This document shows, in pieces, positions 1 to 64,000 of a DNA stretch of 64,000 bases (the stretch's first letter is position 1; every line of letters starts with the position of its first letter). Position numbers and translations under genes: made by a program. The stretch lies in NCBI RefSeq assembly GCF_000003815.2, contig NC_049983.1, forward strand, positions 14,362,273 through 14,426,272, read 5' to 3'. A model generated the notes under the pieces. That model ran no database searches. It saw only the letters and a list, made by a program, of their open reading frames with translations, and had not been told where the DNA came from. This DNA comes from Branchiostoma floridae. Its lineage: Eukaryota; Chordata; Leptocardii; Amphioxiformes; Branchiostomatidae.

Positions 1-74
1 GTTGCTTTTTGTACAGACTGGGACAATGTAGCACTGTACTCAAGTTTTGGTAACTTATATTAACAGTGCCACAT

Positions 75-240
75 ACACGGTACAGACAGAAGGTACCCAT
101 TTTTACACCTGGGTGAAGTGAGGAAGGTCGTGTAAAGTGCCTTTCCCAAGGGCACAACGTCAGGGCGTGGCACGGCGGGGATCGAACTCAGAACCTCTAG
201 GTTCCGAGCCGAACGCTCTACCAGTTACGCCACGCCCGAC
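75..240 (-). repeat. tRNA-derived SINE (5' part and body)
   Basis: Read on the minus strand from 240 down, the sequence looks like a tRNA. There is an A-box-like stretch (TGGCGTAACTGGTAGAGCG) and, about 25 bases later, a B-box-like stretch (GGTTCTGAGTTCGATCCCC). This is followed by a body with CCTTGGGAAAGGCACTTTAC, a type of core seen in many invertebrate SINEs. There is no good acceptor stem, so it is not a functional tRNA gene. It lies in the intron before the first visible NCKIPSD exon. The 3' boundary is uncertain. Confidence 0.7.
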
Positions 241-414
241 GCCACTAGAAATCTAGGAAAATTGATAATTTGATTAGAAAGGGACATTGTTGTTTGTGCT
301 GACTGATATATGTCTATTCAGTATGATAGACCTGAACCCTTGTTTCATTTGTACCATTATTGCTTCTTTACTGATAGAATTGAGTTGAATGTAAAAAATC
401 TTCTAATATTGCAG

Positions 415-3400
415 ATTCCCCAACGAGGCGTCGGTCCACAAAAAGCCACAGAGCTCCACAGGCTCCAACCCAAGTACAGGCACCAACACAGAGGACAGCT
501 ATCAGTGAACCACAGGCACCACAAAATGTTGGCATAGAGAGAATGGGTAATATAGCCTGCTATCGCTTACACCAAGGAGGTTGAAAAGTTCAACCTCCTT
601 GCTTACACTCATTTGTGTTGACATCACTATACCAACATGGCACTTCGCCTTTAGTATGGTTGTTCGTCATTTTGCTTGGAACTTTAGAACATTTGATGAA
701 CTTGGCTTGGAAATTTGGTACGTCTATGCTGTATGCAGCCAGAGACAACTACCAAAGCTTTTGGTTTACAATAAACATGTTGCTTTGAATGTATCACAGT
801 TACCTTTGTTAGGCTTGATTATTGTCTATATCTGATAAGATAATCCTTTTCCTGTCTTCCTTCCATGAAAAGCTCACATGCAGAAATTTGAGATATACCA
901 GGACACATCAGCAAAAGTGGTCACTACAGATGCCTCTTCCCAGACGGAACCCTTGAACGACAAAAGATCAGAGGAAACCCATATACCTGAAAACATTGGT
1001 TCAGAACTTGTGGAACTTGTTCGAGTTAAGACAGACGTGAGTTTCCAAAAGTCTAGAATAGCTGTCTCCTCCATCTTGAACCACATAAAGGACAGAGTGC
1101 CTGAACTAGAAAGTGCAATGGAGGACATTCTGAGACAAGTCAACTCCAGTAAGGTAAGAGTCACTTTGATTGCATTTGATATTGGACAACAACATTATTA
1201 CTAAATATGAATGACCTCGAGATAAGAAGGACAATAGAGCAGATAAGAGATGGGTTGCAGATGGAAGGGAGACAAACAAGAAACTGTAAAGGCAATGACA
1301 ACCATACTATGCACTGACATGCTGCAATGATAATGAAGATGATAAATATGATTAAAGTTTTGGACATGATAATCTTTGAATAATGATAATCCTGTTCAAG
1401 ACAGAAAGAAATCCTAACAAAGGGAAGGAGTACATGAGTATGTGCCATTTCTGTATACAAACTGCTTCTAATTTAAACAGTGATTTGCATATCTTTTAAA
1501 TTTGTGACACACCTTTGATATTCTTTGTTAGTCAACCACATGGAATGCCTGATTTGTCATTGTTTTTTGTCTGATAAATGAATGATGTTATCCATAATGC
1601 TACATTGCCTTTTCCTCTATGTCAGTTACACACAGTGAAGTCTGGTGATGGTACCCAGGACAGTGAACGTCTGGAGGTGATCTTTAGTGAGATGAGCAGT
1701 GTGAAGGACGACTCCCAGCAGAGGAGCTGGCACCTGTACGAGGACCAGTCCATCATACTGGAGTACCTGGAGGAACTCATGTCTATACTGGTATGTGATG
1801 GTTATGATATACATTCTTCTGTGCAGATCCTTGTCTATACAATGTACTGGTACCTTGGGGAGGTTCTGCTAAACCAGGCTTAGGCTTGCACTTTTGTGGG
1901 TGTGGCCTTTAGACCACAAAGTAAAAGCAAAATTGTTAGATATTGGAACCCACATATCACATTGCATGTGTATTATACAAGTACATTTAGATATTGATTT
2001 TTTTTTTAGATATACAGTGCCACATTATATCATGTACATTACTGTCTCTCAAGTTATGCCTAAGTTGGGTGTGTCTGTTAAAGGAAAATGCCATGCCTGC
2101 AGTCTGTAGAAAGGCAGTCCAACGGGACAACTATGAGGTTCTACACAACATGGTGCAATACTACCAAATGGTATGACACTAGTCTAAGATTTTTTACTAT
2201 CGGCACTTTAAAACCTGACAAGCAATAGATTGCTAGACACCCCAAATGTTAGAAAGAAGATGTACAATGTTCATCAGTGTTTTTTGTACTTTTGTGAAGT
2301 TTAGGCATCCAGGAATGAACAATAGAAAATTAAGAAATAAAGTAAAGGTCATCATCTTTGCCCCATGTCAGTGTTTGCTGAGATGGGCCATTATTGTTCT
2401 CCCTAGTTTTTTATCTGCTGCTGTCTGTTGCATCCTTTCCCAAGTGCATCCCTTCTCAGCAAACTCTCGCTCCACATGTCATCGATTCTTGAGTATTGTA
2501 GATCCATTGTATATATTTCATGTATCTCTTGTTGCGACGTGTACTGAACCCAGTGGGTATGTATGTACAATAAAGGTCTTCATTCATTCATGATATTGCT
2601 TGATTCCCCCTCTTTCTTCTTCCTACTGGGCACTAGTAAATAAAGATACCTTCCAACGAGAGTTTGTATCCCCACAGGAACACAGACTGCCCATCCGGCT
2701 GGCCCTGCTGCAGGTGTTTGCTGGACTATGTGGGCTGGAGAGGGAGGTGGTCTCCTCCCTGGTGTGCTCCATCCTGCCGATGGAACTGGCTAGAGACATG
2801 CAGGACAGTGTGGAAGGTACGGAACGGAACATGACAGCTTTTAGTTTAAGCTGCCTCATTGTGTCATGCACGTGTATGTGTTGTACATTTTTATACATTT
2901 GCTCAACCAAATTTCAGGTAAAGTGGAATGAATGTATGTGCTGTTTTAACATTTTTTCTCAGTTAGCATATGTTTAAGAAATCACTTTTGTCAAATCAAT
3001 TTCAAAAAACATTTTGGGGAGGTTATTCATTAGACCTGCGAAAATGATTTCTTGCTCAGATTATAAGTTGAAGAACTTAATGATAATAATAGAATATGTT
3101 TCATTTTCACGTGTTTATGTATTACTGCATTATAGCATTGCAGAAACTCCAATACTCAGCATTGCTGCTGACCATGCTGTTCTCTACAGGGGAGACCATA
3201 CCTGTTCACCATTATGGTTAGTCTTTCTCTGTTTGTAGGGGTTTTCTTGAATTGGAGAGAGTTACATGGTGGCTACCATTCATGGTGTACTTCAAGTACA
3301 CTGGCTACTGTAGTGCTTCTAAAACTTTGTTCACCATATGGTAAGAAGGATATCCAATGTATTTGCCAAGATTCATCAATGCATGACGGTTCTGGTAGAT

Positions 3401-5004
3401 TAACGGTACGTTGTTTTTCAAAAAAACATGTTGTAATTTCAGTCAACTACTAGTATGTGAAAATGCACATAGCCATGGAAAAAATGTATTAATTAAAGCC
3501 CCTTCCTCTGTCCCCAGAGCACCTGAGTGAGGAGTTTGTGAGCTTCCTGTTGTCTCACATAGAGGAGCCTCCAGAGGAAGATGTCCATGAACAAGTGCCT
3601 GACTTATTCCTGAACCTTATTCTAGCCTTCAACCTACACTTCTCAGGTAACCAAAGGAAAATTACAGTATTTTATGATACAAATAGATTAACAAGTAGCT
3701 TTTATTTTCTAACACTGTTAAACAATTTAATCCAACTTTGTGTATACAAAGGATCTGATTTTTCAATGTTTCTTTTTTCTTGTTTGCAGACCCGAAAGAT
3801 AACCTTGTGATGAAAGCCATTGCTAACAGTAGCAATGTCAGGACTTTTAGTGAGAAAATGATGCTACTGGTAAACAGAGGAGGTAAGTGTGTATCTAACT
3901 ATATGTATTGAGATGTTTATTCATTTTTGCTGCATGTTCATTTGCTAATTCCTTTCCTTTAACATAGATACGCAAATGTATGTTTCCTATTTTGAATATG
4001 TTGCTGAATGAAATAGCATATGTTGGTTATCTGACAGGTATATTTGTACATCCTGTGCATCTGTATATGTTGCTGATTATATAAAATTATGTTATGTGTT
4101 TAGATGACCCAGTCCACATGTTTGATCATGAGCCAAGGCCTCCTAACTCCCTGCTGAAGTTCCTCGCTGATGTGTTCTCGAGTGAGGTGACCTCAGGGAT
4201 CTTCTACACTAATGACATGATGGTTCTGATTGACATCATAGTGAGACAGGTGTCGGATCTCCCACCTGGAGATGAGGTGAGTTCACTGTCACTGTGGAAT
4301 TACCGGAAACATTTTATGTACACTGATTGGCACAGAATATCTTAGACATTTCTTTCTGACAACTATCTGAGTGACTGTTCAGAGAGGGTCTTGAGAATTC
4401 TCATCAGAATAGTAATTATGTTTTCATATTATAGTAATTATGAAGGAAAAAAAATATTGTTTTATCTGGTGTGTTCTTCCTCCAAGCAGAAAAGGTTTAT
4501 GGAAAAGGCTGGGCTGTGCACCAGGCCTGGCTACCTGCTCTGTCTACTTGGACTGGCTGTCACTCAGATACAACAATTCTTAGCCCCAATTTTTTTTACA
4601 CCCACACATTTTGGGGCGAGCCTAATGGTATGGTATTGTATGCGAGTAGCTTGACACAAAGCTAGAAGGAAAAAATTGCCTTTCTAATTGCTATCTTGAT
4701 TTTCCATTTTCCTTCCCTGTAATGATCTACATGTTAAGAATAAGAACATCTCCATGCTGTTTATTGTCATATGACATCCCACTGTTTGCTTCCCCAACAG
4801 ATCAGGACAGAGCACCTGTCCCTGTTCCACAGTATAGTGAAGAACACGTCGTACCGCGAGCATCGCCATCGCCATGGCGACCTGCAGCAGTGCTTCCTGG
4901 CCATCCAGAGGGAGGAAGAAAAGGAGGGAGAAGCAGACAAGTTCATCATTAGTCAGATATGGGCAGACTTTCCTGATGTCTTCTCACGGTCCGACCTGGT
5001 CTGA
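415..5004 (+). CDS. NCKIPSD: NCKIPSD (SPIN90/DIP/WISH) homologue, C-terminal part, 5' end outside window
   Basis: NCK-interacting protein with SH3 domain, a cytosolic adaptor that in mammals promotes Arp2/3- and formin-linked actin assembly. Ten exons with consistent phase: 415-546, 873-1153, 1626-1790, 2084-2170, 2678-2816, 3136-3216, 3518-3646, 3790-3882, 4104-4276, 4801-5004 (TGA). About 493 residues are visible. The first exon is basic and proline/glutamine-rich (linker). From 873 on lies the leucine-rich armadillo-like C-terminal half, with family-typical stretches such as [51 protein letters not shown] and the C-terminal [12 protein letters not shown]. The N-terminal SH3 domain and start codon would lie left of base 1. 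The 873 acceptor is chosen because it restores phase; a CAG acceptor at 881-883 does not fit the upstream exon. Family assignment is strong; function is from the family. Confidence 0.9.
573..601. repeat. Short perfect hairpin, CAAGGAGGTT type
   Basis: Perfect 13-bp inverted arms, CAAGGAGGTTGAA and TTCAACCTCCTTG, around a 3-base loop, in the NCKIPSD intron after 546. A second hairpin with the same outer arm sequence is at 8725-8762. They look like a very small mobile or fold-back element rather than a transcription terminator. Confidence 0.6.
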
Positions 5005-6603
5005 TGAGCAAATTGGTCAACTGTGGACCTTTCACAGATCTACTTCCAGCAGAAGATGTGTGATCAAGACTCGAGGAACAAGGATTATTTATGCCGTCAT
5101 AGATGTTGTGTATTGTTTCTTAACAGCACAGGAAAGTGTTATAACCGAAGTTGTTCTGTAGATGGACACTTAGCTGATGTTCCATATGAAAGCCTCAATG
5201 AGGTCTTGTTTTGTTTGCAAATTCTCTGCTGCTGCTGCTTTCCATTATTATGTTTTACAAAATAAGTCATTCTCATATTTAGTACCTACAGGTGCAACAT
5301 GTTATTTGAGCCTGATGTTTGCTACTCTTGGACATAATGAATTTGTATACAATATAACTCACTACTTGTCAGGGCTCTAGCCAGCTCGAAATTTTTTTCC
5401 GTCAGCCAATTCCCATTGTCGCAAAAACACTATTCAAGGAGTTAGAGAGACTGAACTGAGACCTTGAAAAACGGGTTTTAATGAGATTATCGTATGCGAA
5501 AGGGCACCGACACACATTGTCAACAATCATAACAATAGCAAAACAAACAGTGTGTGGCTTTTACGGCTGTGGACAGCGTCCCCAAGCCAGCTGTAGCTTC
5601 CGTCACACGCAGCAAATTTCCGTCAATTGACGTAAAAACGGACGCTGGCTAGAGCCCTGCTACTTGTCTGCCATTGTCAGCAAACACTCTATGATGTATT
5701 ACACATGTACTAGGATATAATGAAAGGAAACCTATGATATACTGTCTATATTACCACACAGATGCTATTTAAGATATTCTATAAAACATGACATAGACAT
5801 GGTGTATAAAAAATTGATAGGTTCTATTTTGACACAGTGATCAGAATGATAACAAAACAGATATTATATACTGCACTATCTTTTTTTAAACCTTAAGATT
5901 TTGCTTATCTGCAATAATATTGTGCAACATTCATTCCAGAGCATATTGTGTAATTGACAAACCCTATAAGGTCTTCTACAAGGAAAAGACTCAGTGTATA
6001 TTATTCTGGCTTTAGATTATATTTGCAATATGCTATTGCTTTGTTTGTATCTGTTACAATTTCTGATAATAATGCTTACTTAGTGATTTGGGGTCTAAAC
6101 TTATTTTAACTTTATTGCCTGGTACATTATTCTATTTACGTTCATACTTTTATAAAATGAGCTGCCATCTACAATTTTTGTGATGGCCAAACAGCCACTA
6201 TGTGTTACACTTATAGCTTCTACAAACTATTATAAAGTACATGCAGATACATTCTTGTGATGATTTACATATGATAACAAAGAAGTTGCCAACTACATAT
6301 TTCATTCAGTACAACTTTAAATCATGGCCTTACCACTGCAAGGTCATTAGAAAATAAAGACATTGGTATCATACATTCAAAGTTAACTTACTACATAATG
6401 TGCCAGTGTGTGTTTTTCCTTCATAGATCACATTTACAGACAGTTATTTTTTACCTTTCACACATGAATTCCCATTCTGCAACATTAGCAGGCATTATAC
6501 AGACTGGGTCTCAAATCATTTTTCAACCTCCATGATCATTTGTAATTTGGTCCTTTTCAATTGTACTTTGTAGAAGTAATATCTAACATTACAAAAATAT
6601 CAA
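5005..6603. other. Convergent intergenic region / 3' UTRs of NCKIPSD and DPM3
   Basis: About 1.6 kb between two convergent stop codons. It holds the 3' UTR of NCKIPSD (a plus-strand AATAAA lies near 6353), a hAT-type MITE at 5370-5659 and otherwise AT-rich sequence. I see no further gene here. Confidence 0.6.
5370..5659. mobile_element. hAT-like MITE, 290 bp
   Basis: The ends are inverted copies of CAGGGCTCTAGCCAGC, and the element is flanked by a perfect 8-bp direct repeat, CTACTTGT (5362-5369 and 5660-5667). An 8-bp target duplication and a CAGGG-type terminus are hallmarks of the hAT superfamily. There is no transposase frame, so it is non-autonomous. A related fragment in the opposite orientation is at 38584-38736. 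Confidence 0.85.
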
Positions 6604-7742
6604 TCAGGAAAACTTCAATCCTTTCTTAGCCAAATCTCTTCTTGCCTCTTCAATTTCCTGTAAGAGTGACATAAGAGAGAAATTTTGGGTAAATTAATGG
6701 ATACATAGACAAATTACCAAATGATTCTACTACTACAAATTGACAACTTCCAAAACCAAAATCAGATTGAAGAACAAGGTACAAACTGTACTGCAAAATG
6801 AATGAACGAAAGAGTGGTTACCTGCTGTAGCTCTTTGGCAGCATCTTCACAGTCATTGAAGGTGGCAACTCTGTAGCCAATGGTAGCTAATGAGTAGCAC
6901 TTAGAAAAGGGTAGAAAGCAGGCATTAGTAAGTGATTGCACTCATCCCTTAGCAGCTCAGAAGTATAGAGACAATTGTCAAATGGGTATACATTTAAACA
7001 TATGTTTCTTGCCACAGAAGATGGACCAGTCAATTGGCTAACTGCTCAATGTGATGTCCATAAATTCAACTCTACAAGTATCCAAGAGTCGCAGACTGAA
7101 TGTAATACCCTATCAAACCAGCCATGATATTTTGAGGTTGAGCTCCATAACATTCACAGCAACACATGCCAGTTGAGTTAAGAATACTTACTGCAAAACT
7201 CATGAGAAGATACATGGGTGCCTGTGGAAGGGACAGAGAATAGCAACAATGAATGTAATGTTATGCTCCTGACTGTACAACAAAAACAAACTTATTTTGG
7301 AACCGAGGGCTGATTATCTGAAAAAGCCAGAAAACAAAAGTGCCAAAATTTCACTGTAAACACAGTGACATTATTTGGTACAGTATTAGCAGAGAAGCCT
7401 CAGCACATTGGGGAAACTCACCTAAGATGTTAATGTGTTCGTTGCACATAAATGCACTATCATAGCAAATGGCATGCCATTGTAAAAATATCAAAAAAGC
7501 TTGAGTGAAACTGAACAACAGAGATCGACCAAAATCAGTTTTGCAAACTTTTTCTGTGTTTAGTTTACACTTTTTAAAAATCAACTATGGGAAACAACAA
7601 TTTCCATTTTTTATAGACTCACCACCCAGACGACCTCCTTCCACTGCGGTGTGAGTTGTGTAGGCACCAGGTCCCACACCAGACACGCCCACGTGCCCAG
7701 GAGGAGTCCAACTCCTAACAACCACTGCAGCAGCTTCGTCAT
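6604..7742 (-). CDS. DPM3: Dolichol-phosphate mannosyltransferase subunit 3 (DPM3)
   Basis: Small ER membrane subunit that anchors and stabilises the catalytic DPM1 in the dolichol-phosphate-mannose synthase, which supplies mannose for N-glycans, GPI anchors and O-/C-mannosylation. Four minus-strand exons: 7623-7742, 7192-7221, 6822-6899, 6604-6657. They join in phase 0 into 93 aa (human DPM3 is 92). Exon 1 opens with [10 protein letters not shown] and a first hydrophobic segment (about residues 4-24). Exon 2 adds [10 protein letters not shown] as part of the second membrane segment. Exon 3 carries the conserved [19 protein letters not shown]. Exon 4 encodes the charged C-terminus [17 protein letters not shown], which binds DPM1 in the family. 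All splice sites are GT-AG. It is convergent with NCKIPSD and divergent from SLC35C1, another glycosylation gene. The single genes are too small and split for simple frame-based gene calling. Confidence 0.93.
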
Positions 7743-7938
7743 CACCTAACAAGCAACAACAAAAACACAGATGAGGATCTGCATGCCCTTTTCCGATAAG
7801 CGTTACAAGCTATTTCAATTCACTGTTAATCGTTGCCAATTCAACATTAAGCATATATATATATATATATTGTTTGTGAAGCATTATTGGACGTTTTAAT
7901 TCTAACACGTTATTTGTTATTCTGAATTTATCGTTATA

Positions 7939-8331
7939 CACCTTTCTCACGCGGCGGCCATGATAGATCTAAAACGAGTTCAATGTGGCAAACAAAAGGC
8001 TGTCCATCATAATCAGCAGTTCGACCAATGGTAGCCTGCCAATTAGGAAATCGACCAATAAGTGAATGGCTGCAAATTCGTAAAAAATTTGCATTATTAT
8101 GTTTTTATTTTGCATCTCTTAAGGGACCATGGGGTCAGTCTACACTACTCTAAATTGCTACATCTTTCGGTGCATAACACTTCTTGTAATATTTATTATT
8201 CTATCTTATATCATGAAAATTTGTGTGGTTTGGGGGAAAACTAAATGGGACCTGATTTTAGAAATAAGTTTTGTCTGTTTGCCTCATTGACCTCTTCTTC
8301 GATCTATCATGGCCGCCGTGTGAGAAAGGTG
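7939..8331. mobile_element. MITE with about 31-bp terminal inverted repeats
   Basis: The left end CACCTTTCTCACGCGGCGGC is mirrored by the right end GCCGCCGTGTGAGAAAGGTG. The match continues inward through CCATGATAGATC with one mismatch. The flanks are TA on both sides, consistent with a TA target. The 393-bp interior is AT-rich without a transposase. It lies about 200 bp upstream of the DPM3 start codon. Confidence 0.8.
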
Positions 8332-8724
8332 TATTGAGACATTCTTTGTGACGGGTAGGCCAGCGGAGGCAACATCAGATAACCCTCGGAGATTGTACTC
8401 CTGAAAATTACTGAGTTCAAGGCGATGTTATTATCAATGGCTGTACACCATAAATCAGCATGCAGAAGGTTTGATGCAAAAGTTCTGCGGCTACACGAAT
8501 TACATGTAGGTGATTGAGTCCTGCTCTACGCATCATGTGCAAGAGGATGAGTGAGTGTGAGTGATAGTCCTGCAGAATGCGTTGTGAGGTTTCCAAAAAT
8601 TATTTACCGTTAAGCATTCCTAGTCTTTCTGAATTTGCTGTTAAGCGTTACCTGTAATCCTAGATTTACACTTTACACGTTGCCATCATCACCCCATGCA
8701 GACCCTGAATTATACAAAGTGGAC

Positions 8725-8762
8725 CAAGGAGGTTAAAAATCATTTGATTTTTAACCTCCTTG
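8725..8762. repeat. Perfect 18-bp-arm hairpin, CAAGGAGGTT type
   Basis: The arms CAAGGAGGTTAAAAATCA and TGATTTTTAACCTCCTTG flank a 2-base loop. It shares its outer ten bases with the hairpin at 573-601, suggesting a family of minimal fold-back elements. Confidence 0.65.
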
Positions 8763-9606
8763 AGTGGGCCGTTATTTGTCTACGTTCAGTCGACAGTACA
8801 TAGTCAATGGAAAGTACTACACGACACGGTAACCTGGTCTTGCTTCAAGCAGTTTCAGGCTTGGCTGCATCAGTTTCGTGACCAGAGTAGCGCATAATTT
8901 TTTTGACGTGGACATGATGCAACGATAGAGATTTATGTAAAAGACCATAGAAATAGAGACCAATTTCAGCAGGCTTTTTACATGAATCGTTATCCTTCCG
9001 AAGTCCGCTGATCATGTGTAATCCTGGCTCAAATACAAGACTAGACTATACCATACTTGTTCGACGCTTACCGTGACTTAGACGGTCGTGAATTAGCTTT
9101 GACCGCAGGTAAAAAGTTCAGCCACGTCCTTTGTGGAGAAAGCTCCTCGTCAGCTGGTGACCTTTGAACTGTAAAAGGTGCTGCCGTAAATCGTACGGTA
9201 AGAGATGGATTTCAAGTCCAATCATGCCATTAGATAGGTAACTAATGATAGTATACATGTATGCAATTTTAGTTTGGTATTTGATTGAATATTCATATTT
9301 GTATGATGAAGGAGAAACTATTATTGTCGTAATATCGCATTCAGTTTATATAGCTCTTTATTCGTCACATAAAGTCTTCGATATGTGTGTAATCTTTTTC
9401 ATTGAATTTTACTTTTTCTGAATAAATATGATGCCATAGATAATAACTGTAGATTGAGCAACTATATCTCAAATACATTTATTAAAATCAAAACGATCAG
9501 TTCTCTGAAATTCTTGTTCAGGTTATGCGAATCTTGGATTACGAATAGTCGCTTATAAACCCCCTGGAGAGGGGGAGGGTCATCAAATGGTCCCGGGACA
9601 GGTAAA

Positions 9607-9858
9607 CACGTCACCGGAACGTACTGCGCCTGCGCAAAAAGTATAGACATGCTAAACCTTGCTAAACCCCCGGTTTACTAAAGGGCCGCATTTAAGAAAG
9701 TACGTGCGTATATAAGGGTAAAATCCCGTGTACGTTTTACATGAAACCATGTCTCTAACATATACTGTGCAACAAGCGGGATTTCAATGCAACGTTGACC
9801 AAACCGAGCCCCAAACCACCAGGGTTCGCGCAGGCGCAGTACGTTCCGGTGACGTGCT
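9607..9858. mobile_element. Inverted-repeat element with promoter-like ends upstream of SLC35C1
   Basis: Thirty-base arms at 9607-9636 and 9827-9856 match 29 of 30 in inverted orientation. They begin CACGTCACCGGAAC and continue into CTGCGCCTGCGC. The whole is flanked by an 11-bp direct repeat, GGACAGGTAAA (9596-9606 and 9859-9869), as a target duplication would be. Each arm carries motifs that resemble CRE (TGACGTG), ETS (CCGGAA) and NRF-1 (GCGCAGGCGC) sites. It ends about 160 bp before the SLC35C1 start codon, so it may contribute to the promoter. Confidence 0.6.
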
Positions 9859-10021
9859 GGACAGGTAAAGGTGTAGCCGGCACTGGTCCAACCTGTTGTC
9901 TACCTTTTGTTTCTGTTTAATAGATTGGTGTCTGATGCGCAGGATGCCCCGGGGGAATAGTTCGGGGGCCTTTAAGTACTCCAGGGTTGCACAGAGCGGG
10001 TACAACTACGGACTGAGAACC

Positions 10022-15062
<5,041 letters not shown>

Positions 15063-17498
15063 GTTATACCACTTGTGTTACACTTGGTACGATTTGTACA
15101 TGTCGTCAAGCTAGTTGGTAACGCACCATATTTTATTTGCACAATGTTTTTGATTTTTATTTACTTTATGAAGTACATACTTAGTACTGTCATTTGTAAC
15201 AAACCAGTAATACCGCCATCACAATTACATGTTGTACAGGTTGATATTTGAAGTGAAGAAATATTACCTAAACCATCAAGTTCTTTTACAAGTTTGGCTG
15301 GAAGTCTTTCTCTATGTTGATAATTAAACAGTGTTCTGTGATCATGGAAGTTACTTTCAAAATATATCTTTGGCAATATGGTGCAATGGGGCAATTGTGA
15401 ACAAGAGTTTATGATGCAATGATTGTATATTTGTTACATTGCTTGGTCTGTTAAGGAGGGTCATAGATATTTCAGTGGATTTGCTGTAATTGTATATTTT
15501 ACCCAACATCATTCCATTTATTGTTCTTTCATCTGTAGAATGTTGTTGTTTTCATAACAAGAACTTTCTGTTCCGTGTAAGAAGTGGTCATGATTTTTAC
15601 AGTTGAAAACGTTTTTTTCTACGTTGTAGAAAATGAAGGAAAGCAAACACTTTGTGATTTGAAAGATTTCATGAAGAACATGTCTCTCTAGAAGTGAATG
15701 GCCATCCACCGTTCCATTACTGGGGTTCGAGGAGCAGGATTCGGCCAAAGATAAAGTAAATTAACTTACTTTTCACCATTTTTTTTTTACCCTTCTTTCA
15801 TTTTGTTCTCATGATATTTCTCAACTGCATGTCTACACAGATGATGAATCAGGCTTTTTCTTCTTCTTTTTTTAAACCCAAGAAAGGTTCATTGGAGGAA
15901 GACCGTCCAACAGTAAATGATGTGTGATCTCATTATGTTGGATATGCAAATGAAGGCCAGTGAGTGTGGGAGAAGTTTTGAGGACTGCAGACCAATTTTG
16001 AATGTGGAAATTTCTAATCTGATTCTGAGGTATGAAAAAAATGATCTCAAAGATTTGTATAGCTTGTTTGCTTAATACTCATGGTTAAATTTGACTCCGT
16101 TCTCATTTGTCACAAACTTGTTCTGTGAAAAGCTTTGGAGACTGACATTTTGTGCTGTAGATTTGGGAAAGGGAAGCGTGTATTCAATGATTCTTGCATC
16201 AACTAGCACAAGGTTATTGTGCTTTTGAGTTTTCATTGTTTTTGCAATAAGATTCTAGCCTTGCAAAGCTTTCTTTTCCTTGACTGCACCCATTGGTGCT
16301 TCAAACCATTTGAGTATTACAAAATTTTGTTGTAATTTGGTGTGGTGTAACGTATATTGTACTTGTATCATGTTAATTTTTATGTCAGTAGAGGCCTGTT
16401 ACTCTTGAAATACTGAAGGTTGTTCAACAATGTCATGTACTTTTTGACATTAATCAAACTATCAGAGAAAGGCCTTGCCATGTTCAGAGGTATATTAGTC
16501 ACATTTACTGAATAGGAACAATGTTTTACATGACATGTATAGGGTCTAAGTTCAATAAGAGGGGTATATCTATATGTTTCTGTAGCCCATCCTGGATAAA
16601 GTTGGTGTATAATTTCTGGATGACACAATTGTTCTAAAGATGTTGACATTCAGCAGTATTTAAAGGTGCAATCACGAAAATTTGGAAAGCTACTGAAATG
16701 ATGATTGTATTGGTGTCTATATTCTCTGCATAGCTGAGGGTGAATAATTTGAATTGCTTAAGAGACACTGTGTATAGACATTTTTGTGTACTTTGCCTTT
16801 CAGAGATTATGATCAAGTTGTCATACTGTAAAAAGGAACACTTCTATGTTGTTACTCTTTCGTGTGTACAGAATCATCTGTGAACATAAAAAGATATACA
16901 GTACAAAAGGTTATAGGTTAGGAAACATTGATTATTGAACAGAATCAAATTTGTGATTTATTAGAAATCAATTTTATTTTCTATGCATTATGATCAATTC
17001 ATGAATTTTACAATGTCAACCATATATTTCAATAAATGAACTTCAAACTTCATGGAATGTGCTTTCTTTTTGGATATGTTCCTTTTGCAATAAATGATGG
17101 ACAAGGTTTGACATCAGAGTGTAGTATCTAAGTTTAAAAGAGGTTCAAGCTATACCTAACAAGCTGATGACTTCTTATGACTTTGATTATACCTATATTA
17201 CTTGTAAGCTTCATTATCCTTTCTTCACTGACTTTTAGTCATGTAAATATTCTGTCTTTTTAGAGTTACAACTTGATCTTCTGGGTCTCAAAAATGTAAT
17301 AAAAATGTACATATGTCAAACAATAGCAATACATCAGTCAGATAGCCTGAATGGATAACTTACAGTAAACCACAAAATCTGCTTTTCCTGATATGTAGGA
17401 TTTTACATCTAAAAGGAATGTCATTAGCTACACACAAATACATGTGCCAAATACAGCCAGAGTGGATACTGTGGGAGTTATGTTGCACTATGGTCATC
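15063..17498 (+). other. SLC35C1 3' UTR and downstream AT-rich sequence
   Basis: There is no convincing gene. The stretch most likely holds the SLC35C1 3' UTR; polyadenylation hexamers AATAAA occur at 17031-17036 and shortly after (about 17088). It is interrupted on the right by the assembly gap. Confidence 0.5.
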
Positions 17499-17625
17499 NN
17501 NNNNNNNNNNNNNNNNNNNNNNNNNNNNNNNNNNNNNNNNNNNNNNNNNNNNNNNNNNNNNNNNNNNNNNNNNNNNNNNNNNNNNNNNNNNNNNNNNNNN
17601 NNNNNNNNNNNNNNNNNNNNNNNNN
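17499..17625. other. Assembly gap (N run, 127 bases)
   Basis: A run of N in the sequence; nothing can be said about its content. Confidence 1.
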
Positions 17626-17767
17626 AATACTTAATCCTGCATATAATCCCGCATCACTTTTATTAACCATAAACTCGGATTGTTCACATAAACATCCTGA
17701 CAATCAAAGCTACTGTACAGCAGTTTCAATCAATCTTATTGCATGACAATTTTCTGTAATTGGAGCT

Positions 17768-17800
17768 GTAGTATATCAGCCATCAGAGCTGATATACTAC
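17768..17800 (-). repeat. Perfect hairpin just after the stop of ATPase copy 1
   Basis: Thirteen-base arms GTAGTATATCAGC and GCTGATATACTAC surround a 7-base loop. It begins only 7 bases beyond the stop codon of the minus-strand gene at 17808, so it would be in that gene's 3' UTR. A minus-strand AATAAA (plus-strand TTTATT near 17658) lies further downstream. Confidence 0.6.
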
Positions 17801-17807
17801 TGTGATA

Positions 17808-20800
17808 CTACAGTTCTGTCTCCCTGTCCCTGGTGACAACCCTCTTCCTTTGCTGTGCCAGAGGAAACAGCCTTCCTTCTAACAAAGACACCCTCACAAA
17901 AGAAGCAACATCAGAGTAAACCGAGACCATGTCTCTACTGTGGATGACCACAGCAGCCTGAAACACAGGCAGAGTCTGTGGGAAGGTTGGTGGTACTGAC
18001 TCAGAGGTGGATGGAGTCTGTGGGAAGGTTGAAGCAGTATCAGACAGCCCCAGTAGTCCTCTCATCACACTGTTCTGTAGAAGGTCAGTCAGGCAGCCTG
18101 CACACACCCCAGCTACCACCTGTATGCCTGCAACAAATGGTTCAAATGTGTCAAACAAATACAGAATTTGGTGGCTAGCTCATAATATTATCAATGTTAT
18201 TCCAACATAGGATCTGAATGGAGATTATGACAGATACAAAATGTACATGTACACTCTACTATTAGGACAACAAACATTCTTCAGATCATATTGTGTTTCT
18301 CTACCTGTAAGTCTGATGGCCTGGAGTGCAGTAACCTCCTCCTGTGTCTGTACTTCATCCACTATGATGCAGTCAGGGGAGTGGTTCCTTGCAGCTGTCT
18401 GCAGCTGGGACACCTGATCACACCTGTTATGCACCTGCATTAACAAAAAACATATCCTTTAACAACTATGCCATACAAGAAAATGTGTTGGGAATCATCT
18501 TAGATAGCTTAACTTCCTTACTGCTCCTAAAGTGTCACACCACAATACCTAATAAATGACAGGATTGTTGACCTCACCTGAACCCTCCTGGCACCTCCTA
18601 TACCTGGATGTGGGATATCATCTCCACCAGCAATCTGAAAATATACACAGGATTGTTACAGCGTATTTGATGACAATTACTGGACTTAATTTCTCATATC
18701 CCAATGGCAGTTTCTGTATTATGTCAAAACTCTATCCATCTATCCATTGCTTCACAATTATGAAGTCACCTGAATCCAATTCTCCTGTGCGTTACAAGTG
18801 TGTATGCCAAATTCAACTGAATAGTCTGAGCAAGGCAGCTACATAGTTAACAGAATGGATTTGACACATTTTGCACCATTGTCCAAGCCTACCTCCTTCA
18901 GTGTGTCCACCACAATGACCCTCCTGTAGCAGACATCGCTCAGTACGCGGGCCCACTCCCTCAGTAGGGTGGTCCTCCCACTGCAGGGGCATCCCATGAT
19001 GAGTGTGGAGGTGCCTGATGTCACCACGTCCCACAACAGGTCCAGACAGCCAGGCACTGCCTGACCTCTTCTCAGGGTCAGCCCAACTACCTCACCTGAA
19101 CTGTTCTTCAGTGTGCTGCATAAAGGGTTAGATATATTGGTCATTTGATTACATTTTGTCTATACATTAAGTCTATGTGTATGTCTAAACTTGTGACATT
19201 GAAAATTACAGTCCTTGGTATAGCTAATTTCTACATACAGAAGAAGCTGGTTGGACCAAGTGCAGACATGTGCATGGTGCTGAAATTAAAGCTGTTGTTG
19301 ACTTAACATTTGGTCATTGGTCTTCAAGTGATGGCAAGGGATGGTTTGAGTCTATCATGTCTCAAATCTGCCAAGCACATCAGGCCTTCTCTTCTCTGTA
19401 AATCTAAAAATATCTAAATATCATTTCAAACCTACAATTACTAAGGTCTTAGTCTTGGATGCATGGTCGGACATCGTTAATGGCACCTCATATGAGAATG
19501 AACTGAACTGAACTGAACTTAATCAAGTTTACCAAAAGATACCAGCATTGAACAATATGGCTATTGATAGAAATTTGAACATATGCACCTTATCCAGTGC
19601 AGTGTACCCTTAAGTAGAACTCTCCCCTGACCAATGGCAGACCTCTCCAGGGGCAGGCCAAACAGGATGGTTTCTAAGGTTTCTCTGGTCAGTGTCTGGT
19701 CACTCAGTCTGGTGGTGGCCAGGAGGCATGGACTGTCTGGGTTGTAATACCTGGGGAACCATTCAAGCTAAATTACCATTCAGTGGGAATTTCAAGTGTA
19801 GGACTGGTACAATTGAACATTATCTGGCACTTAAAATCACTTACAAGCTGCTTTTGTTTTGGTAATGAAAATCCAACCTTGCAACTGGAATCCTCCCAAT
19901 ATCTATCTCCACTTCCACCAGGTTATCCTGGATGGGACTGAGGTTGTCCTTGAACATGGGCAGCAGCGATGTGAAGTCATCAGGTTGTCCAGTAGGGTTG
20001 GCACCTGGTACAACACTTTCCATTGGGACATTAGTTGAAAGATGCTGCATGTCCTGTGTAATAATGACAAAAAATGGTTGTTATATACCTGGCAAGGTGT
20101 ATTGATAGACCTGGACATTCTATCAAACCTTCTAACAAGCTGTAATTAACTAGGTCCCAGGGTGACAATTTCTTTAAAACTAAGAGAACATAGATCATGA
20201 CAAGACATATTTTGCTTGTTTGCTTCCTTCTTTCTTTGGTCAAGTAACTAAAAGAATACAGAAAATGTCATTGGAACACTTTAATAGATGAATACACAAC
20301 AAAATTCATGTACTGTACCTGCTCCCCAGAGTTTACCCAGACACGTGTGCCATCTTCTCCCACCAGTAGGTGCAGGGGTCTGCGGTGTACTGGTGCTGAT
20401 GTGGTCCTGGCTTGTGTTTCTTCCTGGGTAACAGAGACCTGATCTATCCTAAATGTTTGGCCATGGTGATGGTGAAGGAAACTTAACAACCCTCCTCTGT
20501 GCTTGATACATTCTTGCTTATCCTCACCAAGCAGATTTATATACCCCTGAAGTGCACTGAAAGAAATCTCTCCACATCTCTGTATCAGGTCAAAAATCAG
20601 CTCTGATGTTTCTCTCTCCACATCGACCTGTTCTTCTTCTTCATCTGGATCCTGATGGTTTTCTACTGCATTAATTTGATCCACAGTCTGTTTCATATTA
20701 ATGTCATCTGATGCAGATGGATCAAACAAATGATGGCAACTGTTGCTTGAGAAATCTTGCAATAGGAAAGTGTCTTTGTCATTGGTAGCAACCTCATTTC

Positions 20801-22115
20801 CTTCTTGTGACAGATCTGGAGCTGAGCCAGTGCTGGCAATCTGATCTGTTTTCTCTTGTTCCTTTGAATTTGAAGTGCTGTTTGTTGCCACCAATTTTTC
20901 TTTTCCTTGATCGGCCTGTTTCTGCTTTGCTTTGCAACTTATTTGTTGCAGCTGGACATTGCCTTTTTTACTAACACTAAATACATCTGGATGGCTTTTC
21001 AATAATTTTTTTACCTCATCCTCTTTAGTGCCTACAGCCCGTTTAACTTCTTTCCTGCACTGGTTGATATGTCCAAAGAGCCTTTCCATGGGCATACTTC
21101 CCTTCACTTGCAAGACACCCTTAAAATGTTCCACTCCTTCCTGTAACAGTTCCTTGTCCTTGTTCATCTTGGGCTGTTCTGACTTTTTACGTGGAACTTC
21201 CACAGCCACTTCTGTAGTGACGTTAGTTGTTTTAGTTTTTCCACCTGAACATGCAAGGGCCGATGCAGCTTGTTTGGTCTTTGTCTTAATCAAACTCACT
21301 GTTCCACTGTCCTCTACTCTGAATGTGTTTGGATATCCCTTCAGGAATGTCTCAACATCAGATGGGCTTCCACCTACAAACCAAAGAATTTCATACTTGT
21401 GCTTGAAACCACTGATATGGCCACTCAGATTGCTGACAGGTAACTTCCCTTTTGATTGCAAGACTGACTTAAACTGCTGCATAGCCTCCTGTTGTACTGT
21501 GCTTATATGAAACACAACATCATCATCGTCAATGAGAAAGGTGTCAGGATTTTCTACCAGAAATTCAGTGACACTTTCCTCATCTTTCCCCACAAATGAT
21601 CTCACCTCTGGTCTTAACCCCTGCACATATCGGAACAAAGCTTTGAGTTTCTTTGGTCCCTCCCTCTTCAGAACTTCTGCAATAGATTTGATGCCATCTT
21701 CCCTGAGTTTGGCAGTTTGGTGAACATTGTCAGCAGCATCTAGGCTTTTGTTCTTCTCCTTACCTCCCTCTGCTTCCTCAACTTCACCCACTCTCTGCTC
21801 CTGTTGCCTTACTTTCTCACTGCTGTCTGATGTTGGTTGAACTTTATGGTGACTTTGCGGTGACTGTGTCTGAGGTGAGGATTTTGATTTCACTTTAGGT
21901 TTCATCTGTGCAGGAAATACTTTACCCCCCTCAACCCAAAAGATAGCTGGATGTTTCTGTAAGAAACTGCACAGAGCTTCTTCATTGTCAAACTGTATGA
22001 GTTCATCCTTACTGTCCAAGTTTTCCAGGTAGTCGAGCACCCTTGACAGTTCCAGTGGATATCCCAGCTCCACAACTGCCTTCAGGGCTGTTGTTGCTGT
22101 TTTGAGGTCATTCAT
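17808..22115 (-). CDS. Winged-helix array / SpoIIIAA-Ycf45-type ATPase, copy 1 (divergent Walker A)
   Basis: Seven coding exons (20319-22115, 19878-20053, 19589-19750, 18893-19115, 18578-18634, 18305-18434, 17808-18127) join in phase to 954 aa. The ATG lies 4 bases after a CAG acceptor, so a 5' UTR exon exists upstream. Residues 1-599 (one exon) hold about five repeated winged-helix-like units (about 1-71, 136-204, 206-276, 322-390, 500-562), each ending in a pattern like FLxxxPxxFxVxxxxxV. Charged, Ser/Gln-rich linkers separate them. Residues 600-954 align by eye with SpoIIIAA/Ycf45 ATPases: LVEVEIDIGRIPVAR, GEVVGLTLRRGQAVPG, a P-loop at 753-761, GGDDIPHPGIGGARRVQ (789-805), Walker B CIIVDEVQ (827-834) and a QVVAGVCAG strand. 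The P-loop reads GCPCSGRTT, with Arg759 where Lys is expected, and the family's VDTxNE reads VDTLKE. ATP hydrolysis may therefore be lost. Function in animals is unknown to me. The winged helices suggest nucleic-acid or protein binding (inference). Confidence 0.85.
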
Positions 22116-22328
22116 GGTTCTGAAACAAGGCACATGTATGTTTCTTTCAATGAGAATGTTTTTGAATCATTGACATGTTATATCCATACTTCCCTTTAGT
22201 GTCTGCATCTTTGTAGTATCAGACATAGCTTCTGTAATCCTGTAGTGTTTGTACTCCATGTGGTGTCCATACCTGTTGTGTCTGTACTGCATTTAGTGTC
22301 TGTACAGTACCATCTGAAATGTCTATAC

Positions 22329-22761
22329 TAGGGCTGGGTATCGGTACAGCGTACCGGTACAAAACCGGTTTTTCTTATTGGACCGGTCCAGGAAAACCGG
22401 ACCTGAAAAAATTAGGTGGACCGGATGTTGGACCGATTAGAAAATTAATAGATTATTTTATCAGGCATTCACACGTTTTGGCGCTTGCAGGTGGAAGAAA
22501 ATAACAAGAGAGAAGTAGAGTAGAGTTTATAGTAATTTCTTCCAAGTTTTACAGCCAATCGTACAGGGGCAGTTAGCGTTGTAGGATTTAAAAACGCCAG
22601 TGTAAGTCTAATACTCCACCAAACAGATTTCTTTGTAGTGAAATGGACCATTAGAATGAGTCATACTGAATCAGGTCCAGGTTCAGGTCCGGACCTGGAC
22701 CTGACCCTCTGGACCTGAACCGGACCTGGACCTGAATTTTCTGTACCGGTACCCACCCCTA
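22329..22761. mobile_element. hAT-like MITE, TAGGGGTGGGTACCGGTAC type, copy 1
   Basis: The left end is TAGGGCTGGGTATCGGTAC and the right end GTACCGGTACCCACCCCTA, with a perfect 8-bp target duplication GTCTATAC (22321-22328 and 22762-22769). The interior has nested palindromes of GGTCC/GGACC. A second copy is at 43569-43927. Confidence 0.88.
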
Positions 22762-23370
22762 GTCTATACCCATATAATACCTCTGTGGTGTGCATACCCT
22801 GTAATGTCCGTATCCCCTATAGTGTCCATAACCCCTGTAATATCCATACCCCTGTGGTGTCTATGGGCCAGTTCCCTTGAGGAAAATTTCTGTTCATACA
22901 ACAATGACATATGTCAAAGTCTGTGACATACGACACGTTTTTTGCTTTGTGTGACAGACCCGCGTAGTCAGGCGACAGATATTTTATTGCCCGGCCATGC
23001 GTCAACCTCAGGGTGAACTTACGACAGCTCTCAGCCACCCGGTGGGAGGTCTGCCACGCTGTTTTCCTGGTGTGAACAGAAACGCTTCGCCCATCGGTTC
23101 TCGGCACGGGCTTGCTGATATGTAAATTGCTTTCTCACACACTTTCTGAACCCACGCTACTTCTTTCAAACTTGTTTGTTTATCTTCCCTGTGCACACTT
23201 TGTTATGTCCGTATCCCTGTAGTGTCCATACCCTGTAGTGTCCTTACGTCCTGTAGTGTCTGAAATGTTACCCCTTGTAGTGTCCATACTCCTCCAGTGT
23301 GCAGTCCATACCCCCAGTAGTGTCCATACCCCTGTAGTGCCCCTAACGTTGCAAGTATACAAAAGTAACG

Positions 23371-23855
23371 GGTTCCGCACTGGTGTTCCAGTGCTGAATC
23401 AATGGGTCGAATCGGCCTCAGCACTAGTTTTCCAGTGCTGAAGAAACGTCAGCACTGGTTTTCCAGTGCTGAACGGCCTTGTTCCAGTGCTGAAGCTCCC
23501 TCAACACTGGAATTCCAGTGCTGAACCCAATGCGAGCACTGGATTTCCAGTGCTGAACTTCTCCGAGCACTGGTTTTCCAGTGCTGAACTGCCTTCAGCA
23601 CTCGGGTACCAGTGCTGAACTCATGGCGGAGAGGCGGCGAGCCAGTTAAAAGGTCATTCAGCACTGGTTACCCAGTGCTGAAACCGCCGTCAGCACTGGA
23701 ACCGAGTGCTGATATACAAAAGTAACGGGTTCCGCACTGGATTTACCAGTGCTCGGGAACTTTTCAGCACTGGAAGACCAGTGCTGTAAAAACTTCAGCT
23801 CTGGGCTTCCAGTGCTGACGTTTATAAAGCACTGGAACGTTCCAGCGCTGAATAC
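23371..23855. repeat. Left palindrome array (CAGCACTGG-N4-CCAGTGCTG)
   Basis: About fourteen units of an imperfect palindrome, typically TCAGCACTGG-NNNN-CCAGTGCTGA, are spaced by 5-30 non-repeated bases. The centre (TTTT, ATTT, GTGT, AATT and so on) varies between units while the arms stay nearly constant. This array is part of the 23351-25129 transposon. The terminal motif TATACAAAAGTAACGGGTTC recurs internally at about 23713-23732. Confidence 0.85.
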
Positions 23856-23928
23856 GTGTACCAGGTGTCTGTACGGCTGTCTGAGTTATTTCCTTTAGAC
23901 TTAGATATATCTGTGCGTGTTAGGATAC

Positions 23929-24655
23929 TAGGTAGTTACAGGTGGACGACACACTCTGCTTGTGCGGCAAAGTAGCAACATTTAAAAAACAATAGGTAGT
24001 CAGAGGTAGACAACTCATAGGTGCTCTATCTGTGTTTTAAAGAGATCGCTTGTTTTTTTACAAAGAATAGGTAGTTACAGGTGGACGACACACTCTGCTT
24101 GTGCGGCAAAGTAGCAACATTTAAAAAACAATAGGTAGTCAGAGGTAGACAACTCATAGGTGCTCTATCTGTGTTTTAAAGAGATCGCTTGTTTTTTTAC
24201 AAAGAATAGGTAGTTACAGGTGGACGACACACTCTGCTTGTGCGGCAAAGTAGCAACATTTAAAAAACAATAGGTAGTCAGAGGTAGACAACTCATAGGT
24301 GCTCTATCTGTGTTTTAAAGAGATCGCTTGTTTTTTTACAAAGAATAGGTAGTTACAGGTGGACGACACACTCTGCTTGTGCGGCAAAGTAGCATCATTT
24401 AAAAACAATAGGTAGTCAGAGGTAGACAACTCATAGGTGCTGTATCTGTGTTTTAAAGAGATCGCTTGTTTTTTTTACAAAGAGTGGGTAGTTACAGGTG
24501 GACGACACATTCTGCTTGTGCGGCAAAGTAGCATCATTTAAAAAACAGTAGGTAGTCAGAGTTAGACAACTCGTAGGTGCTCTATCTGTGCGGTAAAGAG
24601 ATTGCTTGTTTTTTTTTACAAAGAATAGCTAGTTACAGGTGGACGAAACATTCTG
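23929..24655. repeat. 139-bp tandem repeat, about five copies
   Basis: The motif TAGGTAGTTACAGGTGGACG starts at 23929, 24068, 24207, 24346, 24485 and (variant) 24626, giving a 139-bp period. The first three units are almost identical and the last two carry more changes. It lies in the centre of the 23351-25129 transposon. Confidence 0.92.
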
Positions 24656-24834
24656 AGTAATGGACCATGTTTATGACTCGAGCTGCGGTAGGTGGTATAC
24701 CACAGTATACAACAGTTGTTTTGAGAAGTTAGTAACGTGATTGAAGACGTTTTAGACAGGTTAATTTCGTTATAATTAATTGTAACCGCGGCTCATGCCG
24801 CCTTGAGTCGTGTCGCTACTTTAGAGTCGGCGGC

Positions 24835-25105
24835 TTCAGCACTCGGTTTCCAGTGCGGAGTATTTGTCAGCACTGGATTTCCAGAGCTAGAACGTCCTCA
24901 GCACTGGAAATCCAGTGCTGATTGTAGTCTCAGCACTCGGTTTCCAGTGCTGACAGGAGGGCTTGCAGTGCTGAAGCTGCCTCAGCACTGGATTTCCAGT
25001 GCTGAAGCTGCCTCAGCACTGGATTTCCAGTGCTGAAGCTGCCTCAGCACTGGACTTCCAGTGCTGACGACCACTTCAGCACTGGTGTTCCAGTGCTGAC
25101 AGAGG
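24835..25105. repeat. Right palindrome array (CAGCACTGG-N4-CCAGTGCTG)
   Basis: About eight units of the same palindrome as in the left array, several in exact tandem (TCAGCACTGGATTTCCAGTG repeated with the spacer AAGCTGCC). Together the two arrays flank the 139-bp repeat symmetrically. Confidence 0.85.
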
Positions 25106-26410
25106 AGACCGTTACTTTTGTATATTTGCCCTAACGTTACCTCCTGTAGTGTCCGTAACCCCCCAGTTGTGTCCCTACTGTGACCTGTAATGTCCGCCCA
25201 CCCCCCACCCCCTATTAGTGTCAGTTCCCCCGTTAGTAACAATAAAAATTAAAATGTCTTACTAGTTCATACCGGAAAGATAATTGCAAACAGAGTAGAC
25301 GTAGACCCGTGGCATACATAACTGTTAATTGTATACTGGACATTAAGTCCATACGACTTACGTGCACACTCACATACCCAGCATACCCAACTGTTACCTT
25401 AGTTGTCATGGACAGTTAACTCTAGGAATCGAATGTAACGCGGAGGTAAAAATCATATCGCACCTGTATGAGAAACTTGGTGACCCCGCTGTCACCCCTC
25501 ACGCCGGAAGAGATATTCCATTATTACGCAGGGTCTATTATTTCATAATAACGCTATTATCAGATTTTTAACTATGACGCAGTTAAATCTATTTGACCAA
25601 AGCTACTTTTACTACGTCTAATCGATATAAACTTGGTTTGCCATGTTTTTCTCTGCAAATATTATTCACAAGAACGTTAGTAAACGTTAATTCCACCCCT
25701 AAAAAAAGTAGTGCGCGCGTCCAAATATGTTATTTACACATGTCAATGAGGACCCCTAGCGGTCCAAGTTACTTTTGCATATTTTTTGCCTCTGCTTGAT
25801 GCGGGTTTGCCTGTAATTATATTTTTGACCGTTTGGTGGCGCCTTTGTGCCATGTGCTGGACTCGGCCAGAAACCGAAATGACCTGGTTTCTGACCATGA
25901 CAATAATAACAAGTTAACTTAGTTACTTTAATGGTGCTGAAATGTTATCAAATACATAATAGTTTGGGATGTATAGTAAATACAATATGCTTCAATTTTT
26001 TTTCTGTCCATATTTCAGGATAGTGTTCATCTGTAACACCAAGGAGCTTTTATTAAACACTCAAAAAAGTAATTACGGTTCAGAACTCATTTATTTGTCA
26101 TTACAATTCGACCTTTCAGCCTTAAATGACATGGAAATCATGATATCTGATAACTTTATACAATAAAAAAATTCTGAAAAATATAATGAAATCAACAATC
26201 TTAGAGCAAAAAGTAATGTCTTCTCCGCAAAAGTTGTCAGCTTGCTCATAATCATTTCGAGGAATAGAGGAGGTATTTCCTGTACTTGGAAAGACAACTA
26301 AGCATAGCATCTGAGTTGCTCCTCATGTAATCCAACTAGTACAAAATCAAATGTACTACTAGTACATACAAATAAGTCAGCTTGGGATACACTTCTAGTC
26401 ATTCAACAAT

Positions 26411-26632
26411 GTAACGCTAGTTTACCTTTATCGGCAGGGTAACCTGTATTCGTTGTGTTTACCAACACAGTATTTTGGGATATCAATTGGACGGACGGAG
26501 GTTTCAAGTTGTAATATGTTCAAAATATTGTAGTTTGAAACTATCGTCTGTCGACTTGATATCCCTAAATACCTGTTTTTGTAAGCAACGGATATAGGTT
26601 ACCCAACGGATAAAGGTGAACTAGCGTTAACA
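26411..26632. repeat. Fold-back repeat with about 95-bp arms
   Basis: The left arm starts GTAACGCTAGTTTACCTTTA. The right arm is its inverted, diverged copy, ending AAAGGTGAACTAGCGTTAAC. The shared inner blocks include GGGTAACCT and GGGATATCAA. It is probably an old MITE. No clear target duplication was found. Confidence 0.7.
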
Positions 26633-27506
26633 TAATTATCATTAAATGAACTTTCCTGCTGTTTAATTTCATGCAAATCTAGACACATTTAAGACACATT
26701 TCTTTTATCAGATAGAAGATAGAAATATACAGCAACTTTCTCTAGAAAATGACAGGAGTAACAGTATTCAAGATGTACAAAAGAGACTACAGAAAAAATC
26801 TGGAAAGGAGCACCACAATTTTTCATTTCTGGTATTGCAATATCATATCCAAATTTCTAAGGCAATGATATAAGTCACATCTTACACTGTCTTATCAGCA
26901 TTTACAGGTAGCATTAATAACTTAATCAATATAACATAACATATACATATATATATCAAATGTTTTCTACTTATGATGGAATCTGAAAGATTCAGCAGAA
27001 GCAGAATTGAGGTAACAGGAGGTGCAGTAATCTCACATAAAGTACGCACCACAACTTTGGCAACAACATGCAGCACCTTTTGAATTTTGCACAGTACAGA
27101 AATTAGAGAAAATACGGTCGTACTGTAATTTTGGCTCAACATTCAATTGCTGATCTTCTAAACTCTCTCTGTGAGAAAAAGAGATTATCTGTATCTGTAT
27201 CTATATAGCCGGTATAACCTCCCTTCGGCATAACACACCAGCAGATTATCGAGCATGTCTGGCATATACTGAGAGATGCTCTCATTGCTACTGAATACAG
27301 CATGCAATCCACATCCTGATAATAGACATAAACTTTGACCATTGCATAGGCGTCTTGACAATGTACTGCTTTATCTAAGATAATATAGATATATCCGTGA
27401 AATAAAATTACTTTGGTCCAATGTTGGTTTTCCAATATGCTGTAACCGGTTAACCCGGTAAACAATTTTCTAAAAAGGCCCTTCATAGCCGATGTTACCA
27501 ATAAAA

Positions 27507-30500
27507 CTACAGTAGTTCTGTGTCCCTGTCCTTGGTCACAACCCTCTTCCTTTGCTGTGCCAGAGGAAACCTTCCTTCTAATAATGACACCCTCACAAAA
27601 GAAGCCACATCAGAGTAAACGGACACCATGTCTCTACTGTGGATGACCACAGCAGCCTGAAACACAGGCAAAGTCTCCGGAAAGGTCCCACCAAGTGGTG
27701 ATGAGGTGGATGCAGCTGGACCTGACAGCCCCAGGAGTCCTCTCATCACACTGTTGTGTAGAAGGTCAGGCAGACAGCCTGCACACACACCAGCTACCAC
27801 CTGGATGCCTGCAACAAAGGGTTCAAATGTGTTACACAAGTACAGACTTATGTTTTACGTGACATTGTGAAGTTTCAGAAGGATTGAACTAAAAGTTGAT
27901 GAGTTCAGTCAGTGTTTATACCCCCCCTCACATTAGGCGCAATTCGATCGGACAACGAGTCTTCGACCTCTTATTTATGAGGAGGCATGACTCTGATGCC
28001 GACGAAGAAACGGCAGAGTTCCCACCTTCCCGTCCAGGTCATGCCTCCTCGTAATTTAGAGCTCGCACACTCGTCGTCCGATCGAATCGCGCCTAATGTG
28101 AGGGGGGTATAAGGAATACTGAAAAGAATTAGATCCATTTTTTTCCACCCTGGGACATTTGGGGAATGCCAGCATGCCAACACTCTATAGTATCAGGACA
28201 AACATTCTTCAAATCATGTTTCTCTACCTGTAAGTCTGATGGCCTGGAGCGCAGTAACCTCCTCCTGTGTCTGTACTTCATCCACTATGATGCAGTCAGG
28301 GGAGTGGTTCCTCGCAGCTGTCTGCAGCTGGAACACCTGATCACACCTGTTATGCACCTAGAGGCATGAACAACATCTCCTTTAGCATTGATTTCAAACA
28401 AGAAAATGTGTTGGCCTAAGAAAATTGCTTGTAAAGAGCTAAACATGCATGCTTTATTTGAATTGTTAGACATCTATGTACACACACAGATTTACATTTA
28501 TCCTGTTTATGATTGGACACAAACATGACACCATTCACCTGAACCCTCCTGGCACCTCCTATACCTGGATGTGGGATGTCGTCTCCACCAGCAATCTGAA
28601 AATACACAGGAGATTTGTCAGGGCAATAAAAGTACATTGTGTAGCCAAGTATTATGCAATACTATCTGCATCTGTACAGCCAGTACAATTGCACTTCAGC
28701 ATGACTCACAAGGTATCTGGTAAAATTACATGTAACAAAATAAAGTTAATTTCAGCATTCTGTTGAAAGTCTGATTGTTTCAAGTGTGTCTGCCCTATTT
28801 AATCTGAGCAAGGCAGCTACATAGTTACAATAGTCATTTTTCACCACTGTTCAATGCCTACCTCATTCAGTGTGTCCACCACAATGACCCTCCTGTAGTT
28901 AGTATACAATAATAGTCATTTTTCACCATTGTCCAATGCCTACCTCATTCCGTGTGTCCACCACAATGACCCTCCTGTAGCAGACATCGCTCAGTACGCG
29001 GGCCCACTCCCTCAGCAGGGTGGTCTTCCCACTGCAGGGGCGTCCCATGATGAGTGTGGAGGTGCCTGATGTCACCACGTCCCACAACAGGTCCAGACAG
29101 CCAGGCACTGCCTGACCTCTTCTCAGGGTCAGCCCAACTACTTCACCCAAACTGTTCTTCAGTGTACTGCACAAGTATATTGATTATTTGATGACATTTT
29201 TTCTAAACAGTAGATCTATGTGCATGCCTAAATTAATACAAAAACATCTGACATTGAAATTACAGTCCTTGGTATAGCTAATTTCTACATACAGAGGAAG
29301 ATAGTTGGACCCAAATCCAGCCATGTGCATGGTGCTGAAATTATGGCTGTTATTAACTTAAGTAAACATTTGGTCACTGGTCTTCAAGTGATGGCAAGGG
29401 AAGGTATGAGTCTATTATGTCACAATCTGCCAAGCACATCAGGCCTTCACATCTTAATATCATTTGAAACCTACAATTGCTAAGTCAGAGTCTTAGGCTT
29501 ATTCATTAATATATGCCTGTAGCCAAACATCATAACCTTTAACAAACAGGTGCTTGAAGTTACCTGACCCAGTGCAGTGTACCCCTAAGTAGAACTCTCC
29601 CCTGACCAATAGCAGACCTCTCCAAGGGAAGGCCAAATAGGATGGTTTCTAAGGTATCTCTGGTCAGTGTCTGGTCACTCAGTCTGGTAGCAGCCAGGAG
29701 AGATGGGGTCTGTGGATTGTAGAATCTGGGGAAGCAAAATTTTGTTGAAGTGTAGGACTGGTGAATGTAAGAAGAAAAATCAAAACTTCTTGCAGTTTGA
29801 ATGTTTCAAAATTTCAGCCTAAACCACAATCTGACCTGGCCACTGGAATCCTGCCAATGTCCATCTCCACTTCCACCAGGTTATCCTGGATGGGACTGAG
29901 GTTGTCCTTGAACATGGGCAGCAGCGATGTGAAGTCATCAGGTTGTCCAGGAGGGTTGGTGCCAGGTACAACAAACTCTGCTGGGCAAACAGCTGCAAGT
30001 GGCTGCATGTCCTGTGAAATAATCATAACAATGGCTGTTAAACTGGTAAATTATAATTTGATACTTAATTTACTTGTACACGGCAAACTTTATAAAAAAG
30101 CTGTGATAACAATGCAGTCTTTGTACTTTCTGCTATCATAATGCTGCATCATAAGTAAAGACTGAAAAACTGAAGGATGACCAATCATTTTTCAATACAA
30201 AAAAAGATAATTGAACATACATTTCAATGTAGGTATGGAAACATTTACCTGCTGCCCAGCATTTTCCCAGACATTTGCGCCACTTTCAGTCACAAGGTGG
30301 GGAGGCCATCCCTGTTCCATGTCTGGTTTACTCCAAGCCCATGTCATACCCTCTGTGCCCTGTAGACTTTGGCTTGAATCTGAAAAAATGTCAACTGGGC
30401 TGGGAGGCAAAGCATCTGTGTTCTCAGCCGGGCTGGTATGACTGTCCTGTGTGTCCGTCCTAACATCCTCTGTCTGAAAACCTCTGGATGATGAGGTCAG

Positions 30501-33500
30501 GTCAACATGTTGAGTGGCTGTTACCGTGGCTTGAGTTGAATGCATGTCTACAACTTCAGCAATATGTGTTGTGATGTGATCCACTACAGAGCTTGTTTCT
30601 GTATACACACCATCACTACTACTGCCAGCATTGGCTACATTGCTATTGACACTTGGAACAGTCATTGGATGCACTGTTGCAGTTGGGAGACCTGAACCAT
30701 CACAAACTGCCTGTTCTTGATTCATGCATTGTTCACCTAGCCCTGGAGTCTGGACAGGTGGTACAGGAGAGACATTACGTGTATGATTGGTAACTAGTGC
30801 AGCTGTCCTGAGGTCTGTATCTTCACCCTCTTCTGTGCTGTGGCTAGGTTTCAACAATGAAGTACCAGTGTCATGTCCTGCTTCTATGGTTGGTACATTA
30901 TGGTTCTTCTGGTTGCTTTCTGCATTACAAATATCAAGATCAGTTGATGTTTTCTCTGCTGGATACCCCGCCATTTTCACTTCCCCCTCAACTGTTGGTT
31001 GTGCAGGTGACAGTTGTTCTCCATTAGCACTGATGGTTACAACATCTTGTTCTGTCTCCTTCTTGGCAATCTGATCTGATCTGAACACCATCCTGCCCTT
31101 TGAACTACATTCTACAAGACAAACTGTACCCCTGGCATTGTCAACATGGAAAAGTGTAGGATACTGTTCCAAGACTTTACATGGGCCTCCTGTCTGTGAT
31201 GTGTACTTCTGTGCTTCTTTGGGAAGGTCATTAAAACATCCTACAAAACTTTCAAATGACATTTTAAGCTTCCAACTCAGCAGTCGGTGCCAGGCAAGTA
31301 CCGTGTCCACCTCTTCCTCCAGAACACATTGTTGCAGTACCTCCTTCAGAAGGTGACTTCCACATGTGGCTGTTGCTGCTCTAGCTTGAACCTCGGCAGG
31401 TGCAGCTTTCCCCATGCCATGTTTGACTTTGGACACCACCCAGGGGATCTGACTTTGGTCAGGAGCAGGCACAACATAGGCGACCACACAGTCCCCAACT
31501 TCGAGACAAGATGTGGCTTTTGTGGCATCTGTAAGGTCAAGCACAGCTTTCTTATCATCAGGAAGACAAAGCTGTGCAATATTCTTGTCAATCACACTGA
31601 CTTTTCCAATGGTACATTTTGCTCCCGGAGATGCCATACATTGACTGGAGCCCCCAATGAGCTCTGTTTGCCCAGCCAGTGAAGTAACACACCCATCCTG
31701 TACATGAAACATTTGTGGTTGGCTTTGCAAGAAGGACAGTAGTCCTCCCTTTTCTCGGAGGTAGAGAATTGCATCATGATTCAAGTACTTGATCCTAGAG
31801 CTAAGATCCTTCACCTGCAGTGGTGACGTTATTCTGAGGAATGAAGCCACAAATTTCATGAGAACATGACAGATCTCAGGTGGAGATCTTTCAATGGTTG
31901 CTGCAGGCAGGAAAGGCATGGGTGTTTGGAGGTTCACTTCATCTTTGTCAGCATCAACACATTTAGAAGACTTAAAAACTGCTGTAATGTTGGTTGCTGT
32001 CCACTTCATACTGGTCTCTGGTTCGCCATGTTCTGTGTCCACCAAAAGAATATCTCCTGGAGATAGATGGTCCTGTAGCCTGATGCAGTCAACCCCCATC
32101 CTCTCTCTGTACAACGTAATGTAGACAAATACTCTACTTCCATCTTCCAATATTGCATAACAACTGTTGTTACTCAACATCTTTTTAACCATTGCAGGGA
32201 CATTCATAGGTGGGAGTTCTTCAACCATATCTTGGTCATTCACATGAAATTCAGCTGGACATTTCTTCAGAAAAAGTCTCACTCCACTCAACTCAAATCT
32301 TTCATCTGGAAACATGGAGCTTAACTCTTCAACAAGCTGAACAAGATGCAAACATCCCTTCTTTGATAAAATGTCCTTCACTGCAGTTATGAATTTGTCT
32401 GAAATGTGTTTGGAAGAATCAGCCTTCTGATCAGAAGTATGTTGTTCATGAATATAAGGTAAAGATCTACATGTAGATGTGTCATCATCACTAGTTCCAT
32501 GGTTGTCTTTACAGTCTTCCTGTGGCTGTTGCAAGTGGCTAGGTTTTTCCTGAACCTCTTTGGCTTCATGAAGTCGTCCTTCACATATTGTGCTCCTGAC
32601 ATCTGGTGTACTTCCACCTAACTTGCTGAGAAGCTTTGGCTTTGGAAACATAGTTTTGGTTGATATAGCTAAAGTATCACAGCTTGCCCACCTTTGAGGT
32701 CTGCTTACGTTCCCACTTTTTGACAAACTGGTGCCCTTAAGGTACACAACCTGATTGGCATCCACTTTGAATATCTGTGGATGTTTCATGAAGAACTTTG
32801 TCAATCCTTCTTTACTGTTTCCAACATGCATCCTTATGTCTTCACCACAAGAACTGAAGCAACTACTGAGCACATGAGTGCTTGATGGCCCTTTCCTGGA
32901 CAACATTTCCTTAAAGTGAGCCAAAGCCTTTTGTTCACTCTGCAGCGGGTTAAGGTTTATCTTATGTTGATGTTGTTGTTGCTTGTTTGCTCTGCTACAT
33001 ACAAGATGTACAATCATCTTCTTGTCAATGTGAAAGACTTCCGGATACCCGAGTAGAAACTTTTTCACCTTGTCCGCTGTACAACCAATAGCCCATTTGA
33101 CTCGATCCCTACACTGGTTGACATGTCCCCATATGTTCTGAACAGGCATGCTTCCTTTTGACTCCAAGACTTGTTTAAAATGCCTGACTCCTTCAAGCTG
33201 AATATTCTCCTTGTTCTGGCTCGGTACTACTGCTGTTGATGAGGCACTTTTCCCCATCCCCAGTATGTTCTCTTGGGGACTTCTGAAAGGTGCATTTGTT
33301 TGTATCTTCTGGCCTTTCTCTACTACCATTGCATAAGTTCTGTTTTCTGTTACATGCTTGTTCCCCTGTGACTGGGCTGTAGTGGCAGAAATAAGACAAA
33401 CCATCCCCTCATCATCAGTACCGAACACCTCTGGAAAACTCTTCAAGAAATCCAGAACAGATGATGGGCTTCCACCAATCACCTTAAGCATAGGACCTAG

Positions 33501-34655
33501 ATACTTATATTGGCTACTGTGCCCACAGATGTGTTTAATGTGTAAACTACCCTTTGACTCCAATACCCTCTTGAAGTGCTGAACACCTTCCTCTTTGATG
33601 TCACTGACAAGATACACCATGCTGTCATTGATGACAAATATCTTAGAATGTTGCTCTAAGAATGTTTTTGGATCATTACTCTCAAAGAATGAGCTAACTT
33701 TTGGATCAAGGTGACACATGTATCTCACAAGTTCTACAACTTGTAGTGGTCCTTTCCTTTCCAAAGTGGCTGAGACAGCATTGATGCACTCTTGTATAAG
33801 TTTGGATGTAAGATGAACATCATCTTGACCATCAATGAAGAAATAAGCTGGAAATTTCAGGAACAGTGCTCTGGCTTTCTCTGGACCACCTCCTACTGCC
33901 TTTCTTACTTCCTCCCTGCACTGGTTTACATGGCCATGTATTCTACCAAGTGGCATGCTCCCTTTTTTCTCTAAAGCATTTACAATGTGTGCTGCCCCCT
34001 CTTCAAGAAGTGCCTCCACATCCTGAGTACATTCAACATCACTATCTTCTTCACTGCTTGAGATGTGAGGTTCAGGGATGGCTGCATTATCAGTCCTCCC
34101 ATTTGTGGCATCCTCATCACTGCTGGAAGACTGAGATGCTAATGACCCATTCAATTCTATGCTGCCATTGCTTGCGTCTGCACTGTCAATGTCCTCTTCC
34201 ATGCTAGAAGACTGTGAAACTGATGGACTTAATATATCATCATCATCACTACCTTCAATTGTAGGAGAAGGCTGTATGTGAATCAAATCATTGGAATCGA
34301 TGGCAAAAACTTGTTCCTCAACTACACCAATGGGGTGGTCTTGTTGCCTTCTCTCATCACTGCCATTTGACCCTGGCTGGACTATCGGTTGACTTTGAGG
34401 CAACCATGTTTTGTTTAGGCACCTCAACCCCCCTTTTGGTTTCATCTGTGCAGGGAAGACGTTGCTCCCATCAACCCAGAACATTGATGGAAACTTCTTC
34501 AAGAAACTGCACAGAGCTTCTTCATTGTCAAACTGTATGAGTTGATCCTTACTGTCCACGTTTTCTAAGTAGTTCAGCACCCTTGACAGTTCCAGTGGAT
34601 ATCCCAGCTCCACAACTGCCTTCAGGGCTGTTGTTGCTGTTTTGATGTCCTCCAT
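27507..34655 (-). CDS. Winged-helix array / SpoIIIAA-Ycf45-type ATPase, copy 2 (intact Walker A)
   Basis: Seven coding exons (30249-34655, 29836-30011, 29564-29725, 28944-29166, 28539-28595, 28228-28357, 27507-27808) join in phase to 1818 aa. The ATG again lies 4 bases after a CAG acceptor. Internal exon lengths (176, 162, 223, 57, 130) equal those of copy 1. The first exon (1469 codons) holds about nine winged-helix-like units with hydrophobic cores and endings such as FLKKFPSMFWVDG, FLKSFPEVFGTDD, FFMKHPQIFKVDA and VLEQYPTLFHVDN. It also has two short beta-rich segments (around CYAILEDGSRVFVYITLY and CLEVGDCVVAYVVPAP), acidic Ser-rich linkers and a low-complexity Thr/Ser/Glu tail. The ATPase part has Walker A GRPCSGKTT (Lys1629), VDTRNE, GGDDIPHPGIGGARRVQ and Walker B CIIVDEVQ, and ends with the family-like tail FQAAVVIHSRDMVSVYSDVA. 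SpoIIIAA/Ycf45 is known from Firmicutes and plastids/cyanobacteria. The animal role is unknown. The likeliest state is an active, probably oligomeric ATPase. Confidence 0.87.
27916..28112. mobile_element. Small MITE in last intron of ATPase copy 2
   Basis: A 197-bp inverted-repeat unit. The left end TTATACCCCCCCTCACATTA and the right end TAATGTGAGGGGGGTATAA are inverted copies. The arms extend about 75 bp (GGCGCRATTCGATCGGAC and beyond, including GAGGAGGCATGAC). The target duplication is unclear. Copy 1 of the gene lacks it. Confidence 0.8.
28829..28899 (-). pseudogene. Partial tandem duplicate of the 3' end of an ATPase exon
   Basis: Bases 28829-28899 repeat 28911-28981 at an 82-bp offset with few changes. 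They include the last about 38 bases of the P-loop exon (VIVVDTLNE) plus its GT donor and intron start. The fragment has no acceptor and no P-loop, so it is a dead exon piece in intron 4 of copy 2. It reads VDTLNE, between VDTRNE (copy 2) and VDTLKE (copy 1). Confidence 0.85.
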
Positions 34656-34716
34656 GGTGCTGAAATGAGAGCAAACTGAAATTGACACATTAATGCAGAG
34701 ATAGTTTTGCACTATT

Positions 34717-34935
34717 ACAACAGCACTATCTCTACTGAACAGGCCTTAAAAGTAAGACAGTCATTCCCATCCAACTATGTACATATGACATCAATTTTCA
34801 AAAATCCTCAATGTCATGATATGTCATAATATGACATTGAGGATTCTGAAAATTGATGTCATACATACATAGTTGGATGGGGATGACTGTCCATACTTTT
34901 AAGGCCTGTTCAGTAGAAGTAGTGCATGCATAATA
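34717..34935. repeat. Long near-perfect inverted repeat beside an assembly gap
   Basis: Two arms of about 100 bases share ACTGAACAGGCCTTAAAAGT, CCATCCAACTATGTA and GACATCAATTTTC and their complements. They meet around ATGTCATGATATGTCATAAT. The N run starts 11 bases beyond the right arm. A piece of the motif (AATCCTCAATGTCAT) recurs after the gap near 35112. Confidence 0.85.
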
Positions 34936-34946
34936 CAGGTACAAGT

Positions 34947-35046
34947 NNNNNNNNNNNNNNNNNNNNNNNNNNNNNNNNNNNNNNNNNNNNNNNNNNNNNN
35001 NNNNNNNNNNNNNNNNNNNNNNNNNNNNNNNNNNNNNNNNNNNNNN
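34947..35046. other. Assembly gap (100 N)
   Basis: A run of exactly 100 N, the conventional placeholder for a gap of unknown size. It adjoins the inverted repeat at 34717-34935. Confidence 1.
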
Positions 35047-36390
35047 GAAAAACAGATATGGTACTGGCACCCCTAGTTAGCACTATACTTTGCAACCCTC
35101 TGGACCAGGAAGAATCCTCAATGTCATCATATTACAATGAATTGTGATGTTCACTCACTGGACAATGGACTCAATGAAATACATTAAACTATACTAAAAG
35201 CATATTTGGACCCATTGCTTCCCCTAAAAGTTCTTGCTGCTTAGTCAGTCCCAACATTTTTCAGTTGTCAACTTTGTTATCTACCTTATAAATATGATCA
35301 AATGAACGTAAGCAAATCATTTGACATACACACATAAGGAAATGACGTCAAAACTACGTAAAACTAGTACTTTGTGTTGATGAGTCATAATTGCAGGGCG
35401 TAACATCGTGCATTGAATGTCAGGTACGCGGCAATGGTAACCAAGTTATGTCATTAACGTTTATGTGTCTCAATCTAAACTTTTGATGTAGATTTTCACA
35501 CTTTTGCTACTCACTGCTCATGTAGCGGTTGACTTCTTGAAACCGTCAAGCATCAGTGTAACTTGCAACGCAGACCAGAATACAGCGATCAGGAAGCCAT
35601 GTGTGGCAGCGTCCCTCCGTTTACCAAGGAAGAGGCAGGGTGAAGTTCTCCTTGCTTGACCAGGGCCAGGTCTAAACAAAGACGTTAGAACACATTTGTC
35701 TAGTTCGTTGTCAGAAAATGGTAAAACTCAACAAGTAAGATGACAGCACGGAGGTTGTTGTTGGAGGTACAGACCACTGTACAGCTGTAATCTACAAGAT
35801 GATGGAAACTTCCGGGGTGCCAACTCCCTCCAGCTTTGAAAAAGTTTCGCCGGAAATCTGATGAAGATACCCCACTATTGTGAAGGGAATACCTTAATAA
35901 TTACCCAATTAAATACGACTGATATTATTTTTTTTCAATAAGGTTTAAAATATTATGCGTTTTGATACATTTTATTTGAACATTAAGCTGAAATAGATGG
36001 AACAGACTAGTTAATATTAGACTTTATTCATTACCGACCCCGCATGATAGTGTATTCGTCCAACTTGTGGCGGTAAGATACAAAGATGACCTAAGTAAAA
36101 CAAAACAAATAGCGACGATATGTATTCCTAAAAACAAGTTATGATTAGATCAAAAATTAAAATCTTTTATTTCTATTCACTAGATTGTTTGTTCTGGAGC
36201 AATATAACGTTCATTCTAGCGTCGTTTATCTGTAGCACTATTTTTTAAAGCTCTACATTACAAAGGTCACAGAATCGGTGCAAAGGCAGTACTTCCGGTC
36301 CAAGCTAGCATTTGACTTTCGGAACGTCCCGATAGAAAAACGCCTGCCAAATTACTGATTACATAAACGTATCGCTGGTGTCAGGGCAGT

Positions 36391-39300
36391 ATGGTGCTTC
36401 GGACCTTTCTTAGGATCCCAACCGTCTGCAGGCGAGCTTTCTCCCTCCACGACAAGACGAAAAACGTTTTTCTGGTGAGATGTTCAGATCGCGCGCCCCT
36501 CCCACACCGAGCCGGCATGTCCTCACACACGTACGACGTCCAGCCGTTTGCTGTCTATCAGCTGAAAGTCAGACTACCACTCAGTGTTCACGTTTCTCCC
36601 TTAGACCCACTAGAACACCCAAACGCAGACAGATTTGTAGTTGACGTGGATCCTGATGAGGGGGTGGAGGTAGTTGTGAAGAATGATGAGAAAACAGTGG
36701 AAGTCGTGAGGTCGGCAGAGGTTGGAGGAAAATCAACATGTCATATCATGTCACCTATTAATTATGGTAAGTTCTGTTGTGACTTTTGCAGTTCACTTTT
36801 GTTATAAAAAAAATAATGACAGGATTTTAATGATGTAAGGGTGATCGTGACACAGGAATTATAACGTTGCTAAAAGGTAACTTTGTTCTTGTTGTGCAGA
36901 TGTAGATGTTCAGGTGTCTGGAGCAGCAGAGGCCAGAGTACAGAACATGGAATGTCCCACATGTGTTGTGAAGACAGAGGAAGGAGACTGTCATCTTAAG
37001 AGTATTAAGGTACAAACATATCTGTCCCCTCTTCATTGTTAGAGGTCATATTTTGCACATCATACTTAGACGGATGTACATTCAAATTTTTGTATTTTAA
37101 CAGCCGCAGATAGCGACGGTTGTACAAGCTAATGCTCTACAATGCATCTGTCACTATTTGCGGGTAGTATTTTATCAGTTTGACCTTAGAAGTAAGAACA
37201 ATTTTAAAGAAACATAGATTAGTTACTTTCTTTCTCCACTAGCACTGCACATGATTGACTGCTCCTTTTTCCACCTCACATATATCCAGGGCATGAGCTC
37301 ACAGATAGACACAGGAGGTGGGAGTGTGTATGGAGAGGGCACCATACTGGGGAATGTGGATGTTTCAACTCACTTGGAAGGGGTAAGGGTAGGCCTATCA
37401 TGGTTTTTGTGGGCTACTTTCATTATAAGTGTATATATCTATATGTGTATTATGGAACAAAAAGGAACATCACACAGTCCTACTAATAGAAAAGAATTTG
37501 AGGCTATGGAAATTTTACTGATGATTTTATAGAATATGACATTTCTTAGAATCCAATCAAGTGCTTGAGGGTTTTGTTATACCTTTTTTTATAAATATCC
37601 CATTTCTTGAATGGCTTACTTACCTTTTGTGATGTGTCCTTTTACCTGTCATCATTTTCCCCATGGCAGTACCATATTCCTAGGTTTCATCATTTCTTCT
37701 TCTTCCAGAGTGTGAAACTCGGCAAGCTCCAAGGGCAGACAATGAGTGTTGCAACACAAGATGGTGAGTGTGCTTACTATTCTTGACAATATGAAAAATT
37801 TACATGACATTTACCTTTTACCTAGTACATTGTACCTTTGGTCATTCAGATGCATAATATCAGCACTTGATGTAGTTCTCTTCACATGTCACTCTTCTTT
37901 GGTATTTTACTGTCAAATTGTTTAATGCCTTTCACCCCCAGGTACAATAGATATAAAAGACATCTATGCAGAACTGTCAACAATAACTTCAGATTCAGGG
38001 AACATCAACGTTGGAAGTATTCATGGTAAGTAGCAATGATTTAATGCCAACCGTCAGACAAGAAAGTCTTGATTTGTTGTTTCTGGTGCAGGTATATGGA
38101 GTCATGTCATATGCAGTTAGCCTAATTTTGATACACCAAATGCCCATACAGGTACGGGTGCTGTGGAGACTACAGAAGGAAATATTACAATAGGTGAGTC
38201 TACCTTCCCATGATTCTTTATTAAAGGCTGTACGCTATTGATTTGACTTTGTGAATGACATCCTCTGATTATCNNNNNNNNNNNNNNNNNNNNNNNNNNN
38301 NNNNNNNNNNNNNNNNNNNNNNNNNNNNNNNNNNNNNNNNNNNNNNNNNNNNNNNNNNNNNNNNNNNNNNNNNATCAAAGTCATGGTAATACGTAACATG
38401 ATTGGCTGATAGCTTCCCAGAGGCCTTTGCGAGACAGCTTGCGACAACAACAAGCCCAAGGAAGGCCTGTTCTCTGATTGGTTGACAGATTGTTTGTGGC
38501 GACAATCATAACACCCGTAGGTAGGGCCTGGGACAGCAGGGCCCCATAAGGTAGTGCCGTTGGGGACCGGGCGTTAGGAGGATGGACAATGTGTGTCGGT
38601 GCTCTTTCGCATACGATAATCTCATTAAAACCCGTTTTTCAAGGTCTCAGTACAGTCTCTCTAACTCCTGGAATAGTGTTTTCGTGACCATGGGAATTGG
38701 CTGACGGAAAAAAATTTCAAGCTGGCTAGAGCCCTGCTGTAGAACAAAGTCAACTTGTGTTGAATCCAATGTTTATTCCAGGAGATATATGCATTAGTGT
38801 TCCCCATGAGCTGGCCACTAGACTGGAACTCACAGGCAAACAGTTAGAGGTGGACTCAGAGCTGAGACTAGAGAACATCCAGGACTCGTGGGATGAAGAA
38901 CTCGAGTGTAAGACTCTCAAAGGTATTTGTGTCTTGTTCATCTATTTTTCCATAGTGTGTTTGAATGATAGAATATATCTTGAGAGATATTCTACACTAG
39001 TGTACAACCTTGCTGCAGGTTTGACCTAAGGATTTCTTACTAAGGCTACATTTTTTAAAGTGAAAATACAGTAAGTGGACATCATAAAAGAATAGGGCAG
39101 GGAGGCCAATTAAAATACAACTGTATTCACTTCAAGAAGAGGGAAGAGTCCCTGTAGTTTTGGATAGAATGTAACATTTTTTTACACTTCTACTGTAAGT
39201 TATTTAATTCAGTGCATTTAGCCCATGTTGGTCATGGATATGCAATAAAGATCATTGTCACTGTCATTCATAAAATTGAATGCACCAAGGCATAAACGTG

Positions 39301-39587
39301 GTCCTTGGGTTTTGTTTTCATTCTGTTTTCCAGCTGATGACTTTATTCCCAGTTGATACTTTTATTTTCCAGTCAATGTTTTTATTTTCAGTTAATGTTT
39401 TTATTTAAATCTGAGAACCAACAAGTTAAATTGGTGTGAACTAATTCCTGTCTTGACTGTTCCAGGTTTGTTGAACTCTGGGAACTCGGCTGAACTCCGA
39501 GCTGTTGCCAAGGCAGGAAAAGTCAGTATAAAGGCACAGAGCTGGCTGGACTCACTCAAACTCAGGAATAAACTGGCTATAAGCTAG
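36391..39587 (+). CDS. FAM185A: FAM185A homologue (DUF4097 beta-solenoid-like protein)
   Basis: Function poorly known. The family carries a DUF4097-type repeat of short beta strands, and the basic, Ser/Arg-rich N-terminus (MVLRTFLRIPTVCRRAFSLH) looks like a mitochondrial targeting sequence (inference). Eight exons in phase: 36391-36766, 36900-37009, 37290-37382, 37709-37763, 37942-38025, 38152-38193, 38782-38922, 39466-39587 (TAG), giving 340 aa. Family-like blocks are PLDPLEHPNADRFVVDVD, CHLKSIKGMSSQIDTGGGSV, GNVDVSTHLEG, KLGKLQGQTMSVATQDGTID, SDSGNINVGSIHGTG, TRLELTGKQLEVDSELRL and the C-terminal SIKAQSWLDSLKLRNK. Intron 6 (38194-38781) contains a 100-N gap and a transposon fragment, so an additional small exon could be hidden there, although phase is preserved without one. 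An AATAAA lies near 40018. Confidence 0.88.
38274..38373. other. Assembly gap (100 N) in FAM185A intron 6
   Basis: A run of exactly 100 N inside an intron. Flanking sequence to the right is repetitive. Confidence 1.
38584..38736 (-). mobile_element. Partial hAT MITE, same family as 5370-5659
   Basis: On the reverse strand this matches the inner and one terminal part of the 5370-5659 element. It contains ACAATGTGTGTCGGTGC, CGCATACGATAATCTCATTA, and ends GCTGGCTAGAGCCCTG. The other terminus is not recognisable. The flank is unrelated sequence up to the N gap. Confidence 0.8.
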
Positions 39588-40387
39588 TATCTACTGTCCT
39601 CTATAGTGAACTCTAAGGTTTGATTGTGGTGTTTTATTGTCCTTGAGTATATTAGAAGAAGTGATGAAAATTGAAAACAAAGAATGATGTGGAAAGCAAC
39701 TTTGTCATGTTGTATACTGAATAGTATGATATGAAAATATATTCAATTCAAACAAACACAAAAGTTTGCACTCAAAATTACCACAATTTTTTTGATCCAC
39801 CAGTAGTAATAATAAATACTAGACACTAAACCGCTTTACTATTCTATGAGCAGGTATCAGTGTGAATGAAAAGGTAGATGCTGTATATCATATAGAGATG
39901 TAAGATCCATGATCAACTTCTGAATGAAAAGGTATGCTGTAACGGAATAAGCTATTGTCTAATCTATATGTCTACTGTGCCTGGGTTACCTTGGCTGCCT
40001 GTAATGTCAGACAAAAGAATAAACAAATACTGTGATTGGTAATAGAAGTATTTGTGGATTGAACTGTCCCTTCAGACAAAAGACTTCTGGTCTCTCTGAT
40101 TTACATGGCCTTTAGAGATAATATACACCATACCCTGTTACACCATCATGAGGTAATGATTTGTTTGACACTGGTTAAGAACAACCCTGAAGGCCAACTT
40201 AAGATTAATACTGCTTTGATCAGGCTATTTGCTATGCTTCTGAAAAATAACCATTGTCATAGCTTGTAGGTTAACCTAAAACAACTGTGAAGCATTCTAG
40301 GATATCTCATTGTGTGTCCCATCAGTACCAAAGAACCCATGATCCTGTAAACATGTAATCTAAACTGTCCATACATAAACCGACTTG
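39588..40387. other. FAM185A 3' UTR and intergenic sequence
   Basis: AT-rich sequence with an AATAAA near 40018 on the plus strand. The part right of about 39640 resembles 49130-49830 (for example GTAATGATTTGTTT and the run up to the ZP stop codon). It therefore belongs to the duplicated ZP 3' flank. Confidence 0.55.
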
Positions 40388-41440
40388 TTACTCATCATCA
40401 GAATCTGAGAAGTACCCTCCTGGTGACCCATAACCCTCGTCCTCCCTGACCCTTGACCTCCCCGTGCCATGTGTGTACCCTGGGGACAGCTTCCTCCTGA
40501 CCCTGGGGTTGCCTGTGTGTCTGGATAGCCTGGGAACAAGGATGGCGTACGCCCCCACAGCCAGCACCACTGCTAACAGTGTGGTGAGGAGAGACACACT
40601 GGAGTCCTGTGGTTGGGCAGCATCAGTGGAAGACTCTGGACTTTGGCTTGTGACATCTGTATAGGTAGTAAAAACAGATGTTATAAGAAGAAGAAGAACT
40701 TTATTGCACGACAACTGTATAGGATACAGAGTATGGCAACTTGTACATAACATATATACAGAACAGTATGAGAATCCTTCTATTTGTTGGTCATAGTGTG
40801 ACAATACAATGCATTTGCATTGATGGAGATGTTACAAATAGATCTAGTGACAAAAGCCTGTACTATGAATAGATGTAAACCCTTTTTATCCACACTTTTG
40901 ATAGAACACATTTGCTATACTAGTTGTTGGGACAGGAAGGGTTCCTTGGAAGACAAATTTAGGTTGTAAAGAGCATTTGTTGTGCTTAGTATGCATATTG
41001 ACGTAGCAACATCTCAGTCATCTATCTGAAACTGAATTGAATATTTTGTGGGGGGAATTCTCAGTATACAGCTGACATAACAGACATAGCTACACACTTA
41101 AGACACACATACAGACCTGGTGCCTGTGGTTTAGGGACCCTGTCCTCCAGTGGAGGCATGGACACTTCAGTAGCTGCTCTCATCTTGTCTTCATACAGCT
41201 CCTGCAGGTTCTCCCTGTGATCTGTACCTGCAGCATCCTCATCTTCCTCCACAAACACCACAGATGTGTCCACAGACATCAGCCTCCTGTGCATGAAGTC
41301 ACCTCCAGTGTAGTCAGACTCATCTTCATCATCATCATCCTCTATGTACGGGATTCTTCTGTAGGTGCATTTCCTTTTCCCATGAGTATGTCTTCTTTAC
41401 CATCACCATGGAAACAGCTGCAGCTGCAGAATCAGACTAC
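40388..41440 (-). pseudogene. Decayed ZP-protein copy: last two exons
   Basis: Minus-strand exons at 40388-40656 and 41117-about 41435 are close copies of the last two exons of the intact ZP gene (50093-49834 and 50684-50377). The last exon still reads the transmembrane segment (LLTTLLAVVLAVGAYAILVP) and the tail to SDSDDE with its stop. The penultimate exon keeps the acidic stretch (MHRRLMSVDTSVVFVEEDED). Near 41345, however, two inserted bases shift the frame. Stops follow upstream, and the RCHRGCHG cysteines that close the ZP module are lost. No ZP-core exons are found upstream, where the DUF4430 genes lie. A relic of exon 2 is at about 48919-48980. A short membrane protein from a cryptic start cannot be excluded. 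Confidence 0.8.
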
Positions 41441-42276
41441 GGGAGTAAACAAAGTTACATATTGTCTGGAAATAGACAACAGATTTTCTTGTCTTTCTCA
41501 AATTTGTTCAGTTTTTCTTTCACAGTGTGAAGTAAGCCAGAGTGGTCATATAAAAATGGTGCTAAGCTACAATCTATCGAAGAAGGGTTCTTGTGTGTGA
41601 TCACGTGTTTACTGTCCACCAATCAAATGGTTGGCAGCATGCCAAGTGTCTCCCAACATGATGCTGACGAACAAGTTGGTGTAGGTGGGGTTAAACGTAC
41701 GATATACTAGTACTTGTTTACTGCAGAAATGTGCTTTTTTCGAAATTCTAACAAGCTACGATGTGCCCTTGCGAATGTGTAAGTAATGTTTGTCACTAAG
41801 CAACTGGGCGATGGCAAGAATAAATGCCTTGTAACCTCACGGCAGCAACTTTTCGGACCAGGCTTTTTTCGGACGTGTCTTTTGTGTTACGTCATATCTT
41901 TCTATAGACTATAACACGTCTACTGATGATGAATGAGAAATAAAAATGTCATCGTAATGTTAACACCATAGCAGCTTTTAAAGCTGGTGATTAGCACAAG
42001 TATATACTAGAATTTGGATAGAACCTTAAAGAATCTATAAGTGGGCTTACTACTGGAAAGCCTGCGCAAACATTAAGACATTCGTAGATATGTTGCTTTT
42101 CATCTCCACTGACCAAGTCCAGTTTTCTTCCAAATGTAACGCCTAAGGGAAGGTGTGCCGTCGTTTAACTGGGCGCGGTATGATTTTTGATACATATACA
42201 TGACACACAAAGTCAAAGAGACAAGCTCAGACACTTCAGCCACTTTTTCACACTTGCAGTGCTCTTGAATGTGGCA

Positions 42277-44141
42277 ATGATGTCAGAGACCAAGGTTTCC
42301 GGTAAGTGGTGATCATTCAAAATTCTGTGCAACAGTGAAGTTTCCCCATCTCCTTTGACGATGATTCTGGTCAAACCGAGGTAACCCACTAAATGTAATA
42401 TTACATGTATTAAGAAAGAAAATATTCGTTGCTGGCTCATTTTTCTTTGGACATATATGTGGTTTATAGTTGTTGACATGTCCCTTCTGATAGTATTTGT
42501 TTGTTTGTTTTCAAATTCTGCATGTCTCTCAACAACACTCCATTGTTATTATGATTAGGCAAACATTAGATCTAACCTGTCTGGTCCTAACTGTCAATAT
42601 CCAGTCAGAGTCATACATCATAACCTGAAGCCCCTAGGCCTATGACAATTCCACTGTACAATGCGCAGAGTAGCACTGTGTTTGTCAAGTTGCCAACTGT
42701 GGACGCGTTAGGTGAAGACTTACAAAATGCAAATTTTAGATACATGTACATATGGTACTATTGTTCACATGTACATCCAAGCCATAAAGTTCATGACTAA
42801 AAGTAGTACTAGAACGTAAGGGGATCTTCACGACATGACCTTCCCTTCTGTAACAGGTAGCGGCGAGGCAACCGTTACCTTGAAGATAATCAACAGCCTG
42901 GACCCAAGCTCGTCGCCTGCCGAGTACCAAGTGTCTGTTTCTGTGGGGACCTCAGTCTTCCAAATGATGGAAGTGGTCGCCAAAGAGTTCCCTGACTTCA
43001 CGCAGGCACCTTTACACGAGTTCATGCACACCCATACAACGTAGCTCTTTACTTGGAAGATCTGTGTTTCATTAGAAAATTTATCATCAACGAAAGAAGC
43101 CATGCTACTTAAAGACGTAACAATTCTTACCCGGTAATGCCCTGCACAAATTTGACGAATATATTACGATATTTCTTTTTCAAAGTCTACGACTACGGTT
43201 GTTGTTTTCAATCTAAATAAAATCATGCTACATATCTTGAGGTCGTAAAATTGTAGACCAAAGCATCGCGAAGCTATTTAATGTCTTATTATTCACAAGC
43301 GCAATTAGCTCTGAGGCAAATATTCAGTACTCGTGTAGCTCAGTCGTAATTGTAGCTAACGTGCTTGTGCCTTTTGCAGGTTCCATGCCACCAAAAACCC
43401 TAAGCTCAACGAGCATTTCGTAGACTCCATCAACGGTCTCGCCGGTAACACCGCCGATAAGACCTACTGGCGTTTTGAGGACGGCAACGGTGTGCCTTTC
43501 GACCGCGGTGAGCTAACAGTACTGATTTATCTGCAACTCTACATATGCAGAAAATTTATAGCAGGGAGTAGGGGTGGGTAACGGTACGATAGAGCGGTAC
43601 GAAACCCGTATTTTTTATATCAGCAGATAGTCACACGTTTTGAGGCAAGGCAATAACAAGAGACAAGTAGGGTACTCATTTATCTTTACAAAAACACAAT
43701 ATACCCATACGATATGCTGCCAAATTGATATTCCATACGATCATTACATTATAACATTTCATTTTCCCCGTGGCACTTACAATACAAAAAAGCATTGCTG
43801 TACCACTACAAGCAGGTTCAGGTCCAGGTCAGGTTCAGGTTCAGAGAATCAGGTCCAGGTCCGGACCTGATTCTCTGGATCTGAACCGGACCTGGACCTG
43901 AATTTTCTGTACCGGTATCCACCTCTAGGTGGGAGCATTGTGGGGACCATTTGAAATTCCTTGGCGAATGTTGGTCATTGTCAGTCCTTATTTTTGCATT
44001 ATGTAGCACCACTGTTAACTTATTTGCTTTTAGACTTCACTTTGTTTTGTAGGTGTGGACTTGGTCACTGTGCACGCCAGTGGTGAGGTCTTTGTCTTCC
44101 GCTTCACCCACTGGGATTCATCGGCCACAGAGCATCCTTAG
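42277..44141 (+). CDS. DUF4430 (transcobalamin C-terminal-like) protein, copy A, no signal peptide
   Basis: Exons 42277-42301, 42857-43001, 43380-43507 and 44053-44141 join in phase to 128 aa. The core reads ATVTLKIINSLDPSSS, VSVSVGTSVFQMMEVVAKEF, HFVDSINGLAGNTADKTYWR and FEDGNGVPFDRGVDLVTVHA. This is the strand order and Tyr-Trp signature of the small beta-domain that closes intrinsic factor and transcobalamin. Compared with copies B and C, exon 1 is reduced to MMSETKVSG, with no signal peptide or Ser/Glu linker. The exon 2 donor is GC (AC|GCAGGC) where B and C have GT. The frame is otherwise clean. It may be a degenerating gene, or a different upstream exon may supply the leader. A hAT MITE lies in intron 3 (43569-43927). 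Confidence 0.65.
43569..43927. mobile_element. hAT-like MITE, TAGGGGTGGGTA type, copy 2
   Basis: The left end is TAGGGGTGGGTAACGGTAC and the right end GTACCGGTATCCACCTCTA, related to the 22329-22761 element. The internal GGTCCAGGTCCGGACCTG palindrome is shared. The flanking 8-mers GCAGGGAG and GGTGGGAG agree in 6 of 8, an eroded target duplication. Confidence 0.8.
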
Positions 44142-44459
44142 GGTCTTGGAGCGCCCGGTCAATATTGGTCAATATAGTACAACCTAAACATACAGAGGTA
44201 TCGTGTACCGTGAACACAGGCGACAAGGCAACCTTCCTAGTGACAATAAAGGATGTGTTGTTTGTTCTACTATGTTCTCTGTGTTGTCATTGCATTGCAC
44301 CAATCAAGGAGTTTGAAATAATCTCCTTGCATCAATTTTTGGGTATCCAGAGGATATTTTCGGGAACTCAGATCAATTTGTCGTAATCTGTCTGACAGAG
44401 TTTATTGGCCTACATTCTCACACACCTCCCCGACCCACCTATGGCTCTAACACACCTAA

Positions 44460-44497
<38 letters not shown>

Positions 44498-45895
44498 CAC
44501 ATACACACACACACACACAACTCACGCGCATGCGACAATAGGCGGTATGAACGCAAACCATTATCAACACCATCCGCCACAACAATATGACACGTGGAAA
44601 AGGCTTTCATACTGTCGTTCATGTAAACTGTGTGTTTTGCTATAAATGCAGTACCTGTCTATCAAACTTGTCTTTTTTTCTCAGGAGTAGAACATCATAA
44701 CAGACGGTGCATATGTCGATATTCACCCAATGTTGTGACAAAATAAGTTCATCTTTGATGTGAGTGTCAATATTTTTCGGGTGATCTGGAGGGTGGATAG
44801 TAAATCAAAGCAAAGCAAATCTGATGTGGCCTTTTGATATCGTGGTGCCAACTTGACGGATCTTTTGGGTTTTGTTTGTGTCGATCCATTTGTTGGTTAA
44901 TGGTCTGTCTGATAAACTGTCCGGGGTAACTATTGACTGCCAATCCCTTTCCCTGTCCTCCCCATTCCTACCTCCTCCGTTTATCACAGCCACCTGGACA
45001 TAACATAGTTTACTTCAGACCTTTTTTAAGTAAAGGAAAGTTCGTGACACAAAATGCAGCTACAGTACCAAAACAAAAAACAGTACCTAGAGAAGCTGCT
45101 ACGGGGCCCAAAATATAATCATTTCCAATTTCTGCCACACACACCCTACTAACTCACCAAATATGAAATAAATCCATCGAGCCATTCTTTTAAGCTATTG
45201 TGTTCGCCAACAGACACATGGATAAACTCTGCCTAAAATGTTTGCCGCCCACCAATCAAATGATAAGCAGCATTCTAAGTGTCCCCTGACATGATACTAA
45301 AGAAGTTGGTGTAGCTAAGACGTAAGCTTAGTTACAAAAGAAAACGATGGTTTCGAGGTACATAACATAATACATGCACAGGGGCGTCCTTCCTTATTTA
45401 AAACTTGTAAGCCTTGTGCACAGCAGTGGCGGCGCTCTGAGGAGGCAATAACCTTTCCAAGAGGGCATTAACTTTTCTTCTGACTAGGTTACGTCAGATT
45501 TTTTATAGACTATAACACGTCTGCCAATTGTGAATGAGAAATATAAATATCCTCGTAAAGTTAACACCATAGCATCTTTTAAAGATAGTGATTAGCAAAA
45601 ATATACACCACATTTTGGATGGAACCTGGGGGAACCTAGAAGTGGGTTTACCACCCGATTGTCTGGGTAAACATTAAAGACTTTCGTATATATCATACTT
45701 TTCATGTCCTCTGACCAACTTCAGTTTTCTTCTAAATGTTACGCCTCAGGCTGCATGATAGCAACAGGGAATGGAAGGCGTGGCGTCATTTGACAGGGTG
45801 GGGCATACGGTTTGATACATATGTGACGCACAGAGAAACGGGCTCCACAAATCTTCAGCTACTTGTTCAAACACGCAGTACTCCTGTATCTGACG
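44142..45895. other. Spacer between DUF4430 copies A and B
   Basis: It contains the copy A 3' UTR (AATAAA near 44246) and a CA microsatellite. From about 45230 to 45890 lies the upstream flank of copy B, which resembles the flanks of copies A and C. No other gene is supported. Confidence 0.6.
44461..44520. repeat. (CA)n microsatellite
   Basis: A run of CA dinucleotides with a few interruptions (GCGCACAC, ACATAC). No function is inferred. Confidence 0.95.
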
Positions 45896-48078
45896 ATGAT
45901 GTTGAAGTTTTCGATCCTCGTGGCTTGCCTGCTGGTGGCCAGTTTGTACCGTGAAGTACAGAGTGATGACAGCAGTGGCAGCAGTGGCAGCAGTGAGAGC
46001 TCAAGCAGTGAGAGCAGTGAGAGTTCGAGCAGTGAGAGCAGCGAAGATGGTAAGTACGATCATTCAAGTGTTTAGTTTAGAGTATTCCGTGGCGGAACTT
46101 TCTTCACCGTCTCAGTTTGGGTGCACCACGAAGTTTCCCCATGTTATGATGATTCTTGGCAAACCGACCAGCAGCATAGCTCGTGCCAAGTTGAGTATGG
46201 CAGTGGCTGGGCGATGATTAGTATAACGTCCAATCCGATATATCAACATTTCCCGCTCTACGAAGACATATACGAGGGTTGTTCGATAAAGATTTTGCAA
46301 GACCCACCTGCGGCTCTTACAACAAGTTGGAATTGCGCACGTATAACAATACACATGTCTGTAGGTCACGTACCTATTTTAATTTCATAACATTCAACAG
46401 TTTCACTTTTATTGCCGCTAGAGTGGAGGGAGGTTTAGTGGTGGAGCCCGGTGAGCGGTAATCAGGGCCCAGGCTACACAGTTTCAGTGTAGGACAATTT
46501 CCCACCGCCTGAGCGGAACAAAACTTGGAACACTTATTGGGTATCAAAAGAGTTTAAAGCGTGCCAAGTTTCGTTCCTTTCTGTCCGTGGGAAATTGGTC
46601 AGCAAAAGCCCTCAGCCTGTCTCAACAACAGCTCATTGTTACTATACATAGACCAACAGTAGATCTATACCTGTCTGGTCCTAGCTGTCACTAATGAGTC
46701 AGAGTCATACAACATAACCTGAAGCCCCTAGGACGATAACAACTCACTATACAAGTCACAGCGTAGCAGAGCGTTTTGTCAAGGTGTTTTATGTGGGACG
46801 ATAATTTGACCCTTATAAAAGACAATGAAGGCTTTTACGTCTACGTTCGCCAGTAAACGGTTTGAAGACAACGTGATTACACCGGACACCACGTTCCCTT
46901 CTGTCACAGATACCATCCCGGCAAACGTTACCCTGAAGATAGAGAACAGCCTGGACTCCAGCTGGCCGTCTGCTGAGTACGTCGTTGCAGTTCCTGTGGG
47001 AACCTCAGTGTACGAAATGATGGAGGCGGCCAAAGAACAGTTCGATGACTTCACGTAGGCACCTTTACACACATACACAGCCGTAAGGCTAACGTCACAT
47101 TTCCAAAATGGGGTCAGTCTGTTTGTGGAAACGAAAAATGGTTATGTATACGTAGAAATATACACAAATAATGCCCACGACTATTCTCTTTACGTCTTGT
47201 GTAGTTTGATGGTATTTTATCGAAAGCTGTCTGGTCGCGCCTCGGTTTGGAAACGTCACGTAGGCCTGAAACGTAGCTCTTTGCACTGACAACTTAAAAA
47301 TTGAAAAAAAATTGATTATAAACCACGGTATCTTAAAGATGTAAAAAATTTTTAGCAGTTTCCTGTACAAATCTAAGGAATTTAGCTTTGAGGTCAAATT
47401 CAATGAGGCTCAGACACGACTGTAACTACACGTACTTGGGCTTTTTGTAGGTTCGAAGCCACCTTCTTCCAACAGTACGGTGGACACTTCATCGACTCCA
47501 TCAATAGCCTCGCCGGGAGCACCGCCGATCAGACCTACTGGCGTTTTGAGAACGGCTACGGTGCGGCATTCGACCGCGGTAAGCAAACAAGACTATTCGT
47601 ATTACCGTGAATGCATGCGTAGGATATTGTGGAGACCATATCAAACTTCTACCGAATTCTTATTTCTGTTCCGAGCCCCTGTGAAAGACTTTCCTAACTT
47701 CACTCAGGTGAAAATGAGTCACTCGGATAGGACGTTATATGGAGGTCCCGTGTATGAGGAGAGACACACTTTGAGCACGTTAAAGAACCCATCGCACGTA
47801 TCGAAAAGAGCTAGGGGTCCTTCCGGGTATGAGTGGTTTAACCCTACAGTCCTATGGCCGCACCTGGGGCAATTACTGTCGTATTGAGGTCACCTGAGTT
47901 AGCTCCGAATAGCAACCTACACCAACCCCTTGCGATATAGCTCGCCTATCGTAAGCTCCTCACAATTCAGCTCCTGAATAACAATATCTGTTTTGTAGGT
48001 GTGGACTTGATTCTGGTGCACGCCAACGATGACGTCATTGTGTTCAGCTTCGCCTCCTATGCTACAGGGCATCCTTAG
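45896..48078 (+). CDS. Secreted DUF4430 (transcobalamin C-terminal-like) protein, copy B
   Basis: Exons 45896-46049, 46910-47054, 47451-47578 and 47999-48078 (TAG) join in phase to 168 aa. Residues 1-23 are a signal peptide (MMLKFSILVACLLVASLYRE then VQS). A Ser/Glu/Asp linker of about 28 residues follows, rich in SSES repeats. Next comes one DUF4430 domain: VTLKIENSLDSSWPSAEY, AVPVGTSVYEMMEAAKEQF, FEATFFQQYGGHFIDSINSL, DQTYWRFENGYGAAFDRG, VDLILVHANDDVIVFSF. In intrinsic factor and transcobalamin this fold is the C-terminal beta-domain that helps clamp cobalamin. Here the alpha/alpha-barrel half is absent, so cobalamin binding is doubtful. The SxE pattern could be a target of secretory Fam20C-type kinases (inference). 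The two ATGs at 45896 and 45899 are both usable; an in-frame ATG at 45863 would spoil the signal peptide. Confidence 0.78.
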
Positions 48079-48918
48079 GAGCACTCGCCAATATTGGCAA
48101 ATCATGGTCTCTGAACGTGCTACCTAAACATGTGATCGAGACACGATGTGCAACACGTTCTCTGCACAATTAAATCTTAAGTATATCACTTTGCAATTGC
48201 CTTTTCAAAGCTACTGCTAGTATCATTCACATATTGTATTGGCTTTGCATACGGCCAATATGAGCTTGTTAACTCATTTCTGATACGCTTAGTTGATATC
48301 ATTTTGTCTATTCTACGTGCATCCGGTACACAGAATGTTACAGGGAAGTTAGCCTATGGGAGTTGTAAGGTGTATGTATATCACAGGATCTGAGCCTGAA
48401 CATGCGTCTAGGTTTCATAAAAGCAGTGCTTCCAAGCTTATGGAGTGATCACCGATGATATCATAGCAGACAATTAGACCTCAACAGATGAACACATTTA
48501 AGAAAGCAAGTCTTTCAATAAAGGGTGCATCAACATGAATAATAGTATACCCATTGCATGACTCTGCTTTTTTCAAGAATGAAAGTTCTCAGACACTTTT
48601 AACATCATCTTTCTCAAAGACGAGTAGACTATTCTTATAAAGACTAATAGGTTCCTGGTAAAACATGTATCTGAAAACATACATGGCAACATTGCTTTGC
48701 TGACTGAGGCCACTTCATTTTGACATTATGATATGTAACTTCAATGTCTAGTCAGGCATGTGTTGATGGGTTGTTCGTCCTGTTTATGCATTGCCACCTT
48801 GGGTGTATGCCAGCTATCTATGTGACACAAACACACAAAGAAGCGTTTCAATAAATGCAACCTATTTGGTGAAGAAAAGTGACCACAGATAACCACTAGA
48901 CTCCTCACAAGTATTTAT

Positions 48919-48980
48919 GACTCCTGAATTGAACAAACCGGTCTTTCTGTGCCCTCACACTGTCGGTCAGCGTATGTAAG
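48919..48980 (-). pseudogene. Relic of ZP-protein exon 2
   Basis: On the minus strand the segment reads TLTDSVRAQKDRFVQ, against TLTENVEAQKDRFVQ in the intact gene (57294-57348). The base before the exon is changed so that the acceptor AG becomes AT, and the donor region is altered. With the exons at 40388-41440 this marks the outline of a decayed ZP gene copy spanning 40.4-49.0 kb. Confidence 0.75.
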
Positions 48981-49000
48981 GTCAATGAGTTTTCCTAAAC

Positions 49001-49050
49001 ACACACAGACACAGACACAAACACAAACACACACACACACACACACACAA
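49001..49050. repeat. CA-rich microsatellite
   Basis: ACACAGACACAGACACAAAC followed by an uninterrupted CA run. It lies next to the ZP exon 2 relic. The equivalent position of the intact gene (57400-57440) is also CA/CG-rich. Confidence 0.9.
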
Positions 49051-49833
49051 GTTGAAACTGGGTATAAGATATTACCAATTGCCTAATAAGAAACCTCCTG
49101 GGATGTGAAGATTTGCTGTCGTTAAGAATAAGAAGTGGATATAGTGAAATTGAAAACAAAAACAATTGTGTGGAAAGTAACTTTGTCATGTTGTACACTT
49201 GAATGTTATAATACGAAAAAGGTAATATGAAAACATAATCAAGTCAAACAAACACAGATCTTCACAACATCTGCAGATCTGAACCACTGGTAAAGATAAG
49301 TGATGGAAACTAAACTGCTGCATTATTCTATCGGCATAATTGGGTATCACTATGACTGATGATGAAACGGCTGACGCATTATGAAGAGAAGTATAATCTA
49401 TTTATAACAACTTCTGAATGAAAAGATGATGTACTGTGAAGAAACTATTATAGTCACCAAATACAAACTCTTCTTGTACTTGAGCTGCAAATAGGGGCGT
49501 TTGTGGACTGAACTGTCCTTTCAGGCAACTGAATATATATGGTCCTATGTTGTTAAATTCCCATGGCCTTTGGAGATAATGTACACCTAACCCTGTAACA
49601 CCATCATGAGGTAATGATTTGTTTTCACGTCACACCAACCAAAGATCAATACTGCTTTGATCAGGCTGTATGATATGCTTAAATATGAATAAAAGATGTA
49701 ATAGCTTGAAGGGCTAACCTAACACAGCTGTGAAAGCATTGTCGGGTACACCCTATTGTCTCTCATCAGTATTGAATAACCCATGATCCTATAAACTATA
49801 AACTCATATAGTCTGTGTGCGTAAACCGACTTG

Positions 49834-52800
49834 TTACTCATCATCAGAATCTGAAAAGTACCCTCCTGGTGACCCATAACCCTCGTCCTCCCTGACCCTT
49901 GACCTCCCGGTGCCATGTGTGTACCCTGGGGACAGCTTCCTCCTGACCCTGGGGTTGCCTGTGTGTCTGGATACCCTGGGAACAAGGATGGCGTACGCCC
50001 CCACAGCCAGCACCACAGCTAACAGTGTGGTGAGGAGAGACACGCTGGAGTCCTGTGGTTTGGCAGCATCAGTGGAAGTTTGGCTTGTGATATCTGCATA
50101 GGTAGTAAAAACAGATGTTATGTGACCATTCTATCTGTTGGGGATAGTGTGACAGTACAATGTATTTGCATTGATAGAAATGTTACAAAAGTCTACACTA
50201 TGAAGGGTTACTTAAAAGACAAATTTAAGTAATTTGTCATGCTTGGTTATGCATATAGACAAACTAGCATCTCAGTCATCTAAAATATCTATGGCTGAAT
50301 TGAATGTTTGGAGGGGGATTTTCAGTATACAGCTGACATGACAGATCTAGCTACACACTACAAGACATAGACTGACCTGGTGCCTGTGGTTTAGGGATCC
50401 TGTCCTCCAGTGGAGGCATAGACACTTCAGTAGCTGCTCTCATCTTGGCTTCATACAGCTCCTGCAGGTTATCGCTGTGATCTGTACCTGCAGCATCCTC
50501 ATCTTCCTCCACAAATACCACAGATGTGTCCACAGACATCAGCCTCCTGTGCATGAAGTCACCTCCTGTGTAGTCAGACTCATCTTCATCATCATCATCC
50601 TCTATGTAGGATTCTTCCATAGGTGTGTTTCCTCTTCCCATGGGTGTGTCCTCTTGTACATCACCATGGCAACCTCTATGGCATCTGTATGGGGGTATCA
50701 AACCATCAGAGTATTATATCTCTGGGCATAATAGTATGAAATATGTTGATTCAACGTTATGTTGTGATTGTGTAAGTGAGTCGTGTACAATATAGAAAGA
50801 CATCAAGTTTGCTTTTGAATCAAAGAAAATTCTAAAGAATATTCTCTCTGCTACATGTACTAAATCTGACATAACTTTATCCTCTAATTTAACACACTGG
50901 TTCTGAATATACACATTCGTGTCAAAGATGATATTTATGTCATATACAACACTGTACATGACACACCTTGAGCTTGTGTCCAGGGCATCACACGCCATGA
51001 TGCTGCAGTGAATGTTGACCTCCTTCACGTTTGGCACAAACTTGAAGGAATCCAGGCTGAACCGGTATCGGTCCGGGGAGGACGGCAGGAAGGTAACCGT
51101 GTCGTCAATCGGACAGCTGTGTGTAGGAATAAATGTAACGTTATATGATTTAAAATTAGGTAAACTTATCTGTCCAAGATGAATGAAGGAAAAGGAAACT
51201 AAATCTATCAAATTGTATGCATATACAAGCACAATATATTGTCCTGTAGAATCAGTGTAAACGGACACATTATTTGGCTCCCATTTAGAACACGTGAACA
51301 AGCCTTGTTGAGAACTCCACAGTAAATACTGCCAGACACGTGTGCTGTCCTTGGTGCTGAACACTTTCCGCAAAACAAATCTTGGACGCTCGTATGTGCT
51401 TTCTTTTGTCCTGAACACCTTTCGTACAGTAAAGGATGGACATTTCTCTGCACTGGCCTTGGTGCTGAACACCTTCCGCACACCACATCTTAGATTGCTG
51501 TGTACGCTGTCCTTGGTGCTGAACACCTTCCGCACACCACATTTTAGATTGCTGTGTACGCTGTCCTTGGTGCTGAACACCTTCCGCACACCACATCTTA
51601 GATTCCTGTGTACGCTGGCCTTGGTGCTGAACACCTTCCGCACACAAAATCTCGGACAGCTGTTTGTGTGGCGTGTTCCGTGCAGTAAAAGTTGGCACCC
51701 ATATGTAAATTAGGGATTACGTCAGACGTACCCGTCCTCCAGAATGGTGTACCTCCCATTGCTTCCCTCTCCCAGCCCCATGGGCGTGGCCCAGCAGCTC
51801 TCCGTAAACACCATCAGGTCAGGGTCACTGAACTCTGGCGCAAAGGAGGCTTGGAGGTACAGGGGCGCCCCTAGCGGCACGAATATCCTGCAACGGATAG
51901 AAGAGTTTATACGACGGTATTAGTTTGCGTGCGAGACGTTTTTCTATTACATTGGCTCCGTCGTCACAATTTGTCTCCAAGAAATAAACTATGTAATCTT
52001 CTATTGTTCTAGCATTGACCGAAAAGATCGAAACCTACTTGTTAGAATTCTCCTTGTAGAAGTCAGGGTTGTCGAATATCTCCAGCTGGAAGCCAATACT
52101 ACTCAAACCGTGCTTCAGGAGGTCAGCTTCTCCCTCGTACACACCGAAGTCTGCTGTCTGAACCTATGGTTAGCAATGATTCAACGTTGAATATTCTATA
52201 ACAAATCTTCAATCTTGCGACGCTTTGATCAGTCAGTAATTTTTTATTTGAATCCACCTCTGTAAACCACAGCAAAGGAAACAAAGAAAAGCTCTACAAC
52301 GACAGGGCTATTCGTCAGCATTTCAATCCGTCCCAGTTCAGAGTTATTGTATTTTGAAACTCACGGAAATCAAAAGTTGTGACAAAGATTCCATCAACAT
52401 TCCGGTAGGCTTTTCTCTTCCGTTACGTACTCATGTCGAGGTTGGGATGTAGTGCTTCGAAAATCATACTTAAAGGCCTCAACTTTCAGAGCGGTTATCA
52501 GGGCCCTTCAATTTCATATGTGATATTTCACACAACTTCAGTCGTGATAGTCAAATGTAGGTCCTATGGCATCTTTACTGAACAAACATTATCGGAGAGG
52601 GGTGCGTATTCTACAGGGCGCACGGCAAACTTCAGGGGCTTTGCGGGGGTTGATCTTGAAAATGAAACGGCACGATCTTACAATTTAGAAGTGAAACGGA
52701 AATGGACACTCGAGTATCAAAGTCAAATGGCCCCCGTTGTGTCAGCAGTATGCAGGATATAGGAACAATGTCGGATTTATAATGTACGCCTTCTTAGAAT

Positions 52801-55800
52801 ACTGGTCTATGTATTTCCTTGACAGCAAGCGGTATGAACCCGCCACCCAGTCAAAGGGTTGGGAGCATGCCAAATCACCCTGACGTGACGCTGAAGAACA
52901 AGTTGGGGTAGCTGTGGTTGACAAATGTACGCTGCTTTCGAAATTATTCCTAACAAGCTATATTCACTTCAAATCACCCGATTGAAGGTCTCGTATCAGC
53001 CATACGATAATTCACATCATTCACCCGGACTCCAAGAACTATTCATATAAGTCACTAATGGAGATCCGAATCAAATCAAACCAAATCAATAAACCAAACC
53101 ATATGTAGGCTACACAGTAAGATGTGCCCTTCCTTACTTAAAGGTCAGTAATGTTCGTAACGGCAAAGACTCTGAGCGAGAGCAGGAAGAGGAACCTCAG
53201 AGCAGTGTTCTGAGAAGGAAATAACCCTTCTGGCAGATCATTGGCTTCTCTCCAGACTGCATTACGTCATACGTCAGACATGTCTTTATAGACCAAAATA
53301 CGCCTACAACTTTGAATGAGAATGAGAGAGTCAAATGTCTTCGAAAAGTTAAAATCATAGCATCTTCCAATGCTGATGATGGTTCAAGTATACGCCACAC
53401 TTCAAGTGGGGCCCTGAAAAAGCTAGTAGTGGACTTCCACCCGAAAGTCTGTGTAAAGATTAAAGACATTCATACAAATCATACTTTTTTGTTCACTGAC
53501 CAACTTAAGTTTTCTTCCAAATGTCACTCCTGGGGCCGCATGAAAACAATGGGGAATGAGAGGGCGGGGCATAACTTTTTAGATATATATATATATGTCT
53601 CGCTAAGGAACGAGCTGCAGAATTCTTTAGCTACTTCTTCACGCAGCACTCCTGTATCTGACGATGATGTTGAAGTTTTCGATCCTCGTGGCTTGCCTGC
53701 TGGTGGCCAGTTTGTACCGTGAAGTACAGAGTGATGACAGCAGTGAGAGCAGCGAAGAGAGTAAGTACGATCATTAGTATTCCGTTGTGAAGTTTTTTTT
53801 CACCGTCTAGTCTCAGTTTGGGTGCACCACAAAGTTTCCCCGTGTCATGATGATTCTTGGCAAACCGTCCTTGGCATAGCTCGTGCCAAGTCGAGTATGA
53901 CAGTTGCTAGGCGATCGATGATTACTATAATGTCCAATCCGATCAACATTCCCCGATCTACGAAGACATACGAGGGTCGTTCGATAAAGATTTCCCTGGA
54001 ATTGCGCATGCATAACAATACATATGTCTCTAGGTCACGTACCTATATTCATTTAACTTCATAACATTTGACAGTCTCGCTTTTATAACTGCTAGAGTTG
54101 AGTGAGGAGTAGTAGTTGCGCCCGCGGTGCCGCGGTAGTCAGGGTCCAGGCTACACAGTTTCATTGTAGGGAAATTGCCTACCGCCTAAGCGGAACGAAA
54201 CTTGGCATACGTATTGGGTATCAAAAAGAGTGTAAAGTGTGCCAAGTTTCGTTCATCTCTATCCGTGGGAAATTGACCAGCAAAAACCCTCAGCCTTTCT
54301 GTATGTCTCAACAACAGCTCATTGTTACTATACATAGACTAACATTAGTTCTAACCTGTCTGGTCCTAGCTGCCACAACTGAATCAAAGTCATACATCAT
54401 AACCTGAAGCCCCGGACAATGGCCCTCACCATACAAGGCACGGAGTAGCACAGCGTTTTATCAAGGTGTTAAATGTTGAGACGATATTTTGATCCTTACA
54501 AAGACTATAAAGGATTCGAACGTCTACATGTAACGTTTACATGTTTTACAGGTCCAAGTTCACGGTAAACGTTTTGTACACAAGCTAATTTTACACCGTC
54601 ACGTTCCCTTCTGTGGTAGGTACCATCCCAGCAAACGTTACCATGAAGATAGAGAACAGCCTGGACTCCAGCTGGCCGTCTGCTGAGTACGTCGTTTCAG
54701 TTCCTGTGGGGACCTCAGTCTACGAAATGATGGTGGCGGCCAAAGAACAGTTCGATGACTTCACGTAGGCACCTTTACACACATACACAGCCGTAAGGCT
54801 AACGTCACATTTCCACACTGAACGGGACCCGGTCGGACTGTTTGTAGAAACGAAAAATGGATATGTGTATGTCGAAATATACACAAATAATGTCCACGAC
54901 TTTTCTCTTTACGTCTTGTGTAGTTTGGTGGTCTTTTAAATCATGCTTTTCGTTTCCGAAAGCTGCCCGGTCGGGCCCCAGTTTGGAAATGTCACTAAAG
55001 CGTAGCTCTTTCCACTGACAACTTGTTTTCAATTGAGAAATTTATTATCAGCCATGGCAGACTTAAAGATGAAAGACTTCTTTAAACAGTTTCCTGCACA
55101 AATGTGAGGAATTTAGCTTTGAGGTCAAATTCAAGGAGGATACTTGAAGCTCAGAGCTCGCAACTGTAACTACACGTACTTGTGTGATTTTCAGATTCGA
55201 GGCCACCTACTTCCGTCAGTACGGCGGACACTTCATCGACTCCATCAATGACCTCGCCGGTAGCTCCGCCGACCAGACCTTCTGGCGTTTTGAGAACGGT
55301 TACGGTGTGGCTTTCGACCGCGGTAAGGAAACAGTACCGATTATTACCGCATGTGCATGTTTAGAGCGTTGGTTGGGAATTTTGTGGGAGATCATATCAA
55401 ATTTCTCCTGAATTTTTACTTTCGAAGTACGTAGCGTTATTGTCTACTCATAGACTTCAACTGTTTTGTAGGTGTGGACTTGATCTTGGTGCACGCCAAC
55501 GATGACGTCATTGTCTTCAGCTTCGCCTCCTGGGCTTAAGGGCATCAGTAGTAGTTGTCGCCAATATTGGCCAATCAATATCATGGTCAACGTGCTACCT
55601 AAACATGCAGAGGTACCATGTAGAAAACGTTTTCCGCAGTTTAAATCTGAAGTATACGTACCACTTTGCCTTTCATCGGGACCACTGCTAGTATCATTCC
55701 ATATTGCTAAGATATTGTGTTGGCTTTGTATGCGTCAATATGAACCTGTTTACCTATTTCTGAAACGTTTAGTTGATTTGAACTTTTATATTCTTAGTAC

Positions 55801-58800
55801 ATGATATAGTCCTACTGCAAAAATTCGTATAAAGGATTAGAAGTTTTGGACGTGCTCTCGATGGAAAATTAGACTTCGACTTCTAGATAAAGATATCGAC
55901 GTGTTCGACAGTATCTTTTTTACTTGCTTAAAATAAACCGGGGCATGGCCAACTACCAACTGTATTCTTTTTCTTTTAACATCGCTATTCTTCACTGACC
56001 AACCCCCCGTACACACATATTAAAATTTGGCGAAGGAAAAGGGCCACACAAAACAATAACTATTGGACCAGGCGATTTCTAGCCGCGTACATGGAAGAAT
56101 CGTCCTATCTAGAAGACAAGACAGTGTCTGTTCCATACCTGACTCATGTTGTAGTAGCACTCCACACGGATATTCACGGTCCAGTCGGGAGTTCTGGTGA
56201 TCTGAAGGGGTCCTGGGGACGCAAAGAAAAATTCAGATCGATGGTAAAGTTGTGATTTTACGTATTTAAGCCGGGTTCACACGTCCGTATACATTCAATT
56301 CCGTAGGAGGTCCGTATGGAATTCTTAGCCTCTAGCATGCAAGCTCCACATATCACTGGAAAATATAGTAGAAATTGGAGAAATATAGAGACATAACATT
56401 CCAGAGGAGTTAGCTGCCACGTCCGAGGAGTGTGGTTTGCGACCAGCTAACTCTGCTGGCATATTATGTGGCTATATTTGTCCGATTTCTGTTATTTTGT
56501 GACCTGTGGAGCCTGGTAGAGTTCCACACGGACCTCAAACGGACTTGAATAAGTTATCATTTCAAAATCCAACTCTGTCACCTGCGTTATCGAGTCTCCC
56601 TGGGTCTGTTGTTGAGTAGGCCTGCAGTTCGTTGCTGTACTTGACGTGCTCGGCAGATCGGATCTCCTTACGTGTGCCGCACTCGTCATGACGCGTCTGT
56701 AGGAGGAAGTGGTGCACGTCCCGGACAGCCCGACAGGAGGCGTCTCGGAATTCAAAGTTGTAGTTTTCTGGAAGTCGTAAATTGTCTTAATATTCTTAAA
56801 GTGCGACAAAGTATCTATATGGTTTGCGTAGTCTTTCCAGGCATTTTGTTATAATTATGAATTGATAAGTGTTGCTGCTCTGCTACACACACAAATTCCA
56901 CAAATTTGTATAGAAACTAAGATAAATATTGTTCATGGCGTTTTGTTATAATCATGAATCAAAAGCCAAGCTGCTCTGTGGTAACTAGAATTATACTTTT
57001 ATTTCTTTTCTTAACGTTACCTAGTACGAAACAGCGTCCACACACACCTAACGTCGCCTGCCCCGTGGCGGGTTAAGGATTATATATAACTTTAAAATGA
57101 CACAAGACTGACCTGTGAGAGGAGATAGCATGATAACCACGTCCATGGTGTTCCTCTTGCACTGCACCGACACCATATCTGGGGAAACAACAAACAGTAC
57201 AAATACATCAGCAGCACAGGCATGACCGGAGGCGTTGACCAACAGTGACATGAAAAATAGCAGCTAGCACGCCTTGTGAGGGTTTTTACTTACTGGATAA
57301 CTCCTGGACAAACCGGTCTTTCTGTGCCTCCACATTCTCTGTCAGCGTCTGTGAGGTGAACAGGATAAAACGAAAGGTCAGTGATTTTTTTCTAAACGCA
57401 CGCACGCGCCCACATAAACACTATGTGACACGCACACACGCACGTACGGAGAGAGAGAGGTGGAGGGAGAGCGAGATATTGGCCTTTTGATACCATCGTC
57501 ACTACATTTATGTACCATAAGAAAATCTGATTTTTGAGTGTTAGAAACATTTCAGTGTGGCCAAAGTCCGCAATTCATAGTCAAACATTACTTAAATCAG
57601 TGTATGGTCATGAAGGAGGTCAGTGAGTGGGTGAACACGAACCCACATATTTAACTTCCGCGCTAATGGAAAAGAAATCATCCACATGAATAATAGATTG
57701 GACGTAAGTAGCGCCATGTCCTTGTTTCATCGAATGACTGACAGGTGATTTAACGCCAGAGCAATTAACCCAGAAAAGAGACTACAAAGAAATTACAGGA
57801 TAGTCACCTGTATTCTCTTTGTTTGGTGACCTAGATTAAGCGTCCCCCACGCACATATAGAAAGTGAAAGGTGCACATATTGGCCAGCTATATACAAATA
57901 TGTGCCTAGATTAAGTCATTGCACCTGAGTCTGTTTATGAAATACCAACATAACGTTACCGATTTGGTCGTAAATAAGAAATTTCCGGAGCATTTATCAT
58001 GAAATAGAGGTTGTGATTCAGCCCTCTCGTTCATGTAATACACCAGCGACACTAAACTGTGGTAATGAATAGATGTACAAAGTGAATTGCAGCCACAGAT
58101 TTTTAAAACAATGTTTGTGGCTTCTAATTGCATGCGCTTTTTACTCTGCAGTAAATGCCCTGTTACCGTGGACGATAGAGTGGTCCTGCAGTGGGCAGTC
58201 ACTGCTGGTTGCCACTGCCCAGGGCGAATTTAAGCCCTTTTGTATGCACCACGAGATGCTGGTCAATTTCTCCCAGATGTGATCGACATTAACATTCATC
58301 GATGGTCGCCTACGTTTATGACGATAGTGACCTCTGCACCTGATTATATAGTGGTACGGGGTTTCCTTCCATCCATACGAGCCCATAGTGATCATGACAT
58401 GGCTCTAATTGGAGGGCAGGATCGCTTTCATGGTTAACAAAAATGATCTTTCGCAGGAACTACAACTGAGAAGTCTGTTTTCGGTAGCTTTAAAACGTCA
58501 TGATCACACTGTGCATCACCGGATGCAGGTCCGACATTTTGCTTCTGCTCCAGACTGATATCTTCCTACCACAAACACAAGACAAATCTTCATTTCAAGC
58601 ATATACAAATATGCCCAGCACGCAGGGACAAACAAACAGCTGACAAAGGACAGGGCCCTTAACGTAAACAGGTACCTGTGGCGTCCCTCTCACCTGAACC
58701 AGCGGCGTTCCCACGTCGACATGTCCATCCAAAACGTCAATCCTTCCCTCCACAAACACTGCAAGCGTCCCAGCCAGCAAGAACGCCGTCCATGGCGTGT

Positions 58801-58807
58801 TGTCCAT
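49834..58807 (-). CDS. Zona pellucida (ZP) domain type I membrane protein
   Basis: Ten exons in phase: 58694-58807, 57294-57348, 57113-57178, 56582-56767, 56139-56212, 52039-52157, 51732-51887, 50967-51116, 50377-50684, 49834-50093; 495 aa. Residues 1-21 are a signal peptide (MDNTPWTAFLLAGTLAVFVE). ZP-N spans about 55-160 with four cysteines (VQCKRN, ASCRAV, DECGTR, VECYY). ZP-C spans about 166-315 with SCWATP, GCPIDD, RYRFSLDSFKFV, IHCSIMACDA and RCHRGCHG. An acidic juxtamembrane stretch follows, then a transmembrane helix (about 428-447) and a cytosolic basic and acidic tail ending SDSDDE. ZP modules polymerise into extracellular matrices or filaments; the specific role here is unknown. There are no EGF, CUB or similar domains before the ZP module, so it is a minimal ZP protein. 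Intron 5 (52158-56138) contains the antisense DUF4430 gene C, and intron 7 a 54-bp minisatellite. Confidence 0.87.
51342..51660. repeat. 54-bp minisatellite in ZP intron 7, six copies
   Basis: The motif CCTTGGTGCTGAACACCTTC recurs at 51349, 51403 (variant), 51457, 51511, 51565 and 51619, a 54-bp period. Because 54 is a multiple of three, frames stay open through it on both strands. On the minus strand an 18-residue unit (VRKVFSTKDSVHSNLRC-like) repeats in the same frame as the downstream ZP exon. Confidence 0.92.
53581..53597 (+). promoter_or_regulatory. TATA-like element upstream of DUF4430 copy C
   Basis: The run AGATATATATATATATG lies about 70 bp before the first ATG of copy C. At the same position copies A and B have GATACATATA- and GATACATATG-like sequences, so a TATA-type core promoter is plausible. 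No transcription start evidence is available. Confidence 0.45.
53664..55539 (+). CDS. Secreted DUF4430 (transcobalamin C-terminal-like) protein, copy C, nested in ZP intron
   Basis: Exons 53664-53760, 54620-54764, 55195-55322 and 55472-55539 (TAA) join in phase to 145 aa. The signal peptide is identical to copy B (MMLKFSILVACLLVASLYRE). The acidic Ser linker is much shorter (DDSSESSEE). The domain reads TIPANVTMKIENSLDSSW, VSVPVGTSVYEMMVAAKEQF, FEATYFRQYGGHFIDSINDL, DQTFWRFENGYGVAFDRG and VDLILVHANDDVIVFSFASW. The C-terminus ends at WA*, without the TGHP of copy B. The whole gene lies inside intron 5 of the ZP gene on the opposite strand. The ligand is unknown. An AATAAA lies near 55930. Confidence 0.78.
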
Positions 58808-61800
58808 CTTTGCGTTGGAAGCAGGTGTATTTTGCACCTGAACGCCAGTGGAGTAACCTGATCCCGTCACAGAAATAGCTGCTGTTGTGCGTAGTAAATG
58901 AAGCCAGGGGACGCTTCTAGTCTGCGGCTCTCTGATTGGCTGACGTAATGAGGTTAGGGCTTCCTTTGTTGGCCGGGGATTGGGGAGACCGTACTTACAA
59001 CTTTGTACAAAAACAGCTCTTAGTATTATATAAAAGTAACACAGAATGTCTTATTCTGACATAGTGCTGACCAAGGACGAACATGTGTTAGCTAGAATAA
59101 TCTGTTTCTGTTTCCAATTTTGTGAACGCTCACTACCATGGCCATATAATCTCTGAACGCTGAATAAAATTTAGCGGAACACGCTATTCGAAGTAAATAA
59201 TTGTATGCTCGTTTTATAAATGGTAGATCCTTTCACTAACCGATTCATTTTTGTTACGAACATGTAGTTGGGTGGGAAAAACCTCTTCTCAAGCTGCTGC
59301 TAATTAGTTGTTACGTTACATGAAATAGTGCAACTTGGTAGTACAATATATTACTTTTGCCATCTTCCTGTGCAACATGTTGAAAGAATTTCAAAACAGT
59401 TTGTATTTCAGCAGTCCGACGCACACGATTGTTCTTTTTAATATGTCTTACCTTGCGCCCTCTGTAAGTTTGGCCCAGAAAAGGGTTGACCCAGGTATTT
59501 TATCTGTCTTTTATCATGTATTCGTATGTCTGCCTACGACTCAATAAAGATGATTCTGCTCTCTTGCATGACTCAGCATGAGAACAATACATCTCTTTGT
59601 CACTAGAACTGAGAAATTCACATCGGTTATTGCTCATCAGATTACTATTACATGTTCTTGACGGGATCACAATGTTCCCAATCTGTATATCGGCGTGTTT
59701 CAACAGACCACTCTCAACAGCGCCACCTAGCGTGCAATGGCTGTGTTGAAAGACCACAGAGTCACATTATACTTGATTATATAGGACAAAACAGGCTATA
59801 CTTCGACGTGACGATGTTGATGTCATGTCAAGAGCAATGAATACAGAGAAAGGAAACCACTTCCACTGGGTCAAGTTTTCTTCTGCAAGTTCCAAACAAA
59901 TGTGGGGATATGGTTTCTCGTGTTTAAAGCTTCTCAATTCCAAGGCAAAACAGGAAATAAATTCATTTGTGTCTACATCAGGTATGGAAAAACTCAACTA
60001 TCAAGAACTTCAAGATATGGTACTTTATCTTCAAAAATTAGATTTTATTGTTTTCATCAGTGTTGTACACAGCCTTGTGATGTGGGGTTAGTAAAGCAGT
60101 ATTGTCCATCACATCTGAAATTCCACATTTGTGCTTATTTCTTCTCCTCATTAAACATTGACACAACAACAAAAACATTACTAAGTTAACACACACTTTT
60201 ATAGTGCATAAAGAAAGCTCACAAGTTACCGCAACCAATACTACCAGTTATACTCTCTAATTATACATGTTTTACTGATGCATTGAAAAATCTAGTCCAA
60301 GTTTTATCCAAGAATGATGCGGGGTAACCATTTCTGCTGCTAGCCAGCCTTTAACACTGTTTCATTTCTAACAGTTGTATGGAATTCAAGCCCACAGAAT
60401 TCTCTGATTAATGCAACAGTACATGTAACAAAGATAGTTACAGAATAACCTATTTGTAAGTAGTAGACTCTAGGATACTAGTATACATGGTGTGAATGTG
60501 TAGATACAAGACTTTGGTTCGAATAGTAGCAAAGATCCTTCAGTGTTTAAAATACCACATGTACACACATCTGCCTGGAGCTGAACAGTGAATGCAAACT
60601 GTACTATCAGGTTTCCTGTACTAAAAGGGAAATAACACCAACTTCTGTTACAAAATGGAGGCTGATAACTCAAACACTGAACACTACATGAGTGCAATAT
60701 AATATAGAGGATGTTGAACAGTAAGATTTCACCTTTTGTAAGTCATACAAATATTTCATTTCATACCTCTGGGAGTACATTCATAAATACTGATATTTGA
60801 GGTTTGTCAACAGCAAGGCTGCAATTTCTTTCCTTGGAGGAACAAAAAGTGGTTGGATTACAAAAAACAGAACACCAAATATCTAAAACATTAAACATTC
60901 TTTGATAAATGTCAACATCAGATTGAGCGGCCCGTGGCTATATCTATTATTCTGAACAACAAACCTACATGTACATGTATGATACACTGTCTTCATCACT
61001 TGGAGATGAAGTTAACAATTTGGTACGACATACAAACATGTATCAGCATGTCTGTGATTGCTACTCATTGTGCAGAAGCAGATTAGGTAACTATACAGTG
61101 ATTGTATAAACCAGCAAGAAGAGAGTTGTTCAGGTCATGCATGTACATTTACATTTTCTCCTTTGTATCCTGCTAGCTAACTTCTTTACAACGCATAAAA
61201 GGCTATGACTTTGCACATGTTAACTGTCATACACAGTGTTGGTACTAGGTTTCTAATGGGACTGTAGGAGACACTAAGAGGTCATTTTTCTTTCCAGTAG
61301 CCTGTACAAAATACACATGTACACGTACATGATGTACTACATTGAGTACTATATATAGCGTACTATATAGCATACTCATTATACAAAACTGATGAGGAAG
61401 ACGAGTACCACACTAGACCTGAACATCTCTCCATAAAAAGGCAGCAGAAGCTTTTGTGTAGAACAGTCAAGGCATTTGCCATAGCAGCAGTGTTAGTAAG
61501 AGGCTCTTTCTGGAGTTATACATAGATACTCTGAAGTCTGTACAAGGGTGTGGTTGATGGAGAACGCAGCCCTCCCTTCATATAAAACACAGTCATGTAC
61601 GTCTGCATTGTCTTTCCTAAGCCTACTCACAAAAAATGTTTTGCACAACAGACGAAGCTATCGCAAATCACAACTGTGTGCTAACTAGTTATTCTCCACT
61701 ATTATGTAAACTGTGTTCTACTAGCTTTCAACATAATGTTTTATGAACTGAGCATCTACCAAGCAAAAAATACACATAACTTGCAGTTGAAATATTGACT

Positions 61801-62558
61801 AAGCCTGTAATTGTTAAATTAAGAAGAACCTAAGTACATGCAATGTGTACTGTTACATGGACAAAAAACTTTCAGATCAGATCATTATGATTTTAACAAG
61901 AAACCATCCATGGTTAGCTATGCCACATAAAAGCTAAACTGACCTAAAAGAAAGTCGCAAGAAACAAAAACAACTTCAATCAAGTTAACCTAACAAGAAG
62001 CCAAATTGTCAAGTTTGCTTGGCAAAAAGTAAGAAGCTGAAAAATTTCCACAAGACCAACATAATTCGACATCTTTGTTTTGTACATGCAATTCTGCATG
62101 TATTTGCTGCATCATTACATTACATTACAATACATTGTACACTGTACAATGCAACACCTTCCCTCACTTATTAGCTCATTACTTATTGTTATATACAACT
62201 TCTCAATGTTAATTATTAACATGGTCATTTATTTTTCACATAACAACGTTTAATACTTTATACAATATCTGGTTAGACAAAACGAAACAGTACAGATTCT
62301 TATTTTTAGGAGTAAACTATGCTATGATTATCATTCAACAAAACATGAGAAAATGTAAGAATTACATGTGTATCTAACTGTTTTGTACTAAAAAAACACA
62401 CTGTACTTGAATAACAGATGTATTTGAATTAATGTATTTGAATGAAGCATACTTCAAAACAGCATTATAGACATGGGTAAAAAATCTGTTCCACACACAG
62501 AAGTGATCTAATTTCTTACAATAACTATCCTCCAAACACGTGGTACACCCAGGCACCC
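58808..62558. other. Gene-poor region: ZP upstream and probable srGAP 3' UTR
   Basis: About 3.7 kb. The first few hundred bases should hold the ZP promoter. The rest, especially 60.2-62.5 kb, is AT-rich with TTTATT (minus-strand AATAAA) near 62230 and others, fitting a long srGAP 3' UTR. I see no supported gene or clear transposon. Confidence 0.5.
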
Positions 62559-63708
62559 CTACATGGTCCCGAGCTTCTTCGCAGTGCTTGGGCCAGGACT
62601 AGTAGGTTTGCCTGGAAGCGGTGGTTTGGGTGAAACTGGCGGTTTGTCCCGAGAGCGGAAACTACTGAAGCTGCTGGTGGACGTACCGAAGCTCCCTGCC
62701 GCCTGTGCGGAGGGCTGGCCACGAGTCAGGGACAGCTTGGCCGGTCTCTGGATCTGTACCTGCTCCACCGTACCTGCGCTGCTCTTTTCCGCTCTCAGGG
62801 CGGCTACCGCGCTGTCGCTACTCGTGCTGGTCGGCCTCGCCACTCTGTCCAGTCTGTCCCTCTCCAGAGTGTCCAATACTACATCTGGGGTATGTTTGGA
62901 GCTGGTCATCTCCAGGGCCTGTAACTCGGACATGACTGTCGCCAACGTCGCGTCGATCTCCCTCTCTATACTCTGGGTGACCTTCAGCTTCTCTTCCTGT
63001 TGCTCTTCATTCAGCGCGCTCAGGCTTCCCGAAACGCTGCTCGTCACGCCGGACGCCTGGCCGATGGTGTCCGTGTCCGAGCCCACATCTGACTTGGACG
63101 TGGATGGGGTCATGTGTTTGGGGGATACCGTGGATGGTGTGGTGAAGCCTGGGGTAGAAACAAGACTCTCCCTGTCGGAGTCATTCCTCAGGGAAGAGGT
63201 GTCTGTTGCCGTGTCACTAGAAAGAATGACAACAAAACAAATGACATTCATTAAGAGCACAAAACTCTTTTTTTTTAATACAAAAAAACAAAAATAGACT
63301 AACAACAAAGTCACTGTTGCACAAATAGTTTATGCAGGAAAAGTCTGCACTATATAAAAGATTTACAATACAAAACTTCAAGGTAAAAGTACATATAATT
63401 GACCACCATCTACTATTTACTCTAAAACTTAAATGAACAAGTAGTCACAAAAATAGGACCTCTGATACTACCAGTGCCTTTACATTTATTGAAATAAATT
63501 TTAAAAAGTTAAGATTTTGGGTCATACCTGCTTTTGACATGAATGTACTTGTCTGGCACCAAGCCGTCCTCCCCACGACACCGCCCCTCCCACCAGTCAT
63601 CCGAGGCACGTGAGAATAGCAGCAGGCTGTCTCCTTTCTTAAAAGACAGCTCCCTCTCTGTCCTTCCTACATAGTCAAATCTTGCTATGGCTTCCATTGG
63701 ATCAAGCT
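62559..63708 (-). CDS. SLIT-ROBO Rho GTPase-activating protein (srGAP), C-terminal exons, 5' part outside window
   Basis: Two minus-strand exons, 63528-63708 and 62559-63216, join in phase (AG|T). The first encodes a complete SH3 domain beginning [20 protein letters not shown], with the srGAP-typical [15 protein letters not shown] and [12 protein letters not shown]. The second encodes about 219 residues of Ser/Thr-rich tail. It has a short coiled-coil-like helix ([20 protein letters not shown]) and a proline-rich end ([13 protein letters not shown]) before the stop. In the family the SH3 domain binds ROBO1 and other partners, downstream of an F-BAR domain and a RhoGAP domain that would lie to the right of the window. 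Which vertebrate paralogue (SRGAP1-3) it corresponds to cannot be told; an invertebrate usually has one. Confidence 0.9.
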
Positions 63709-64000
63709 CTGCAACACAAGGGCAGTACCTTTAGCATACAATTCCAAGCAGAAACAGGTGGATTTGGAACAACCATATTAACCCAGTACATGCAAGAGTA
63801 TATTGTTGATTCAAAATTAGGACCTAATAGGTATTATCAAAATGCCCATAACTGCACTATTAACATTCTCTTTGTTGAGGCAGCTTTGTAGTACCCAACC
63901 TACATTGCTTACAAAATAAGGCAGGGATAATCTTTTATTACTCAGTGAGGAGCTCTCAGAGAAAAGCAGTATTTTTAGTAAAATAGCCTTTTTTTGGCAT

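Follow-up and report, generated by a model that had tools for sequence, protein, structure and literature searches.

Which protein is encoded by a locus of the Branchiostoma floridae nuclear genome where a long array of winged-helix-like units appears to be joined to an ATPase of the SpoIIIAA/Ycf45 type, and what could such a combination do in an animal? The answer depends on the gene model, on the identity of both parts, on the state of the catalytic residues and on the origin of the ATPase, which are considered here in turn.

Gene structure and tandem duplication

Gene A lies on the minus strand at positions 27507-34655 of the window (the whole 64-kb stretch of DNA that was analysed), where seven exons translate in phase into 1818 aa followed by a stop, with GT donors and AG acceptors at 6/6 introns, in agreement with the original prediction. 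As also predicted, some 1469 residues derive from a single exon, all the quoted motifs are found in the translation and introns do interrupt the ATPase part, which is encoded by exons 2-7 (Table 1). In addition, a tandem paralogue absent from that prediction, paralogue B, is newly described here on the minus strand at 17808-22115; it encodes 954 aa with the same seven exons, phases and fusion. Exons 2-6 are equal in length in both copies and their phases are kept, and both genes start at a common ATG, each with tttcag four bases upstream of it. Paralogue B, which repeats the seven-exon layout and intron phases of gene A and resembles it at the exon 1/exon 2 junction, supports the model of gene A, and the predicted fusion of array and ATPase holds at the gene level, where it is common to two paralogues.

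While the gene models were read from genomic sequence alone, so that exon 1 and exons 2-7 could belong to separate genes adjacent by chance, the same phase-0 junction in both paralogues (VWENAGQQ/DMQ in A, VWVNSGEQ/DMQ in B) makes such an artefact very improbable. A haplotype duplicate of one locus is ruled out by the strong difference in exon 1 (1469 vs. 599 aa), and bacterial contamination by the six GT/AG introns in both genes as well as by their location in a 29.55-Mb contig. A protein search recovered no copies beyond these two in the 513-Mb genome. Searching the same genome with PF19568 gave 0 matches, presumably as the domain is interrupted by introns; the protein search did recover the gene.

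Table 1. Exons of the gene pair and winged-helix units of gene A (window positions)
Feature	Position	Strand	Content
Gene A exon 1	30249..34655	-	from ATG to phase-0 donor; Egl-type winged-helix array (1469 aa)
Gene A exon 2	29836..30011	-	ATPase part begins, LVEVEMDIGRIPVAR
Gene A exon 3	29564..29725	-	ATPase N-terminal region
Gene A exon 4	28944..29166	-	Walker A GRPCSGKTT and DTRNE box
Gene A exon 5	28539..28595	-	IAGGDDIPHPGIGGARRVQ
Gene A exon 6	28228..28357	-	Walker B CIIVDEVQ
Gene A exon 7	27507..27808	-	GVCA in place of relatives' TAHG, family tail, stop
Paralogue B exon 1	20319..22115	-	599 aa; three WH_Egal stretches (Pfam) and two winged-helix-like segments by hand alignment only
Paralogue B exon 2	19878..20053	-	ATPase
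Paralogue B exon 3	19589..19750	-	ATPase
Paralogue B exon 4	18893..19115	-	GCPCSGRTT (Arg for Walker A lysine), DTLKE for DTRNE
Paralogue B exon 5	18578..18634	-	ATPase
Paralogue B exon 6	18305..18434	-	ATPase, Walker B
Paralogue B exon 7	17808..18127	-	ATPase tail, stop
Gene A winged helix 1	34449..34622	-	aa 12-69; 24 bits, E 0.0265; alone below Pfam cut-off
Gene A winged helix 2	33801..33998	-	about aa 220-285, GHVNQC; hand-cut alignment segment
Gene A winged helix 3	33603..33791	-	aa 289-351; 31.6 bits
Gene A winged helix 4	33387..33584	-	aa 358-423, GHSSQY; 39.4 bits
Gene A winged helix 5	33000..33188	-	aa 490-552, GHVNQC; 45.9 bits
Gene A winged helix 6	32733..32933	-	aa 575-641; 64.6 bits, top WH_Egal match of genome search
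Gene A winged helix 7	32223..32387	-	aa 757-811; 23.1 bits, alone below cut-off
Gene A winged helix 8	31683..31889	-	aa 923-991; WH_Egal 33.1 bits and wHTH_TTC3

The Egl-type winged-helix array

In exon 1 of gene A, Pfam reports WH_Egal (PF23713; E 8e-72) and wHTH_TTC3 (PF24812; E 6.3e-14), the latter overlapping one WH_Egal unit and finding no match in paralogue B at E 0.01. By WH_Egal, both copies belong to the Egl-domain proteins, with 8 stretches in A and 3 in B. Among solved structures, the repeats match ED1, ED2 and ED3 of Drosophila Egalitarian (chain 9rvy_D, E 1.1e-21) and the next-best match stands at 0.2; together with the Pfam stretches, this bears out the predicted resemblance to the N-terminal modules of Egalitarian. 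Winged helix 2, which is not listed in the genome-wide WH_Egal search, is probably one of the 8 Pfam stretches, and two stretches are left without assignment within aa 813-1186, a region giving only noise against solved structures. Between A and B, dN/dS is 0.34 over the first 72 codons.

Regarding Egalitarian itself, RNA recognition by the Egl domains of Egl-BicD was solved in 2026, and ED1 and ED2 are described there as binding structured RNA, helix 2 entering the dsRNA minor groove, and ED3 as dispensable for RNA binding (PMC13186709). The RNA-contact residues of ED2 (S127 and Q128) are found in 4/14 winged-helix segments each, and both together in 1/14. A supposed correspondence of ED1 His31/Cys35 to the GHVNQC motif was dropped after inspection of the ED alignment. 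Egalitarian has three such units, whereas gene A has eight or nine, and where Egalitarian carries a 3'-5' exonuclease homology domain behind its Egl domains, gene A has the ATPase; gene A lacks a Pfam match to the 3'-5' exonuclease domain that an Egalitarian orthologue would carry, and the 5 PF01612 hits in the genome are all on contigs other than that of the gene pair.

A Ycf45-type ATPase

Exons 2-7 of gene A match PF19568 (Spore_III_AA) with E 4.6e-14 and 52.7 bits vs. a cut-off of 27, which is also exceeded in paralogue B. The ATPase is 36-41% identical to its best 80 relatives, 73/80 of them cyanobacterial by title, and aligns over 85% of its length, with 37.6% identity, to a protein from Scytonema whose annotation reads R3H protein and which we take to be Ycf45 judging from its domain set. 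The SpoIIIAA of spore formers belongs to the same Pfam family, but the SpoIIIAA equivalog TIGR02858 is matched only partially (71.1 bits vs. a cut-off of 281.3) and the annotated SpoIIIAA protein of Pusillibacter is set apart from the gene pair in the tree, both of which rule out SpoIIIAA proper. Of the predicted SpoIIIAA/Ycf45-type identity, the Ycf45 half therefore stands, from percent identity and tree, and the SpoIIIAA half does not; judged from its sequence, the gene A ATPase is Ycf45-type. It has in common with the Ycf45 of cyanobacteria and plastids the blocks NLVEV-MD-GR-P-AR and IAG-DIPHP-IG-ARR-QV, and differs from it by the N-terminal Egl-type array, the loss of TAHG and its being encoded by a spliced nuclear gene. 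While Ycf45 often carries a PTPase-named domain and R3H, Pfam finds neither behind the ATPase in A or B, and none of the 7 R3H hits of the genome lies in the window. These domains, which lie C-terminally in the most complete bacterial architecture, are not universal in the family, since in a scan of 12 bacterial relatives (10 proteins were hand-picked) the PTPase-named domain was found in 9/12 and R3H in 5/12.

The Ycf45-type ATPase is a relative of the secretion and pilus ATPases T2SS E, FlaI and PilT; in a profile search against solved structures, matches were mostly restricted to the P-loop, FlaI being the best of domain length. In plants, a Ycf45-type ATPase is part of SPD1 (seedling plastid development1), a nuclear protein of Arabidopsis that by this description can be likened to gene A. 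Its function is termed unknown in PMC6180158.

Catalytic residues and constraint

An alignment of 142 distinct Ycf45-type rows (L025 and L180-L184 left out) contains 125 columns with a conservation of 95% or more. Gene A keeps 70 of these, including K1629, D1652, E1656, R1672, R1673, D1701 and E1702, and differs or is missing in 55. It retains Walker A and Walker B as well as the acidic residues of DTSNE, a box that reads DTRNE in A, but the TAHG block, with its histidine in 142/142 relatives, reads GVCA in both A and B. Given the loss of TAHG and the 55/125 near-invariant columns changed or missing, ATP hydrolysis by gene A may be weak or absent. In paralogue B, the Walker A lysine (142/142 in relatives) is lost, as is the DTSNE asparagine. 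Between the ATPase parts of A and B, dN/dS is 0.29 (Fisher p 1.5e-8), a comparison of two sequences that does not tell which copy is constrained; exon 4, which holds the P-loop, has 3 synonymous and 5 non-synonymous changes (ratio 0.59) and displays no constraint of its own.

Phylogeny and origin

From a sample of relatives that is bacterial and biased towards the query's best matches, 151/161 rows were kept in the alignment, 10 being dropped as partial matches. In a first tree of 41 rows (36 representatives, three more and the gene pair; four of the 10 dropped rows, L180 and L182-L184, included), the gene pair and the Ycf45-type rows split from SpoIIIAA and five Deinococcota rows on a branch supported at 100/99. 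In a second tree, from which six long rows were left out (L180, L182, L183, L184, L111 and L112), the branch again obtained 100/99, with two Deinococcota rows outside. The Deinococcota rows are plasmid ATPases; both trees came with long-branch warnings, and the first also with an unsettled bootstrap. A tree forcing the pair with six cyanobacterial rows was 19 log units worse (p-AU 0.037), which argues weakly against a cyanobacterial donor, as the branch of the pair is long and the test was named only after the first tree had been seen. Ycf45 is common among the cyanobacterial genomes met in the search for relatives. Titles of papers on algal plastid genomes also name Ycf45. The predicted uptake in an animal lineage is at most one possible origin, as Phytophthora and Naegleria, two protists that lack plastids, are likewise reported to have YCF45 genes (PMC3087521, Table 1); the same source lists the pathway as unknown.

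Proposed function and alternatives

On these sequence grounds, there is about an even chance that the gene pair encodes RNA-binding proteins whose C-terminal Ycf45-type ATPases would act on RNA as a mixed ring. The product would most likely be, we infer, a nucleotide-controlled oligomer that binds structured RNA and combines an intact subunit with an impaired one. The Egl-type (LOTUS-like) array would bind bulged or stem-loop RNA in the manner of Egalitarian ED1/ED2, ATP binding would induce the ATPase domains to assemble into a ring, and this ring would cluster or remodel the bound RNA-protein complex; B would join mixed rings as a subunit unable to work normally, and so tune A. The pairing of the ATPase with R3H, a nucleic-acid-binding domain, in 5/12 relatives counts in favour of an action on RNA, while the negative net charge in 7/14 winged-helix units measured and the only partial retention of the ED2 contact residues count against it. 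In a more ambitious and rather unlikely version, the pair would form an animal RNP ATPase, whose Egl-type winged helices pick structured RNAs and pass them to the mixed A and B ring for RNA-remodelling or RNA-surveillance.

The ATPase part could instead be a nucleotide switch or pseudo-ATPase, which binds ATP, oligomerises and scaffolds array-bound RNA without productive hydrolysis. Such a role, less probable than a working mixed ring yet the strongest of its competitors, would fit the loss of TAHG in both copies, the missing lysine and asparagine of B, the 55/125 altered or absent columns of A and the very long branch of the pair in the trees, but fits poorly with the Walker A, acidic residues and Walker B retained by A and with non-synonymous changes being fewer than synonymous ones between the copies. 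The tandem duplication, array lengths as far apart as 1469 and 599 aa and domains that bind dsRNA in Egalitarian, according to PMC13186709, would suit an innate-immune or transposon-control sensor, which would detect foreign structured RNA through the array and answer by oligomerisation of the ATPase. With just two copies found in the genome and no further effector domain given by Pfam in either of them, this seems quite improbable. A slightly lower likelihood still is given to a chromatin or scaffolding factor, with DNA or proteins instead of RNA as the ligands of its winged helices, a fold that in general accepts many kinds of ligand. The partial retention of base-contact residues and the dispensability of Egl ED3 for RNA binding (PMC13186709) point in the same direction; on the other side, the sole above-noise match to the repeats among solved structures is Egalitarian, an RNA-binding protein.

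Implications

The fusion of a Ycf45-type ATPase to Egl domains of an RNA-recognising type provides a testable lead, namely that structured RNA is what this family of ATPases acts on. With one of its copies impaired, the pair would amount to a natural experiment as to the importance of hydrolysis. Besides extending the set of architectures in which Egl-type winged helices occur, the fusion raises the question of how a cyanobacterial-type ATPase entered a nuclear animal genome. If the less likely RNP ATPase version is true, a plastid/cyanobacterial-type ATPase would have become part of a hitherto undescribed machine for RNA-remodelling or RNA-surveillance in an animal.

Gene organisation and copy number

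The original prediction of a seven-exon, 1818-aa fusion of a winged-helix array with an ATPase is borne out for gene A by GT/AG borders at 6/6 introns and by Pfam matches to both parts. The long repeat array does come from a single exon, exon 1 (1469 aa), which matches WH_Egal (PF23713) in 8 stretches (E 8e-72) besides wHTH_TTC3 (PF24812; 6.3e-14), whose best stretch (aa 923-990) overlaps one WH_Egal unit. Downstream of exon 1, Spore_III_AA (PF19568) is matched at 4.6e-14, with 52.7 bits against a cut-off of 27.

Features of gene A, paralogue B and related sequences (window coordinates, except L012)
Feature	Position	Strand	Remark
Gene A exons	34655-30249, 30011-29836, 29725-29564, 29166-28944, 28595-28539, 28357-28228, 27808-27507	minus	translation and splice borders
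Paralogue B exons	22115-20319, 20053-19878, 19750-19589, 19115-18893, 18634-18578, 18434-18305, 18127-17808	minus	954 aa
Two gene A stretches between winged helices	31413-32204		aa about 818-897 and 1011-1081; beta-rich by eye
Copy in gene A intron 4	28829-28898		70 bp, 96% identical to 28911-28980 (exon 4 end and donor)
Short repeats between A and B	about 23400-25250		around CAGCACTGGAAA-CCAGTGCTGA, by eye
Open frame elsewhere in the genome (L012)	1420-3183		long; weak winged-helix match at its start (E 0.135), then SAM-like domain by eye

The two gene A stretches that look beta-rich found no convincing match in Pfam or among solved structures.

The tandem paralogue B further supports the junction between array and ATPase: exon 1 closes with VWENAGQQ in A and with the similar VWVNSGEQ in B, and exon 2 opens with DMQ in both genes. 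Exons 2-6 have equal lengths (176, 162, 223, 57 and 130) and agree in phase, and tttcag stands four bases before both ATGs, so that a 5' untranslated exon is likely for A and B. When all 431 contigs of the 513-Mb genome were queried with the ATPase part, all 12 matches fell inside the window, which belongs to a 29.55-Mb contig, and in two places only. For WH_Egal, a search conducted exon by exon with only the best candidates scored, which split domains may escape, returned 15 matches, of which the 8 above cut-off all lie within A or B.

Relationship of the array to Egalitarian

A profile built from 14 hand-cut array segments (9 from A, 5 from B) retrieved Drosophila Egalitarian among solved structures with an E-value of 1.1e-21, the next match being at 0.2, and the three stretches matched correspond to ED1, ED2 and ED3, in keeping with the Egl-like winged helices first proposed for the repeats. 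In a cryo-EM report, the ED domains are described as LOTUS-like winged helices, where helix 2 of ED1 and ED2 enters the RNA minor groove, bases are contacted by S127 and Q128 of ED2, and RNA binding does not require ED3 (PMC13186709). Across the 14 segments, serine is found at the S127 position in 4 and glutamine at the Q128 position in 4, both being kept in 1/14 only; the fold relation to Egl domains is thus firm, the RNA-contact chemistry only suggestive.

Affiliation of the ATPase

Among plasmids, tblastn matched 23 of 72,556 records, led by a Scytonema protein that carries the annotation R3H protein and is 37.6% identical along 85% of the query; Thermus and Deinococcus plasmid ATPases come next. 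In GTDB genomes, at least 366 relatives were recognised among 593 candidate stretches examined; the best 80 of these loci are 36-41% identical to the ATPase and comprise, by title or taxonomy, 73 cyanobacterial, 4 Chloroflexota, 1 Thermomicrobiales, 1 rumen bacterium and 1 titled Bifidobacterium, the top relative among the matches listed being the Thermomicrobiales one (41%). PF19568 occurs in 74/78 and 77/81 genomes sampled from the phyla of two of these loci, L042 and L049, respectively.

In a 41-row tree, for which the tree tool issued long-branch and unsettled-bootstrap warnings, a 100/99 branch unites the pair with Ycf45-type rows, and one Bacillota protein with a SpoIIIAA annotation stays outside it together with five plasmid ATPases of Deinococcota. 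Besides, the SpoIIIAA equivalog TIGR02858 gives gene A's ATPase 71 bits versus a cut-off of 281. On account of both results the ATPase is called Ycf45-type here, Ycf45 being the name for the bacterial R3H-tailed proteins; of the SpoIIIAA/Ycf45 assignment originally made, the Ycf45 half stands and SpoIIIAA proper does not. The branch of the pair is very long (8.8, and 10 in a second tree), and its grouping with six cyanobacterial rows was weakly rejected (p-AU 0.037).

Eight IMG/VR contigs filed as viral (L106-L113) also encode Ycf45-type ATPases, 32-48% identical to that of gene A. Deinococcota plasmids (L025, L181, L183) carry relatives as well, and in 3/5 stretches read the neighbourhood includes a gene of T4SS coupling type or one for a lytic transglycosylase, as if these ATPases served a conjugation system.

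No paper joining any two of Ycf45, SpoIIIAA and Egalitarian was found in the open-access literature, from which the Pfam names and accessions of the array and ATPase domains are also absent; an earlier description may exist in subscription papers or preprints. Judged by title, none of the ycf45 papers found there is about an animal. YCF45 of cyanobacterial ancestry is listed for two organisms without plastids, Phytophthora ramorum and Naegleria gruberi, and not for Monosiga, yeast or Dictyostelium (PMC3087521). In Synechocystis evolved under fluctuating light, ycf45 is reported with three mutations, of which two disrupt the frame (PMC13139465).

Active site and divergence of the two copies

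Conservation reaches at least 95% at 125 columns when 142 distinct Ycf45-type rows are compared, and A has the same residue at 70 of these columns, including K1629 and T1630 (Walker A), D1652, E1656, H1665, R1672, R1673, D1701 and E1702. Both copies read GVCA in place of the relatives' TAHG block, whose histidine is present in 142/142 relatives and which corresponds to the His box of secretion ATPases. A alone departs at one column (an aspartate) and B alone at three, namely the Walker A lysine, the DTSNE-box asparagine and one alanine, the lysine loss being read from one assembly and possibly one allele. Since A keeps Walker A, TAHG is lost in both and B lacks the lysine, A is predicted to bind nucleotide, its hydrolysis is in doubt, and B is predicted to be impaired.

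Between the ATPase parts (348 aligned codons), dN is 0.061 and dS 0.210, a two-sequence ratio of 0.29 from which the constrained copy is not distinguishable (Fisher p 1.5e-8 for synonymous vs. non-synonymous differences, on rounded counts); the first 72 codons of the two genes, in exon 1, give 0.34. Exon 4, which carries the P-loop, has a ratio of 0.59 with 3 synonymous and 5 non-synonymous changes and is therefore, taken alone, without sign of constraint. Aligned intron bases are 67-85% identical and exons 2-7 87-98%, dS falling to 0.05 around exon 4 and 0.07 around exon 6, where gene conversion may have lowered divergence. The copy in gene A intron 4 reads DTLNE; its leucine matches B (DTLKE) rather than A (DTRNE), a possible trace of conversion or of unequal crossing over.

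Domain partners and proposed function

R3H is a nucleic-acid-binding domain. In 12 bacterial or viral relatives scanned, one viral frame being cut by a contig end, a PTPase-named domain accompanies the ATPase in 9 and R3H in 5, the Thermus relative having neither. In contrast, A and B lack both and instead carry the Egl-type array N-terminal to the ATPase. What the gene pair and its relatives would share is a P-loop ATPase linked to modules that bind nucleic acids. Most likely, the array of A and B would bind structured RNA, ATP binding would assemble the ATPase parts, and B would join as an impaired partner.
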